DNA of 64,000 nucleotides from Roseibium salinum (GTDB lineage: Bacteria > Pseudomonadota > Alphaproteobacteria > Rhizobiales > Stappiaceae), in NCBI RefSeq assembly GCF_026240905.1, contig NZ_JAPEVI010000003.1, positions 3,038,001-3,102,000 on the forward strand. Reading direction: 5' to 3'. Shown piece after piece: positions 1 through 64,000 of the stretch. The position numbers and the translations under genes were made by a program. The notes beneath the pieces are model-generated. The model saw only the letters and a list, made by a program, of their open reading frames with translations, did not search any database and had not been told where the DNA came from. How positions within the stretch are numbered: position 1 is the stretch's first letter; each line of letters starts with the position of its first letter.

Positions 1-225
1 GCGGCGACGCTGCCGACCGATCTTCTGGAGGAAGCGCGGCTGTTTTCAACCGATCTGTCCGTTCCCCCCAGGGCGGAGCTGGAGTGGGCCGCCGACCTGA
101 AGGACCTTGCTCAGGGGAACAGGGCCGGCCGGCGCTACTACGGGCAGCGGACATTGTTTCTGCCCGCCGCCCAGTCGGCACTCGCCGACTATGCCCTCGC
201 GGCACACGTTTTTTTGAGAACGTAG
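1..225 (+). CDS. 3' end of an unrecognised protein (partial at window edge)
   Basis: Frame 1 is open from the first base to a TAG at 223-225, giving the last 74 residues of a protein whose start lies outside the window. The codons are GC-rich at the third position as in the neighbours, and the composition is normal for a soluble protein: LPTDLLEEARLF early and RRYYGQRTLFLPAAQSAL near the end. I do not recognise the family. It could be a chance open frame, but 74 codons without a stop in good codon usage argues for a real C-terminus. Confidence 0.55.
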   Translation, partial: AATLPTDLLEEARLFSTDLSVPPRAELEWAADLKDLAQGNRAGRRYYGQRTLFLPAAQSALADYALAAHVFLRT

Positions 226-353
226 ACTCTGGAATTCTGCGTAAGGAAACCTACATAGCTGCTCAGCAGTGGACAACTTAGAGGCGATTCCACGCAAGCC
301 ATGCGCGTGATGACGTCCTGTGAGCCACCTGCAGGTATGCAAAGGAACAGGAT

Positions 354-446
354 ATGCTGACGACCCTTGCCTATTCGGCAAGCCTCCCGGCGATCGCGCT
401 CGGACTGATCGTGTATGTTTCAGTCGCGTGCGGGCTCGTCTACTAG
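354..446 (+). CDS. Small hydrophobic peptide, single predicted membrane segment
   Basis: A 30-codon frame starts at ATG 354 after a Shine-Dalgarno-like AAGGAACAGG (342-351) and ends at TAG 444-446. After MLTTLAYSASLPA the peptide is almost continuously hydrophobic (IALGLIVYVSVACGLVY), enough for one membrane-spanning helix. It sits between the end of the upstream gene and a strong intrinsic terminator at 532-560, as expected for a short independent transcript. No function can be assigned. A non-coding leader or chance frame remains possible. Confidence 0.45.
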   Translation: MLTTLAYSASLPAIALGLIVYVSVACGLVY

Positions 447-531
447 ATCTGAGCTCCCAGGGGTTCTTACTCAATTCGGACGCGATCCGGTAACGCGCCA
501 AGCTATGTTTCTTGCGCGTTCTCGGCGAAGG

Positions 532-560
532 AAAGCCGGTTCACACGAACCGGCTTTTTT
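532..560 (+). terminator. Intrinsic terminator
   Basis: AAAGCCGGTT, short loop, AACCGGCTTTTTT: a near-perfect stem followed by a run of six T on the plus strand. It closes the plus-strand region carrying the small peptide gene. The reverse strand also has A/T tails, so it may also stop the convergent VOC gene that ends at 602. Confidence 0.85.
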
Positions 561-601
561 GTGCGGCCTGAAACCTGTGGCGTTTCGATCCCGCGTCTTG
601 C

Positions 602-997
602 CTATTGGCCCGATGCATCGGTCATTTCCACCGGTGTCATCCATCCCTGAACGGCGCCGCCGGCATCCTTCAGAATTGCAATCCGGCCGATGCCCGGCAC
701 GTCGAAGGGCTCGCGCACGATCTCGCCGCCATGGGCCCTTGCCAGTTTCAGGCGCTTGTCCACATCGTCAACGGCGATATAGGACATCCAGTGTTCAGGC
801 ACGCCTTCAAATTCGGGTCCGGTCATCGGAAACAATCCACCGACCGGCTTGTCGCCGAGGTTTGCGAGGACGTAGGTGCCGGTCTCCATCGGCATCTCCG
901 TGAAGGTCCAGCCCAGGGACTGGCCGTAGAAGGTTCTGGCTTTCTCCACGTCCCGGGTCATCAGTTCATTCCAATGGAATATTCCGTGTTCGACCAT
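602..997 (-). CDS. VOC-family (glyoxalase/bleomycin-resistance fold) protein
   Basis: The 131-residue protein matches the vicinal-oxygen-chelate fold: two beta-alpha-beta-beta-beta modules. The first begins GIFHWNELMTRDVEKARTFY and the second HWMSYIAVDDVDKRLKLA. Proteins of this size and pattern (GIFHWNEL, FYGQSLGW, GGLFPM) are usually annotated as VOC family; most have unknown substrates. The possible metal ligands are H9 in the first strand, E63-H69 in the middle and the late strand around QGWMTP. The gene stands alone, convergent with the terminator at 532-560. Substrate cannot be read from sequence. Confidence 0.85.
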   Translation of the reverse strand: MVEHGIFHWNELMTRDVEKARTFYGQSLGWTFTEMPMETGTYVLANLGDKPVGGLFPMTGPEFEGVPEHWMSYIAVDDVDKRLKLARAHGGEIVREPFDVPGIGRIAILKDAGGAVQGWMTPVEMTDASGQ

Positions 998-1060
998 GCC
1001 TGGCCCTCCTTGTCCTTAGCGCACCCTAGCACCCCCGGCCGGCAAAACCATGACAATGCG

Positions 1061-1672
1061 CTACCGCCTGCCCTTGGCGCGGTAGCCGGGCAGGGACCAG
1101 CCGCGCAGGATCGCGCCGCCCCGCAGGAGAAGCGCCAAGGCGGCCGCAAGCGCGGCCGACACGGTTTGCGGAGCTCCCAGCTGCATCAGCACCACAAAAC
1201 TGCCGGCCCCGGCGAAGGCGGCGCTGACGTATATCTCCGGCTTGACGATGGAAGGCGGTTCGCGGGCGATCGTATCCCTCAGGATACCGCCGAAGGTCGC
1301 CGTCGAGACGCCCATGAGAACCGCGACGAGCACCGTATCGCCTACCGTCAAGGCCTTTGCGGCGCCCATCACGGAATAGGCCGAAATCCCGATCGCGTCG
1401 GCCCAACGCAGCGGCTTGCTGAACTGCTCGATCCGATAGGCGAAGAACCACAGGAAGATGCTGACGATCAGGCAGACCAGCAGATAGGCCTCGTTTTCCA
1501 CCCAGAAGACCGGCACGCCGAGCAGCAGGTCCCGCAAGGTTCCCCCGCCGATCCCCGTCAGGGTCGCGAAAAAGAGAAAGGCGATGAAGTCCAGCTGCTT
1601 GCGGGAGGCGATAATGCCGCCGGTAACGGCAAAGACCGCAACCCCCAGATAATCCAGCATCTGAAGCAGCAT
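1061..1672 (-). CDS. YicG/UPF0126 (TRIC-like) membrane protein
   Basis: A 203-residue, highly hydrophobic protein with about seven membrane segments and the duplicated glycine-rich signature of the UPF0126 family: GIGGGTLRDLLLG near residue 40 and TFGGILRDTIARE near residue 125. Bacterial members are related to TRIC cation channels; E. coli YicG has also been linked to glycine uptake. I chose the ATG at 1672 (MLLQMLDYLG) because GGAGAAAC lies just upstream and the first hydrophobic segment begins there. The frame stays open further upstream, but that stretch runs into the repeat element at 1838. Confidence 0.85.
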   Translation of the reverse strand: MLLQMLDYLGVAVFAVTGGIIASRKQLDFIAFLFFATLTGIGGGTLRDLLLGVPVFWVENEAYLLVCLIVSIFLWFFAYRIEQFSKPLRWADAIGISAYSVMGAAKALTVGDTVLVAVLMGVSTATFGGILRDTIAREPPSIVKPEIYVSAAFAGAGSFVVLMQLGAPQTVSAALAAALALLLRGGAILRGWSLPGYRAKGRR

Positions 1673-1837
1673 TGTTTCTCCTGGGCGTCTTGCGGGCGGG
1701 AGCCCGAAAGCTATCCGACGCCGGTGCCTGCCGCAAGGAAATGGCATCAAGCGGGGGATCAGCATGAGGGGCACGACTCTCTCCGGCTTGTCCTCAACTC
1801 TTTTCAGCGAATTGACCCCAAGCTCCTCCTCTCGGCG

Positions 1838-1981
1838 GTCATCCCCGGCTCGATCGGGGATCCATTGGCTTGTCTGGTTTTGCAAGAAGACTGGCATGGT
1901 TCACAGGATGTGCAGCACCCCCCTGCTTTCAAAGTCAGTTTCTCTGGAAATGATTGGATCCCCGATCAAGTCGGGGAAGAC
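1838..1981. repeat. Composite element with 28-29-bp inverted ends (REP/MITE-like)
   Basis: Arms at 1838-1866 and 1954-1981 are inverted copies of one sequence: GTCATCCCCGGCTCGATCGG continuing GGATCCA on the left, and GTCTTCCCCGACTTGATCGG continuing GGATCCA when the right arm is read on the minus strand. Each arm is itself partly palindromic (CCCCG...CGGGG). About 87 bp of unremarkable sequence lies between them. Similar TCATCCCCGG...CCGGGGATCCA repeats are, from memory, dispersed in many alphaproteobacterial genomes. The 454-bp gap 1673-2126 otherwise holds only the grpE terminator; I see no gene in it. Confidence 0.75.
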
Positions 1982-2067
1982 TCCAGGAGGTGACGCATTG
2001 CCGGTAGCCACTGGCCCCGGACCGCAGAGCCGGGAGCTTGCCCCATGGGACAAGGCTCCGCCACACA

Positions 2068-2106
2068 GCAAAAAGCCGCCCCGGCCTGGCCGGAACGGCT
2101 TTTCAA
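2068..2106 (-). terminator. Intrinsic terminator of grpE
   Basis: Read on the minus strand: AAAAGCCGTTCCGGCC, then GGGGCGGCTTTTTGC. The outer stem AAAAGCCG/CGGCTTTT encloses a GGCC-rich inner hairpin and is followed by five T. It lies 20 bp after the grpE stop. Confidence 0.8.
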
Positions 2107-2126
2107 AAGGGTCAGCGGATTAACGG

Positions 2127-2756
2127 TCAGGCGCTCTTGTCGACCGTCTGTCCGGCTTCGGACTGAGGCTGAGCGGCTTCTTTCGGCCCGCCCTTGGAGA
2201 CGCCGACCATGGCGGGGCGCAGGACGCGGTCACCGATGACGTAACCGGCCTGGACCACCTGGACGACCGTGTTGTTCGGCACTTCCGTGTTCGGGACCTC
2301 AAACATGGCCTGGTGGAAATTCGGATCGAATTTCTGGCCTTCCGGATTCAGCTTCCGCACGCCGTTCTTTTCAAGCTGATTGAGCAGGTCCCGCTCGATC
2401 ATCTCGACGCCTTCGATCAAGGCGGCGACACCGGCATCGGCATTTCTACGGTCCTCTTCCGGCAGCGCTTCCAGCGCGCGGTGCAGGTTGTCGGAGACGG
2501 TCAGGACGTCACGCGCGAAGCCGGAGACGGCATACTGGCGCGCGTCCTTGACTTCCTTTTCGGTGCGGCGGCGGAGATTTTCCATCTCGGCCATCGCCCG
2601 CAGGGCGCGATCCCGCAACTCGGCATTTTCGGCTCTCAAAACTTCGATCGGATCGTCTCCAGAGTCTTCGGCAGCGTCAGACTGCGCAGCCGCAGCTTCG
2701 GTTTCCGGGCTTACTTCTGCCGGCTGTTCTTCCGTGGTTTTGTTTTCGTCGCTCAT
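2127..2756 (-). CDS. grpE: GrpE, nucleotide exchange factor of DnaK
   Basis: The 209-residue protein has an acidic, disordered N-terminus ([18 protein letters not shown]), a long coiled coil ([20 protein letters not shown]...[11 protein letters not shown]) and the C-terminal beta domain with [20 protein letters not shown] and the closing [17 protein letters not shown]. This is the standard GrpE architecture and length. It releases ADP from DnaK in the cytoplasm. The ATG at 2756 is preferred to the upstream one at 2819, whose extra 21 residues are not GrpE-like. It lies downstream of trxA on the same strand (145-bp gap) and ends at a clear terminator. Confidence 0.95.
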
Positions 2757-2901
2757 GAATGTTCCGTTCGGCTCAGACTGTTTGCGGATGCTTATAAGAC
2801 TGGTCAGGCCGTTTTTCAAAGAGGATCGGCGGGCAAGCCAAAGCCTGTCCGCCGGATGCGCTCATATGGCCAGCGGCGGGACAGCCGCAAGAAAGCTGCG
2901 A

Positions 2902-3222
2902 TTACAGGGCGCTCTTGATCCAGTCGGACAATTTGCCTTTCGGTGCGGCGCCAACCTGGGTTGCCATCGGCTCACCATTCTTGAACAAGATGAGCATCGG
3001 GATGGACCGGACGCCGTATTTCATGGCCATGTCCTGGTTCTCGTCGATGTTGAGCTTGGTGATCTTCACCTGGCCGTTCAGCTCTTCTGAGATTTCTTCC
3101 AGCGCCGGGGCGATCATCTTACAGGGACCGCACCATTCCGCCCAGAAGTCGACAACGACCGGGCTGTCGGAATTCAGGACTTCGGTTTCGAACGAAGCAT
3201 CGGTGACTTGTGTGGTAGCCAT
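2902..3222 (-). CDS. trxA: Thioredoxin 1
   Basis: The 106-residue protein has the redox motif WCGPC (C31, C34), the preceding VVVDFWAEW strand and the cis-proline loop [14 protein letters not shown]. It is a cytoplasmic dithiol reductase for ribonucleotide reductase and other clients. It follows addA on the minus strand; addA-trxA adjacency is common in Rhizobiales. It probably shares transcription with addBA, with grpE downstream. Confidence 0.97.
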
Positions 3223-3307
3223 AGCAAGATCTCGTGGTTCTGTGGATCACGCCTACCCGATGTAAGCGTATCGGTTGGCACGAACGTAGGTAGCCATCGG
3301 CCCGCCG

Positions 3308-6300
3308 TCAAGTTGCTGTGCCGTCAGGTCGCAGGCCGGCGAAGGTTTCATTGAGGATCGGGGCGGGGATCTCCATCAGGTCGGGCGCCGCCGTCCAGAG
3401 CAGACAGGCGGAAATCTCCCTGTCCGGATAAATCCGCTTCAGCATTTCCCGGTAGACACAAAGCTGTGCACGATATTCCAGCGGAACGTCGGCAACGGTT
3501 CGGGGCGGGTTGAGATTGGTCTTGTAGTCGACGATCAAGACCCGGTTTTCCTCGACCAGCAAGCGGTCGATCTGTCCGGAAATCTCGATCTCGGCGCCGC
3601 CATGGGATCGAATCGTGCCGACCAGCGGCACTTCCGCCCGGGCGTGCGCGGAAAACAGCGGCTTGAACGTCTCGTTTCCGAGAATGTCGCCGACTTCGGC
3701 CAGCAGCGGCTCGCGGAAGCGTTCGAATTCCGGTTTCAGCGCCTGACGCAGATAGTTTCCCGCCGCGGCAAGGCGATCCTCTTCCGGAATGTCAGGCAGC
3801 AGCTCCAGCAGGCGGTGTATAAGCCGGCCGCGTTCCAGAGGCCAGGATGCGGGCTCCTTGCGGGCCCGGAGGCGGGACAGCGCCGGGACCGGTTCCACCC
3901 CTTCCTTTTCCTCCATCGCCTCGAAGGCCCGCGAGGGCTGCAGGCGTTTTTCCTCGGCAAAGGCCTGACGGGCTCCATGATCCATGACGGCAGCGGCGCC
4001 TCGTCCGTCTCCGGTGCTGCCGCCTTGCCGGTGGTACCGCTCATCGCCTGCCCGGGGCTCTGCCGCCAGCGCCAGGCGACGACCTCGCCGTTCGCGCCGG
4101 TGAGTTCCCGGGCTTCCGGCTTCAGGGCGCGTTCGACCATCGAATACCAGCAATTCTCGTGAGCGCCGCGCTTCGGCTCCCAGCCGCAGACGATCAGCCG
4201 GTCCTCGGCCCGGGTGAGCGCCACGTAAAGCAGGCGGCGGTATTCCTCCTCCTGGGCCTCGCGCAGGGCCTCGACGGCGTCGTCGTGCCAGGGCATGCGG
4301 TTGGCCTTTGACGGCAGCCAGACAAGGGCGGGCGGCAGAAGATCGTTGTCCAGGCGCCTGCGCGGCAGGAAACACGGGTCGTGGATCGCGCTGACCGGCG
4401 GTGCCCCCGGATCGACCAGAATGACGATCCGGGCTTCGAGGCCCTTGGAGCCATGCACGGTCATGATCCTGACCATGCCCTTGGTGTTGGTGAGTTCGCG
4501 CTTGATTTCCGTCGGGGCGGCCGCCATCCAGGCGAGAAAGCCTTCCAGGCCCGGCGTACCCGCCTGCTCGTGGGCGATCGTCAGCGCCAGGAACTCGTCG
4601 AGGACGTCGTCGACCTCCACGCCGAGCCGGGCCCGGAAAGCCTGGCGGCCGCCGTCGGCACCGAGCAGCCGGGCATAGAACTCGTACGGCGGAACGAAAT
4701 CGGCACGGCCGCGCCAGTCTTCCAGTTTCGCCCGGACGGCCCGCCACTTGCCGGAGCCGTCGGAACGCTTGACCAGCATCTGCCAGAGCGTACCGGGCCG
4801 GCCCTTTTCAGGCGTTTCGCGCGCGATTTCCAGAAGATCGTCATCGGTAAGGTCAAAGAGCGGGCTCTTGAGCACGCATGCCAGCGACAGATCGTCTTCC
4901 GGCAACAGCAGAAAGTGCCCGAGCGCCGCCAGATCCTGGACGGCGATGTGGTCGGTGAGCACAAGCCGGTCGCTGCCGGCGGCCGGAATATCGAACTGCT
5001 TGAGTTCCCGGTTGAGCGCTTCGACGAAGGGACCGCGCTTGCGCACGAGAACCATCACATCGCCCGGCTCCGCCGTTCCCTCGCGCATCCAGCCGGCGAT
5101 TTCCGCAGCGATGCGCCTTGCGAGTTTCAGCATCGGACTGCCGGAGCCGACGTGGTCGACGGGCAAGCGCCAGTCGTCCGGCTCCTCGATGTCCGCCTCC
5201 GCTTCCAGGGGCCAGAGATCGACGATCCCCGGATCCTTGCGGAGCGCCTCATGGACGGGTGGCGTCACTTCCTGGGAGAGGCCCTTGTGCGCGCTCGCGT
5301 CGTGAAACACCTTGTCGACCGCGCCCAGAACATCCGGCGTCGAACGGAAGGACAGCTGCAGGTTGACCGAATGGAACTCCTGCTCTGCCGCGCCCGCCTG
5401 CGTCGAGAACGCCCGGCGCATCGCATCGAAATAGGCGGGAACCGCTCCCTGAAAGGAATAGATCGACTGCTTCTCGTCGCCCACGGCGAACAGCGTGCGG
5501 GTCCTCTCGTGGGATCCGGCGCCGACGAAGAACTCCGAGGCCAGGGCCTGGACCACTTCCCACTGGCGCGGACTGGTGTCCTGGGCCTCGTCGACGAGAA
5601 TGTGATCCAGCCCCTGATCGAGCTTGTATTGCACCCACTGGGCGGCATCGGATTTCTGCAGGAGCGTGGCGGTCTTGACCACAAGGTCCTCGAAATCGAG
5701 GAAGCCCCTGGCCGTCTTTGCCTGCTCGTAGTGGCGGATGACCGCCTCGGCGAGCCGCAGAAGGGACACGGAGCCCTCAAAGGTCGCGACCTTGCAGCGT
5801 TCTTCCAGCAGCGCCAGCAAGCGCGCCTGTTCGCCCGTGAGCGCGTCGACCATCTGCGGGAACATCTCCGCCAGTTTTTTGGTCGCCAGCGATTTGCGCG
5901 GTTCCAGCTTCGAGGTGAGAAAAATCTGCTGCCAGGCCTCCCGGAAGGCCGCCGGGTCCTGCAGGGCATGCGCCGCGAGCAGGTCCTGCGCCCGGGCCTG
6001 ATCGGTCTTGGTGCCCGTGTTCAGCGCTTCCGCATAGCTGAGGCAGGTGTTCCGGTCGAAGGGGCATTCCGCCTTGAAGCGGGCATCGAAGTCCGCGAGC
6101 CGGGCAGAAGGGTCCACCTCCAGCAGTCCGGCCAGTTCGGCAAGGGCGGTTTCCAGGTCGCCTGCATCGACGGTCCAGCGGCGGAAGGCATCGCGGTTCT
6201 GGATGAGTTCGTCGAGCGCCTTCTGGGCTCCGCCGTCGCTCATCAGGTCGATCACGGAGGCAAGAGCCTTCCCGAAGGCGCTCGCCGGTTCCGTCTCGGC

Positions 6301-6807
6301 CCTGTGCAGGACGCCGGCACGGGCCTCGGCCATCAGCTCGGCGGCGACGCGGTCGTCCAGCACCGAAAAATGTCCCGCCACGTTGGCTTCCAGCGGAAAC
6401 TGGTGCAGCAGCGCCTCGCAGAAGCCGTGGATGGTCTGGATCTTCAGCCCGCCCGGCGTCTCCAGCGCGCGGGCAAAGAGGCGCCGGGCCATGGCCAGGC
6501 GCGCGGCGTTCGGCCTGCGGCCCTCGATATCCTCAAGCTCCTGCGCCAGCGCCGTGTCTTCCATGGTCACCCAGGTGCCGAGGATCTTGAAGACGCGGGT
6601 CGCCATTTCGGCGGCGGCAGCCTTGGTGAAGGTCAGCGCCAGGACGCGCGACGGGTCGGTTCCGTCGAGCAGCAGCCGCACGACGCGGCGGGAGAGCACG
6701 AAGGTCTTGCCGGAGCCCGCATTGGCGCTCACCCAGGCGGAGGCGCGCGGGCGGGAGGCGAGGTCCTGGCGTTCCCGGGTCAGCTGCGGGATCTGAAAAC
6801 CGCTCAT
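3308..6807 (-). pseudogene. addA: AddA, ATP-dependent helicase/nuclease subunit, frameshifted
   Basis: AddA and AddB form the recombination helicase-nuclease of Rhizobiales (RecBCD counterpart). The frame from ATG 6807 (MSGFQIPQLTRERQ) carries the UvrD-type helicase: Walker A SANAGSGKTFVLSRR, ILVDEAQDTSPRQW, and motifs LQLSFRSTPDV and VRIMTVHGSKGLEARIV. It leaves frame just after SWIMEP near 3975. The next frame resumes with RQAFAEEKRLQPSRAFEAM and continues through the nuclease domain (GQIDRLLVEENRVLIVDYKT) to a stop at 3308. The span of 3,500 bases is one short of a multiple of three; restoring one base in the CCC run gives a normal 1,166-residue AddA. The start overlaps the addB stop by ATGA. 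It may be a sequencing error rather than a true pseudogene. Confidence 0.9.
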
Positions 6808-9800
6808 GCCGGCTCCTCGCTGCCAAGGCTCCATTCCTGGGTGCGGGCCAGATGATCGTAGTCGCCACCCATCTGCCGCTCGCGCATCACCCGGGCGCGG
6901 GAGAGATAACCGGTCTCCTCCTTGCCGTAATGGGCGATCAGTTGCTCCAGCCGTGTCCAGGCATCTTCAACCAGATCCTCCAGCTGCGTTTCCTTCGGGT
7001 TGCGCATTGCTTCCAGCACCGCGTCCGTGCCGCCTTTGAGCTGCAGGTAGAGCAGCTCGGAAATCCCGGCATCCGCCGGCACGTCCCTGAAGCCGAAGCG
7101 CCTGATCATCGCCGCTTCCAGCGGCAGCTGCGGTGACAGCAAGGCTTCCACCTGCTTGTGCGAGGGCACCTGCCCGGTCTTGTAGTCGATGACGGACAGG
7201 CCGCCGTCGACCAGAAGATCGATCCGGTCGGCACGGCCGCGCAGGCGGAAGTCGAAACCTGGCAGTTTCAGGTCAACCCCGCCGCCGATCTCCAGAAAGC
7301 GCTGCCGGACACGTTTCGCGCGCGCCGCCTCATAGGCCACAAAGCCCGCGGCAATCCTTTGAAAGCGCGGCCACCAGAGCGCCCGGATGGCCGGGAAGGC
7401 GTCCAGTGGTTCGAAAAGCTCCTCGCCGATCTCCGTCAACGCCGCGACGGCGCTGTCGTCGAACGGGCCGGACCAGACGGTCAGGAACCTGGCGAGCGCG
7501 TCGTGAACGAGGTTGCCCTTGTCCGCCGCGCCCGGTTCGCCGCCGATCGGATCGACCGGCTGCAATTCCAGGACATGGCGGGCGAAGATCGCGTAAGGAT
7601 CGCGGATGAGGCGCTCGATTTCGGTGATCGACAGGGATTTCGGCCGTGCCGCGAGCGCCGGCCTGGGATTGGGACGGGCAGCCGGCCGCACCGGGTGGTC
7701 CGACCGGTCCAGACGCGCCGCGAGCCCGGTATAGGCCTTGCCCCGTTCTTCCATCGCGCCGGTGATCGCCGGACCCGCAAGCGTGGTGAGCCGCTGCAGC
7801 CAGCGCGAGGCGACGGTGGGCGCGCCGTCGGCGCGGGCCGAGCGGGTCAGAAGCACGCGCCTTGCGCCCATGCCCTGGACGAAATCATGTGCCGACGCGC
7901 CGAGGCGGCGCTCCGGCGGCTCCAGCCCGATACCGCGCTTCATCGGCCGGTTGAGCCAGGGATCGTTGCGCGTGCGCTGCGGCCAGACGCCTTCGTTCAG
8001 CCCGCCCAGGATGACGAAGTCGAAGGACTGCAGCCGCGCTTCCATGGGACCGAGGATCTGCACCCTCTTGTCACCCGGCAGGCGGCGGCGGACCGCCTGG
8101 GCCGACATGAGAGCCGGGAGAACCGAAGGCCATTCGCCGGGCGGGATTTCCAGCCCGCTCGCTTCGGCCTCCAGGAGACCGGTCAGGAACTGCGCCAGCG
8201 CATCGCCGGCTTCGCCGGCAAAGAGTTCGTCGACGGAGCCGGCCTCATCGACGGCAACCGCCTGCAGCACATCGGCATGGCGTCTTGCTAGTTCAGTGAC
8301 GGAGACGGGCTCGAAGGTGGCCGACAGTTCCTCGAGCGGCGCCAGTGCGCGGCCAAGGCGCTCGACGAGATTCGCGATGACGTCCCAGTCGCCGTCGTGG
8401 ATCTTCTTCCAGCGCGGGGTGTGGGCCTTGCCGGCATCGTCCCGGCTGGCTGTCACGGCCGCCCGCAGGCCCTCGGTGCCGGGCCGCGCACGCGGGCCGC
8501 GCAACACACCGCGCTCCAGCGCCCGCGCCGCGGAGCGAATATCCTTGACCGGCAGGCCCAGCCGGGTGAGCGGGTGTTTCAGGAGCGCCAGCAGGTCGAT
8601 CGGCTCGCAGCCGCCAAGGGCCAGTTTCGCGGCCAGCAGGGCAAGGATCGCGGGCGCGGTCTGGTCCAGCGGCCGGCCGGCACTGTCGTCGACCTGGATG
8701 TTCCAGCGCGCCAGTTCGGCCGCCACCCGGCGCGTCAGCATGCGGTCCGGCGATATCAGCGCGGAGGTTTCTCCCCGCTCGATCGTTTCGCGCAGGGCAA
8801 TCGCAACGCCCAGGGCCTCGTCCGCCTCGTTGCGCGCGGTCATGATCGAAACGTTGTTCAGAGCTTCGGCTCGCTGCTCCTGGGATCGCGCGGCGAGATA
8901 TTGGGTCCAGCCGTCCGACGTGTCGGCGGGCCTCAGGGCTTCGGACACCAGTTCCTCGCGCAAGGCGCGTTCAGGTTCCGGCGCAGGTCCGAGCGCCCGC
9001 ACATCCGTCCGCCTGACACCAAGCCGGTCCAGAAGCTGCTTGAGCGAATACTGGGGATGGGACGGCAGCGTCGCCTCACCGCGCGGCTGGAACAGCGGCC
9101 CGGCCGTGTGCGCGCCGCGCTGGCCGAGCGCCGCCCAGGAACGGTCGTCCAGGTGGTGGTCGAGGCCCGGCAGCACGATGACGCCCTGCTCCAGTCCCGC
9201 AACGACCTTCAGAAGTTCCGCCGTTGCCGGCACGGATCCGGTCACCCCGGCGACGATAACCGGGCCAGTCTCCCGGGCTTGCGCGAGGCGCTGTGCTTCC
9301 CGGCGGATCAGGGCGGATCGCCGCGCCTTCGGATCCATCTGGCGAAGCTCGGCCAGATGCGCGGGCCAGGCCTCCTGCACGATCTTCAGGAAGTCGAGCG
9401 TGATCTGCCAGTAGCGGGCATGGTCTTCCGGAACGAGGCCGGCAAGTTCGGACCAGTCGGCTTCTTCGGTCTGGACCTCGTCCATCAGGGTGAGCAGGTC
9501 GCCCGCAAGCCAGGCGGCATCGGCCGTCGACGCGGGCACGCCGAGGGGCTCGTCCGAGCGCAGGCTCAGCGCCTCGCGCCGCAACATGCCCTTCCAGGCC
9601 TTCACCAGACGGGTCATGGCCAGATGGCGTTCAAGCAGCGGCATGGCGGGCGGCAGCGCTTCCATGTCGGCTTCGCTGGTCAGGCCCTGAGCATCCTCGT
9701 CCGCGTCGCCGACGGGCCGAATGGCGGGCAGCAGCACCGGCGTGCCGCCGAACTTCTGCTGGAAGAGCTCCGGCAGCAGGCGCGCCGCCCGGCGGGTCGG

Positions 9801-9947
9801 CAGATAGAGCGTGGCGGCGGCGAGTTGCAGCGGATCGTCCAGGGGACGGAACCCGGGTATCAGCGTGCCGTCCACCAACGTGTCGACGAGCGTCTTCAGA
9901 AACGGAACGGACGGGGAAACGGAATAGAGGCGCGTTCGCTCATCCAT
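6804..9947 (-). CDS. addB: AddB, double-strand break repair nuclease subunit
   Basis: The 1,047-residue protein matches alphaproteobacterial AddB. It has an N-terminal degenerate helicase region (ATLYLPTRRAARLLPELF), central FVILGGLNEGVWPQRTRNDP and FVQGMGARRVLLTRSARADG, and a C-terminal PD-(D/E)XK nuclease with LRGRADRIDLLVDGGLSVID followed by YKTGQVPSHKQVEALLSPQL. With AddA it resects double-strand breaks for RecA loading. The stop overlaps the addA start, and the start lies 2 bp after the nucleotidyltransferase stop, so the genes are translationally coupled. Confidence 0.95.
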   Translation of the reverse strand: MDERTRLYSVSPSVPFLKTLVDTLVDGTLIPGFRPLDDPLQLAAATLYLPTRRAARLLPELFQQKFGGTPVLLPAIRPVGDADEDAQGLTSEADMEALPPAMPLLERHLAMTRLVKAWKGMLRREALSLRSDEPLGVPASTADAAWLAGDLLTLMDEVQTEEADWSELAGLVPEDHARYWQITLDFLKIVQEAWPAHLAELRQMDPKARRSALIRREAQRLAQARETGPVIVAGVTGSVPATAELLKVVAGLEQGVIVLPGLDHHLDDRSWAALGQRGAHTAGPLFQPRGEATLPSHPQYSLKQLLDRLGVRRTDVRALGPAPEPERALREELVSEALRPADTSDGWTQYLAARSQEQRAEALNNVSIMTARNEADEALGVAIALRETIERGETSALISPDRMLTRRVAAELARWNIQVDDSAGRPLDQTAPAILALLAAKLALGGCEPIDLLALLKHPLTRLGLPVKDIRSAARALERGVLRGPRARPGTEGLRAAVTASRDDAGKAHTPRWKKIHDGDWDVIANLVERLGRALAPLEELSATFEPVSVTELARRHADVLQAVAVDEAGSVDELFAGEAGDALAQFLTGLLEAEASGLEIPPGEWPSVLPALMSAQAVRRRLPGDKRVQILGPMEARLQSFDFVILGGLNEGVWPQRTRNDPWLNRPMKRGIGLEPPERRLGASAHDFVQGMGARRVLLTRSARADGAPTVASRWLQRLTTLAGPAITGAMEERGKAYTGLAARLDRSDHPVRPAARPNPRPALAARPKSLSITEIERLIRDPYAIFARHVLELQPVDPIGGEPGAADKGNLVHDALARFLTVWSGPFDDSAVAALTEIGEELFEPLDAFPAIRALWWPRFQRIAAGFVAYEAARAKRVRQRFLEIGGGVDLKLPGFDFRLRGRADRIDLLVDGGLSVIDYKTGQVPSHKQVEALLSPQLPLEAAMIRRFGFRDVPADAGISELLYLQLKGGTDAVLEAMRNPKETQLEDLVEDAWTRLEQLIAHYGKEETGYLSRARVMRERQMGGDYDHLARTQEWSLGSEEPA

Positions 9948-9949
9948 CC

Positions 9950-10684
9950 TCAGGCAGCACTCTCACGCACGGCATATTCCGCCGCGCTGATGGCATCCGG
10001 CGTTCCGATATGGAGCCAGAGACCTTCCATCTGGACACCGAAAAGCCGGCCGGCCTCGATCGCCTTGTCAAACAGGATATTCATGGAGAACGGCCCGTCC
10101 GGCGCGTCTTCGAACAGGCGCGGATGCAGGATCGCGGCTCCGGCATAGGCGAAGGGCGTGACGCCCTTCTCCGGCCTGCGCGTCAGGGAGCCATCCCTGG
10201 CGAGGACAAAATCGCCGCGCCCGGAATAACCGACGGACTTGACGGTTTCGGCCACCAGCAGCAGCGCATCCATGCGGGTTTCGTCCCAGGCCTCGATCAT
10301 GTGTTCCAGGTTCGGCTTCACGCCCTCGATCCAGTAGCACGTATCGGCATTCAGCTGAAAGAACGGCTCGTCCCCCAGGAGCGGCAGCGCCTTCTTGATG
10401 CCGCCGCCGGTTTCCAGGAGCTGAGCGCGCTCGTCGGAGATGACGATCTCCATGTCCTTGCGGCGGCCAACGTGCACTTCCACCAGGTCGGCCAGGTAAT
10501 GCACGTTGACAATGCAGGTTTTCACGCCCGCCGCGGCGAGCCGGTCCATGCCGTGATCGATCAGCGCCTGGCCGTTGACCTCGATCAGCGGCTTGGGCGT
10601 CGTCGCGGTTAGCGGGCGCATGCGCTTGCCGAGGCCTGCGGCCAGGATCATGGCTTTGGTGGGGCGAAACCGCGTGTTTGTCAT
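9950..10684 (-). CDS. MurU-like nucleotidyltransferase (N-acetylmuramate-1-P uridylyltransferase type)
   Basis: The 244-residue protein has the sugar-phosphate nucleotidyltransferase signature AMILAAGLGKRMRPLT, followed by PKPLIEVNGQALIDH, and the metal-binding LNADTCYW. Such proteins are often labelled mannose-1-phosphate guanylyltransferase, but the position directly after an AmgK-type kinase domain matches the amgK-murU pair of cell-wall recycling, where MurU makes UDP-MurNAc. The ATG at 10684 is chosen over an in-frame TTG at 10696 because GAGAAAC precedes it. Substrate is inferred from context; sugar specificity is not visible. Confidence 0.8.
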   Translation of the reverse strand: MTNTRFRPTKAMILAAGLGKRMRPLTATTPKPLIEVNGQALIDHGMDRLAAAGVKTCIVNVHYLADLVEVHVGRRKDMEIVISDERAQLLETGGGIKKALPLLGDEPFFQLNADTCYWIEGVKPNLEHMIEAWDETRMDALLLVAETVKSVGYSGRGDFVLARDGSLTRRPEKGVTPFAYAGAAILHPRLFEDAPDGPFSMNILFDKAIEAGRLFGVQMEGLWLHIGTPDAISAAEYAVRESAA

Positions 10685-10729
10685 ACTGTTTCTCAAATGA
10701 TGGCTACGGCCCTGAAGGTCCGACGGAAC

Positions 10730-12256
10730 TCAGGGCAGAAAGCGTGCGTACCAGTCTTTCAAATCCGGCACGGAAGGTCTGTCAAGCACCCGTTCGAGAT
10801 AGCCTGCCAGACGCGGCAGATGGGCAAGGTAAGCCGGCTTACCATCGCGCTTGGCCAGCCGCACGAAGATCCCGAGGATCTTCGAAATCCGCTGCGCGGC
10901 CATGACGGCATAGGCCTTTGAAAACTCTGCCCGATCGAAGTTCGATGCCTGACTTTCCCTTGCAGAAACGTAAGCACCCAGAAGCTCCATTTCCAGATCT
11001 TCGCTCATGTCCGTGCGGGCGTCCAGTGTCAGGGATGCGACATCGTAGGCGACGGGTCCGAAAACCGTATCCTGGAAATCGATCAGGCCGATACGGTCCG
11101 TCCCGCGCGCCCCTTCCTGCCACAGCAGGTTGGGCGAATGAAAATCACGCAGCACCCAACCCCGTTGAGCGCCCGAAATGGCGTCCAGTACTTGCCGCCA
11201 GAGCGCTTCGAAGCCCGCGCGCGCGTCCTCGTCCAATGCCCGGCCGCTGACGTGAGGCACGTACCACTCCACAAACAGCGAGGCTTCCGCAATCAGGGCT
11301 TCGGTGGAATAGTCGGGAACCTCATAGCTTCCGCCGCTGTCCAGCAAGACGGTTTTGGGCCAGGTCTGCCCGTGCATTGCTGCCAGAACACCGATCGCGG
11401 CATGGTAGCGTTCGGGGACGGGCTTGCCGTCCCTGACGATCGTCTCGCTGCCGAGATCGGTGGCAAGGATCAGGCCCTTCTCCAGATCGGAGGCGAGGAT
11501 TTCCGGAGCCCCGAAGCCGCGCTTGCGCAGCTCGGTTCCGATGGCAACCACCGACCGGCAGTCGCGGGCGAGATGCACCTTGTCCATATAGGCGCGGACC
11601 GCCTGCGGCACCGCGTCGTCGTGAAACGGCCAGCGCATCAGCACGGCAGACCTGCCGCCGGAAATCACGGTCTCGAATGTGCGCAGGGAAGCATCGCCCG
11701 CCAGAAAGCGGCGTTCGGCGTCCCGGAAGTCGGTCTTTTGCAGGAAGGCCCGGATTTCGAACGACTGCGCAACCCGCCCCTGCCAGCCAGGGGCGTCGGA
11801 GTGGAAGCTGAAGATACGCTCCCCGGTTTCCTCCGACCGCTGCGTGATCTGGATCCACAGCGCCGTTTCCGGCAGCAGGTCTTGCGCCTTTTCCGGCCAC
11901 TCGATCAGCGCCGCCCCGGTTTCCAAAAGGTCGTCCAGGCCCAGTTCCTCGAGCTCTTCAGGCTCTTCCAGACGGTAGAGGTCGAAATGGGAGAGGTCGA
12001 AGCGGCTAAACGCATAAGTCTGGACAAGGGTGAAGGTCGGGCTTGGGACTTCGAGCTCGGGGTCGCCGGCAAAGGTGCGCAGGAGCGCTCTTGCGAAGGT
12101 CGACTTGCCGGCGCCGAGGTCGCCGGACAGGCAGACGGTGTCGCCTGCTCTCAGCACCACCGCCAGCTCGTTGGCGAGCCGACGCGTTCCGGCTTCGTCC
12201 GGAATGTCCAGGGTCAGGAACGGCGACGGCAAATGCCTCAGGTCATGGTCTGCCAT
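10730..12256 (-). CDS. TsaE-AmgK fusion: tRNA t6A ATPase domain plus sugar kinase domain
   Basis: Residues 1-150 are TsaE: Walker A CLSGDLGAGKSTFARALL, VPSPTFTLVQTY, FDLYRLEEPEELEELGLDD and IEWPEKA. TsaE energises t6A modification of ANN-decoding tRNAs with TsaB and TsaD. Residues 170-508 are an aminoglycoside-phosphotransferase-type kinase with the catalytic loop VLRDFHSPNLLW and the metal motif IDFQDTVFGPVAYD. AmgK of this fold phosphorylates N-acetylmuramate and N-acetylglucosamine at C1. The nucleotidyltransferase follows 45 bp downstream and divL lies 11 bp upstream. The two activities have no obvious mechanistic link. Confidence 0.93.
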   Translation of the reverse strand: MADHDLRHLPSPFLTLDIPDEAGTRRLANELAVVLRAGDTVCLSGDLGAGKSTFARALLRTFAGDPELEVPSPTFTLVQTYAFSRFDLSHFDLYRLEEPEELEELGLDDLLETGAALIEWPEKAQDLLPETALWIQITQRSEETGERIFSFHSDAPGWQGRVAQSFEIRAFLQKTDFRDAERRFLAGDASLRTFETVISGGRSAVLMRWPFHDDAVPQAVRAYMDKVHLARDCRSVVAIGTELRKRGFGAPEILASDLEKGLILATDLGSETIVRDGKPVPERYHAAIGVLAAMHGQTWPKTVLLDSGGSYEVPDYSTEALIAEASLFVEWYVPHVSGRALDEDARAGFEALWRQVLDAISGAQRGWVLRDFHSPNLLWQEGARGTDRIGLIDFQDTVFGPVAYDVASLTLDARTDMSEDLEMELLGAYVSARESQASNFDRAEFSKAYAVMAAQRISKILGIFVRLAKRDGKPAYLAHLPRLAGYLERVLDRPSVPDLKDWYARFLP

Positions 12257-12267
12257 CAGCCGGCATC

Positions 12268-14778
12268 CTATTCGGCCGCGGCCTGATCCGCCAGTTCGGG
12301 CCGTGCCGGGAAAACGCAGGTAACCGTGGTGCCATTGCCTTCGGCGGACTGGATGTCGACCGTGCCGCCATGCAGTTCGACGAAGCTCTTGACGATGGCA
12401 AGGCCAAGGCCCGCGCCCTGGCGCCGGGAGCCGGTGTCGTGGCCGACAAAGCGGTTGAAGACCTGGGTCAGGATTTCAGCCGGGATGCCGTGGCCGTGAT
12501 CCTTCACGACGAAGGTCACGCTATCGTCCTCGCGGCTGCAGCTCACATCGACGACACCATCGGCCTCGGAATAGCGGACCGCGTTGGAAATCAGGTTGAA
12601 CAGAACCTGGCGCAGACGCTTTTCGTCCGCGACGATCATGCCGATATTCTCCGGCACGTGGGTGCGCAGGTTGATCCGGGCTTCGGCGATCCGGTCCTTC
12701 AGGCCCTCGACGGCAGCGGAAACCGTGGTTGCGACATCGACCTCGCCGATATCCAGTTCCATGATGCCCGCATCGAGGGTCGCAAGGTCCAGAATGTCGT
12801 TGATGATGGCCAGAAGAGCCGAGGAGGACGACTGGATGTATTCGGCGTATTCGCCCTGCTTTTCGGAAAGCTCGCCGAATTTCGGGTCGGACAGAAGCTG
12901 GGCGAAGCCGATGATGTTGGTCAGCGGTGAGCGCAGCTCGTAGGAGACGTGCTGAATGAAGGCGTTCTTGATCAGGTCGGCCTGCTGAAGCGCCTCGTTC
13001 TTCTCAAGCAGGGCGCGCTCGACATTCACGCTGTCGGTCACATCCACGAAGGTGACCAGCGTGCCGCCGTCCGGCAGCGGCACGGTGGCATAGTCCAGCA
13101 CGTCGCCATTGTGGCGCTCCAGGCGGCTGATCTTTTGCGTGCGGTTGTCGACAAGGCCGGTCACGCTGCCCGCAAGCTGTTCCCAGGCCTGCTTCTCGAC
13201 CTCGCTCAGGGTACAGGCGGAGACCACTTCCTTCACGTGCGGCAGTTCGGAGAGGCGGTCTTCCTCCAGGCTCCAGATGCGCCCGAATGCCGGGTTCCAG
13301 AGCCGCAGGCGGCCATCGGAACCGAACACGGCAACAGCCTCGGAAAGATTGTCGAGGGTTTCGCCCTGGACCCGGGTGAGCGCGTTGTAGCGGCTTTCCA
13401 GATCGAGCTGCTCGGTGACGTTCTCGTAGATATAGGTGACGCCGCCCTGGGGATGCGGGTTGGCGATGACGCGCAAGGTGCGGCCATCGGGCAGGTGCCA
13501 CCAGTTTTCCTTCGCCTCCAGGGACTGGTAGTTCTCCAGCATCTTGTTGCGCCAGACTCGATAGTCGGCCTGCTCGGGCAGCTTGCGCGCGGCGCGCAGG
13601 GCATCGAGCACGGCGCCGTCTTCGGGGCGGCCTTCCAGGAAGGCCGGGTCGAGATCCCAAAGCTGGCGGAAGGCGGCATTGTAGAACTGCAGCTTGCGGT
13701 CGCTGCTGAAGATGGCGACGGCGGCGGCGAGCTGGTCGAGCGTGCGGCCGTGGAACTCCTCCGCGCGGTTCATTTCCTTCTGGGCCCGTTCCAGTTCGCT
13801 GATATCCACGGCGATGCCGGCTCCGCCGACATTCGCGTTGACGTCCGTCACTTCGAAAACCCGGCGCTCGCCGGAGGCGACGATCGGGATGCGGGCGGTG
13901 AAACAGCCGTCTTCCGTGCGTTGCACCGCCATGGCGGTGCGTGCGGCAGCGTCCAGGAAGGTCGCACCGTCCTTGACCGCGCTTGCGGCGTCCGGCATGT
14001 CGACCGCTTCGGCATAGGCCGCATTCGCCCAGATGAGATTGCCTTCCGCATCCCGCTGCCAGGCCGGCGCGGGCATGGCGTTCAGCAGTGCGTGCAGCAT
14101 GTGGAGTTCGCCGGAGATCCTGGCGTTGCGCGCGGCAAGTTCCGCCTGCATCTGCCTCTCGCCGGTCAGGTCGCGCAGGCGCAGCACGACGGCACCGCCG
14201 GTGGTGCGGCCGAGCGCCTCGACATAGGTGCCGGTGCGGGTCTTCAATGTGGTGGTGAAGGCTTCGCCGGTGCGAAACAGCATGTCCAGGTGCCGTTCCA
14301 GATCCCCGGCGCCTTTTGCAGTCAGCCAGCTGCCGAATGCCAGGAGCTGTGCCGGCGGGCGCGGTACGCCCGACTTTTCCGGAAGGATGCCCCAGATCTG
14401 CGGCATGGCGCCGTTGCCGGTCCAAACGATCACGCGCTGCTCGTCGGTGTTGAGCATGGCTTCCAGGCGGTCGACCCGGAATTTCAGGTCGCTCTTTTCC
14501 TTTTCCAGGGAACCGGTGATCTGGGCGGCGAGTCTGCGATGGCGCACCAGAGCGATCGCGGCGGTGACGGAGAAAAGACACATGCCGCCAAGCGCGCCGA
14601 ACAGGATCATGGTGCCGGGGTTGATGGCCGCCAGCGTGCCGGACACGATGCCGGCAGCAGCCGGACCGGAAGACAGTCCAAGGCCCGCCGCCGCAGCGCC
14701 GCCAAGCTTGACCTTACTCAGACTCCACTCTCGCCACGTCGCGCGTATCCGCGCGCCGTCCCTGCTGCCTTTCGGCAT
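12268..14778 (-). CDS. divL: DivL-type PAS-domain histidine-kinase-like protein (tyrosine at the H-box)
   Basis: The 836-residue protein has an N-terminal membrane segment (about residues 56-80), at least three PAS-like modules (about 225-325, 340-455 and 475-580), a DHp domain at 605-670 and a HATPase domain (N-box FNLISNAVRYS, DHGHGIP, GAGLGLAIVKSF). At the position of the phosphorylated histidine the sequence is FIQHVSYELRSPLT, with Tyr613 in place of His. This is the hallmark of Caulobacter DivL, which controls CckA-CtrA signalling through DivK rather than acting as an ordinary kinase. The start at 14778 has AAGGGG upstream. It leads the tsaE-amgK-murU-addBA cluster and lies next to ahcY. 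Confidence 0.88.
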   Translation of the reverse strand: MPKGSRDGARIRATWREWSLSKVKLGGAAAAGLGLSSGPAAAGIVSGTLAAINPGTMILFGALGGMCLFSVTAAIALVRHRRLAAQITGSLEKEKSDLKFRVDRLEAMLNTDEQRVIVWTGNGAMPQIWGILPEKSGVPRPPAQLLAFGSWLTAKGAGDLERHLDMLFRTGEAFTTTLKTRTGTYVEALGRTTGGAVVLRLRDLTGERQMQAELAARNARISGELHMLHALLNAMPAPAWQRDAEGNLIWANAAYAEAVDMPDAASAVKDGATFLDAAARTAMAVQRTEDGCFTARIPIVASGERRVFEVTDVNANVGGAGIAVDISELERAQKEMNRAEEFHGRTLDQLAAAVAIFSSDRKLQFYNAAFRQLWDLDPAFLEGRPEDGAVLDALRAARKLPEQADYRVWRNKMLENYQSLEAKENWWHLPDGRTLRVIANPHPQGGVTYIYENVTEQLDLESRYNALTRVQGETLDNLSEAVAVFGSDGRLRLWNPAFGRIWSLEEDRLSELPHVKEVVSACTLSEVEKQAWEQLAGSVTGLVDNRTQKISRLERHNGDVLDYATVPLPDGGTLVTFVDVTDSVNVERALLEKNEALQQADLIKNAFIQHVSYELRSPLTNIIGFAQLLSDPKFGELSEKQGEYAEYIQSSSSALLAIINDILDLATLDAGIMELDIGEVDVATTVSAAVEGLKDRIAEARINLRTHVPENIGMIVADEKRLRQVLFNLISNAVRYSEADGVVDVSCSREDDSVTFVVKDHGHGIPAEILTQVFNRFVGHDTGSRRQGAGLGLAIVKSFVELHGGTVDIQSAEGNGTTVTCVFPARPELADQAAAE

Positions 14779-14933
14779 GTCATGATCCCCTTGTGCCGCG
14801 TCGTCCCGCTTTGCGCAGGCGCCGCTCCCAGATTTCGGGAGCAAATCAAAGACATCCGCCTCCTGGCCTTTGATTCGCTTAAACCATAACCTTTTTGAGA
14901 ATCACGCAGAAGAGTCCGTTGCTGAAAAGTTAA

Positions 14934-14970
14934 CAGGACCCTTCAAATTGAAGGGTCCTGCATTTTTTTG
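14934..14970 (+). terminator. Perfect 13-bp-arm hairpin with T tract, ahcY-divL gap
   Basis: CAGGACCCTTCAA, one base, TTGAAGGGTCCTG, then GCA and seven T on the plus strand. By orientation it terminates plus-strand transcription, yet no plus-strand gene precedes it. On the minus strand it follows the ahcY stop by about 65 bp, where it is followed by GTTAACTTTTC and could act as a weaker terminator. Confidence 0.7.
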
Positions 14971-15024
14971 TTCACAGTACCGAATCGAGGCGATTACCAC
15001 ATATAGTGTGTCGCCTTCGAAGAA

Positions 15025-16413
15025 TCAGTATTTGTAGTGTTCCGGCTTGAACGGACCGGTCTTGTTAATCCCCAGATATTGAGATTGTCCGTCCGTCAAC
15101 TCGGTTAACGTAACTCCAAGTTTCTCCAGATGGAGACGTGCAACCTTCTCATCCAGGTGCTTCGGCAGCACGTAGACTTCGTTCTTGTACTGGTCGCCCT
15201 TGGAATAGAGTTCGATCTGCGCCAGCACCTGGTTGGTGAAGCTGGCGGACATGACGAAGCTCGGGTGACCGGTCGCGTTGCCGAGGTTCACGAGACGGCC
15301 CTGCGAGAGCAGGATCATGCGCTTGCCGTCCGGGAACTCGTAAAGGTCGACCTGGTCCTTGACCGGGCGGCACTTTGTGTTCTTCAGGGCAGCAACCTGG
15401 ATCTCGTTATCGAAGTGGCCGATGTTGCAGACGATCGCCATGTCCTTCATGCCACGCATGTGGTCGAAGGTGATGATGTCCTTGTTGCCGGTCGCGGTGA
15501 CATAGATGTCGCCTTCCGGCAGGGTCTGTTCGATGGTCTTGACCTCGAAACCGTCCATGGAAGCCTGCAGGGCGCAGATCGGGTCGATTTCGGTGACGAT
15601 CACGCGGGCGCCGGCACCGGCCAGCGACTGGGCAGAGCCCTTGCCGACATCGCCGTAGCCGCACACGACGGCGACCTTGCCGGACATCATCACGTCCGTG
15701 CCGCGGCGGATGCCGTCGACGAGGGATTCACGGCAGCCGTAACGGTTGTCGAACTTGGACTTGGTGACGCTGTCGTTGACGTTGATCGCCGGGAACGGCA
15801 GCTGGCCCTTCTTCTGCATCTCGTAAAGACGCAGGACGCCGGTGGTGGTTTCTTCCGAAACACCCTGGATCAGATCGCGCTGCTTGGTGAACCAGCCCTT
15901 GCTGGATGCGATGCGCTTCTTGATCTGGGCAAAGAGGCATTCCTCTTCTTCCGACGTCGGGTTGGCGATGAGTTCGGTTTCACCGGCCTCGACCCGCGCG
16001 CCGAGCAGGATGTAGAGCGTGGCATCGCCGCCGTCATCCAGGATCATGTTCGCTCCCTCGGGGAAGTCGAAGATCTTGTCGGCGTAGTCCCAGTATTCTT
16101 CCAGGGTTTCACCCTTGGTGGCGAAAACCGGAATGCCGGCGGCGGCGATCGCCGCAGCGGCCTGGTCCTGCGTGGAGTAGATGTTGCAGGACGCCCAGCG
16201 GACTTCCGCACCCAGCGCAACCAGAGTCTCGATCAGAACCGCGGTCTGAATGGTCATGTGCAGCGACCCGGCGATCCGGGCACCTTTCAGCGGCTTTGCG
16301 TCGCCGAATTCCTCGCGGCAGGCCATCAGGCCCGGCATTTCGTGTTCAGCGATCTCGATCTCGGTGCGGCCCCAATCTGCGAGCCCTATGTCTTTGACAA
16401 TGTAGTCGGTCAT
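15025..16413 (-). CDS. ahcY: S-adenosylhomocysteine hydrolase
   Basis: The 462-residue enzyme splits S-adenosylhomocysteine to adenosine and homocysteine, sustaining methyltransferases. It has the NAD-binding loop [20 protein letters not shown], the substrate-domain segments [16 protein letters not shown] and [20 protein letters not shown], and the terminal [10 protein letters not shown] typical of AhcY. Length is normal for alphaproteobacteria. It is preceded by a structured leader and an operator-like palindrome, and by a SAM-dependent methyltransferase gene whose product would generate its substrate. Confidence 0.98.
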
Positions 16414-16560
16414 GAAAGTGTCCTGATTTTTTTAGCCCCGGCTCCAGTGCCGGGCCTCGAAGTCGCGGCCGCCGCTCTTTGAAGAGCCAATGCCTGTCAA
16501 GGCATGTGCGCGGCCGCCTGTAGATTTCCGGACGACATCCGAAAATCCTTGGGACGGGTT
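16414..16560 (-). promoter_or_regulatory. Structured 5' leader of ahcY (candidate cis-regulatory RNA)
   Basis: On the minus strand the leader can fold as a three-way junction. GCGGCCGC at 16510-16517 pairs with GCGGCCGC at 16465-16472, enclosing ATGCCT(TGAC)AGGCAT at 16490-16505 and GCTCTT/AAGAGC at 16474-16487. A second hairpin, GCCCGGC/GCCGGGGC (16435-16455), stands just before the AGGA ribosome site. I cannot match it to the known SAH, SAM-II or SAM/SAH riboswitch consensus. The remainder of 16414-16747 holds the palindrome at 16591 and no convincing gene. Confidence 0.5.
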
Positions 16561-16590
16561 ATAACGCCACCAGCGACATGGCGCAATAAA

Positions 16591-16612
16591 GATATAAAGA
16601 ATTCTTTATATC
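16591..16612. promoter_or_regulatory. Perfect 22-bp palindrome, probable operator of ahcY
   Basis: GATATAAAGAA/TTCTTTATATC is an exact inverted repeat about 180 bp upstream of the ahcY start, in an AT-rich patch that also contains TTGATA and could hold the promoter. From memory, an ATAAAGA..TCTTTAT palindrome resembles sites assigned to SahR, an ArsR-family SAH-responsive regulator of methionine-cycle genes in Proteobacteria. That match is recollection, not a search. Confidence 0.65.
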
Positions 16613-16747
16613 AACGACGAAAGCAGCCGAAGCCCCGGAACCGACGGGCACGCGCTTGGTGTCCTCGAGACATGCGTCCCCTCACCCGGCGCTTGCCGGC
16701 CAGTCTCAACATGTGATTTAAGAGTACTTCAATTCTCGAAAACGAAG

Positions 16748-18055
16748 TCAGATCGCTCCACGGTACAAATCCTCGCGGGACGGCGGCATTCCGGAGGGGC
16801 CTTTGGTGCGGCGGGAGGTTACCGTCTGGAAGATCCCGATCGTGCCGCGATCAAAGCCGAGCGAGACGCCGCACAGATAGGCGAGCCACAGCCTGTATTT
16901 GCGCTCGCCGACTTCGGCAATGGCAGCTTCTTTCGCCGCCATGAGGTTTTCGGCCCAAAGGCGGGTGGTGCGGGCATAATGCTCCCGCCAGGCTTCGACA
17001 TCGTGGACCTCGAAGCCGTGCGCTTCGAGATTGGTCAGGGTCCAGCCGATGTGATCCACTTCGCCGCCCGGGAAGATGTAGCGGACCAGCGTCTGATATT
17101 CAGCCTTCTTGCGGCGGAACTTCCTGAGGTCCTTTTTCCCCCTCCGCGTGATCGCGTGATGCAGGTAAAGCCCGCGCGGCTTGAGCAGACGGTGCACATG
17201 CCGGTAGTAGTCGTCGTGATTGTCGATGCCGACATGCTCGAACATGCCGATCGAGGAAATCTTGTCGAACTGGCCATCCAGCTCGCGGTAGTCCTTCAGC
17301 TCCACCTGCACCTTGCCTTCCAGGCCGCGCTCCCGGATCCGATCGCGGGCGAGCCTGGCCTGTTCTTCGGCGAGCGTCACGCCGACGGCCGTCACGCCGT
17401 AATGCTGCGCGGCGTAACAGATGAGCCCGCCCCAGCCGCAGCCGATGTCAAGCAGCCGGTCGCCGGGCTTCAGCCGCAGTTTGCGGCAGATCATCTCCAG
17501 CTTGTCGCGCTGCGCCGTTGCCAGGTCGTTGTCCCAGTCGCGGAAATAGCCGCAGGTGTAGAGCATTTCCGGATCGAGAAAGTGCCGGTAGAAGTCGTTG
17601 GAGACGTCATAGTGAAAGGCGATATCCGCCTTGGCACTGCCCGAAGCGGCATTGGGCGCCGCCGCGTCCGGCGCTTCACCGGCTGGCGCCAAGCCGCGGG
17701 GCGCGCGCAGCAGCTTCCAGGCGGAACCGAGCAGCAGGCGCTTGTTCAGTTTTCGCAGGAGTGCCTTGCCCTTCACCTTGGGTCGCTTGTCGGCGAAATC
17801 GAAAATCGTGCCGCCGCGCGGGTCGATGTCGCCTGCGGCATAAAGCTCGATGACGGTCCTGAGGCCCGGTGCACGCAGGAGCCGCGGCAGGGCGGCATCG
17901 GAGATGAACAGGCGCATTCCGTCCGGCGAAGCGGCGGAAGGGATCACCGTGCCGTCGGCAAGTTCAAAGGCGAATTCCGGCCCGAGCGCCTCATGAACGT
18001 GCTGAAGAAGCTGTCTGGTCGCCCCGGAAACGGCGTCGGCTGACATCTGCGCCAT
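16748..18055 (-). CDS. Cyclopropane-fatty-acyl-phospholipid synthase family methyltransferase
   Basis: The 435-residue protein has the CFA-synthase arrangement: an N-terminal lipid-binding region (to about 130) and a C-terminal SAM-dependent methyltransferase with DRLLDIGCGWGGLICYAAQH (about 200), VTLAEEQARLARDRI, and KISSIGMFEHVGIDNHDDYY, which holds conserved active-site residues. It methylenates unsaturated acyl chains of membrane phospholipids using SAM, which links it to the neighbouring ahcY. The start at 18055 has AGGAGA upstream. A related fatty-acid methylation activity cannot be excluded. Confidence 0.9.
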   Translation of the reverse strand: MAQMSADAVSGATRQLLQHVHEALGPEFAFELADGTVIPSAASPDGMRLFISDAALPRLLRAPGLRTVIELYAAGDIDPRGGTIFDFADKRPKVKGKALLRKLNKRLLLGSAWKLLRAPRGLAPAGEAPDAAAPNAASGSAKADIAFHYDVSNDFYRHFLDPEMLYTCGYFRDWDNDLATAQRDKLEMICRKLRLKPGDRLLDIGCGWGGLICYAAQHYGVTAVGVTLAEEQARLARDRIRERGLEGKVQVELKDYRELDGQFDKISSIGMFEHVGIDNHDDYYRHVHRLLKPRGLYLHHAITRRGKKDLRKFRRKKAEYQTLVRYIFPGGEVDHIGWTLTNLEAHGFEVHDVEAWREHYARTTRLWAENLMAAKEAAIAEVGERKYRLWLAYLCGVSLGFDRGTIGIFQTVTSRRTKGPSGMPPSREDLYRGAI

Positions 18056-18175
18056 GGTCTCTCCTGCAATTCATAAACAATGCGGGCGGATTTCCGGCAG
18101 GGAGCTGAAGCATCATGACGTCATGGGGAATGACTGTTTGCAGCATTGGTCAAAACGGGGCAAGCCCCGTCAAGC

Positions 18176-18460
18176 TCAGTCCTTTTCACCGAATCCGGTT
18201 TCAACAAGTTCGGAAATCGCCGCCAGCGCCTCTTCGGCGTCTTCGCCACTGACACGAACCGTGATGCAGCAGCCGGGGCTGGCGGCAAGCATCATCAGCC
18301 CCATAATGGACGTGCCGCCGACGGTTTGTCCGTCCCTGGACACTTGAACATCGGCCCGAAAACGCTCGACCAGCTTGACCAGTTTTGCGGATGCCCGGGC
18401 ATGGAGCCCGCGCCGGTTGACGATTGTCAGGTCTCTTTCGAGCAGATTGTCCGTTTTCAT
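18176..18460 (-). CDS. ptsH: HPr-like phosphocarrier protein
   Basis: The 94-residue protein has the HPr active site NRRGLHARASAKLV (phosphohistidine H20) and the regulatory-serine region GGTSIMGLMMLAASPGC (S51). It relays phosphate from Enzyme I to EIIA proteins, and Ser phosphorylation by HprK modulates this. It is the last gene of the chvI-chvG-hprK-EIIA-HPr block, 9 bp after the EIIA gene. There is no sugar permease here, as is usual for the regulatory PTS of Rhizobiales. Confidence 0.96.
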   Translation of the reverse strand: MKTDNLLERDLTIVNRRGLHARASAKLVKLVERFRADVQVSRDGQTVGGTSIMGLMMLAASPGCCITVRVSGEDAEEALAAISELVETGFGEKD

Positions 18461-18469
18461 CTCTTCTTT

Positions 18470-18874
18470 TTAATTTTGCCCCGACAGCACCTGGCTTGCG
18501 ACGGAGATATATTTCTGGCCGGCCTGACGCGCCTCGTCGACGGCGGTCGCCAGATCGCGGTCGTGGCGGACACTCGCCAGCTTGATCAGCATGGGCAGAT
18601 TGACGCCGGCCACCACTTCCACCGACTTGCCGTCCATGACGGAAATCGCCAGGTTGGACGGCGTGCCGCCGAACATGTCGGTCAACAGCACCACTCCCTG
18701 GCCGGTATTGGCGGCCTCGACCGCGGCCAGAATATCCTGGCGCCGCTGCTCCATGTCGTCGTCCGGGCCAATGGAAATCGTTTCGACCTGTTCCTGAGGA
18801 CCGACAACATGTTCCAGCGCCGCCTTGAATTCCTCGGCGAGGCGTCCGTGGGTGACAAGTACAAGTCCAATCAT
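18470..18874 (-). CDS. PTS EIIA component, mannose family
   Basis: The 134-residue protein starts MIGLVLVTHGRLAEEFKAAL, with the phosphorylatable histidine (H9) of the EIIA-Man fold. It continues with VVLLTDMFGGTPSNLAISVM, typical of this family. It accepts phosphate from HPr-His but has no EIIB/IIC partners in the window, so it probably serves signalling rather than sugar uptake. It lies between hprK and ptsH. Confidence 0.95.
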   Translation of the reverse strand: MIGLVLVTHGRLAEEFKAALEHVVGPQEQVETISIGPDDDMEQRRQDILAAVEAANTGQGVVLLTDMFGGTPSNLAISVMDGKSVEVVAGVNLPMLIKLASVRHDRDLATAVDEARQAGQKYISVASQVLSGQN

Positions 18875-19009
18875 ACGTCTACGGCCTGCTGATCGAGTGC
18901 AAGTAGCTCGCGGCCCCGTCGGAGCCTGGAAAGAGCCGGGCGTTTATCAGTCAGATGCACTCTCTTCAACCGTTTCCTCAGTTGCAAGCAAAAAAGATCC
19001 GCTTTCCCT

Positions 19010-19477
19010 TTATATATAATCCGCCGTTTCGGGAAAGAGTTCCCTGAAAGCCCAGCGGATCTGCCGCAAACTTGTGCCGGGATCGTTCGACGGACAGGAC
19101 AGCAGCGGCAGGGATATTCCTTCCAGAAGATCGCTTGCAAGGGCCGGGTCCGGCAAGCGGTCGATCGCTTCGGGCGGTTTCAGATCCACGATCAGATCGA
19201 CACACGCGACCGGCTCGAATGCGATCTCCTCCAGCCCGACGCCGCGGACTTCGATCATCCCCTGGATCGTCTCCGGCACGCGGGCCAGAACCCGGTCCCG
19301 CTCCGCATCCAGAAGAACGCGGTCATCGGCAACGAGGGCCGCAAAATTGCCCTTTGCGCGGGCAGCCTCGAGCAAGGTTTCGGCCAGTGAGGATTTGCCG
19401 CTGCCAGCATCGCCGCGGATCAGCACGCCGTGCGTACCGACAACCACGCAGGTGGCGTGGACGGACTGCCGTGTCAT
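19010..19477 (-). CDS. hprK: HPr kinase/phosphorylase, short alphaproteobacterial form
   Basis: The 155-residue protein is the C-terminal catalytic half of HprK only. It has the P-loop LIRGDAGSGKSSLAETLL (about 20-37), LVADDRVLLDA and the HprK signature IQGMIEVRGVGLEEIAFEPV. It lacks the N-terminal domain of Firmicutes HprK (about 310 residues), as is standard in alphaproteobacteria. It phosphorylates HPr on Ser. Its start overlaps the chvG stop (ATGA at 19474-19477), so the sensor kinase and HprK are co-translated. Confidence 0.95.
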   Translation of the reverse strand: MTRQSVHATCVVVGTHGVLIRGDAGSGKSSLAETLLEAARAKGNFAALVADDRVLLDAERDRVLARVPETIQGMIEVRGVGLEEIAFEPVACVDLIVDLKPPEAIDRLPDPALASDLLEGISLPLLSCPSNDPGTSLRQIRWAFRELFPETADYI

Positions 19478-21282
19478 TTGCCCTTGCCCGCGGGCAGATA
19501 GATGGTGAACCGCGCGCCGGCGGCCGTCTTGCCGTCCGGTTTCAGCCGGTTGGTGGCCTTGATCGAGCCGCCGTGGGCCTCGATGATCTGTCTTGAAATC
19601 GACAGGCCGAGACCCGAATTGTTGCCGAAGCCCTCGCCCTCGGGACGGTCCGTATAGAAGCGTTCGAAGATGCGCTCGGTGTTCTCCGCGCGGATCCCCG
19701 GCCCGTCGTCGTCAACCGTCACCTTGATCATCCGGTCCTCGCGGGACAGGGAGACCCGCACCGTTCCCCCCGCGGGCGAGAAGGAACGGGCATTGTCGAG
19801 CAGGTTGCTGATCACCTGGCCAAGGCGGATATCGTGCCCCTGCATCACATAGGGCTTGGTTCCCGGCGCATCGGCAACGGTCAGCTTGACGCTCGCCTCG
19901 TCCGTGGCGGCCCGCTGGTTGGCGGCGCCCGCCATGTTGCGCAGCAGCTCGGCCAGATCGATGGTCTCGGCCTGGATCCTTGCCAGCTCCGCATCCAGAC
20001 GGGAGGCGTCGGAAATGTCGCTGATCAAGCGGTCCAGACGGCGCACATCATGCTGGATGACCTCCATCAGCCGGTCCATGGACTCCTTCGATTTCGCCAG
20101 CGGCAGGGTTTCGACCGCGCTGCGTAGCGAGGTGAGCGGGTTCTTCAGCTCATGGGCGACATCGGCGGCGAACTGTTCGATGGCGTCGATCTTGTTATAG
20201 AGCGCATGGGTCATCTCTCGGAATGACCTTGCCAGGTGGCCGATTTCGTCCTGTCGGTCGGAGAAGTCCGGGATTTCCTCGCGCGAGTTCGATCCCCTGC
20301 GGACCCGGTCCGCGGCGGCCGCCAGGCGCCGCACGGGGCCGGCGATCGTGCCGGCCAGGAAGATGGACAACAGGATCGTGACCGTCGCGGCGAACAGGAA
20401 CACCCGCATGATGGCGATCCGCTCCGCCCGCACGATGGCGTCAATGTCCCCGCCCTGGGTCGACAGGAGCAGCGACCCGAGCACGGCCCGAAACCGCTGG
20501 ATCGGCACCGCCACCGAGACGATCAGTTCGCCCCGCTGCGAAATGCGGGTGACGCTCGCCGGCGAGCCCGCAAGAGCCGCCTCGACTTCCGGATAGGCCC
20601 GGCCGTCGCCGCCGCCGACTTCCTGGTAGAGCGGCAGGTCGCCCTGCTGAAGCCAGCGCTTGGCCCATTGCCAGACGACTTCCCAGAAGCTTTCTTCCAC
20701 ATCCGTGGGAGGCGGCAGGTCGAAACGCAGGATCTGCGCGCTGGAATAAAGGTGCCGGGAATCGAGGATTAGAATGCCTTCCGGATCATAGATCCGCGCC
20801 CGCGTCTTGGTCGGCGAAATCAGCCTGCGCAGGACGGGGCCGACGCGCTCGGGGTTGATCGGGAAGTCGAGACTGTCCAGATCTCCCCCGGTCGGTGTCA
20901 GGCTCTCGCCGGCCTGCAATTCCAGCAGCCGTTCCGGATCCACGGTGATCGTTCCGGTATCGACGGTCGCGGAGGCGGCAATCGCCCCGGCGATGATCTC
21001 GCCCTGGGTGAGGAGGCTTTGCACCCGCGCATCGATCAGGCCGGCCCGGAACTGATTGAGATAGAGAATGCCGATCACGAGGGCCAGCAGGCCGACAAGA
21101 TTGATCGCGATGATCCGGCGCGTCAGGGACGATAGAACATAGGTGCCGAAAATCCGGCCGAACTGGTTGAGAAGACGGCGGCGGAGACGCTTGTTGCCAA
21201 GCCTGCGCAGCCGGGAGCGTTCCGAACCGCTTTCCGGATCGGAGACGCCAACGCGTTCCGCACTCTCGCTTTCAGCTGCCAT
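19474..21282 (-). CDS. chvG: ChvG (ExoS) sensor histidine kinase
   Basis: The 602-residue membrane kinase has a first transmembrane segment at IIAINLVGLLALVIGILYL, a long periplasmic sensor, a second segment VFLFAATVTILLSIFLAGTI, a HAMP linker, the H-box QFAADVAHELKNPLTSLRSA and HATPase boxes LGQVISNLLDNARSFSP, DDDGPGI and NNSGLGLSISRQI. ChvG-ChvI (ExoS-ChvI, BvrS-BvrR) responds to acidity and envelope stress and controls surface polysaccharides, outer-membrane proteins and metabolism. chvI lies 145 bp upstream and hprK overlaps downstream. Confidence 0.96.
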   Translation of the reverse strand: MAAESESAERVGVSDPESGSERSRLRRLGNKRLRRRLLNQFGRIFGTYVLSSLTRRIIAINLVGLLALVIGILYLNQFRAGLIDARVQSLLTQGEIIAGAIAASATVDTGTITVDPERLLELQAGESLTPTGGDLDSLDFPINPERVGPVLRRLISPTKTRARIYDPEGILILDSRHLYSSAQILRFDLPPPTDVEESFWEVVWQWAKRWLQQGDLPLYQEVGGGDGRAYPEVEAALAGSPASVTRISQRGELIVSVAVPIQRFRAVLGSLLLSTQGGDIDAIVRAERIAIMRVFLFAATVTILLSIFLAGTIAGPVRRLAAAADRVRRGSNSREEIPDFSDRQDEIGHLARSFREMTHALYNKIDAIEQFAADVAHELKNPLTSLRSAVETLPLAKSKESMDRLMEVIQHDVRRLDRLISDISDASRLDAELARIQAETIDLAELLRNMAGAANQRAATDEASVKLTVADAPGTKPYVMQGHDIRLGQVISNLLDNARSFSPAGGTVRVSLSREDRMIKVTVDDDGPGIRAENTERIFERFYTDRPEGEGFGNNSGLGLSISRQIIEAHGGSIKATNRLKPDGKTAAGARFTIYLPAGKGK

Positions 21283-21427
21283 TCATGCACCAACGGGCCG
21301 ACAACGGGTCCAGCAGCGGCCGCGAGAAGGATCGCCCGGCCCGCTCAACGCCGCGTTCAGTGGCCGGCTCCTTCGCAAGGATGCATTCCTCCGATGTCTC
21401 AACGTGGTCGATACCCCTTGCGGCTCC

Positions 21428-22126
21428 TCAGACCTCGCGGAACCGGTAGCCGACACCATAAAGGGTTTCGATCATATCGAAGTCGTCGTCAACGACCTTG
21501 AACTTTTTCCGGAGGCGTTTGATGTGGCTGTCGATGGTCCGGTCGTCCACATAGACCTGATCGTCATAGGCCGCGTCCATGAGCGCGTTACGGCTCTTGA
21601 CCACGCCGGGGCGCTGCGCCAGGGCGGACAGGATCAGAAACTCGGTGACCGTCAGCGTGACCGGCTTGTTGTTCCAGGTGCAGGTGTGACGCTCCTGATC
21701 CATGACCAGCTGGCCGCGCTCCAGCAGCTTGTCCGCATCCTCGCGCGCCGTGGACGCGTCGCGGGGCTGCGCCCGCCGGAGAACCGCCCGGACGCGCTCG
21801 ACCAGAAGACGCTGGGAGAAGGGTTTGCGGATGAAATCGTCGGCGCCCATCTTCAGTCCGAACAATTCGTCGATCTCATCGTCTTTCGAGGTGAGGAAGA
21901 TCACCGGCATGTCGGAGTTCTGACGCAGACGGCGCAGCAGTTCCATGCCGTCCATGCGGGGCATCTTGATATCGAAGATCGCCAGTTCCGGCGGATCGGT
22001 CTGCAACCCGTCAAGCGCCGAGGTTCCGTCCGTATACGTCTGGACGCGATACCCTTCCGCTTCCAGGGCGATAGAGACCGAAGTCAGAATATTGCGGTCG
22101 TCATCGACCAGAGCAATTGTCGGCAT
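21428..22126 (-). CDS. chvI: ChvI response regulator (OmpR family)
   Basis: The 232-residue regulator has a receiver domain with acidic pocket ALVDDDRN, phospho-acceptor D52 in [10 protein letters not shown] and the conserved FLTSKDDE lysine, then an OmpR-type winged helix ending [20 protein letters not shown]...GVGYRF. The start at [10 protein letters not shown] is used because the nine residues before it are not part of the fold. It is divergent from pckA across a 540-bp regulatory region. ChvI control of pckA is reported in related rhizobia. Confidence 0.97.
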
Positions 22127-22313
22127 GTTTCGTTTCCATCTCCGGCAATGCACCGGTGGTGTGCATCGGCATTATTGTAACATAGAGCCTTTGGCCTGCT
22201 AAATGCGCATAAATTAAGGCAAACCGGTATTTACGGCCCTTCGCGGCAACGAACGTAAGGCGACGCGCTGCAATGTTGGGAATCGGTTGAGCAAATTTCA
22301 AGTAGCCGGCTCA

Positions 22314-22373
22314 ATATGGCGACTTTGTGCCTCACATGGCGGCATTGTGTCCCCTATGGCGGCTTTGTGTCCA
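22314..22373. repeat. Three tandem 20-bp repeats upstream of chvI and pckA
   Basis: Units start at 22314, 22334 and 22354 with an exact 20-bp period. The shared core is ATGGCGGCTTTGTGTCC with a few differences: ATGGCGACTTTGTGCCT, ATGGCGGCATTGTGTCC and ATGGCGGCTTTGTGTCC. Twenty base pairs is close to two helical turns, so a repeated motif would present on one face of the DNA. It lies 188 bp upstream of chvI and about 300 bp upstream of pckA. Confidence 0.8.
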
Positions 22374-22516
22374 GGTGAATTTAATCGCCGTCTCCCATCA
22401 CTTGCGGACGCGGAATGGGCGCGCTTTCTTTCGGTTCATTCAACAAGCCGAACATATCGAAAGTTTCGTTTTTTAGTTCGACCCCCGAATTAATCGCCCA
22501 TCGTCCAATAGCATGT

Positions 22517-22530
22517 TTTAATCGATTAAA
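22517..22530. promoter_or_regulatory. 14-bp perfect palindrome upstream of pckA
   Basis: TTTAATC/GATTAAA in an AT-rich stretch about 140 bp before the pckA start. It could be an operator or simply AT-rich symmetry; no regulator can be named. Confidence 0.35.
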
Positions 22531-22668
22531 CAAAGACATAGCACCTTCGGCAGTCTTGCTGCCCTCCGGTCAATCCACTACCTTCGCAGCCCTCAGGGCC
22601 GGATTCAGTCTTTCTTAAGTTTTTCCGGCCGCGAAATCACAATGCCCCACCACAAGGACTGCGGGAAG

Positions 22669-24279
22669 ATGCAAGAAGTAGGTGTCAGGAATTCATCCAT
22701 AGGCTGCGAAACCTTCGGCTTCAAAGGTCTGAAGGCGCTCTATTGGAACCAGAACGAACCTGCCCTTTACGAATACGCGCTTTCCCGGGGAGAAGCCCGG
22801 CTGGCCGCCGGCGGGGCGCTGGTCGCCGAAACCGGCGTTCACACCGGCCGCTCGCCGAAGGACAAATTCGTCGTCCTTGACGACGAGACCAGGGACACGG
22901 TCTGGTGGGACAACAATGCGCAGATGTCGAAAGCAGATTTCGACCGGCTGCTTGCGGATTTCCTTGCCCATGCCGAGGGCATGGACCTGTTTGCGCAGGA
23001 TCTTTACGGCGGCGCCGACACCACGCACCGTCTGCCGGTCCGCGTCTATACGGAATATGCCTGGCACTCGCTGTTCATCCGCAACCTCCTGCTGCGGCCG
23101 GAGCGACGCGAACTGGCGGGTTTTGCGCCCGACATGACCATTATCGACCTGCCGAGCTTCAGGGCCGATCCGCAGCGCCACGGCTGCCGCACGGAAACGG
23201 TCATCGCCTGCGACCTGACGCGCAAGATCGTCCTGATCGGCGGGACGTCCTATGCGGGAGAAATGAAAAAGTCCGTTTTCACCATGCTGAACCACCTGCT
23301 GCCGGCCAAGGGCGTGATGTCCATGCATTGCTCCGCAAATGTCGGCAAGGAGGGGGACACGGCGGTGTTCTTCGGCCTTTCCGGCACGGGCAAGACCACC
23401 CTTTCCGCCGACCCGTCCCGCACGCTGATCGGCGATGACGAGCATGGCTGGAGCGAAGACGGCGTCTTCAATTTCGAAGGCGGCTGCTATGCAAAGACCA
23501 TCAAGCTGTCCGCGGAAGCCGAGCCGGAGATTTTCTCCACCACGCAGCGTTTCGGCACCGTGCTGGAAAATGTGGTGCTCGACCAGGACCGCGTCCCGGA
23601 CTTCGACGACGGCTCGAAGACCGAAAACACCCGCGCCGCCTATCCCATCCATTTCATTTCCAATGCCAGCCCGACCGGTTGCGCGCCGATCCCGAAGACC
23701 GTGATCATGCTGACGGCGGATGCCTTCGGCGTCATGCCGCCGATCGCCCGCCTCACTCCGGCCCAGGCCATGTATCACTTCCTGTCCGGCTACACCGCGA
23801 AGGTGGCCGGTACGGAAAAAGGTGTCACCGAGCCGCAGGCCACCTTCTCGACCTGCTTCGGCGCCCCCTTCCTGCCGCGGCATCCGTCCGAATACGGCAA
23901 TCTGCTGAAAGAGTTGATCGCCAAGCATGACGTGGACTGCTGGCTGGTGAATACCGGCTGGACCGGCGGCGCCTACGGCACCGGCCACCGCATGCCGATC
24001 AAGGCGACCCGCACGCTGCTGCAGGCGGCCCTCTCCGGCAGCCTCAGGGACGCGGAATTCCGCACCGATGCGAATTTCGGCTTTGACGTGCCGCTTCGCG
24101 TCGAAGGCGTCGACGACAGGATATTGAACCCGCGGGAAACCTGGGACGACAAGGACGCCTATGACGTTCAGGCCGCCAAACTGGTGAAGATGTTCGCCCG
24201 CAATTTCGAAGCCTTCGAAGCTCACGTGGACAGCGCCGTCCTGAGCGCTGCCCCGACCCTGCGGCTGGCCGCAGAATAA
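22669..24279 (+). CDS. pckA: Phosphoenolpyruvate carboxykinase (ATP)
   Basis: The 536-residue enzyme converts oxaloacetate and ATP to phosphoenolpyruvate, ADP and CO2, the first committed step of gluconeogenesis. It has [16 protein letters not shown], the P-loop [16 protein letters not shown] (about residue 235), the metal site [20 protein letters not shown] and [19 protein letters not shown] prefer ATG 22669 ([10 protein letters not shown]) to 22642 because an AAGGA box at 22654-22658 precedes it and known rhizobial PckA proteins begin at this point. It is divergent from chvI. Confidence 0.97.
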
Positions 24280-24313
24280 AAGCCCGCGAACAAGAAGTCC
24301 CACTGACCTCGGC

Positions 24314-24343
24314 GGCGCCTGCGCAAGCAGGTGCCGTTTCTTT
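24314..24343 (+). terminator. Intrinsic terminator of pckA
   Basis: GGCGCCTGC, GCAA tetraloop, GCAGGTGCC, followed by GTTTCTTTG. The stem is strong (one G-T pair) and the T tract imperfect. It lies 35 bp after the pckA stop. Confidence 0.65.
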
Positions 24344-24409
24344 GTGGCAAGCCTTTCCACGGTTCCGGAAAGATCTATATTGAAGGCTCGACCTTGAAGG
24401 GACGATCTC

Positions 24410-24745
24410 ATGCCGGCTATTGATACTCCATCCATTCCCGATGTTCTGAAAACGGCGGAGGCCTGGCGCGACGCAGGCCGTTCCGTCGCGCTTGCCACCG
24501 TCATCGAAACCTGGGGCTCCGCACCGCGGCCGACCGGCTCTCACCTGGTGATCGATTCAGACGGCAATTTCGAAGGATCGGTGTCCGGCGGCTGCGTCGA
24601 AGGGGCCGTGGTTTCGGAAGCCATCGAGGTGATCGAAACCGGCAAACCCACGACGCTGGAATTCGGCGTGGCCGATGAGACCGCCTGGCGGGTGGGCCTT
24701 TCCTGCGGTGGCCGCATCCGCGTTTATGTCGAACCCGTCGCCTGA
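24410..24745 (+). CDS. XdhC N-terminal-type (CoxI-like) protein
   Basis: The 111-residue protein corresponds to the N-terminal module of XdhC/CoxI: VALATVIETWGSAPRPTGSH, SVSGGCVEGAVVSEAIE and VGLSCGGRIRVYVEPV. XdhC proteins bind molybdenum cofactor and insert it, sulphurated, into xanthine-dehydrogenase-family enzymes. Here the usual two-domain protein is split: the C-terminal Rossmann module is encoded at 25394, with a LysE-type gene between. AAGGGACG precedes the start. The target hydroxylase is not in the window. Confidence 0.88.
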   Translation: MPAIDTPSIPDVLKTAEAWRDAGRSVALATVIETWGSAPRPTGSHLVIDSDGNFEGSVSGGCVEGAVVSEAIEVIETGKPTTLEFGVADETAWRVGLSCGGRIRVYVEPVA

Positions 24746-24763
24746 CTCCGGGATACTGCCGAA

Positions 24764-25390
24764 ATGACAAGTGAAACCTTTCTCGCCTTTCTTGCCGCAA
24801 CGGTGCTGTTCGCCTACATGCCCGGCCCCGCGCTGCTTTATACCGCCGCCCAGACGATCGCCCGCGGCAGAAAGGCCGGCTTCATGGCCGCCGCGGGCAT
24901 TCATCTGGGCTGTTACGTCCACGTGCTTGCCGCCGCCTTCGGCCTGTCGGCGATCTTCACGGTGGTGCCGACGCTCTATTTTGCCCTCAAGCTGGTTGGC
25001 GGTCTCTATCTGATCTATCTCGGCGTCCAGATGATCCGCACACGGGTTGCCGCCGGCCCCGTGCCGGATCTGCCGCAGAAATCCGCGCGGCGGGCCTTTG
25101 CCGACAGCGTTCTGGTCGAAGTCCTCAATCCGAAGGTCGCGATCTTCTTCATTGCGTTCCTGCCGCAATTCGTCAGTCCCGAAGCCGGCCTGCCGATCTG
25201 GGCGCAGTTTCTGATCCTTGGGACGATCGTCAATTGCGCGTTCACCTCGGCCGACGTGGTTACGGTTCTCTTCGCAAGCGAGGTGAAGAGGCGCCTGACC
25301 GGAAGCTCGAGATTCCAGGACCTGAGCCGCTGGCTGGGTGGATCGCTCCTGGCGGCGCTCGGACTGAAACTGGCAACGGACAAGGCCTGA
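24764..25390 (+). CDS. LysE/RhtB-family exporter
   Basis: A 208-residue protein with about six hydrophobic segments and the family's N-terminal motif YMPGPALLYTAAQTIARGRK, followed by VGGLYLIYLGVQMIRTR and the NPKVAIFFIAFLPQF loop. LysE/RhtB proteins export amino acids or related small solutes across the inner membrane. Substrate is unknown. It lies 18 bp after the first XdhC module and 3 bp before the second, so it is almost certainly in the same transcript. Confidence 0.92.
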   Translation: MTSETFLAFLAATVLFAYMPGPALLYTAAQTIARGRKAGFMAAAGIHLGCYVHVLAAAFGLSAIFTVVPTLYFALKLVGGLYLIYLGVQMIRTRVAAGPVPDLPQKSARRAFADSVLVEVLNPKVAIFFIAFLPQFVSPEAGLPIWAQFLILGTIVNCAFTSADVVTVLFASEVKRRLTGSSRFQDLSRWLGGSLLAALGLKLATDKA

Positions 25391-25393
25391 CCC

Positions 25394-26089
25394 ATGGATC
25401 TGCCACTCCTTAAGGAGCTGAACGAAGACCGCGCCCGCCGCCGCGCGGCGATCCTGGTGACCCATCTGTCGGACGGCAGCCAGAGGCTGGTCCGCGTGGA
25501 CGACGACCATGCGTCCGACCCGCTGGCGGAAGAATTCGCCAGGCGGTTCCGGTCCGGAAAGTCCGGAACGGTTGAAACGGAACAGGGCGACGCCTTTCTG
25601 ACCGTCTTCCTGCCGGCCCCCCGTCTGGTGATCATCGGCGCCGTCCATATCAGCCAGGCGCTGGTGCCGATGGCGGAAATCGCCGGGCTCGACGTCACCG
25701 TGATCGATCCGCGCACCGCCTTTGCCAGCGAAGAGCGGTTTCCGGGCAGCAGCTTGCGGGCGGAATGGCCGGAGGACGTCCTGAAGGAAGCCCCTCTCGA
25801 TCCCTATACGGCCGTTGCCGCCGTAACGCACGATCCGAAGATCGACGACTTTCCGCTGATGGAGGCGCTGAACACCGGCTGTTTCTATGTCGGCGCCCTC
25901 GGCAGCCGCAAGACCCATGGCAAGCGCCTGGAACGTTTCAGGGAAGCGGGCCTGGACCCGGCCCTGTTCGAACGGCTCGACGCTCCGATCGGGCTCGACA
26001 TCGGCGCCGCTTCGCCGGAGGAAATTGCCGTCGCGGTTCTCGGCGCCGTCATCAAGGCACTGCGCAAACCGCCGGAGCCGGCGGCATGA
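25394..26089 (+). CDS. XdhC C-terminal-type (Rossmann) protein
   Basis: The 231-residue protein carries the Rossmann module of XdhC: RLVIIGAVHISQALVPMAEI, VTVIDPRTAF, DPYTAVAAVTHDPKIDDFPL, YVGALGSRKTHGKRLERFRE and the closing PIGLDIGAASPEEIAVAVLG. With the N-terminal module at 24410 it would make a complete Mo-cofactor insertion chaperone. Its stop overlaps the start of the next gene by ATGA, so it is coupled to the cytidylyltransferase that makes the cofactor it carries. Confidence 0.92.
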   Translation: MDLPLLKELNEDRARRRAAILVTHLSDGSQRLVRVDDDHASDPLAEEFARRFRSGKSGTVETEQGDAFLTVFLPAPRLVIIGAVHISQALVPMAEIAGLDVTVIDPRTAFASEERFPGSSLRAEWPEDVLKEAPLDPYTAVAAVTHDPKIDDFPLMEALNTGCFYVGALGSRKTHGKRLERFREAGLDPALFERLDAPIGLDIGAASPEEIAVAVLGAVIKALRKPPEPAA

Positions 26090-27702
26090 GGTTTGGACCG
26101 TGTCCGCCCGAGCAAGCCGTCGGCTGCATCCTGGCGCATAAAACCAGGCTGGCGAACCGGACGTTGAAAAAGGGACACCTGCTTTCTGCGGAGGACTGCG
26201 CGAACCTGGCTGCCGAGGGCGTGCAAGACGTCGTGGTGGCACGTCTTCAGCCCGGCGACATCGGCGAAGACGCGGCCGCGGAACGTCTTGCCCTTGCGGC
26301 AAAGGGACCGGGCCTCGTCGCCGACAAGGCCTTTACGGGCCGGATGAACCTTCATGCCGATGTCAATGGCGTGCTGGTGGTCGACACTGCGGCGGTGACG
26401 GCGGCCAATCGCGTCGATCCGTCCATTACGTTTGCGACGCTGCCCAACCACAGCAAGGTGGCAGCCGGGCGCATGGTCGCCACTGCCAAGATCATTTCCT
26501 TTGCCGTCGCCGGCGATCTGGCTGACCGGGCCGCACAGGCGCTTCAAGGCGCCGTGCGTGTGGCGGAGTTCAAACCGCACTGGATCGGCCTCATCGCCAC
26601 CGAGCTTCCGCACCTCAAGCCGGCGACCATGGACAAGACACACAGGATTCTTCAGGAGCGGCTGCGCCCGAGCAACGGCACCATCATCGGCGAAGTCCGG
26701 ACCGCGCACACGGCACCCGCCGTTGCCGATGCCATGAAACAGCTGGTTCGCGAGGGAGCCGACTTCCTGATCCTGTTCGGTGCCTCCGCCGTGGTTGACC
26801 GGCACGATGTCCTGCCCGCTGCGCTCGATCTTGCGGGAGGGAAGGTGCGGCATCTGGGAATGCCGGTCGATCCGGGCAATCTCCTGATGCTTGGAGACCT
26901 GAACGGGTTGCCGGTGCTCGGCGCTCCGGGCTGTGCGCGCAGCCCGAAGGAAAACGGCTTCGACTGGGTGCTCGACCGACTGCTGGCCGGACTCGATGTC
27001 ACTCCCGATGACATCACCGCCATGGGCGTCGGAGGTCTGCTGATGGAAATCGAGACCCGGCCGCAGCCGCGAGAAGGCCGCAGCCAGAGCAAGAAGGCGA
27101 AGATCGCGGCGATCATCCTGGCGGCAGGCACATCCTCGCGCATGGGCGGCCCGAACAAACTGCTGACACAGCTGGACGGCAAGCCGCTCGTTCGCCATGC
27201 CGCAGAAGCGGCGGCCGGAGCGGGGCTCGACCAGGTGGTCGTGGTCACCGGCAGCCAGGCGGACAAGGTCGGGGCCGCGGTTTCCGGGCTCGATCTGGCA
27301 TGCGTTCACAACCCGGATTTCGCCAACGGAATGGCGGGTTCGATCCGCACCGGCATGAATGCGCTGGCACCGGATACCGACGCGGCGATCATCCTGCTCG
27401 GCGACATGCCGCGCATTGATGCCGAGATGCTCAAACAGCTGATCGAGGCTTACCGGAAAAGCGAAACCGGCCTGATCGTTACGGCCACGGCGCAGGGCAA
27501 ACGGGGCAATCCGGTACTTTGGGACCGCCGATTCTTCGACGCGCTGAAATCCTTGAGCGGTGATGTCGGTGCCCGGAATATCATTGCGGAAAATCCCGAT
27601 CTCGTAGCGGAAGTAGAAATGGGTCCGGCCGCAAGACTGGATCTTGATACGCCGGAAGCTCTACTGGCGGCCGGAGCGGCGTTGCCGGAAGATTCCAGCT
27701 AA
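26086..27702 (+). CDS. Molybdopterin-binding domain / MocA-like cytidylyltransferase fusion
   Basis: The 538-residue fusion has an N-terminal molybdopterin-binding (MoaB/MogA-like) part, with VRTAHTAPAVADAMKQLVRE and FLILFGASAVVDRHDVLPAA, then GAPGCARSPKENGFDWVLDR. From about residue 340 a nucleotidyltransferase domain begins: IAAIILAAGTSSRMGGPNKL, LLGDMPRIDAEML, GNPVLWDRRFFDAL. MocA-type enzymes convert Mo-molybdopterin to the cytosine dinucleotide form used by xanthine-dehydrogenase-family enzymes. I chose ATG 26086, which overlaps the preceding stop; the frame is open upstream but antisense-like there. It completes the XdhC cluster. Confidence 0.9.
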   Translation: MRFGPCPPEQAVGCILAHKTRLANRTLKKGHLLSAEDCANLAAEGVQDVVVARLQPGDIGEDAAAERLALAAKGPGLVADKAFTGRMNLHADVNGVLVVDTAAVTAANRVDPSITFATLPNHSKVAAGRMVATAKIISFAVAGDLADRAAQALQGAVRVAEFKPHWIGLIATELPHLKPATMDKTHRILQERLRPSNGTIIGEVRTAHTAPAVADAMKQLVREGADFLILFGASAVVDRHDVLPAALDLAGGKVRHLGMPVDPGNLLMLGDLNGLPVLGAPGCARSPKENGFDWVLDRLLAGLDVTPDDITAMGVGGLLMEIETRPQPREGRSQSKKAKIAAIILAAGTSSRMGGPNKLLTQLDGKPLVRHAAEAAAGAGLDQVVVVTGSQADKVGAAVSGLDLACVHNPDFANGMAGSIRTGMNALAPDTDAAIILLGDMPRIDAEMLKQLIEAYRKSETGLIVTATAQGKRGNPVLWDRRFFDALKSLSGDVGARNIIAENPDLVAEVEMGPAARLDLDTPEALLAAGAALPEDSS

Positions 27703-27984
27703 CAAATTGATCCTTTAAGTAAATTCCGGCAACAAAGTCCCATGATAATATCGCATTAACCCGATATGCGTGAAATGCAGACCCGGCCTGCCAGCTAATC
27801 TATTGCATTTCTGTGACATGGCGCTTATGTAATGCCTGCGCTTGCTGAAGGGCACCCATATGGGTTGGACAATGGTCCCGAGCGCCGATTACATCCGATT
27901 TATGTCGAAAGCTGTTCGGATCCTCCCCTCCCGAGGATGGTCGAGCGCTTTTGTCGCTTGTAAGAAGAATAAAGGAAAGAACAA

Positions 27985-28191
27985 ATGGCTGACTTCTCTC
28001 TCCCGCGTCCGGGCTGCTGCAAATGGGCGGAAGGTGACACCGGGAACTACGTCTTCCCGTGCTCGACCCGTGTTGAAGCCGGAGTGTCCTATTGCGCGGA
28101 ACACAGCGCAATCGTCTACATCCCGCCGGAAGAGCGCCGCCGCAGCCGATCCAGTGGCGACATGAGCCTTTCGTTCCGCCGCGCGGCCTGA
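27985..28191 (+). CDS. Small GcrA C-terminal-like zinc-binding protein
   Basis: The 68-residue protein begins after AAAGGAAAG and contains CCKWAEGDTGNYVFPCS, then SYCAEHSAIVYIPPEE. This matches the tail of the cell-cycle regulator GcrA (C-K/R-W-x-x-G-D...C...Y-C-x-x-H-x-x-x-A-Y-x-P), with likely zinc ligands C11 or C12, C26, C37 and H40. The N-terminal helix-turn-helix that lets GcrA bind methylated promoter DNA is missing. The C-terminus is basic (EERRRSRSSGD). It is monocistronic, with a strong terminator after it. In GcrA this half contacts sigma-70, so a sigma-interacting role is possible but inferred. Confidence 0.8.
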   Translation: MADFSLPRPGCCKWAEGDTGNYVFPCSTRVEAGVSYCAEHSAIVYIPPEERRRSRSSGDMSLSFRRAA

Positions 28192-28248
28192 AGCAACACA
28201 ACTGCTTTGCATAAGAGCAGATATTTCGCGGGTTTCCCGCGAGACTTG

Positions 28249-28277
28249 AACCCGGTCCCCAGGACCGGGTTTTTTAT
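28249..28277 (+). terminator. Intrinsic terminator of the GcrA-like gene
   Basis: AACCCGGTCC, CCA loop, GGACCGGGTTTTTTATT: ten-base-pair stem and six T. Two further small hairpins lie between the stop codon and this terminator: CTGCT...AGCAG at 28201-28220 and CGCGGG...CCCGCG at 28228-28242. Confidence 0.9.
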
Positions 28278-28589
28278 TGCCGACCGCCACCTTGCCGGAG
28301 CACTGCCTTTAAGCAGGTCAGTTTGAATATTCCCGCCGAAAAACAAAAACCGGGTGAATACAACCTTCGATCTGCACCCCTTCGGCTCACGCTATGTAAT
28401 TTTGATAGCTATCGCCGTTCGACATTTCCTATATAATTATAATTACTTAGTTCAGAACGGCACTTCCCCTATTTTGCCGCCTAGATCAATTATTTTCTTC
28501 CGAATTAATTCTTCTTTGCCAATGTTCATGCGAAATTGCCGCAGTGCTCGCAAACTTACGGGGGTCGCTCTCTTCGAGAGACAGGCGCT
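28278..28589. other. AT-rich non-coding region before the diguanylate cyclase gene
   Basis: No gene is visible in these 312 bp. The segment 28395-28525 is markedly AT-rich for this window and contains CCTATATAATTATAATTAC, which could supply a -10 element. Just before the start codon, CTCTC/GAGAG (28568-28580) can fold into a small hairpin covering the GAGAG part of the ribosome site. Confidence 0.5.
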
Positions 28590-31193
28590 ATGCAGATCGC
28601 TCAGGAACCAGCGGAAATCGAACGCCTCGACGCACTGAACGCCCTTCAGATCCTGCGGTCCGAACGCCTGCCCGAATATGATGCGGTCGTCGAGGTCGTC
28701 GCAGCGCTCTTCAACTGCCCGATCGCCCTGATCTCGCTGGTCGGCGAAGACGAGCAATGGTTCAAGGCCCGTTACGGCCTCGACCTTGAAAGCACCCCCC
28801 GGGACATTTCCTTTTGTCATCATGCCATCATGTCCAACGACCTGATGGTCGTTCCGGACACGCTCGCGGACCCGCGCTTCCGGACCAATCCGCAGGTCAC
28901 CGGAGCACCTCATATCCGCTTCTATGCCGGCTGCCCGCTGTCGCTCGACGGCAGGAACAGGCTTGGAACCCTTTGCGTCATGGGCACGACGCCGCTGACC
29001 CCCAGCAAAGACCAGTTGAAGCAGCTCAGGCGTCTTGGAACCGTGGTGGAAGGCTTGGCCAAGTCCCATCGCGCGCAAATGGAAACACGATCCGCACTCG
29101 TCCGGGCGAAAGAGGACCACCGGCAGGCGGCCTGCGAAAGCGATCTGCTGGAGGAAATCGCGATCGTGTCCGGCGTTGGCGGCTGGGATGCCGACCTCGC
29201 GGCGAATACCGTTACCTGGACCGGCAAGACCCGGGAAATCCATGAAGTCGGCCCGGATTTCGTGCCCGATCCGGACCTGATCCTCACGTTCTATCCCGAC
29301 GATGCAGGCAAGGCCCTTCGCGATGCCGTGCGGCGCGCCATCGAGAGCGGAGAGGACTGGGACATGGAACTGCCGTTCGTTTCCGCAACAGGGTGCGAAA
29401 AGTGGGTCCGGTCGGCGGGCCGCCCGGTTCGCGAGGAGGGGCGGACGGTTCGCCTCGTCGGCGCAATTCAGGACATAACGGACCGCAAGCAATCAGAACA
29501 GGCCGTGCGCCACTCCGAGGCGGTGCATCGGGCAACGCTGGAAGCGGTGAGCGAGGGTATTCTGCTGTTGAACCGCTCCGGCCGCGTCGAAGCCTGCAAT
29601 CCCGCCGCCGCGTCGCTGCTCGGCTGCGCCCCGAAGGACCTCAAGGGAAGGATGGTCGACGATCTTGAGTTCGGATTGCAGTGCCAGTTGAAAGGATGTT
29701 TCACGACCTGCAGCCCGCTGGCCCTTGCCGCGGCCGCCCCCGAAGAGGTCGGCAATCTCGTCGCGAAGCTCACCCGTTCGGGAGACGATCAGCAGGTCTG
29801 GTTGCGCATCACAGCCAAGGCCTTCGGCACCAATGCCGATTTCGGGCTCGACGGTGTCGTGGTCTCGCTGACGGACATCACCTCGACAAAGTCTCAGGCG
29901 GACAGGCTTCAGGTCATCTTCGACAACCTGCCCGGCGGGCTTGTCTATTTCGACGATGACCGCCGCCTTGCCATCTGCAACGGCGACTATCAACGGCTGC
30001 TGCAGCTGCCGCAGCATTTCATCGACGAGAAAGCCCATCTGGTCGAGGTCATGAGCTATCTCGCCCATCGCGGCGACTACGGTCCCGGCGACCCTGCCGA
30101 GATCATCAAATCCAGGATTGCGCTGTTCGACAGGCCGGACCCGCATGTCGACGAGCGTCTGACCCCGGCAGGAACGGTGCTGGAGATCCGCGGCACGTCT
30201 CTCCCTCGTGGAGGCATCGTCACCAGCTTCTACGACATCACCGAACGCAAGCGCATGGAAGAACAGCTTGCGGAAGAAGAGCGTGTTGCCCGCCTGCGCT
30301 CCGAAGAGCTGGAAGCCGTTCTCGCCAATATGCGCCAGGGCGTCAGCGTCTTCGACCAGAACGGCCGGCTGATCCTGTGGAACCAGCAATATGTTGATCT
30401 CTGCGGCAAGCCCGATGGCGAGCTGCGGACCGGCGTGAGCCTTATCGAACTCACGGAGGCGGAAAAGTCCCGGGGCGAGTTCACCGGTGACGTAAGGGAA
30501 TACGTGACGGATCTGCTGATCCGGCTTTCCTCCGGCGAGGTCGTCAGCTCGAAATTCGCGCACCCCAATGGGCGGATCATCCTGGCGGTCCATGCCCCCA
30601 TGCCCGGCGGCGGCTGGATCGCAACCCACGAGGATATCACGTCACGCGAATTGGCGGCGGCGAGGATCAGCTACGCCGCCCATCACGATGCCCTGACCGG
30701 TCTTGCCAATCGCGCGCTCTTCAACACCACACTCGCCGAAGCCCTGAACTACGTCCGGGTTCACCGCCGCCGCGGCAATCTTGTCCTGCTCGACCTGGAC
30801 CGCTTCAAGCCCGTCAACGACACATACGGCCACGATGCCGGCGACGAGCTTCTCAAGCAGGTCGCGCAGCGCCTCAGGGACTGCGTGCGGGCGTCGGACC
30901 TGGTGGCCCGGCTCGGCGGCGACGAATTCGCCATCGTCCTGCGCGACACCGGTCCCGATTCCGCGGCAGAAGTCGCCGAACGCATCGTTCAGAAGTTGCG
31001 GGCTCCCTTCGACGTCCTTGGCCATCGGCTCCACATCAGCACCAGCATCGGCATCGCCTCGATCGGCGAAGATGACAAGGAGATCAACGAGGTCATCAAG
31101 AAGGCGGACATCGCGCTCTACGACGTCAAGAACAGCGGCCGCAACGACTACCGTTTCTTCCGTGCGAGGAAGAGGAAGCTGGTGCACGGCTAG
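28590..31193 (+). CDS. GAF-PAS-GGDEF diguanylate cyclase
   Basis: The 867-residue cytoplasmic protein has an N-terminal GAF domain (about 1-160; FCHHAIMSNDLMVVPDTLAD), a series of PAS modules (about 185-690), and a C-terminal GGDEF domain with DALTGLANRALFNTTL, LVLLDLDRFKPVNDTYGHDA and an intact catalytic GGDEF at 776-780. An inhibitory I-site RxxD (RASD, 767-770) sits five residues before it. There is no EAL domain, so it should make cyclic di-GMP with product feedback. No transmembrane segment is seen; the GAF and PAS modules imply cytoplasmic sensing. ATG 28590 is preferred over 28536, which lacks domain content. Confidence 0.93.
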   Translation: MQIAQEPAEIERLDALNALQILRSERLPEYDAVVEVVAALFNCPIALISLVGEDEQWFKARYGLDLESTPRDISFCHHAIMSNDLMVVPDTLADPRFRTNPQVTGAPHIRFYAGCPLSLDGRNRLGTLCVMGTTPLTPSKDQLKQLRRLGTVVEGLAKSHRAQMETRSALVRAKEDHRQAACESDLLEEIAIVSGVGGWDADLAANTVTWTGKTREIHEVGPDFVPDPDLILTFYPDDAGKALRDAVRRAIESGEDWDMELPFVSATGCEKWVRSAGRPVREEGRTVRLVGAIQDITDRKQSEQAVRHSEAVHRATLEAVSEGILLLNRSGRVEACNPAAASLLGCAPKDLKGRMVDDLEFGLQCQLKGCFTTCSPLALAAAAPEEVGNLVAKLTRSGDDQQVWLRITAKAFGTNADFGLDGVVVSLTDITSTKSQADRLQVIFDNLPGGLVYFDDDRRLAICNGDYQRLLQLPQHFIDEKAHLVEVMSYLAHRGDYGPGDPAEIIKSRIALFDRPDPHVDERLTPAGTVLEIRGTSLPRGGIVTSFYDITERKRMEEQLAEEERVARLRSEELEAVLANMRQGVSVFDQNGRLILWNQQYVDLCGKPDGELRTGVSLIELTEAEKSRGEFTGDVREYVTDLLIRLSSGEVVSSKFAHPNGRIILAVHAPMPGGGWIATHEDITSRELAAARISYAAHHDALTGLANRALFNTTLAEALNYVRVHRRRGNLVLLDLDRFKPVNDTYGHDAGDELLKQVAQRLRDCVRASDLVARLGGDEFAIVLRDTGPDSAAEVAERIVQKLRAPFDVLGHRLHISTSIGIASIGEDDKEINEVIKKADIALYDVKNSGRNDYRFFRARKRKLVHG

Positions 31194-31299
31194 CCGTCGG
31201 GAGTGATTCTGGAAATGTGACGGGACCCGGCTGGACCCAACCGTTCGGATCCTGTTGCCGGAGCCGCCCGAGACGAACCGCCGGCCGGCTGTCCGCCCA

Positions 31300-31331
31300 A
31301 ACAAAAAGCGCGGCCTGTTTGCAGACCGCGC
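31300..31331 (-). terminator. Terminator of the atp operon
   Basis: On the minus strand GCGCGGTCTG, CAAA, CAGGCCGCGC, then TTTTTGTTT. A strong stem with a T tract, 33 bp after the atpC stop. Confidence 0.9.
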
Positions 31332-31363
31332 CTGGAAAAGGGCCGTTCGGCCGTTGCCGCTTC

Positions 31364-31771
31364 TTAAGCAGCCTTCAATGCGTCGGCGACTTCCTTCAGC
31401 TGAGACAGGGTCATTTCCGCCTTCTGCTTCGTGTCGTCGTCCTTGGCGTCAGCGACATCTTCTTCCGCGTCCTTGATCGCCTGATCAAGCTGCTCCCTGC
31501 TGATCTCCTTGACCGAAATGGCCTGCTCGGCCAGAACGGAGAGACCGCCGGAGCCCACGTCGGCAAAGCCGCCGCGGACGAAATAATCGTCCCATGCGCC
31601 GTTTTCGCCGCGGACCTTCAGGATGCCCGGCCTGATGGTGGACATGAACGGGCTGTGGTTCTTCAGAACGCCAAAATCGCCGTCGGTGCCCGGTACAACG
31701 ACTTCGGCAACCTGTGCGGACAGGAGCTGGCGCTCCGGCGAGACCAACTCGAACTGGAAAAGTTCAGCCAT
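31364..31771 (-). CDS. atpC: ATP synthase epsilon subunit
   Basis: The 135-residue protein begins FQFELVSPERQLLSAQVAEV and has VPGTDGDFGVLKNHSPFMST, the conserved beta-sandwich of AtpC, followed by an alanine- and lysine-rich helical hairpin. It couples gamma rotation to the F1 head and can inhibit ATP hydrolysis. It is last in atpHAGDC, separated from atpD by 96 bp that include a terminator-like hairpin. Confidence 0.96.
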   Translation of the reverse strand: MAELFQFELVSPERQLLSAQVAEVVVPGTDGDFGVLKNHSPFMSTIRPGILKVRGENGAWDDYFVRGGFADVGSGGLSVLAEQAISVKEISREQLDQAIKDAEEDVADAKDDDTKQKAEMTLSQLKEVADALKAA

Positions 31772-31823
31772 TTGGCGTCTTCCTTGTCAGTCTACTTTCA
31801 AGATGGCGGGGCCATCGAACATG

Positions 31824-31853
31824 AAGAAAACCGGACGCCCGCAGCGGGCGTCC
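31824..31853 (-). terminator. Terminator-like hairpin between atpD and atpC
   Basis: GGACGCCCGC, one base, GCGGGCGTCC: a perfect 10-bp stem at 31833-31853. On the minus strand it is followed by GGTTTTCTTC. It may partly terminate, or mark an mRNA processing or stability point, reducing atpC relative to atpD. Confidence 0.55.
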
Positions 31854-31867
31854 GTTTCATTTCAGAC

Positions 31868-34202
<2,335 letters not shown>

Positions 34203-34235
34203 GGCCGCCCCTGCTCCTTATCCCGGCGTGTGGTC

Positions 34236-35764
<1,529 letters not shown>

Positions 35765-35765
<1 letters not shown>

Positions 35766-36351
35766 CAGCCGACCTCTTTCATCGCGAACTTGAGTGAATT
35801 GAGTTTGGTACGCAGGGACGTGTCGATCATGCGGGAGCCGACCTTGACCACCAGGCCACCGATCAGGGCAGGATCAACCTTCGCTGCGATGTTTACGGAT
35901 TTGCCCGTGGAAGCGGAAAGCGCCTCCTTCAGGGCCTTGACATGATCGTCGGACAGCGCGGTGGCGGAAACCACCTCAGCCGTTGCCTCGCCCCGCTTGT
36001 CCGCAAGCAGCGCGTGGAACCCCTGATCATGTCGGGAAGAACGAAGAGGCGCCGGTTGCGGGCTGCCAGCTTCACAAAATTTGCAGCCAGACCGGAAATG
36101 CCTGCCTTTTCGAGCAGTGCCGAGAGCGCTGCGAGCTGCTCTTCAACACTGAATGCCGGGCTCTTCACAAGACGGACGAGATCTTCGCTTTCGGCAAGCA
36201 TGCCGTCGAAAGCCTTCAGATCCCGCTCCACGTCGGCTGTTACGCCTTCACCCTCTGCGAGGTCCAGAAGGGCGGACGCATAACGCTGTGCCACGCCGGA
36301 AACGAGAGATACGTTGTCAGTCACCAGGTCCGTGCTCTCTGGCTTTTTCAT
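35765..36351 (-). pseudogene. atpH: ATP synthase delta subunit, frameshifted
   Basis: The delta subunit joins F1 to the peripheral stalk. The first frame (MKKPESTDLVTDNVSLVSG, VAQRYASALLDLAEGEGV, LAANFVKLAARNRRLFVLPD) is a normal AtpH N-terminus but breaks after MIRG near 36022. The next frame restores family sequence (HALLADKRGEATAEVVSATA) and ends [20 protein letters not shown] with the usual KEVG tail. The total is 587 bases; adding one base to the GGGG run gives 195 residues, close to the usual 186. Because atpH is needed for a working ATP synthase, a base-calling error is the likeliest cause. Confidence 0.93.
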
Positions 36352-36448
36352 GCCCGCAAAACGGCCAGCATCCGCAAGGCATTGAAAAGATGAATGATTT
36401 CAAGGTTAGAAGGTATGACGGTTAAACCGCACCCCCAAAGCCGCGCCT

Positions 36449-36477
36449 CAATTAGCACAGGGTTTCCCAGTGTGCAA
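36449..36477 (-). promoter_or_regulatory. Possible atpH operon promoter
   Basis: On the minus strand TTGCAC, 17 bp, TAATTG, about 95 bp before atpH. An alternative is TTGACC (36531-36536) with an AGGAAT-like -10 further in. Both are weak consensus matches, and the gap 36352-36627 holds no gene that I can see. Confidence 0.25.
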
Positions 36478-36627
36478 CTTCGCCTAAAGACTGTTCTTGA
36501 CGATTCCTAGGTGTTTTTTCGAAGGGCGGGTCAAAAAGCGTGGAAGATCAACGCCTCGCGGAACGCATAAACCTTCGGACCAGGGCCGGAAATTTAGCCG
36601 TCCGGGCCGGCCCGGCGGGTTTTCCGC

Positions 36628-38826
36628 CTAAAGGAACTGCTGCGGATCGATATCGACCTGCACCCGCAGCCCTTTCGTCGGCTTCGGCCCCCGGCCGAGC
36701 CAGGTGCGCAGATAGGACTGGAGGTCGAATTGTCGCGGCGCCATGGCCAGCAGGCGGAAGCGGAAGCGGCCCCGTACCATGGCGAGGGCGGCTTCGGCCG
36801 GGCCCAGAAGGGTCACCGCGGCATCGTTCGGCGCTGCCCGCGCCAGGGCCCGGGCGTAACCTTCGGCAAAAGCCCTGTCCGGACCGGAGACGATGACCGC
36901 CGCAAGTCGGCCGAAGGGTGGCAGGCCGGCCACGCGCCGTGCGTCGACCTCCGCCTTGTAGAAGGCATGCTTGTCACCGGACATGAGCGCCCTGATCACC
37001 GGGTGGTCGGCATTGTAGGTCTGCAGCAAGCCCTGGCCGCCGCCGGAGACACGGCCGGCGCGGCCGGTGACCTGGGCAAGGAGTTGAAAGGTCTTTTCCG
37101 CCGCCCTCGGATCGCCGTGGGCCAGGCCCAGGTCGGCATCGATGACGCCGACCAGTTTCAGCTTGGGAAAGTTATGGCCCTTGGCCACCAGTTGCGTGCC
37201 GATGATGATGTCGGCGCCGCCCTCCTCGACGATCTTCATCTCCCGCTTCAGCCGTTCCGGGCCGCCGGGCAGGTCCGAGGACAGGACGAGCGTGCGGGCC
37301 TGGGGAAAGAGATCGGAGACCTCCTCGGCGATTCTCTCCACACCCGGTCCGCAGGCCACCAGGCTGTCGGCGCTCTGGCAGGCGGGGCAGGCATCGGGGA
37401 TCTTCTCGAAATGGCCGCAGTGGTGGCAGACCAGCTTCTTCTGGAACCGGTGCTCCACCAGCCAGGCGCTGCAATGGGCGCACTGGAACCGGTGGCCGCA
37501 GGTCCGGCAGAGCGTCAGCGGCGCATAGCCGCGCCTGTTCAGGAACAGCAGCGACTGATCGCCCGCGGCAAACGTATCCTTGATGGCATGGACAAGCCGG
37601 GGCGCCAGCCAGCGTCCCCGCTCCGGTCCGGACAGGCGCATGTCGACGACGTGAAGGTCCGGCATGGCGGCACCGGTGGCACGTTCCGGCAGTTCGAACA
37701 GCTCATAGCGGCCAAGCTCCGCATTCACCCGGCTTTCGACGGACGGCGTTGCGGAAGCCAGAATGACGGGAAACTTCGACAGATGGCCGCGCACCACCGC
37801 CATGTCCCTTGCGCTGTAGGGCACGCGGTCGTCCTGCTTGAAGGCCGCGTCATGCTCCTCGTCGACGACGATCAGGCCGAGTTCCTTGAACGGCAGGAAC
37901 AGCGAGGAGCGGGCGCCGATCACCACGCGGACATCACCGGACGCAACGCCGCGCCACACGCGGGCGCGGTTCTTCGGCGTGATCTCGGAATGCCATTCGG
38001 CAGGATAGACGCCGAAGCGCTGTTCAAAGCGGCGCAGGAACTGTTCGGTCAGCGCAATTTCCGGCAGCAGGACCAGAACCTGTTTCTCCCGCCGCAAGGC
38101 TTCGGCGATCGCCTCGAAATAGACTTCCGTCTTGCCGGAGCCGGTCACGCCGTCAATCAGGCAGACGCTGCCGCCGGTCTTGTCGAAGGTTTCGATCAGG
38201 CCGTCGACGGCCGCCTGCTGGGCCGGCGTCAGGGCTTTCGTCGCATAGTCGATCTGAGGTTTCGGCGGAGGCGGCGCCGCCGGCATGGAGACTACCTCCA
38301 GGACGTTCTGATGAATCAGGCCGTCAATCACCGAGGCCGACACACCGGCCGCATGGGCGAGGCCGCTCCTGGTCCAGGCAAAGCCGTCCTCCATGGTGGC
38401 AAGAACCCGCTGGCGCGCCGGCGTCGACCGGTCGGGCGCCGCTCCCTCGATCCGGCGCACGCCGGCGATCGGGGCCTCGGGCTCCAGGGCCTCTTCGGAG
38501 CGCAGCACCATGCGCACGACCATGCCCGGCGCACCGAGCGTCCAGTTCGCCACCCAGTCGACGAACCGCCGCAGGTCCCGATCGAGCGGCGGCGTCGTGT
38601 CGTAGACCCGGGAGATGGTCTTGAGTTTTTTCGGATTGATGGCGGCGTCCGGCTCGATGTCCCAGACGGCTCCGATCACCTCGCGCGGGCCCAGGGGCAC
38701 CTTGACGATCGTGCCCGGCACGACCGACTGGCCGGCAGGCACCTTGTAGGTATAGGCGCCCGGCACGGCGACCGGCACCAGAACGCTGGCAATCGTTTCC
38801 TGGAGATTTGGATCGTCAAACAGCAC
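36628..38826 (-). CDS. priA: PriA, primosomal replication-restart helicase
   Basis: The 732-residue 3'-5' helicase has the N-terminal 3'-DNA-binding domain (SVLVPVAVPGAYTYKVPAGQ), Walker A CLIDGVTGSGKTEVYFEAIA, LIVVDEEHDAAFKQDDRVPY, zinc-binding cysteines (CRTCGHRFQCAHC, VCHHCG, CPACQ), and LLAQVTGRAGRVSGGGQG. It reloads the replisome at collapsed forks. It is transcribed on its own strand, divergent from fsa, with atpH upstream of its end. Confidence 0.97.
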   Translation of the reverse strand: MLFDDPNLQETIASVLVPVAVPGAYTYKVPAGQSVVPGTIVKVPLGPREVIGAVWDIEPDAAINPKKLKTISRVYDTTPPLDRDLRRFVDWVANWTLGAPGMVVRMVLRSEEALEPEAPIAGVRRIEGAAPDRSTPARQRVLATMEDGFAWTRSGLAHAAGVSASVIDGLIHQNVLEVVSMPAAPPPPKPQIDYATKALTPAQQAAVDGLIETFDKTGGSVCLIDGVTGSGKTEVYFEAIAEALRREKQVLVLLPEIALTEQFLRRFEQRFGVYPAEWHSEITPKNRARVWRGVASGDVRVVIGARSSLFLPFKELGLIVVDEEHDAAFKQDDRVPYSARDMAVVRGHLSKFPVILASATPSVESRVNAELGRYELFELPERATGAAMPDLHVVDMRLSGPERGRWLAPRLVHAIKDTFAAGDQSLLFLNRRGYAPLTLCRTCGHRFQCAHCSAWLVEHRFQKKLVCHHCGHFEKIPDACPACQSADSLVACGPGVERIAEEVSDLFPQARTLVLSSDLPGGPERLKREMKIVEEGGADIIIGTQLVAKGHNFPKLKLVGVIDADLGLAHGDPRAAEKTFQLLAQVTGRAGRVSGGGQGLLQTYNADHPVIRALMSGDKHAFYKAEVDARRVAGLPPFGRLAAVIVSGPDRAFAEGYARALARAAPNDAAVTLLGPAEAALAMVRGRFRFRLLAMAPRQFDLQSYLRTWLGRGPKPTKGLRVQVDIDPQQFL

Positions 38827-39109
38827 TGTTCGTCAGGTCCTCGCCCATCGCGAATGCCGGCCCGCGCCGCCGCATCGACGGCCTTCCGGCGCGCAGCATG
38901 TCATTGCCTGTCGAGCACCTGCATTCAAGGCCTGCCGTTCTTGAGGTACGTACCACAAAATTTTCTTCCACCGGAGAATCAGGGGTTCTTCTTGCCATGA
39001 TCCTAGGGTAAAGAGAGCCCGGCACCAATTCATGATGCAATCGTTTTGCCCAGGATGCGGGACAGACTGTCCGCCGCCCGATGGCCGCCTCACACGGAGC
39101 TAGAGACCT

Positions 39110-39763
39110 ATGAAATTCTTCGTCGACACAGCCGACACAGCCGAGATCAAGGAACTGGAGGCAACCGGCCTTCTGGACGGTGTGACCACCAACCCGTCGC
39201 TGATCGCCAAGTCCGGCCGTGACTTCAAGGAAGTGATTGCGGAAATCTGCTCGATCACGGAAGGCGACGTTTCGGCGGAAGTCGCGGCGACCGATTTCGG
39301 CACCATCATCAAGGAAGCCCATACGCTGCGCGAGATCGCGAACAACGTGGTTATCAAGCTGCCGCTGACGTTCGACGGGCTGAAAGCGTGCAAGAAGCTG
39401 ACGGAGGAAGGCACCAAGACCAACGTCACCCTGTGCTTCTCCGCCAATCAGGCCCTTCTGGCCGCGAAGGTCGGCGCGACCTACATTTCCCCGTTCATCG
39501 GACGCCTCGACGACATTCACTTCGACGGGCTCGATCTGATCCGCGAAATCCGCGTGATCTACGACAATTACGGCTTCGACACGCAAATCCTTGCCGCATC
39601 CATCCGCACGCCCAACCATGTCAAGGAATGCGCAATCATCGGCGCCGATGTCGCGACGGTTCCGCCGTCCACGCTGAAGGGGCTCATCAAGCACCCGCTG
39701 ACGGACAAGGGCCTCGATGCCTTCCTTGCCGACTGGTCAAGGACCGGACAGTCCATTCTCTGA
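39110..39763 (+). CDS. fsa: Fructose-6-phosphate aldolase / transaldolase-like
   Basis: The 217-residue protein is the short transaldolase type: [36 protein letters not shown], and the Schiff-base lysine K83 in [10 protein letters not shown], then [20 protein letters not shown] and [11 protein letters not shown]. Members either split fructose-6-phosphate to dihydroxyacetone and glyceraldehyde-3-phosphate or act as transaldolase in the pentose phosphate pathway; the sequence alone does not separate the two with certainty. It lies between priA and xerC. Confidence 0.93.
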
Positions 39764-39894
39764 GCCTGATATCCGGCAAGGCACCGGGCTCCACGGCCCG
39801 GTGCTTGCAGTCGGACGGGGCGGGCATGAGTTTCATCGTGTGAAAATTCGCGGGCGTTAACCGATCCGTACAACCTGTCGGCCACAATGGCGTC

Positions 39895-40854
39895 ATGTGC
39901 GCACAACCGGCAGACAACGATTCCCTTCTCGTCATCGCGCGGCCTGACCTCAATCAGCGCGTCGATCAGTGGCTCGACCATCTGTCCGACGAGCGCCGGC
40001 TGTCGGACAAGACACTGCTTGCCTATGAGCGGGACCTCAGGCAGTTCCTGCGTTTTCTGACCAACCACCTTGGCGGCGCGCCGTCCGTGAAGGATATCGC
40101 GGAGCTGCGGCCCGCGGACTTTCGCGGCTTTCTGGCAACCCGGCGACGGCAGGGAGTGCAAAGCCGGTCCCTGGCCCGCGGGCTCGCCGGCATCCGGTCG
40201 TTCCTGCGTTTTCTCGAACGCCGCGGCGAGGTCAATGCCGCCGCCTCCGGCGCGGTGCGCCCGCCCCGACAGGCTCGCTCGCTGCCCAAACCTGTCTCCT
40301 CGAAAGACGCGATCGTCCTGACCAGCGGCGATCTTTGCATGGAGGGCGAGGCCTGGATCGAGGCGCGCAACGCGGCGGTGCTGACCCTGCTTTACGGCTG
40401 CGGCCTGCGCATTTCGGAGGCGCTGTCGCTCACCGGCAACATGGCCCCCAAACAGGGCACCAGGACCATGCGCATCATCGGCAAGGGGCGGAAAGAGCGT
40501 ATCGTGCCCATCCTGCCCGCCGTCTGCGAGGCGGTGGAGGCCTATCTCAAACTCTGCCCCTATGCGATCAGCGCCAGCGGCCCGCTGTTCCTGGGCGCGC
40601 GCGGCGGTCCGCTGAACCCGCGCATGATCCAGCTGGCCATGGAGAAGCTGCGCGGTGCGCTCGGCCTGCCCGACACGGCGACGCCGCACGCTCTGCGCCA
40701 CTCCTTTGCGACACACCTTCTGGCAGGTGGCGGCGATCTCAGGACCATTCAGGAATTGCTCGGCCACGCGAGCCTCGCCTCCACGCAAATCTATACGGAG
40801 ATCGACAGCGCGCACCTGCTGAGCGCCTATGACAAGGCCCACCCGCGCAGGTAG
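39895..40854 (+). CDS. xerC: Tyrosine recombinase XerC
   Basis: The 319-residue protein has the SAM-like DNA-binding N-terminus (WLDHLSDERRLSDKTLLAYE) and a catalytic domain with the full tyrosine-recombinase set: Arg in LLYGCGLRISEALSL, Lys in IIGKGRKERIVPI, HxxR in TPHALRHSFATHLL, His in LLGHASLAST and the nucleophile Tyr in TQIYTEI. With XerD it resolves chromosome dimers at dif. No integron or phage surrounds it, and the position beside priA and fsa is the housekeeping one. Confidence 0.95.
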   Translation: MCAQPADNDSLLVIARPDLNQRVDQWLDHLSDERRLSDKTLLAYERDLRQFLRFLTNHLGGAPSVKDIAELRPADFRGFLATRRRQGVQSRSLARGLAGIRSFLRFLERRGEVNAAASGAVRPPRQARSLPKPVSSKDAIVLTSGDLCMEGEAWIEARNAAVLTLLYGCGLRISEALSLTGNMAPKQGTRTMRIIGKGRKERIVPILPAVCEAVEAYLKLCPYAISASGPLFLGARGGPLNPRMIQLAMEKLRGALGLPDTATPHALRHSFATHLLAGGGDLRTIQELLGHASLASTQIYTEIDSAHLLSAYDKAHPRR

Positions 40855-40977
40855 GATAGCGTGCGGTCCGGAAGGGACCGGATCCGATGAGCCAGGGTCC
40901 GGACCCATGAAATTGAATGCACTGGCCTTCCTGCAGGGACAGCTTGTGTGTGTCCTTTATCCATCTGGAGAGTGCGA

Positions 40978-41382
40978 ATGCGCCTGTTTGTCATCGCCGC
41001 CGGACTTTTCCTGCTCTCAGCAGCGCCCTCGCTCGCCGAGCGCATCTACTGCCCGATCCCGCAGGACGGTGTCTGGGTCAATCCGGATGCGGAGGCGAAG
41101 GAGATCAGCCGCGTTGAAGTGGAAAGCCGGTGCGAGAACGATCAGGTGTTCGTGCGCGTGCGCGCCTTCACGTCCTGTGTGCCGCGCGACTGCAAGTGGG
41201 GCTGGACGGAGGCCGAGCTGCGACCCGACGGTGCGGTTCAGGTGCTTCTGATCGGTTTCCTGAGCAGCAAGCAGATCACCCTGAAAGCCTTCGGCGAACT
41301 GCTCGACACGCAGGTCATCAACATCGTCAACGACTTGTCCGAGCCACGCACGCAAGAGACCTATAACCTGCGGCGGAAATAG
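40978..41382 (+). CDS. Exported protein of unknown function
   Basis: The 134-residue protein has a clear signal peptide (MRLFVIAAGLFLLSAAPSLA, then a cleavage site before ERIYC). The mature part has four cysteines (YCPIP, SRCEND, TSCVPRDCKW), enough for two disulphides, and a motif CKWGWTEAELRPDG. GGAGAG precedes the ATG at 40978. I do not recognise a named domain. It follows xerC by 123 bp on the same strand. Confidence 0.8.
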   Translation: MRLFVIAAGLFLLSAAPSLAERIYCPIPQDGVWVNPDAEAKEISRVEVESRCENDQVFVRVRAFTSCVPRDCKWGWTEAELRPDGAVQVLLIGFLSSKQITLKAFGELLDTQVINIVNDLSEPRTQETYNLRRK

Positions 41383-41500
41383 CGGCGCGGAGTTCTCCGA
41401 ACGGCAGGGATACCGGCTTTTTTCTTGCCGGGCCGCCCCGATGCCCTATCCTATTTCCTGCTGTGTCAAATCTACGCAGCGATACGGACGGAGGCTTCTC

Positions 41501-41737
41501 ATGCGTCTACTGAAAACCGCCATTGCCGCTCTCGCCCTCACGGCATTCGCCATTCTGCCGGCAAACGCCTGCTCCTTGCACAAGAGCGCAAAGGCCAAGG
41601 AAAAGATGTCGGTTGCGGAAACGATCGTCGTCCCGGACGTCGATACGGATGTATCGACCGCAACCAACGACTTGACTGACGATGTGGTCAAGGGAACGAT
41701 CATTCTGCCGGCACCGGGCGAAAAACCTGCCGAATAG
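41501..41737 (+). CDS. Small exported protein
   Basis: A 78-residue protein that begins MRLLKTAIAALALTAFAILP, a strong signal peptide, with a probable cleavage after NAC or ANA. The remaining ~50 residues are polar and acidic (SVAETIVVPDVDTDVSTATN). GGAGG lies at the right distance before ATG 41501; the longer frame from 41441 has no such site. A single cysteine after ANA could also suggest a lipoprotein, but the lipobox is poor. Function unknown. Confidence 0.7.
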   Translation: MRLLKTAIAALALTAFAILPANACSLHKSAKAKEKMSVAETIVVPDVDTDVSTATNDLTDDVVKGTIILPAPGEKPAE

Positions 41738-41930
41738 TCCGGTGTCTCTCATGCACTTCAGCTGAACCCGCTGCCCTGCAGTGGGGGTGGCTGCCGGTGG
41801 AAGCCTTTCCCTGGGCTGCCGACCCGACCGCCTTGCACGAAAAATGCTGAAACGCGCCTTTTTTAGGCCGCAGCGGGGCTGCAAGTTTCTTGCCTCTGTT
41901 TGACGGTCGAGAATCGGGTTTCAGTTTCGA

Positions 41931-42893
41931 ATGATGTCCAGACGCCGCCTTCTGCAGGGCCTTGGCACAACCGTTTTGGCTGCCGTCTCCGCCCCTGCCT
42001 ATGCGATCGGCATCGAGCCGTTCCGCCTGCGCATTCAGCGCTATCACCTCACGCCGCCGCGCTGGCCGCGGGACCTCAAGCTGACCGCGGCGCTGATCGC
42101 CGATCCGCATGTCTGCGATCCGTGGATGAGTCTCGACCGGGTGCGGTTCATCGTGGAGCGCACCAACGCCCTGAAGCCGGATATCATTCTGATGCTCGGC
42201 GATTACGTCGCCAGCCACAAATGGCAATACGACCCCATTCCGCCGCAGGCCTGGGCGGATCTGTTCGGGGAGCTGTCGGCACCTCTCGGAACCCATGCGA
42301 TCCTTGGAAACCATGACTGGTGGGACGACAGGCAGGCGCAACTGACCGGAACGGGGCCGACCGAATACGGCCAGGCACTCCTCAATGCAGGTATCGAGCT
42401 CTATCAGAACCGGGCGAAACGCATTCACAAGGACGGCGAGGCCTTCTGGCTGGCGGGCCTCGACGACCAGATGGCGCTGGCCCCCAACAAACAGTTGAAC
42501 CGCCGCGGATGGCGCGGCCTCGACGATATCCCCGGCACGCTTGCCCAGGTGAGCGACGACGCTCCGATCCTGCTGATGGCCCATGAACCTGACATCATCG
42601 GGCAAGTGCCCTCCCGCGTCAGCCTGACCTTGAGCGGCCATACCCATGGCGGGCAGATCAACTGCTTCGGCTACACGCCGGGCTACAAGGCCAAGCACGG
42701 CCAGTACAATGCCTATGGACATATCATCGACACCGGGGGAACGACGCTCACCCGGCATCTGGGCCTGTCCATGGAACCGAGGCACCTGATCGTGTCGGGC
42801 GGCCTCGGGTGCTCGCTACTACCCGTCAGGTTCGGCGTGCCGCCCGAAATCACCGTGGTGCATCTGGGCGGAACGGAAGCAGCCTCGGCGTGA
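41931..42893 (+). CDS. Tat-exported metallophosphoesterase
   Basis: The 320-residue protein starts MMSRRRLLQGLGTTVLAAVS, a twin-arginine signal ending near APAYA. The calcineurin-like metal motifs follow in order: LIADPHVCD (DxH), MLGDYVASH (GD), LGNHDWWDD (GNHD), LMAHEPDI (H) and LSGHTHGGQ (GHTH). Members include YaeI-type phosphodiesterases and UDP-2,3-diacylglucosamine hydrolase relatives. The folded periplasmic location fits Tat export. Substrate is not determinable. Confidence 0.9.
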   Translation: MMSRRRLLQGLGTTVLAAVSAPAYAIGIEPFRLRIQRYHLTPPRWPRDLKLTAALIADPHVCDPWMSLDRVRFIVERTNALKPDIILMLGDYVASHKWQYDPIPPQAWADLFGELSAPLGTHAILGNHDWWDDRQAQLTGTGPTEYGQALLNAGIELYQNRAKRIHKDGEAFWLAGLDDQMALAPNKQLNRRGWRGLDDIPGTLAQVSDDAPILLMAHEPDIIGQVPSRVSLTLSGHTHGGQINCFGYTPGYKAKHGQYNAYGHIIDTGGTTLTRHLGLSMEPRHLIVSGGLGCSLLPVRFGVPPEITVVHLGGTEAASA

Positions 42894-42906
42894 CCCGCCG
42901 GATTGC

Positions 42907-43545
42907 TCAGGTTCCGGGCGCGGACTGGGCCGGGGGCAGCCGGTATTCCCGGATCGCCTGGGTCAGGATCTGGACCGCGGAGCTGACGAAAAGTCCCGCC
43001 ATCAGGCCGGCGACGATCAGGTCCGGCCAGGCCGTCGCGGTGCCCCACACGCCCAGGGCGGCGAGCATCACTGCGATATTGCCGATGGCGTCGTTGCGCG
43101 AACACAGCCACACCGACCGCACATTGGCGTCGCCGTCCTTGTAGCGCACCAGCAGCAGAACGCTGGTGAGATTGACGGCCAGCGCCAGGAACCCCACGGA
43201 CCCCATCACCACCGCCTGCGGCACGCCGAGTACGAACACCTGGTACAGCGTCGAGGTCGCCACCCACATGCCCATCAGCAGCAGGCTGACGCCCTTTGCC
43301 AGGGCGGCAATCGAGCGGGTCTTCAAGGCGGAGCCAATTACCGCGAGGGAGATGCCGTAGGTGACGGCGTCACCGAAGAAATCCAGGGCATCCGCCTGAA
43401 GGGCCTTCGAGCCGGCAGCGTGTCCGGCCACCATTTCAAAGGCGAACATGCCGGCATTCAGCGCGATGACCAGCCACAGACGGCGGCGATAGTCCTTCGA
43501 CACGCCCTCAAAGCTTCCAGCAGACTGTCCGCAGCACGCACCCAT
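42907..43545 (-). CDS. Cation diffusion facilitator-type transporter
   Basis: The 212-residue protein has five to six membrane segments and the CDF metal-binding pattern in TM2 (ALQADALDFFGDAVTYG) and TM5 (WLCSRNDAIGN). It has no cytoplasmic C-terminal domain, giving the short form common in alphaproteobacteria. An N-terminal CC pair (MGACCGQ) might bind metal. It is divergent from a MerR regulator and carries a MerR-type promoter 47 bp before its start, which supports metal efflux. The exact metal is not visible. Confidence 0.9.
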   Translation of the reverse strand: MGACCGQSAGSFEGVSKDYRRRLWLVIALNAGMFAFEMVAGHAAGSKALQADALDFFGDAVTYGISLAVIGSALKTRSIAALAKGVSLLLMGMWVATSTLYQVFVLGVPQAVVMGSVGFLALAVNLTSVLLLVRYKDGDANVRSVWLCSRNDAIGNIAVMLAALGVWGTATAWPDLIVAGLMAGLFVSSAVQILTQAIREYRLPPAQSAPGT

Positions 43546-43591
43546 GTTCCGTTTCCTGTCACTCGACCTGTTGAATTCCGGTTTCAGTGCC

Positions 43592-43622
43592 TATGTAATC
43601 CCTATAGCGACTAGAGCTTCAA
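43592..43622 (-). promoter_or_regulatory. MerR-type promoter/operator of the CDF gene
   Basis: On the minus strand: -35 TTGAAG, a 19-bp spacer CTCTAGTCGCTATAGGGAT, -10-like TACATA. The spacer holds the dyad CTCTA-N7-TAGGG. The over-long 19-bp spacer with a central dyad is the classic layout activated by MerR-family proteins, and the regulator gene is directly adjacent. Confidence 0.8.
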
Positions 43623-43632
43623 GAGGCGTTTC

Positions 43633-44052
43633 ATGGATTTTTCCATCGGCGAATTGTCACGGCATACCGGCGTGAAGGTGCCGACCATCCGCTACTACGA
43701 AAAGGAGGGCCTTCTGGAGGCACCGCTGCGCACCGAGGGCAACCAGCGGCGCTACCGACAGTCCGACCTGGACCGGCTCGGCTTCATCAGGCACTGCCGC
43801 GATCTGGGCCTGCCGATGGAAGCCATCCGCGACCTGATCGAGCTCAGCCAGCATCCGGACAAGCCCTGCGAAGCGGCCGACCGGATCGCCGTGCAGCAAC
43901 TGGAGGCGGTGCGCCAGCGCATCGCCCATTTGAAGAAGCTGGAAGCGGAATTGAAGCGGATCGCGGCAAGCTGCAAGGGCCCGCATACGGTGACCGAGTG
44001 CAACGTGCTCAAGGCGTTCGGGGATCACCGGCTGTGCCGGGAGGAACATTAG
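43633..44052 (+). CDS. MerR-family metal sensor (ZntR/CadR/PbrR type)
   Basis: The 139-residue regulator has the MerR N-terminal helix-turn-helix (FSIGELSRHTGVKVPTIRYY, then NQRRYRQSDLDRLGFI), a dimerisation helix and metal-site cysteines C79, C114 and C123 with H118. The pattern C79...C114-x3-H-x4-C is the ZntR/CadR/PbrR-type arrangement for Zn, Cd or Pb. It is divergent from the CDF transporter and presumably activates it by twisting the 19-bp-spacer promoter. AAGAGGCG precedes the ATG. Confidence 0.93.
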   Translation: MDFSIGELSRHTGVKVPTIRYYEKEGLLEAPLRTEGNQRRYRQSDLDRLGFIRHCRDLGLPMEAIRDLIELSQHPDKPCEAADRIAVQQLEAVRQRIAHLKKLEAELKRIAASCKGPHTVTECNVLKAFGDHRLCREEH

Positions 44053-44059
44053 GGAAAGG

Positions 44060-44095
44060 CGCCTGCCCTCTCCCCATGTGAGGAGAGGGCAGGCG
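44060..44095. terminator. Bidirectional hairpin between convergent merR and lpdA
   Basis: CGCCTGCCCTCTCC pairs perfectly over 14 bp with GGAGAGGGCAGGCG. It lies between two convergent genes, but has no T tract on either side, so it may be a rho-dependent or processing stop rather than a classical terminator. Confidence 0.5.
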
Positions 44096-44127
44096 TATCA
44101 GCACACTCAGCTTTGCAAGACCGGGTC

Positions 44128-45531
44128 TTACGAGTGGATCGTCTTGGCAAACGCTCCGAGGGCGGCTTCCTTGACGGCCTCCGACATGGTCGGGTGGGCA
44201 TGGCAGGTGCGGGCGAGGTCTTCGGCCGAGCCGCCGAACTCCATCAGGACGGCCGCCTCATGGATCATTTCGCCGGCTCCGAAGCCGACGATGTGAACGC
44301 CCAGAACCTGATCTGTCTTGGCATCGGCCAGAACCTTGGCAAAGCCGTCGGGGCGGTTCATGGCACGGGCGCGGCCATTGGCGGCGAAGACGAACTTGCC
44401 GGTCTTGTAGTCGATCCCGGCGTCTTTCAGCTCTTCCTCGGTCTTGCCGACGGAGGCAACTTCCGGCTGGGTGTAGACGACGCCCGGAATGACGTCGTAG
44501 TTCACGTGGCCGGCCTGTCCGGCCAGGATTTCGGCAACCGCAACGCCCTCGTCCTCGGCCTTGTGCGCCAGCATCGGACCGGCGACCACATCGCCGATCG
44601 CATAGACGCCGTCGACATTGGTCTTGAAATGGGCATCGATCTGAACCCGGCCGCGGTCATCGAGCGCGATACCGGCAGCGTCGAGGCCGAGACCTTCGGT
44701 ATAGGGGCGCCGGCCGATGGCGACCAGGACGATGTCCGCCTCGATCACGTCCGCATCACCGCCCTTGGCAGGCTCCACGGTGACGGCAAGACCCTTGCCC
44801 TTCTTCTCGACCTTGGTGACCTTCGAGGAGAGCTTGATCTCCACGCCCTGCTTTTTCAGCATGCGCTGGAAGTTCTTGGAGAGGTCGCCGTCCATGGGGC
44901 CCAGGATCTTGTCCATGAACTCGACCACGGTGACCTCGGAGCCGAGGCGTTTCCAGACCGAGCCGAGTTCCAGGCCGATCACGCCGCCGCCGACCACGAC
45001 GAGCTTGCCCGGTACCTTTTCCAACTCCAGCGCGCCGGTGGACGAGACCACCTGCTTCTCGTCGATCTCGACGCCCGGCAGCGGCATGACGTCGGAGCCG
45101 GTGGCAATCACGATGTTCTTCGTTTCCAGGATGGAGCTCTTGCCGTCGGCATCGGAGACTTCCACCTTGCCCTTTTCCAGGATCTTGCCCGTGCCGGTGT
45201 GGACGTCGATCTTGTTCTTCTTCATCAGGAAGGAGATGCCGTTCACATTGGCGTCGACCACGTCGCTCTTGTGTTTCATCATGCCCGGCAGATCGAGCTT
45301 GGGCTTGGAGACCTTGATGCCGAGTTTTTCTAAGCCGTGACCGGCTTCCTCGAACACCTCGGATGCGTGCAGCAAGGCCTTGGAGGGTATGCAGCCGATA
45401 TTGAGGCAGGTGCCGCCAAGGGTCGCGCGTTTTTCCACCACCGCGGTTTTCAACCCCAGCTGTGCGGCCTTGATCGCGCACACATAGCCCCCGGGGCCGG
45501 TTCCGATGACGACTAGATCATATTGGGACAT
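44128..45531 (-). CDS. lpdA: Dihydrolipoyl dehydrogenase (E3)
   Basis: The 467-residue flavoprotein has FAD loop VVIGTGPGGYVCAIKAAQLG, the redox pair in GGTCLNIGCIPSKALLHASE, the NAD loop LVVVGGGVIGLELGSVWKRL, and the C-terminal dimer His-Glu in HAHPTMSEAVKEAAL. It reoxidises lipoate on the E2 of 2-oxoglutarate dehydrogenase and other complexes. Its place after the suc/odh genes and an SDR gene suggests it serves OdhAB. Confidence 0.97.
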   Translation of the reverse strand: MSQYDLVVIGTGPGGYVCAIKAAQLGLKTAVVEKRATLGGTCLNIGCIPSKALLHASEVFEEAGHGLEKLGIKVSKPKLDLPGMMKHKSDVVDANVNGISFLMKKNKIDVHTGTGKILEKGKVEVSDADGKSSILETKNIVIATGSDVMPLPGVEIDEKQVVSSTGALELEKVPGKLVVVGGGVIGLELGSVWKRLGSEVTVVEFMDKILGPMDGDLSKNFQRMLKKQGVEIKLSSKVTKVEKKGKGLAVTVEPAKGGDADVIEADIVLVAIGRRPYTEGLGLDAAGIALDDRGRVQIDAHFKTNVDGVYAIGDVVAGPMLAHKAEDEGVAVAEILAGQAGHVNYDVIPGVVYTQPEVASVGKTEEELKDAGIDYKTGKFVFAANGRARAMNRPDGFAKVLADAKTDQVLGVHIVGFGAGEMIHEAAVLMEFGGSAEDLARTCHAHPTMSEAVKEAALGAFAKTIHS

Positions 45532-45576
45532 TTTGGGTCGCCTTTGCCTCTTTCAATTGTCATCCAGCGAACTGGA

Positions 45577-46341
45577 TCATGGTAGGATCGCCCGGCCTCC
45601 GGAGACATCGAGGATCGCTCCGGTTGTATAGCTGGACTTGTCGGACAGGAGCCAGAGAATTGCGTCGGCCACCTCGTCGGCGGTGCCGGCGCGCTTCATC
45701 GGCAGTTTGGATCGGATCCGGGCCACCCGGTCGGGCAGCCCTCCCGATGCGTGGATCTCGGTATCGATGATGCCGGGGCGGACCGCGTTGACGCGGACAC
45801 CCTCCTCGGCGACTTCCAGGGCGAGGCCGACCGTCATGGAGTCGATCGCGCCCTTTGCGGCCGCATAGTCGACATACTGGTTCGGCGCGCCCAGCTTGGA
45901 CGCGGCCGAGCCCAGATTGACGATGGCGCCGCCCTTGCCGCCGTGCCGCGTCGACATCCTGCGCACCGCTTCGCGGGCGCACAGGAACGAGCCGATGACG
46001 TTGACGGAGAACATGCGGGCCAGGCGCGCGGCCGACATTTCGTCCACCCGCTGCGGGTGATCGACCACGCCGGCATTGTTGACCAGGCCGGCGAGGGTTC
46101 CAAGCCCGTCCGCCGCCGCGAACAGGTTCAGGACATCGGCTTCGTTCTGAACATCGGCCTGAACGGCCAGAGCGTTGCCTCCCGCGGATCTGATATCGCT
46201 GACCACGGCTTCGGCCGCTTCGGCATTGCCGGCATAGTTGACGACGACCACATGGCCGAGCGCCGCCGCCTTGCGGCTCACCGCAGCGCCGATGCCGCGG
46301 CTTCCCCCTGTCACCAAAATGACCTTGTCCGATTTCGCCAT
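45577..46341 (-). CDS. Short-chain dehydrogenase/reductase
   Basis: The 254-residue protein is a classical SDR: cofactor loop ILVTGGSRGIGAAVSRKAAA, GLVNNAGVVDHP, catalytic Ser in IVNLGSAASKLG, YxxxK in YVDYAAAKGAIDS, and DVSGGRAILP at the end. It acts on an unknown carbonyl or alcohol with NAD(P). ATG 46341 is used; the frame upstream overlaps the caspase gene. It lies 45 bp before lpdA and 14 bp after the caspase-like gene. Confidence 0.93.
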   Translation of the reverse strand: MAKSDKVILVTGGSRGIGAAVSRKAAALGHVVVVNYAGNAEAAEAVVSDIRSAGGNALAVQADVQNEADVLNLFAAADGLGTLAGLVNNAGVVDHPQRVDEMSAARLARMFSVNVIGSFLCAREAVRRMSTRHGGKGGAIVNLGSAASKLGAPNQYVDYAAAKGAIDSMTVGLALEVAEEGVRVNAVRPGIIDTEIHASGGLPDRVARIRSKLPMKRAGTADEVADAILWLLSDKSSYTTGAILDVSGGRAILP

Positions 46342-46355
46342 GACCGGTTCGGTGC

Positions 46356-47777
46356 CTATCGGTTGCTCGTGGGGTGAAGGTGCTCGGCTCCGCGGCCGCC
46401 TGCCCAAAGGCCTATCAGGCTGCCGTCTTCCGTCAACGCATAGACGACCGGTGTGGTATCGCCCCAGTCGACGGTCAGCACGTTGCCGGCAAACTCGCCG
46501 ACGCCGCGATAGCTGTCGGCGCCGACTTTCCAGGCAAGCGTGTATTTCCGGCCCTGGCGGGAAATGTTCACGGTGCCCTTGTAGGTCGTGCCGTTTGGAT
46601 TGAACCCTTCGACGCGGTAATCGCCTTCCGATAGCTCAAGCTCACGGGGCGCCGCCTTTGCATAGGGCGTCAGGGTCTCCGTTGCCGTCCCGTCGGCCCA
46701 TTCGCCCTCGAGAGTCCCGTCAACGCCGAAGGTATAGACGACCGGGTTCTTGTCACCCCAGTTGACCACCAGCATGCGGCCGGCGAACTCGCCGACCCCG
46801 GTGAAGACATCCTTGCCGATCCACCAATTGAAGCGCACCTTGCCGTTCTCCGGCGTGATCGTCAGGACGCCCGAATAGGTGCTGCCATCCGGATTGCGGC
46901 CATCTGCCTGATAGATGCCGGAGATCTGGCGCGCGGGGCCGGCCCGGTCGACGCTTTGCGCGAGCGCCTGACCTATCGGAGCCGTTACGGCCGTCTCGTT
47001 GTTCGGCATCTCCGCAAACCCGCTGCCACGCTCGACAAAGGTGAAATCGCCGAAAAAGGTCGACGACATCCACGGCGTCTGCAGGCCCGCCGTTTCCTGA
47101 TATACCCCCTTCAGCGTGCGCTTGAAGGTCTCTTCCAGGCTGAGCGACGGGGTCTCGATCGCGCTGGCCAGGTGCTTTGTGTAAGGACTGTTGGAGCCCT
47201 CGCCGTCCAGCGCCACCGCGCCCGGTGACGTGGAATAGGACACGAACAGGCTGGCATTGCTGTCGATGCGGGAAAGGCCCTTGGTGGCACCGCTGATCGG
47301 ATTGTTGCGGCAGGCGTCCAGGACGATGATGTTGAGCCCGTTGTGGGCCGCGGTCATAGCATCGACCGCTTCGCTGACGGCCAGCGACTGGCGCTTGAGC
47401 GTCTCTTCGTCCGACACCTCGCCGCCGATCGGCAGCAGGTAGTTCTCGCCGTGGATCTGCACGCCATGGCCGGCATAGTAGAACAGCCCGACGCCGCCGC
47501 CGCTCGCCTTCAGGCTTTCGCCGAAGGTGCGGATACCGTCCGCCATGCCCTCGCGGCTTGCATCCGTCTGAAGGATGACGTTGAACCCGGCCTTTTCGAG
47601 TGCGCGCGCGATCGCACGCGCGTCATTGACCGAATTGGCAAGCGGGCTGAGATCGTAATCGGCGTTGCCGATGACCAGCGCGGTGCGCGGCTGCTCCGCA
47701 AGGGTTGCCGCCGTCAGCCAGAAAACGGAAAAGGTGAGGAAAAATACCGCCAGAACCCGGCGAAGCAATCTGCTCAT
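46356..47777 (-). CDS. Exported caspase-like (C14) protein with duplicated C-terminal domain
   Basis: The 473-residue protein has a signal segment (LLRRVLAVFFLTFSVFWLTA), then a caspase fold with catalytic His104 (FYYAGHGVQIHG) and Cys156 (IIVLDACRNNP), and TALVIGNADYDLSPLANSVN at the start of the fold. Residues about 285-372 and 384-469 are two copies of an ~85-residue module: both run YxxxGxNPxGxTYxG, then GVGEFAG, then PVVY. Caspase-like bacterial proteins of this sort are secreted or periplasmic and mostly uncharacterised. It lies inside the TCA operon, between a LysE-type gene and an SDR gene. Confidence 0.9.
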   Translation of the reverse strand: MSRLLRRVLAVFFLTFSVFWLTAATLAEQPRTALVIGNADYDLSPLANSVNDARAIARALEKAGFNVILQTDASREGMADGIRTFGESLKASGGGVGLFYYAGHGVQIHGENYLLPIGGEVSDEETLKRQSLAVSEAVDAMTAAHNGLNIIVLDACRNNPISGATKGLSRIDSNASLFVSYSTSPGAVALDGEGSNSPYTKHLASAIETPSLSLEETFKRTLKGVYQETAGLQTPWMSSTFFGDFTFVERGSGFAEMPNNETAVTAPIGQALAQSVDRAGPARQISGIYQADGRNPDGSTYSGVLTITPENGKVRFNWWIGKDVFTGVGEFAGRMLVVNWGDKNPVVYTFGVDGTLEGEWADGTATETLTPYAKAAPRELELSEGDYRVEGFNPNGTTYKGTVNISRQGRKYTLAWKVGADSYRGVGEFAGNVLTVDWGDTTPVVYALTEDGSLIGLWAGGRGAEHLHPTSNR

Positions 47778-47822
47778 TTTTCCTCCCTTTCCTGCCTGTT
47801 CCACCCGGCCGCTCCGCGGCCT

Positions 47823-48437
47823 CTATTGCTCGGCCAGAGCCAGCCTCAAGCCGAAGCCGGCAAAGGCCGCCGCCACCGTCCGGCGCATCCAGACCATCAC
47901 CCGGTCACTGCGCAGGACCTTTTCGCCCACCAGCGAGGCGAACAGGCCGTAGACCACGAAAACCGCCAGGGTCATCGCCATGAAGACGCCTCCCAGCATC
48001 AGCATGTCCAGCGTCGGGCTGGCCGCCGCGGGGCTGACGAATTGCGGCAGGAAGGCGAGGAAGAACACGGTCAGTTTCGGGTTGAGGATATTGATCAGGA
48101 AGGCGGTGCGGGCAATCGCCGCGAAGCTCTTGCGCGCGCTCCTGTCGGCCTTCAGGTCCATCGGCCCGCTGGCCCTGAGCGTCTGCCAGGCCAGGTAAAG
48201 CAGGTAGGCGACGCCGGCATATTTCACCGCCTGGAACACCAGGGCGCTGGTATGCATCAGGGCCGCCAGGCCGATCACGGACGCCAGAATGGCCGGTATG
48301 ATCCCGAGCGTGCAGCCGCAGGCGGCGGCAAGCGATGCCTGCCGCCCCTTGCCGAGCCCGACCGCCACGGTGTAGACGACGCCGGTTCCGGGAACGAGCA
48401 CCACGATCAGCGCGGTGATCAGAAATTCCAGGCTCAT
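47823..48437 (-). CDS. LysE/RhtB-family exporter
   Basis: A 204-residue membrane protein with six hydrophobic segments and the family motif VLVPGTGVVYTVAVGLGKGR, then VKYAGVAYLLYLAWQTL and NPKLTVFFLAFLPQF. It exports an amino acid or similar solute. It lies downstream of odhB (42 bp gap) and upstream of the caspase-like gene. It is a different copy from the one at 24764. Confidence 0.9.
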   Translation of the reverse strand: MSLEFLITALIVVLVPGTGVVYTVAVGLGKGRQASLAAACGCTLGIIPAILASVIGLAALMHTSALVFQAVKYAGVAYLLYLAWQTLRASGPMDLKADRSARKSFAAIARTAFLINILNPKLTVFFLAFLPQFVSPAAASPTLDMLMLGGVFMAMTLAVFVVYGLFASLVGEKVLRSDRVMVWMRRTVAAAFAGFGLRLALAEQ

Positions 48438-48479
48438 TCTCCGGCTCCTTCGTGCGTTACAGGCGTGACGGCTGCCGGA

Positions 48480-50024
48480 TCAGAGATCCAGGACCAGACG
48501 CTGCGGGTCTTCCAGGCTTTCCTTGACACGGACCAGGAAGGTCACCGCTTCCTTGCCGTCGACGACCCGGTGGTCATAAGACAGCGCCAGATACATCATC
48601 GGACGGATCACCACCTGGCCGTTCACGGCCATCGGGCGCTCCTGGATCTTGTGCATGCCCAGGATGCCGGATTGCGGTGCGTTGAGGATCGGCGACGACA
48701 TGAGCGAACCATACACCCCGCCGTTGGAGATGGTGAAGGTGCCGCCGGACATATCAGCCATGCCCAGTTTGCCGTCCCGGGCCTTCCGGCCCAGATTGCC
48801 GATTTCCTGTTCGATTTCGGCAATGGACATCTGGTCGGCATCGCGGACCACCGGGACCACGAGGCCCTTGTCGGTACCCACGGCAACGCCGATGTGGCAG
48901 AAGTTCTTGTAGATGATGTCGGTGCCGTCGATCTCGGCGTTGACGGCCGGGATCTCCTTCAGGGCATGGGTCACCGCCTTGGTGAAGAAGCCCATGAAGC
49001 CGAGCTTGACGCCATGCTTCTTCTCGAACAGGTCCTTGTACTGCTTGCGCAGCTCCATGACCGGGCCCATGTCCACCTCGTTGTAGGTGGTCAGCATGGC
49101 GGCCGTGTTCTGGGCGTCCTTCAGGCGGCGCGCAATCGTCTGGCGCAGCTTGGTCATGCGCACGCGCTCTTCGCGGGCCTCGTCATCGGCGGCCACCGGA
49201 CCGCGTGAGATCTGGGACGGCGTCGGAGCGGAGGCGGCGGCGGTCGCACCGGAGGCAAGCGCGTCGAGGACGTCGCCCTTGAGCACCTGGCCGCGTTTGC
49301 CGGTACCTGCAACCTGATCGCCGGAAAGCTTGTTCTCCGCCATCATCTTTGCAGCGGAGGGAGCCGGCGGCATGGATGAGCCCGAAGCTGCGGCCGGTGC
49401 AGCCTTCTCGGCCGGAGCGGCTTTCCCGGCCGAAGCCGCAGCGGCTCCTTCGCCGGACGGGTCGATCTGGCAGAGCAGCACGCCGGGTTCCACGGTGGTC
49501 CCGGTCTCCGCCACGATCTTGACGACCTTGCCGGCGACCGGCGCCGGGATTTCCTGGGCAGCCTTGTCGGTTTCCAGTTCGACAAGCGTGTCGTCGGCCT
49601 TGACCATGTCGCCGACCTTGACGCTCCATTCGCCGACTTCCGCTTCGGTGACGGATTCACCGGCGCTCGGCGTGACGACATCGACCAGTTCGGCTTTGCC
49701 GGCTTTCGCCCCCGATTTGGTTTCCGCCTTGGTTTCGGACTTGGCTTCGGCCTTGGCGGAGGATGCCGGTGCGTCGGATGCGCCCGAGCCTTCGGCGATC
49801 TGACCGAGCAGCGCGCCGACCTCAACCGTGTCGCCTTCCTTCACGACGATGTTCTCCAGCGTACCGGCTACCGGGGCGGGGACTTCGACCGTTACCTTGT
49901 CGGTCTCCAGCTCCACCAGGGGTTCGTCCTGACTGACGGTATCGCCCGGTTTTTTGAACCACTGTGCAATAGTTGCTTCAGAAACGGATTCACCCAGGGT
50001 GGGCACGCGAATTTCGGTTGCCAT
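48480..50024 (-). CDS. odhB: Dihydrolipoamide succinyltransferase (E2) with two lipoyl domains
   Basis: The 514-residue E2 of 2-oxoglutarate dehydrogenase has two lipoyl domains with lysines K43 and K154, each in the ELETDK motif. A linker of Ala, Pro and Lys follows each, then a peripheral E1/E3-binding domain (about 225-265) and the catalytic domain ending [18 protein letters not shown] (H485, D489). Typical OdhB has one lipoyl domain. The ATG at 50024 is chosen because AGAAGG precedes it; a GTG two codons earlier is less likely. Confidence 0.96.
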
Positions 50025-50064
50025 GGTCACCTTCTCTTAAAAAATTGCCCGGCCTGTTTTTTTG

Positions 50065-50083
50065 AAAAGAGGGCCGAAGGCCC
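50065..50083 (-). terminator. Small hairpin with T tract between odhA and odhB
   Basis: On the minus strand GGGCCTTCGGCCC (stem of five with a TTC loop) followed by TCTTTTC. It could partly attenuate transcription into odhB; it is short, so confidence is low. Confidence 0.35.
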
Positions 50084-50091
50084 CCTTGTGA

Positions 50092-53079
50092 CTAGTTTCC
50101 CAGAGCCTCTTCGAGAAAGGCCTGCATCTGCGCCAGATGCGCGGACATCAGGCCCGTCGCGGTCGAAGCGGTGGCGACACGCCCGGCGTAGCGCGGGCGG
50201 CGGCACTTGGCATCGATCTGCTCCAGTACCCACTCGATATAGGACTCGACGAAGAACCAGCTGCCCATGTTTTTCGGCTCTTCCTGGCACCAGACCATTT
50301 CGGCCTGCGGGAAGCGGGCGAGCTCCATCATCAGCGCCTTTTTCGGGAACGGATAGAGCTGTTCGACGCGCAGGATGTAGACGTCGTCGATGCCGCGCTT
50401 CTCGCGCTCCTCGAAGAGATCGTAATAGACCTTGCCCGAACACATGACGACCCGGCGGATCTTGTCGTCGGCAACCAGTTTGCCGTCCGAGCTCAGGTTC
50501 GGTCCCCAGTCGTCCCACAACAGGCGGTGGAAGCTGGACTCCGGGCCGAGCTCGCTGAGGGTCGAAATCGCCCTCTTGTGGCGCAGGAGAGACTTCGGCG
50601 TCATCAGGATCAGCGGCTTGCGGATGTCGCGGCGCAGCTGACGGCGCAGAATGTGGAAGTAGTTGGCCGGCGTGGAGCAGTTCGCCACCTGCATGTTGTC
50701 TTCCGCGCACAGCTGCAGGAAGCGCTCCAGACGCGCGGAGGAGTGTTCCGGCCCCTGTCCTTCATAGCCGTGCGGCAGAAGGCAGACGAGACCCGACATG
50801 CGCAGCCACTTGCGCTCTCCGGAGGAGATGAACTGGTCGAAGATCACCTGCGCGCCGTTGGCGAAGTCGCCGAACTGGGCCTCCCACAGGGTCAGCGCCC
50901 GAGGCTCGGCAAGCGAATAGCCGTATTCGAAACCAAGGACCGCTTCCTCCGACAGCATAGAGTTGATGACCTCGAAGCGTTGCTGATCCGGATCGACGTT
51001 GTTCAGCGGGATGTAGCGGCTCTCATCCTCCTGATCGTAAAGCACCGAATGGCGCTGGGAGAACGTGCCGCGCTCGCAGTCCTGACCGGACAGGCGGACG
51101 GGATGCCCCTCTTTAAGCAGGGAGCCGAAGGCGAGGGCTTCCGCCGTCGCCCAGTCGACGCCCTCGCCGGTTTCAATCATCCGCTCGCGCTGGTTCATGA
51201 AACGCGCGACGGTGCGGTGAATGTTGAAGCCGTCCGGCACATGGGTCAGCGCGCGGCCGAGCTGTTTGAGTTCATCCATCGGAAGACCGGTCTGGCCGCG
51301 GCGCGGATCGTCTTCGTCGGCAGCCCGTTTCATGCCGGCCCATTTGCCGTCGAGCCAGTCCGCCTTGTTCGGCTTGAAGGCCTGGCCCGTGTCGAACTCT
51401 CCGTCCAGATGCTTGCGCCAGTCGGCCTTCATCTGGTCGACTTCCTCCTGGCTCACCACGCCTTCGTTGACCAGCCGCTCGGAGTAGAGCTGCAGGGTCG
51501 TCGCATGCTTGCGGATCTTGCGGTACATGATCGGCTGGGTGAACGCCGGTTCGTCACCTTCGTTATGGCCGAAGCGGCGGTAGCAGATAATGTCGATGAC
51601 CACCGGGCGGTGGAATGTCTGACGGTATTCGATCGCGATCTTGGCGGCGAAGACCACGGCTTCCGGATCGTCCGCGTTGACGTGGAAGATCGGCGCTTCG
51701 ATCACCTTGGCCATGTCGGACGGATAGGGGGAAGAGCGCGAGAAGCGCGGGTTCGTCGTGAAGCCGATCTGGTTGTTGATGATGACATGAACCGAACCGC
51801 CGGTGCGGTGGCCGCGCAGCGCCGAAAGACCGAAACACTCGGCAACGACGCCCTGGCCGGCAAAGGCCGCATCGCCGTGCAGCAGGAGCGGCAGAACGGT
51901 GCCGCGGTCGATTTCGGTGGTTTCGACAAAGCGGCCATTCTCGTCGGACGCGAGCTGATCCTGTTTCGCGCGAGCCTTGCCGAGCACCACCGGATTGACG
52001 ATTTCCAGGTGCGACGGGTTTGCGGTCAGCGACAGGTGCACGTTGTTGCCGTCGAACACGCGGTCGGAAGAGGCGCCCAGGTGATATTTCACGTCGCCGG
52101 AGCCTTCCACGTCGTCCGGCGCGTAGGACCCGCCCTTGAACTCGTGGAATATCGCGCGGTGCGGCTTGCCCATGACCTGGGACAGGACGTTCAGGCGGCC
52201 ACGGTGGGCCATGCCGAGAACGATTTCCTTGAGGCCCATCTGGCCGCCGCGCTTGATGATCTGTTCCAGCGCCGGGATCAGCGCCTCGCCGCCATCCAGG
52301 CCGAAGCGCTTGGTGCCGGTGTATTTGACGTCCAGGAACTTCTCAAAGCCTTCGGCCTCGATGAGCTTGTTCAGGATCGCCTTCTTGCCCTGGGAGGTGA
52401 AGGCCACCTGCTTGTCCGGACCCTCGATGCGTTCCTGGATCCAGGACTTGGCGGCGGGATCGGAAATATGCATGAACTCGACACCGAGCGTCGAGCAATA
52501 GGTCCTCTTCAGAATTTCCAGCATCTCGCGGATGGTGGCGTATTCCAGACCCAGAACATGATCGATGAAGATCTTGTGGTCCCAGTCGGCTTCCGTGAAG
52601 CCGTAGGAAGAAGGATGCAATTCCTCGTGATCGCCCTTGCCGGCAAGACCCAGCGGGTCGAGATCCGCGTGCAGATGGCCGCGCATGCGGTAGGCGCGGA
52701 TCATCATCAGGGCACGAACGGAATCGCGCGTTGCCTGATGGACCTGCGCATCCGAAAGCGCTTCACCGCCGGTCTCGGCCTTCTTCTTCAGCTTGTCGCC
52801 GATTTTCTGCTCGATCGGCGCCCAGTTGCCGTCAAAGGCATTGACAAGGTCGCCATCGGCCTCGATCGGCCAGTCTTTGCGCTTCCAGGTCGCCCCGCGC
52901 GCTTCCTTCAGGACGGCTTCCTTCTCGTCCTGGAAGGCAGCAAAGAAATCCCGCCACTCGGCCTCGACCGAATTCGGATCCGTCTTGTACTGCGCGTAGA
53001 GGTCTTCGATATAGGCTGCGTTGGCGCCGTAAAGCAACGACGTCAGTGCGAATACGTTGTTCGCTTCCTGCCGTGCCAT
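50092..53079 (-). CDS. odhA: 2-Oxoglutarate dehydrogenase E1
   Basis: The 995-residue thiamine-diphosphate enzyme begins MARQEANNVFALTSLLYGAN. Internal landmarks include LGMAHRGRLNVLSQVMGKPH, the thiamine-diphosphate GDAAFAGQGVVAECFGLS, IIGYRRFGHNEGDEP-like ICYRRFGHNEGDEPAFTQP, and LPHGYEGQGPEHSSARLERF. It decarboxylates 2-oxoglutarate and passes succinyl to OdhB. The gene order mdh-sucC-sucD-odhA-odhB is the usual rhizobial TCA operon. A 204-bp gap separates it from sucD, so an internal promoter is possible. Confidence 0.97.
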   Translation of the reverse strand: MARQEANNVFALTSLLYGANAAYIEDLYAQYKTDPNSVEAEWRDFFAAFQDEKEAVLKEARGATWKRKDWPIEADGDLVNAFDGNWAPIEQKIGDKLKKKAETGGEALSDAQVHQATRDSVRALMMIRAYRMRGHLHADLDPLGLAGKGDHEELHPSSYGFTEADWDHKIFIDHVLGLEYATIREMLEILKRTYCSTLGVEFMHISDPAAKSWIQERIEGPDKQVAFTSQGKKAILNKLIEAEGFEKFLDVKYTGTKRFGLDGGEALIPALEQIIKRGGQMGLKEIVLGMAHRGRLNVLSQVMGKPHRAIFHEFKGGSYAPDDVEGSGDVKYHLGASSDRVFDGNNVHLSLTANPSHLEIVNPVVLGKARAKQDQLASDENGRFVETTEIDRGTVLPLLLHGDAAFAGQGVVAECFGLSALRGHRTGGSVHVIINNQIGFTTNPRFSRSSPYPSDMAKVIEAPIFHVNADDPEAVVFAAKIAIEYRQTFHRPVVIDIICYRRFGHNEGDEPAFTQPIMYRKIRKHATTLQLYSERLVNEGVVSQEEVDQMKADWRKHLDGEFDTGQAFKPNKADWLDGKWAGMKRAADEDDPRRGQTGLPMDELKQLGRALTHVPDGFNIHRTVARFMNQRERMIETGEGVDWATAEALAFGSLLKEGHPVRLSGQDCERGTFSQRHSVLYDQEDESRYIPLNNVDPDQQRFEVINSMLSEEAVLGFEYGYSLAEPRALTLWEAQFGDFANGAQVIFDQFISSGERKWLRMSGLVCLLPHGYEGQGPEHSSARLERFLQLCAEDNMQVANCSTPANYFHILRRQLRRDIRKPLILMTPKSLLRHKRAISTLSELGPESSFHRLLWDDWGPNLSSDGKLVADDKIRRVVMCSGKVYYDLFEEREKRGIDDVYILRVEQLYPFPKKALMMELARFPQAEMVWCQEEPKNMGSWFFVESYIEWVLEQIDAKCRRPRYAGRVATASTATGLMSAHLAQMQAFLEEALGN

Positions 53080-53283
53080 GTCCTTCAGCGGAGAGTGCTC
53101 CGCCCTTTTGTTTAGGCGGGCCTGAAATATGACCCGCGGCCGGTTTCCCTACAATGGCCGATGCAAGGCACCGGCCCCTCGAAAATTGGTTACGGCACAT
53201 GCGGCGCCGCAACCCATCCTTTCACCATGCAACAGGAAACGTAAACAGTTTCCGTCCCCTGCGGCAAAGTTTTCCTGGCGATT

Positions 53284-54192
53284 TCAGCCCTTCAGAACCT
53301 GAAGCAGCGTCTCGCCGAGCTTCGCCGGAGACGGTGACACCTTGATGCCCGCCTCTTCCATCGCCGCGATCTTGTCTTCCGCGCCGCCCTTGCCGCCGGA
53401 GATCACCGCGCCTGCGTGGCCCATGGTGCGGCCCGGAGGTGCCGTGCGGCCGGCAATGAATCCGGCCGTCGGCTTGCTGCGGCCCTTCTTGGCCTCGTCC
53501 TTCAGGAACTGGGCGGCTTCCTCTTCGGCCGAACCGCCGATCTCGCCGATCATGATGATCGACTGGGTCTCGTCATCGGCCAGGAACATTTCCAGGATGT
53601 CGATGAATTCGGTGCCCTTGACCGGGTCGCCGCCGATGCCGACCGCGGTGGTCTGGCCGAGGCCCGCATTGGTGGTCTGGAATACCGCCTCGTAGGTCAG
53701 CGTGCCGGAGCGCGAGACGACGCCGACGGATCCCTTCTTGAAGATGGAGCCGGGCATGATGCCGATCTTGCATTCTTCAGGGGTCAGGATGCCGGGGCAG
53801 TTCGGGCCGAGCAGGCGGGACTTGGACTTGTCCAGCTTCGCCTTGACCCTGACCATGTCGGCAACCGGAATGCCTTCGGTGATGCAGACGATGAACGGGA
53901 TTTCCGCATCGATCGCCTCGATGATCGCGGCGCCCGCGCCTGCCGGCGGAACGTAGATCACGGACGCATCCGCGCCGGTCGCTTCCTTGGCTTCGCCGAC
54001 GGTGGCGAAGATCGGCAGCTCGGCAGCGCCTTCGACGCCGCGTCCCCAGGTCTCGCCACCCTTCTTCGGGTGAACGCCGGCGACCATCTTGGTGCCGTAG
54101 TATTCAAGGGCCTGTTCGGTATGGAACGTGCCGGTCTTGCCGGTCAGGCCCTGGACGATAACTTTGGTGTCTTTATTGACGAGGATGGACAT
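53284..54192 (-). CDS. sucD: Succinyl-CoA synthetase alpha subunit
   Basis: The 302-residue subunit has [20 protein letters not shown] at the CoA-binding end, [20 protein letters not shown] and the phosphohistidine site in [20 protein letters not shown]. With SucC it converts succinyl-CoA to succinate with nucleotide phosphorylation. It follows sucC immediately, with no spacer. Confidence 0.98.
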
Positions 54193-55392
54193 TCACGCGC
54201 CCCCCTTAACGGCTTTCACGATTTTCTGGGCGGCGTCGTCGAGATCGTCGGCGGCGATCACGTTGAGACCGCTTTCGTTGATGATCTTCTTGCCGAGTTC
54301 GACATTGGTGCCTTCCAGGCGCACGACGAGCGGAACCTGAAGACCGACCTCCTGAACGGCCGCGATCACGCCTTCCGCGATCACGTCGCAGCGCATGATG
54401 CCGCCGAAGATGTTGACCAGGATGCCCTTCACGTTCGGATCGGACGTGATGATCTTGAACGCGGCCGTCACCTTCTCCTTGGAAGCGCCGCCGCCGACAT
54501 CGAGGAAGTTGGCCGGCTCGGCACCGTAGAGCTTGATGATGTCCATGGTCGCCATGGCAAGACCGGCGCCGTTGACCATGCAGCCGATGTCGCCATCGAG
54601 AGCAACGTAGGCGAGGTCGTGCTTGGACGCCTCGATTTCCTTCGCGTCTTCCTCGGTGACGTCGCGCAGGGTGACGATCTCGGGGTGACGGAAGAGGGCG
54701 TTGCCGTCGAAGGAGACCTTGGCGTCGAGAACGCGCAGGTGACCGTCCTTCATGACGATCAGCGGGTTCACTTCCAGAAGGCTCATGTCCTTTTCGACGA
54801 AGGCCTTGTGCAGCATCGGGAACAGCTCCATGCCGTCCTGGCGGGCCGCGCCGGTCAGTTCCAGCGCGTCGCAGAGCTTGCCGGCATCGGTTTGCGTGAC
54901 GCCGGTCTCCGGATCGATCGGCAGGGTGATGATCTTTTCCGGTGTCTCTTCGGCGACGGCTTCGATGTCCATGCCGCCTTCGGTGGAGACCACGAAGGCC
55001 GGACGGCCGACGGACCGGTCGACGAGAATGGAAAGGTAGAGCTCACGCTCGATGTCGGCGCCGTCTTCGATATAGAGGCGGTTTACGACCTTGCCGGCCT
55101 CGCCGGTCTGCTTGGTGACCAGCGTGTTGCCGAGCATTTCCCTGGTGTGCGCCTTGACCTCGTCCAGCGAAAACGCAAGGCGTACACCGCCTTTTGCGTC
55201 CGCGGGAAGTTCCTTGAACTTGCCCTTGCCGCGGCCGCCGGCATGGATCTGGGACTTCACGACCCAGAGCGGGCCCGGAAGGCTCTTGGCGGCGTCTTCC
55301 GCTTCGCCGGCGGAGAAGATTGCAACGCCGTCGGCCACGGGAACGCCGTATTCCTTCAGCACTGCCTTGGCCTGGTATTCATGAATGTTCAT
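54193..55392 (-). CDS. sucC: Succinyl-CoA synthetase beta subunit
   Basis: The 399-residue protein begins [20 protein letters not shown], contains [20 protein letters not shown] of the ATP-grasp fold, and later [20 protein letters not shown]. It binds the nucleotide and the hydrophobic succinyl pocket with SucD. It lies 75 bp after mdh; its stop codon abuts the sucD start. Confidence 0.98.
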
Positions 55393-55467
55393 TTCAATCC
55401 CCCGTTGTCGGAGGACCGTTCTTCCGGAGCGAAAGAACGGCCGGTTGTTCTTCGGGACAGACGCGGA

Positions 55468-56445
<978 letters not shown>

Positions 56446-56604
56446 TTACGTAAGATGGAACTCTATGCCATCCGCCGATGACCGACGATGGCACTACTCC
56501 CTTTGCCGCCCCTGTGCAACCTCGCCAAAAGAATATTGCGCAGTGCCCGGGCAAATTTTCTCGAATGTTCTCGTCCGCATACCTCTCCTATAGGGAATGC
56601 GGAC

Positions 56605-57762
56605 CTATGCGTGTGCTTCGTGCTTTTCTCCCGCAAGGTACGCCTCAGACCGCATCTCGATCAACCGGGAGGCCGTCCGGTCGAATTCGAAGGCTTCCGT
56701 GCCACCGTCGGCGACATAAAGATCCTGGGGTTCCGCTTCCGCGGATAGGACCAGCTTGATGCCGCAATCGTAGAGCGTGTCGATCAGCGTGATGAACCGT
56801 TTGGCTTCGTTGCGCCGGGCCTTCGACATGACGGGCACGTGATCCACGAACACGGTGCCGTAGGCATGGGCGATCCGCAGGTAGTCGCTGGCCCCCAGCG
56901 GCTGCGAGCACAGCTCGCCGAACGTGAACCGGGCCGCCCCGGCCGCCGTGACCGGTACCGGGATCCGCCGTCCCTTGTTCTCCAGCTCCTCGCTGTGCGG
57001 CGTCATGCCGTGGGTGAGTTTCGCCCAGAGCGCATCCATCTGCGCATCCGCCGCCTCACCGAGCGGGGTCACATAGATCGGGGCGCCTGCGAGCTTCTCC
57101 AGCCGGTAGTCGGTGGGGGAATCGAGATGCAGGACTTCGACCTTCGAGGTCAGCAACCGGATGAAGGGGAGAAACAGCTGACGGTTGAGACCGTCCTTGT
57201 AAAGCTGCGAGGGCTCGACATTGGAGGTTGCCACCACGATCACCCCGTGCTCGAACAGCTGAGTGAAGAGACGGCCGAGGATCATTGCATCGGCAATGTC
57301 GGTGACGGAAAACTCGTCGAAAAGCAGGAGGCGGGTTTCGTCGGCGATCTGGGCCGCGACCGGCGGGATCGGATCGTCGCCCTTCACCTCGCCGCGCTTG
57401 TGCGCCTGGCGGTGGGTATGGATGCGCTCATGCACGTCGTTCATGAATTCGTGAAAGTGAACCCGGCGCTTGCGGCGGATCACCGTGACCTCGTGGAACA
57501 GGTCCATCAGCATGGTCTTGCCGCGCCCGACGCCACCCCACATGTAGAGGCCCTGAACGGAGGCCCACAGCTGGTTCTTCTTCTTGGCGAACAGCCAGCC
57601 GAGCGAACTCTTCTTCGAAGCCAGCCGGGTTTCGGCAAGCCGGGCGTTGAGCAGATCCAGCTGCCGAACCGCCTCCCGTTGAACAGGGTCTTCCCTGATC
57701 TCGCCGGATGCGATCAGCGCATCGTAGCGGGCATTCAGCGCGCGATTGACCGGCAGTTCCAT
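56605..57762 (-). CDS. zapE: ZapE (AFG1-like) ATPase
   Basis: The ~385-residue AAA-type ATPase has Walker A LYMWGGVGRGKTMLMDLFHE, RRVHFHEFMNDVHERIHTHR, Walker B LLLFDEFSVTDIADAMILGR, VVVATSNVEPSQLYKDGLNR and RRNEAKRFITLIDTLYDCGI. Bacterial ZapE is a cell-division-associated ATPase homologous to mitochondrial Lace1/AFG1. The ATG at 57762 (MELPVNRALN) is nearest to the conserved start, but its ribosome site (GGAGGG) is 14 bases away and the start is uncertain. It lies upstream of mdh, as is common in rhizobia. Confidence 0.92.
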   Translation of the reverse strand: MELPVNRALNARYDALIASGEIREDPVQREAVRQLDLLNARLAETRLASKKSSLGWLFAKKKNQLWASVQGLYMWGGVGRGKTMLMDLFHEVTVIRRKRRVHFHEFMNDVHERIHTHRQAHKRGEVKGDDPIPPVAAQIADETRLLLFDEFSVTDIADAMILGRLFTQLFEHGVIVVATSNVEPSQLYKDGLNRQLFLPFIRLLTSKVEVLHLDSPTDYRLEKLAGAPIYVTPLGEAADAQMDALWAKLTHGMTPHSEELENKGRRIPVPVTAAGAARFTFGELCSQPLGASDYLRIAHAYGTVFVDHVPVMSKARRNEAKRFITLIDTLYDCGIKLVLSAEAEPQDLYVADGGTEAFEFDRTASRLIEMRSEAYLAGEKHEAHA

Positions 57763-57913
57763 CTTCAAGCGGCTACTCCCTCCATGAGACCTCATGGAGT
57801 CGTGAAGGTGACCAGGTGCGGGTCATCAAAACCCTGGGGCGGAATAAGGTCAAAACGTCGCAGATGCAAGTCATGATATGGTCGAACCCGGTCCCCCGGT
57901 TTCAAAGATTCGT

Positions 57914-57931
57914 TTTTCAACCGGTTGAAAA
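57914..57931. promoter_or_regulatory. 18-bp perfect palindrome upstream of zapE
   Basis: TTTTCAACC/GGTTGAAAA, 152 bp before the zapE start in otherwise non-coding DNA. It could be an operator or a hairpin in the leader. No regulator is assigned. The wider gap 57763-58462 (700 bp) contains this site, the repeat element at 58109-58258 and no gene that I can support. Confidence 0.45.
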
Positions 57932-58108
57932 CTAAAGAGTTCCTGATTCATGCCGATCGAACTTTTTCCCACGACCCGGATTGGAGCGGTCAGGCGGCAC
58001 GGCTGATTGATACGAGTGGCGTCCAAATCCGGGTGGCGGCGTGCGTTGCCCCCCTCAGCCTTTCCCCTTCTCAGCACCATCAAATCTCGACTTGAATCGC
58101 GGCAGGCT

Positions 58109-58258
58109 CCCCCTCTCTCCCCTCGCGGGGGAGATGTCGGCGCGAGCCGACAGAGGGGGGTGAAGCGGTGCCGCAAACTCGCAGGTGCCTTTCTGCCGCA
58201 AGGCTGTCACCCCCCTCTGTCTCCTCTCGGAGACATCTCCCCCGCAAGGGGGAGAGGG
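58109..58258. repeat. Pair of inverted palindromic repeats (CCCCCTCTGTC...CATCTCCCCC family)
   Basis: Arms at 58109-58163 and 58206-58258 are inverted copies: each contains CCCCCTCTGTC, a GC-rich hairpin, GACATCTCCCCC and a CGCAAGGGGG/CGCGAGGGG end. Each arm folds into two nested hairpins. About 42 bp separate them. Closely similar sequences are, from memory, abundant between genes in rhizobial genomes. It differs from the 1838-1981 element, so two repeat families are present. Confidence 0.8.
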
Positions 58259-58462
58259 TGCCAGGCTGCAGAGCCGGGCCGCGTGTCCAATCCTGGTGCT
58301 GACCATTTGGGACTTCGGCGGGATGCTGGAGAAGTCCACGTCCGGCCAGACGGCGTTTGATAACCTGCGCGCTCGCCATCTCGCCCGGAGACGGCAAAAA
58401 AACGCCTGCACCGGAAGATCCGGTTGCAGGCGGTGGAGCAAACTGATTGGAAGGAGCAAACT

Positions 58463-59248
58463 CTAGCGCAGAAGTAAGGTCGATTTGCGGCCGTTCTGCA
58501 ATTCCTGAAGATAGAGGAGCTGAGCGACGAGGAAACACTCCGCCTGCTCGCTCAGATCGGCCCTGCGGCCGCGACCGTCCGTCAGCAGCCAGGCGTTGCC
58601 CGGCTTGACGACATCGCATTCGATCGGCGCCTTCGGGTCGAATCCGCCCTTGTCGAGAATGGTTGATCCGAAACGGTCGGTCTGACCGTTTTCCAGTCCC
58701 TTCATGCCCATGCGCAGACTGCGATAGACCTGCTGCACCGACTGGGCCGCGACGATTGCCGTCACGATGTCGTCGCCATCCATGGCGGCAAAGCGCACCA
58801 CCCCGGATTCGGCAGGAATTGCGGCATTGGAGCAGGGCGTATGCTGAACGTCGCCGAGGGGCGTCCATTCGGTGCGCAGCGTGACCGTTGCCGGCTGACG
58901 AAGAGCGGCCATTTCCCTGGCCAGGCGCTTTTCAGCCACACGTTGCGGGTTTCCGGTCGGACGGTCCAGGCCGGAGGATTTCGCGGCGATCGACGTTCCA
59001 CCGATCCTGAGACGGCGGAAGACGATGACGTCGCGCATCAGATCCGTGCGCTCAACCCTCCATCCGGCGTCCAGCCAGGCGTTCTGGTGAACCAGGCTGC
59101 CGCCGGAATTGGCCCACCAAGTCCTGTGTTCGCGTGCGCTTTTGGGAAGTGACGAGCCGATGATTTCTTCGACCTCGTCAAGCTTGGCCGCCCAGACCAC
59201 ATCTTCCAGACGCGCCAAATGTTCACGCAATGGTTCGTACTTCGACAT
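58463..59248 (-). CDS. DUF7662-like protein with an unrecognised C-terminal domain
   Basis: The 261-residue protein starts MSKYEPLREHLARLEDVVWA. Residues 2-72 look like the DUF7662 fold: YEPLREHL, FxxIE-like DEVEEIIGSSLPKSAREH, WWANSGGSLVHQNAWLDAGW. A basic linker at 73-130 contains RPTGNPQRVAEKRLAREM. The last ~120 residues (VVRFAAMDGDDIVTAIVAAQ, DRFGSTILDKGGFDP, SEQAECFLVAQLLYLQEL) match nothing that I know. It is divergent in position from the repeat element and stands alone. No catalytic motif stands out. Confidence 0.75.
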   Translation of the reverse strand: MSKYEPLREHLARLEDVVWAAKLDEVEEIIGSSLPKSAREHRTWWANSGGSLVHQNAWLDAGWRVERTDLMRDVIVFRRLRIGGTSIAAKSSGLDRPTGNPQRVAEKRLAREMAALRQPATVTLRTEWTPLGDVQHTPCSNAAIPAESGVVRFAAMDGDDIVTAIVAAQSVQQVYRSLRMGMKGLENGQTDRFGSTILDKGGFDPKAPIECDVVKPGNAWLLTDGRGRRADLSEQAECFLVAQLLYLQELQNGRKSTLLLR

Positions 59249-59325
59249 GTGCACAGCCTTTCCGGTAGTAGAGGCAATGTACACACCTATAACGCGAACT
59301 GTCCAGTAAAAATTACCGAGGCTTA

Positions 59326-59856
59326 TTAACGGCGCAGGGAGATCGGCGCCCCTGTGGAGGTCTGGCCGCTGAACTGTCCGGGAGCGCTGGAATAAAGCTG
59401 TGCGACGGTGACACCGGACCCGTCCTTCAGGACCACCTGGTTGCCGCTCAGATCCCATGCCGAAATGCCGGCCAGCACCGGAGCGGTACAACCCCTGGTA
59501 TTGGCGCGATACCCGCCCGACCAGGAGGTCAGCGTCATGAAGGCCATGCAATTGTCGCCGGCGGAGGCAACCTTCCAGCCACCGAGAAGATCGGTGCGCC
59601 CGACCTGCTGGGCATTGGCCGGCGCTGAAACCGGGTTGCTGGTAAGATCGGTCGCGCCGGATGCCGGGTCCATGCTGGTCGTGCCCACGGGCGGTGCGTT
59701 GGGATCAAGCGGGGCCAGAGTGCCCGCCCCGACGGGCGTGGTCGGTGTTGCCGGCAGCGGTGCGGGCTGCTGGTTGCCCCCACCTGACAAACGCTGGCAT
59801 CCCGCAGCCAGGATGACCATTCCCAAAACCAGAACAAGTTTTCCCGCGCGCATCAT
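59326..59856 (-). CDS. Omp19-like lipoprotein (AprI/Inh protease-inhibitor domain)
   Basis: The 176-residue protein has a lipoprotein signal (KLVLVLGMVILAAGCQRLSG; cysteine at 20), a Pro/Thr-rich linker and a C-terminal beta-barrel of the AprI/Inh inhibitor type: GGWKVASAGDNCMAFMTLTS and RANTRGCTAPVLAGISAWDL. Brucella Omp19 has this layout and inhibits proteases; similarity to it is by memory of architecture. It would be an outer-membrane lipoprotein. It lies 77 bp before the DUF7662 gene. Confidence 0.85.
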   Translation of the reverse strand: MMRAGKLVLVLGMVILAAGCQRLSGGGNQQPAPLPATPTTPVGAGTLAPLDPNAPPVGTTSMDPASGATDLTSNPVSAPANAQQVGRTDLLGGWKVASAGDNCMAFMTLTSWSGGYRANTRGCTAPVLAGISAWDLSGNQVVLKDGSGVTVAQLYSSAPGQFSGQTSTGAPISLRR

Positions 59857-59967
59857 GACGAATCAGTCCCTCACCTTCGACCCAATATAAGTGCATCTCT
59901 TAGCCCAGAATTTGTCGAAAATGCAAAATCCGGATATTTGCGGCCGCGGAAGGCGCAAAGGCGTGGA

Positions 59968-60423
59968 TCAGGCCACGTTCCACATGAGCGGCTTGCCGGC
60001 GGCCCGGGGCGGCTCCACCAGGCGGTCGATCGCCGTTTTGATCCGCAGGAAACAGTCCGCGCAGGCGCCGAAGGTGTCGGCAAGCTGCGGGTTGCGGGCA
60101 ATGCTCCACCAGTGGCTGGAGGTCGTGGCCTTCCAGAAATGCGGCGGTTCGATCGGGTCCATGTCCGCAAGGTAGATCACCCTGTCGGGAATGACCGCAT
60201 GCGGCATCAGGAAGATGCCGACCGGTTTCGGCGCAAGCCCCACCGTGTCGACACCTTCCGCGGACAGAAGCCGGTGGACATTCCGGTTCAGACCGGCCGC
60301 CGGCTCGATGCCCGCGGAAAATGCCCGCAACAGCCCCCCGGCCTTGAAATTCAGATAGGCTTCGGCCAATGGTCCCAGCAGGCTGTTGTCCGGGCAAAGG
60401 AACAGGACGGAGGTCTTTGTCAC
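59968..60423 (-). CDS. Low-molecular-weight phosphatase/arsenate-reductase fold, degenerate active site
   Basis: The 151-residue protein has the LMW-PTP fold: it starts TKTSVLFLCPDNSLLGPLAE, where the active-site loop would be C-x5-R-S. Cys10 is present, but the arginine position (16) is Leu and the following Ser is Gly. Later landmarks FSAGIEPAAGLNRN and LADMDPIEPPHFWK are family-like. Without the arginine, normal phosphatase or arsenate-reductase chemistry is unlikely; a regulatory or binding role is inferred. It stands alone on the minus strand, 111 bp before the Omp19-like gene. Confidence 0.8.
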   Translation of the reverse strand: MTKTSVLFLCPDNSLLGPLAEAYLNFKAGGLLRAFSAGIEPAAGLNRNVHRLLSAEGVDTVGLAPKPVGIFLMPHAVIPDRVIYLADMDPIEPPHFWKATTSSHWWSIARNPQLADTFGACADCFLRIKTAIDRLVEPPRAAGKPLMWNVA

Positions 60424-60560
60424 AAGAGCACCTTATCAAGAGATCACGTCGGGCGGATTGCGCCGCCTGGAGCATCCTGTCTGCGCGCATCCGGTCGCAG
60501 GCTGCCCCCTCCTACACTCTTGGCGGGAAATCTTTATGACAATAACCCGGCAAGTCTGAA

Positions 60561-60638
60561 TTACATGAGGATATCCTCCACATCCTTGAAGCGAGTGCGG
60601 CTCTCCACCGCATGACCCGTGGCCGTTTTCTCTGCCAT
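60561..60638 (-). CDS. Possible 25-residue peptide
   Basis: ATG 60638 to TAA 60561 reads MAEKTATGHAVESRTRFKDV ending EDILM, with GC-biased third codon positions and a GGAG 14 bases upstream. It lies in the 272-bp gap between the degenerate phosphatase and the MAPEG gene, divergent from the latter. It is too short to judge by sequence alone; a shadow frame is plausible. Confidence 0.25.
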   Translation of the reverse strand: MAEKTATGHAVESRTRFKDVEDILM

Positions 60639-60695
60639 TTGACTGAATCCGCTCCGGCCTTCTCCCCTCCCGGGCTTTTTGAAAAGGAATGATCC

Positions 60696-61073
60696 ATGCC
60701 GACAGCCATCTGGTGTATCCTGATCGCCGCTCTTCTGCCCGTCCTTTCGGCGTTTCCCGCCAAGCTGAGCAAGGAGTTCGACAATGCCAATCCCCGGGAC
60801 CCGGACTACTGGCGCCACGGCTTCCGGGCGCGCGCGCAGGCCGCACAGGCCAACGGCTTCGAAGTTTTTCCCTTCTTTGCCATTGCCGTTCTCGTGGCGA
60901 TGAGCCAGGGCGGCGACCCGCAGTGGATCGACCGGTTGGCCGTCCTCTTTGTCATGCTGAGAGTGATTTACGTATTCTGCTATTGGACCGATCGGGCCAC
61001 TCCGCGCTCTCTGGCATGGGCGGTGGCATTCTTGACAAGCATCGCTCTATTCACCAGCTCCCTTTGGAGCTGA
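60696..61073 (+). CDS. MAPEG-family membrane protein
   Basis: The 125-residue protein has four hydrophobic segments and the MAPEG pattern: NANPRDPDYWRHGFRARAQA early, AAQANGFEVFPFFAIAVLVA and LRVIYVFCYWTDRATPRSLA. Bacterial MAPEG proteins are glutathione-transferase-like or of unknown function. GAAAAGGAATG precedes the ATG. It is followed by the acyltransferase gene 109 bp downstream. Confidence 0.9.
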   Translation: MPTAIWCILIAALLPVLSAFPAKLSKEFDNANPRDPDYWRHGFRARAQAAQANGFEVFPFFAIAVLVAMSQGGDPQWIDRLAVLFVMLRVIYVFCYWTDRATPRSLAWAVAFLTSIALFTSSLWS

Positions 61074-61182
61074 AACGGCACGACGAAACCAAAAATTTCT
61101 TCAATGGATCATTTGCACGGGCCGCTGGTTTCGGTAACGATGCCAGCATGTATTGCAGTTCCTCGACAGGCAGAGGTGTATT

Positions 61183-62079
61183 GTGCGGACGACTGACCAG
61201 ACAACGGACAACACCTTGCCGGCGCAACGCGAGCGCACGGCTCAACGGCAGCTGGCCGATCGCCACATCGTCGACCTTCTGATAGCCGAACGTGGAAAAC
61301 TGGTGATGGCGAGCCCATGGTGGCCGTTCATCAGACCCGTCGCGCACAAGTTCCTGCGCTACAAGTCCGCGGTCGAGATGGCTGACACGATCGCCCAGAT
61401 GGAAGCACTCGACGTCTTCGCCCATCTGAGCGAGCTGCTGACCCTTGACGTCACCACGCTGGGCCTCGACCGCGTCCCGAGCGAAGGGCCCGTCGTGCTG
61501 GTCTCCAACCATCCGACCGGTATCGCCGACGGTGTCGTCCTTTACGATGCCATCAAGTCCAGGCGCACCGACTTCGCGATCTTCGCCAATCGCGACGCGA
61601 TCCGCATCAACCCGCGCCTTGCCGACATGATCATCCCGGTCGAGTGGCGGGCAGACTTCAAAAGTCGGGAGAAATCCAAGGAAACGCTCAAACTCGCCTC
61701 CACGGCCTTCACCAAGGAACGCGTGGTTGTCCTGTTTCCCTCCGGGCGGCTGGCCTATTGGAACGAAGGCAGGCTGACCGAGCGGCCGTGGATGACATCC
61801 GCGCTGGCGCTGGCGCGCAAGAACAAGGCGCCCATCATCCCGATGCATATGGGCGGGCGCAATTCCGGTCTCTTCTATTTCCTTGCCCGGGTCTCGACCG
61901 AGTTGCGGGACATGACCGTCTTCAACGAGCTGCTCAACAAGAAGAACGCCAGGTTCCGCGTGCATTTCGGCAAGCCGATCCGGCCGGAACGCCTCGAGGG
62001 GGACCTTGGCGAGCTGACCGAACAGATGCGCATCCACTGCTCCGAAACGCTGGCCACCAATCCGGACGCGGAATTCTGA
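61183..62079 (+). CDS. PlsC-like acyltransferase
   Basis: The ~298-residue protein has the lysophosphatidate/glycerol-3-phosphate acyltransferase block VVLVSNHPTGIADGVVLYDA (catalytic His-Asp pair), FAIFANRDAIRINPRLADMI and the FPSGRLAYWNEG motif corresponding to FPEG. It probably transfers an acyl chain to a lysophospholipid or glycerol-phosphate at the membrane. The start is taken as GTG 61183, with AGAGG upstream; a TTG at 61153 is the other candidate. Confidence 0.88.
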   Translation: MRTTDQTTDNTLPAQRERTAQRQLADRHIVDLLIAERGKLVMASPWWPFIRPVAHKFLRYKSAVEMADTIAQMEALDVFAHLSELLTLDVTTLGLDRVPSEGPVVLVSNHPTGIADGVVLYDAIKSRRTDFAIFANRDAIRINPRLADMIIPVEWRADFKSREKSKETLKLASTAFTKERVVVLFPSGRLAYWNEGRLTERPWMTSALALARKNKAPIIPMHMGGRNSGLFYFLARVSTELRDMTVFNELLNKKNARFRVHFGKPIRPERLEGDLGELTEQMRIHCSETLATNPDAEF

Positions 62080-62199
62080 CGCCTCCCTGACGTTTTCTGC
62101 CGATGCGTCCTGCGTCATCCACAGGCGCGGGCCGGCGTTGATTGCCCTTGCGGCGCGAATAAGACATGGTGCTTGGGAAATCTGAGGAAGCATTGCCCC

Positions 62200-64000
62200 A
62201 TGTCCGTTTCGCCCGCGACCGCCGCGGATGAAATCCCGCCCGTTCAGCCCCATGCCGCTCCGGCGATCCGCCCGGAACCGAAGCCGCTTGCCGTTTTGCA
62301 GAAAGTGTTCGGCTACAGCAGTTTCAGGGGCAAGCAGCAGGCGGTCATCGAGACGCTGGTGGACGGCAACGATGCCGTCGTGCTGTTCCCGACCGGGGCC
62401 GGCAAGTCTCTGTGCTACCAGATCCCGGCGCTCTGCCGGCGGGGCGTGGGTATCGTCGTTTCACCACTGATCGCGCTGATGAAGGATCAGGTAGGCGCCC
62501 TGCGCGCCGCCGGCGTCAATGCCGCGGCCCTGAACTCGACCCTTTCCCCGGACGATCAGGCGGCCCTGCGCGAAAGCCTGCGGCGCGGGGAAATCGATCT
62601 TCTGTATGTCACCCCCGAACGGCTCGGCAACGAGACGTTCCGCCGGTTCCTCGACACGCTCGAGATCTCGCTGTTCGCCATCGACGAGGCCCATTGCGTC
62701 AGCCAGTGGGGCCACGATTTCCGGCCGGAATATCTGTCGCTGTCCTGCCTGAGCGAACGCTATCCGGGCGTGCCCCGCGTTGCCCTGACGGCGACCGCGG
62801 ACCCGCACACGCAAAAGGACATCCTGGCGCGGCTGCAGCTGGAAGAGGCCGAGGTCTTTTCCACCAGTTTCGACCGGCCGAACATCCGCTACGAAATCGT
62901 CGAGCGCACCAATCAGCGCCAGCAGTTGCTGGACTTTTTGAAAAAACACGAGGGCGAGAGCGGCATCGTCTACTGCCTGTCGCGGGCCAAGGTGGAAGAA
63001 ATCGCCGAGTGGCTGACGAGCAAGGGCACCAGGGCCCTTCCCTATCACGCGAGGCTGCCGGCGGAGCAACGCGCCGCGAACCAGGATGCCTTCCTCCTGG
63101 AAGAAGGACTTTGCCTTGTGGCCACCGTCGCCTTCGGCATGGGCATCGACAAGCCGGACGTGCGCTATGTCGCGCATCTGGACCTGCCCTCATCGGTGGA
63201 AGCCTACTATCAGGAAACCGGGCGCGCCGGACGCGACGGGGCACCTTCCGAAGCGTTCATGTCCTATGGCATGGCCGATCTGGTGCAGCGGCGGCGCATG
63301 ATCGCGGAAGGCGACGCGCCGGACGAGGTGAAGCGGGCGGAAAACGCCAAGCTGAACGCCCTGCTCGGCATCTGCGAAACCGCCGGCTGCCGCCGGCAGG
63401 CGCTGCTAGCCCATTTCGGCGAGACCTACCCGGAGCCCTGCGGCAATTGCGATACCTGCCTGTCACCGGTGGAGACCTGGGACGGAACGGAGGCGGCGCA
63501 GAAGCTGATGTCCGCCATCTACCGCACGGGGCAGCGCTTCGGCACCGGCCATGTCATCGACGTGCTGCTTGGCAAGACGAACGAGAAGATCTCCCGTTTC
63601 GGCCATGACAACCTGTCGGTTTTCGGCATCGGCCAGGACGTGGCGCAGAAGACATGGCAATCGATCGCCCGCCAGCTCGTTGCTGCCGGGTATGTGGACG
63701 TGGACCACGCCCAGTTCGGTGCGCTGGTGCTGACGGAAAAATCACGATCCGCCCTGCGCGGAGAAGAAAGGATCGCCCTGCGCCGGGACCGCAGCGCGGC
63801 CGGGCTGAAGAAGACCCGCAACTCCCGGACCGGCTCGATTGCCGATGAGCTCGACCACGATGACAAGCTCCTGTTCGAGCGCCTGCGGCGCCTCAGGACG
63901 CAGATCGCCCGCGACCAGAACGTGCCGCCCTATGTGGTCTTCCCCGATTCGACCCTTGCCGGCATTGCCGCGGCGCGCCCGGTCTCCGCGGACGCGCTGC
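62200..64000 (+). CDS. recQ: RecQ ATP-dependent DNA helicase (5' part; runs off the window)
   Basis: The frame from ATG 62200 (GAGGAAG upstream) is open to the window end, 600 codons. It has the RecQ helicase set: [20 protein letters not shown], Walker [36 protein letters not shown], motif [23 protein letters not shown] and [11 protein letters not shown]. After the zinc-binding region ([24 protein letters not shown]) comes a winged-helix and the start of HRDC ([20 protein letters not shown]). RecQ unwinds recombination intermediates. It is cut off by the window edge within or near the HRDC domain. Confidence 0.96.

Follow-up and report, generated by a model that had tools for sequence, protein, structure and literature searches.

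The closest described relatives of the gene studied here encode DivL, an alphaproteobacterial cell-cycle protein with the build of a histidine kinase, and come from Caulobacter crescentus and Brucella abortus. Caulobacter DivL was reported to show neither kinase nor phosphatase activity, and its dimerization and phosphotransfer-type (DHp) domain binds phosphorylated DivK (DivK~P) and is linked to CckA (PMC4211667). Mutants at Arg553, Tyr562 and Ala601 were impaired in DivK~P binding, and the Y550H variant had no autokinase activity alone, gained it in the presence of DivK~P and harmed growth (PMC4211667). The same source describes Tyr at the kinase phospho-His position throughout DivL homologs, with Ala in Magnetospirillum magneticum as the sole exception. 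Many Rhizobiales are reported to carry two divL homologs (PMC8116508). In B. abortus, divL is one of 16 genes, from bvrR to trx-1, shown by RT-PCR to be co-transcribed (PMC9491525). Here we examined a divL candidate in a 64,000-nucleotide stretch of Roseibium salinum DNA (the window) and surveyed its H-box position across related loci.

A preliminary description had called this gene probably DivL, on the basis of a Tyr in place of the phospho-His together with several PAS domains. The residue and its number were exact: the H-box, residues 607–620, reads FIQHVSYELRSPLT, with Tyr at 613 (Table 1). The protein is encoded on the minus strand, frame 1 of the plus strand over the same interval being interrupted by a stop. 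Its layout is that of DivL, with several PAS domains followed by a DHp-CA module and, from hydropathy, a predicted N-terminal membrane segment. The plurality of PAS domains held, as Pfam returned two PAS_7 stretches and one PAS match; the weaker PAS_7 would lie N-terminal of the one adjoining DHp. The ATP site has its N-box Asn, G1 (DHGHG) and G2 (GAGLGL) all intact in a motif check, as is also the case in 96 of 116 Tyr-bearing rows of the survey (window protein counted in). By itself, the intact site does not resemble that of a dead enzyme. No NCBIfam model naming the protein was found, and none reached its cut-off among the 25 matches listed of 86 families.

Table 1. Features of the divL locus in the window (positions are those of the window).
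Feature	Position	Strand	Basis or remark
OmpR-type response regulator	21428..22153	minus	chvI by position
chvG	19474..21282	minus	NCBIfam ChvG, 522 bits, below cut-off 740
HPr kinase, PTS IIA, HPr	between chvG and ahcY, in that order	minus	
Cyclopropane-fatty-acid-synthase-like gene	16748..18055	minus	between HPr and ahcY
ahcY	15025..16413	minus	NCBIfam TIGR00936, above cut-off
Stem-loop, 13 pairs, possible ahcY terminator	14933..14961	minus	consensus scan
divL	12268..14778	minus	836 aa, ATG start; open frame, PDB match 4q20, reciprocal best hits
Predicted single transmembrane segment, about residues 57–78	14545..14610	minus	hydropathy maximum only
PAS match, residues 227–257	14008..14100	minus	Pfam PF00989
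PAS_7 adjoining DHp, residues 475–587	13018..13356	minus	Pfam PF12860, better of two PAS_7
DHp (HisKA), residues 604–671	12766..12969	minus	Pfam PF00512
Tyr613 codon (TAC)	12940..12942	minus	kinase phospho-His position; equals Caulobacter Tyr550
HATPase_c (catalytic/ATP-binding), residues 718–826	12301..12627	minus	Pfam PF02518
tsaE-amgK fusion	10730..12256	minus	508 aa; Pfam TsaE + APH, single frame
murU-like nucleotidyltransferase	9950..10696	minus	NF045697 278 bits (cut-off 370), NF045761 177 bits (cut-off 250), both below
addB	6804..9947	minus	NCBIfam TIGR02786, above cut-off
addA	3308-6834	minus	over two frames, 3736-6834 and 3308-4747
Thioredoxin gene	after addA	minus	
pckA	divergent from divL cluster		

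The best PDB match of the protein was Caulobacter DivL (4q20, E = 1.5e-45), ahead of an ordinary kinase at 3.8e-33, and the 4q20 kinase module in turn returned divL as its first hit in the R. salinum genome (7.1e-47; runner-up 5.7e-34). Searched against a Caulobacter-like genome, a metagenome-assembled genome with a DivL module sharing 99% identity with 4q20, the protein found the DivL locus (L185) first at 1.0e-124, with the next hit at 8.6e-38; identity to Caulobacter DivL is about 37% over the matched length. Its own genome held one DivL-grade match, the second hit (1.7e-39) being a PdhS-like kinase, and our protein search thus found no second divL homolog there. Among the best 120 of 4625 relatives, whose named members are mostly Roseibium, Labrenzia and Stappia, Tyr occupies the aligned site in 119 of 119 other proteins (54–92% identity). 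Reciprocal best hits, the closest solved structure, a gene order common to numerous alphaproteobacteria and Tyr in the near relatives together support the assignment of the gene as a DivL ortholog. The two observations named beforehand as able to overturn that assignment, another gene being the reciprocal best hit of DivL or His in the closest relatives, both went the other way. It was also correctly foreseen that automated annotation would be generic, since the labels given to the gene or its near relatives run along the lines of ‘PAS domain-containing sensor histidine kinase’. Where the preliminary description went too far was in treating Tyr as an identifier: the DivL call stands, but orthologs with His, Phe, Val or Ser exist (see below), so that Tyr is typical of DivL, not defining. 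The gene can now be named DivL instead of a generic PAS sensor histidine kinase; otherwise the assignment has little consequence, as this is an ordinary ortholog of a kind, and in a gene cluster, already known.

By analogy with Caulobacter, we consider it most likely (probability roughly 0.9) that this ortholog works like Caulobacter DivL, as a membrane-bound, PAS-regulated pseudo-histidine-kinase. Its DHp surface would serve to bind phosphorylated DivK and would itself phosphorylate nothing; DivL on its own would keep CckA in its kinase state, feeding ChpT and CtrA, and DivK~P bound to DivL would shift CckA towards phosphatase. That the protein has no kinase activity, binds DivK~P and controls CckA is in each case presumed from the Caulobacter work. 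By alignment, Caulobacter Tyr550, Arg553, Tyr562 and Ala601 correspond to Tyr613, Arg616, Phe625 and Ala666, so the DivK-contact positions are kept, Phe625 for Tyr being a conservative change; Arg616 is also common to ordinary kinases. The genome encodes relatives of DivK (79% identity, E = 1e-61), CtrA (83%, 3e-125) and CckA (76%, 7e-60, over a fragment), in each case against an approximate query sequence (for DivK, that of Caulobacter), as well as a member of the ChpT family PF10090 above its cut-off (8e-36) and the PdhS-like kinase. Another candidate for CckA, L005, was rejected: PDB gave just a hybrid kinase at 1e-40, and the CckA query fragment matched another gene. CtrA-like sites (TTAA-N7-TTAA, one mismatch) were likewise set aside as evidence, since the four in the window, against 1.6 expected, were reached in 11 of 100 shuffles and the ahcY-divL spacer contains no such site.

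To see how constant the Tyr is, we searched 290 genomes class-wide. A match at 1e-40 or better was present in 180, and DivL loci were taken from 139 of them; the 41 matching genomes outside this sample comprised about ten same-genus repeats or short matches without the kinase half (G056, G213, G273), the rest being weaker, so divergent and short DivL are under-sampled. One fetched stretch (L126) was left out as the wrong region. Across the 139 loci the site holds Tyr in 115, His in 9, Thr in 4, Phe in 3, Gly and Gln in 2 each, and Val, Ser, Arg and Lys in one each (12 other than Tyr, His or Phe). Tyr is therefore not fixed in DivL, and the survey departs from the published near-universal Tyr. 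A further set of 80 named loci (best 80 of 577), collected with two peptide patterns, gave Tyr in 77, the other three being unmatched by the expression, a proportion not usable as a frequency because one pattern demanded SY and so biased the set. We also searched 48 genomes, 24 with non-Tyr and 24 with Tyr DivL, for DivK at a threshold of 1e-25. It was found in all 14 genomes whose DivL has His, Phe, Val or Ser (weakest G179, 1e-28, 48%) and in 20 of the 24 with Tyr (weakest G161, 2e-30, 46%), whereas at that threshold no DivK turned up in the ten genomes having Thr, Gly, Gln, Lys or Arg. The residue aligned with Arg616 follows the same division, being Arg in 129 of 130 Tyr, His, Phe, Val or Ser rows (window protein counted; the exception is Lys in L128, from G179), and just one of the ten remaining rows has Arg there; the DivK and Arg616 counts are not independent, since the rows are related. 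Such a division fits the connection already published between DivK and the kinase half of DivL (PMC2877005).

These data bear on three other readings of the R. salinum protein. DivL might act on CckA mainly without DivK, taking other inputs through its PAS domains. DivK is dispensable in Hyphomonas neptunium while DivL is essential (PMC7200025), so that not every lineage need use the DivK step, and a DivK match at 1e-25 was lacking in 4 of the 24 genomes with Tyr DivL. R. salinum, however, has a DivK relative 79% identical to the Caulobacter query sequence and keeps the DivK-contact positions in DivL, and we regard a mainly DivK-independent mode as improbable here, if the most credible of the three.

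It would be considerably more surprising if the protein were an active tyrosine kinase that autophosphorylates Tyr613 through its intact N, G1 and G2 motifs, as might be imagined from the tyrosine phosphorylation of DivL reportedly once proposed in early Caulobacter work. Phe is found at the site in L023, L024 and L144, the first two being relatives from the window's own taxonomic order, which argues against phosphorylation of this residue. Moreover, no autokinase activity was detected for Caulobacter DivL, its binding of an ATP analogue was weak, and its essential functions were independent of a phosphorylated DHp (PMC4211667). Least plausible of all, and scarcely to be entertained, is that the gene is another DivK-family kinase (PdhS, PleC or DivJ) which has lost its His. 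The next match in the genome is indeed a PdhS-like kinase, but that is a separate gene (749 residues scanned, E = 5.8e-189, below the model cut-off), the reciprocal best hits to DivL are ahead by many orders of magnitude, and the gene order is one common to DivL loci.

The natural His versions were an unexpected by-product of the survey, which matters more than the window gene itself, and they are the part most worth passing on. They fall into four groups. The first is Sneathiella/Oceanibacterium: L085 and L121–L123 are Sneathiella loci taken from four different genomes of that genus; all have His at the site and come from genomes with a DivK relative. Among the 120 relatives listed for L122, the first 59 (P0123–P0181) together with P0192 and P0232 have His and the other 59 have Tyr; P0181 (His) is from Oceanibacterium hippocampi. 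P0192, also with His, is an incomplete protein whose database record belongs to the brown alga Discosporangium mesarthrocarpum and which shares 67% identity with Sneathiella DivL; it is probably a bacterial sequence in the alga assembly. The second group is Ferrovibrio, which L110, L124 and L125 match, with His at the site as in the Ferrovibrio-like proteins P0243–P0287. The Ferrovibrio search newly listed 88 proteins, 39 with Tyr and 49 with His, the latter being 46 Ferrovibrio-like proteins plus P0298, P0299 and P0301. These three and P0232 group with L030, which forms the third group, and the fourth is L128, a single His species beside two Tyr species of the same genus. In all nine loci the His codon is CAT or CAC, one base from the Tyr codons.

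The groups differ in their ATP sites. All three motifs are intact in the five Sneathiella and L030 loci and two of the three are kept in L128, whereas none of the three Ferrovibrio loci keeps any of N, G1 and G2, though His is present. For all nine His genomes, the DivL match led the next one by a wide margin (1e-107 or better versus 1e-52 or worse for the next), the ranking covering in most genomes 54 scored candidates out of more found. The seven Sneathiella and Ferrovibrio loci also keep ahcY, tsaE-amgK, murU and addB, while the fetched stretches of L030 and L128 hold none of these four, so that for these two orthology is judged on sequence alone. Our literature searches, including DivL combined with Sneathiella or Ferrovibrio and with subscription journals mostly outside their scope, found no report of a natural His DivL.

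For phylogenetic analysis we used 87 rows, with one Tyr row per family, the site itself dropped and 16 listed relatives added; Tyr rows no longer than 600 residues, five long-branch rows and the Thr, Gly, Gln, Lys and Arg rows were left out. On this tree His needs four changes and every His group sits among Tyr rows. Sneathiella/Oceanibacterium and L128 are separated by well-supported branches, and Ferrovibrio and the L030 group by branches of 87–90. An unpruned FastTree of 140 rows instead placed Ferrovibrio beside L105 (Ser) and required 10 switches between Tyr and other residues. Forcing 16 His rows, with L128 excluded, into a single clade was rejected by the AU test (p = 0.027), a grouping named after the tree had been seen. 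That Tyr preceded His would be the parsimonious order, not a proven one, since the root was not inferred. It is possible, though we offer this only tentatively, that the pseudokinase state is reversible, a change of Tyr to His in the Sneathiella/Oceanibacterium and L030 groups having restored a DivL in which H-box and ATP site are both complete, and perhaps autophosphorylation. Such proteins may self-phosphorylate, at least with DivK~P bound, whereas Ferrovibrio DivL, with His and lost ATP-site motifs, could at most accept phosphate from DivK~P. The His versions could test whether the loss of DivL catalysis is reversible, and the natural His, Phe, Val and Ser forms, all in genomes that keep a DivK relative, are ready tests of the role of the Tyr and of regain by a pseudokinase.

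Around divL, the neighbors ahcY, tsaE-amgK, murU, addB and addA are those the preliminary description had named, addA being split over two frames, whether by an error in sequencing or by a genuine frameshift. It had also placed divL in one transcript with the downstream genes; such a transcript would be likely from divL downwards, where the gaps as far as addA are 11, 33 and 2 bases, followed by an overlap. Upstream, the ahcY-divL spacer of 246 bases holds the 13-pair stem-loop; the scan gave 2 sites, one palindrome counted on both strands, against a shuffle mean of 1.1 (sd 1.2), which is within chance. No sigma-70-like promoter was found in 14500–15300 (0.3 in shuffles). At least one of ahcY, tsaE-amgK, murU and addB lies in the same direction as divL in 106 of the 139 DivL loci, and all four in 42, both counts being lower bounds because the stretches reach about 4 kb on each side; at least the ahcY-divL-addB part is therefore widespread. 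Near divL, some fetched loci match one half only of TsaE/AmgK.

The protein shares with C. crescentus DivL (4q20; PMC4211667) the H-box Tyr, PAS domains before DHp-CA and the ATP-site motifs, whereas the Caulobacter-like locus L185 has no match to ahcY, tsaE-amgK, murU or addB in 16.7 kb around divL. The short DivL of Rhodobacterales is described with a PAS region like that of the window protein but without the kinase-like half (PMC9430884, PMC2877005). With the bvrR/bvrS operon of B. abortus, in which divL is BAW_12015 (PMC9491525, Table 1), the window shares the order response regulator, sensor kinase, HPr kinase, PTS IIA, HPr, ahcY, divL, tsaE, nucleotidyltransferase, addB, addA and thioredoxin, and in both pckA is divergent. 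The linkage of divL to tsaE, murU and addBA has thus already been published, since the B. abortus operon includes divL. The cyclopropane-fatty-acid-synthase-like gene is present in the window and absent from the Brucella operon table, and tsaE is fused to amgK in the window, unlike in Brucella. Co-transcription is known from Brucella, and the gene order of the published bvrR/bvrS operon recurs in the R. salinum genome.
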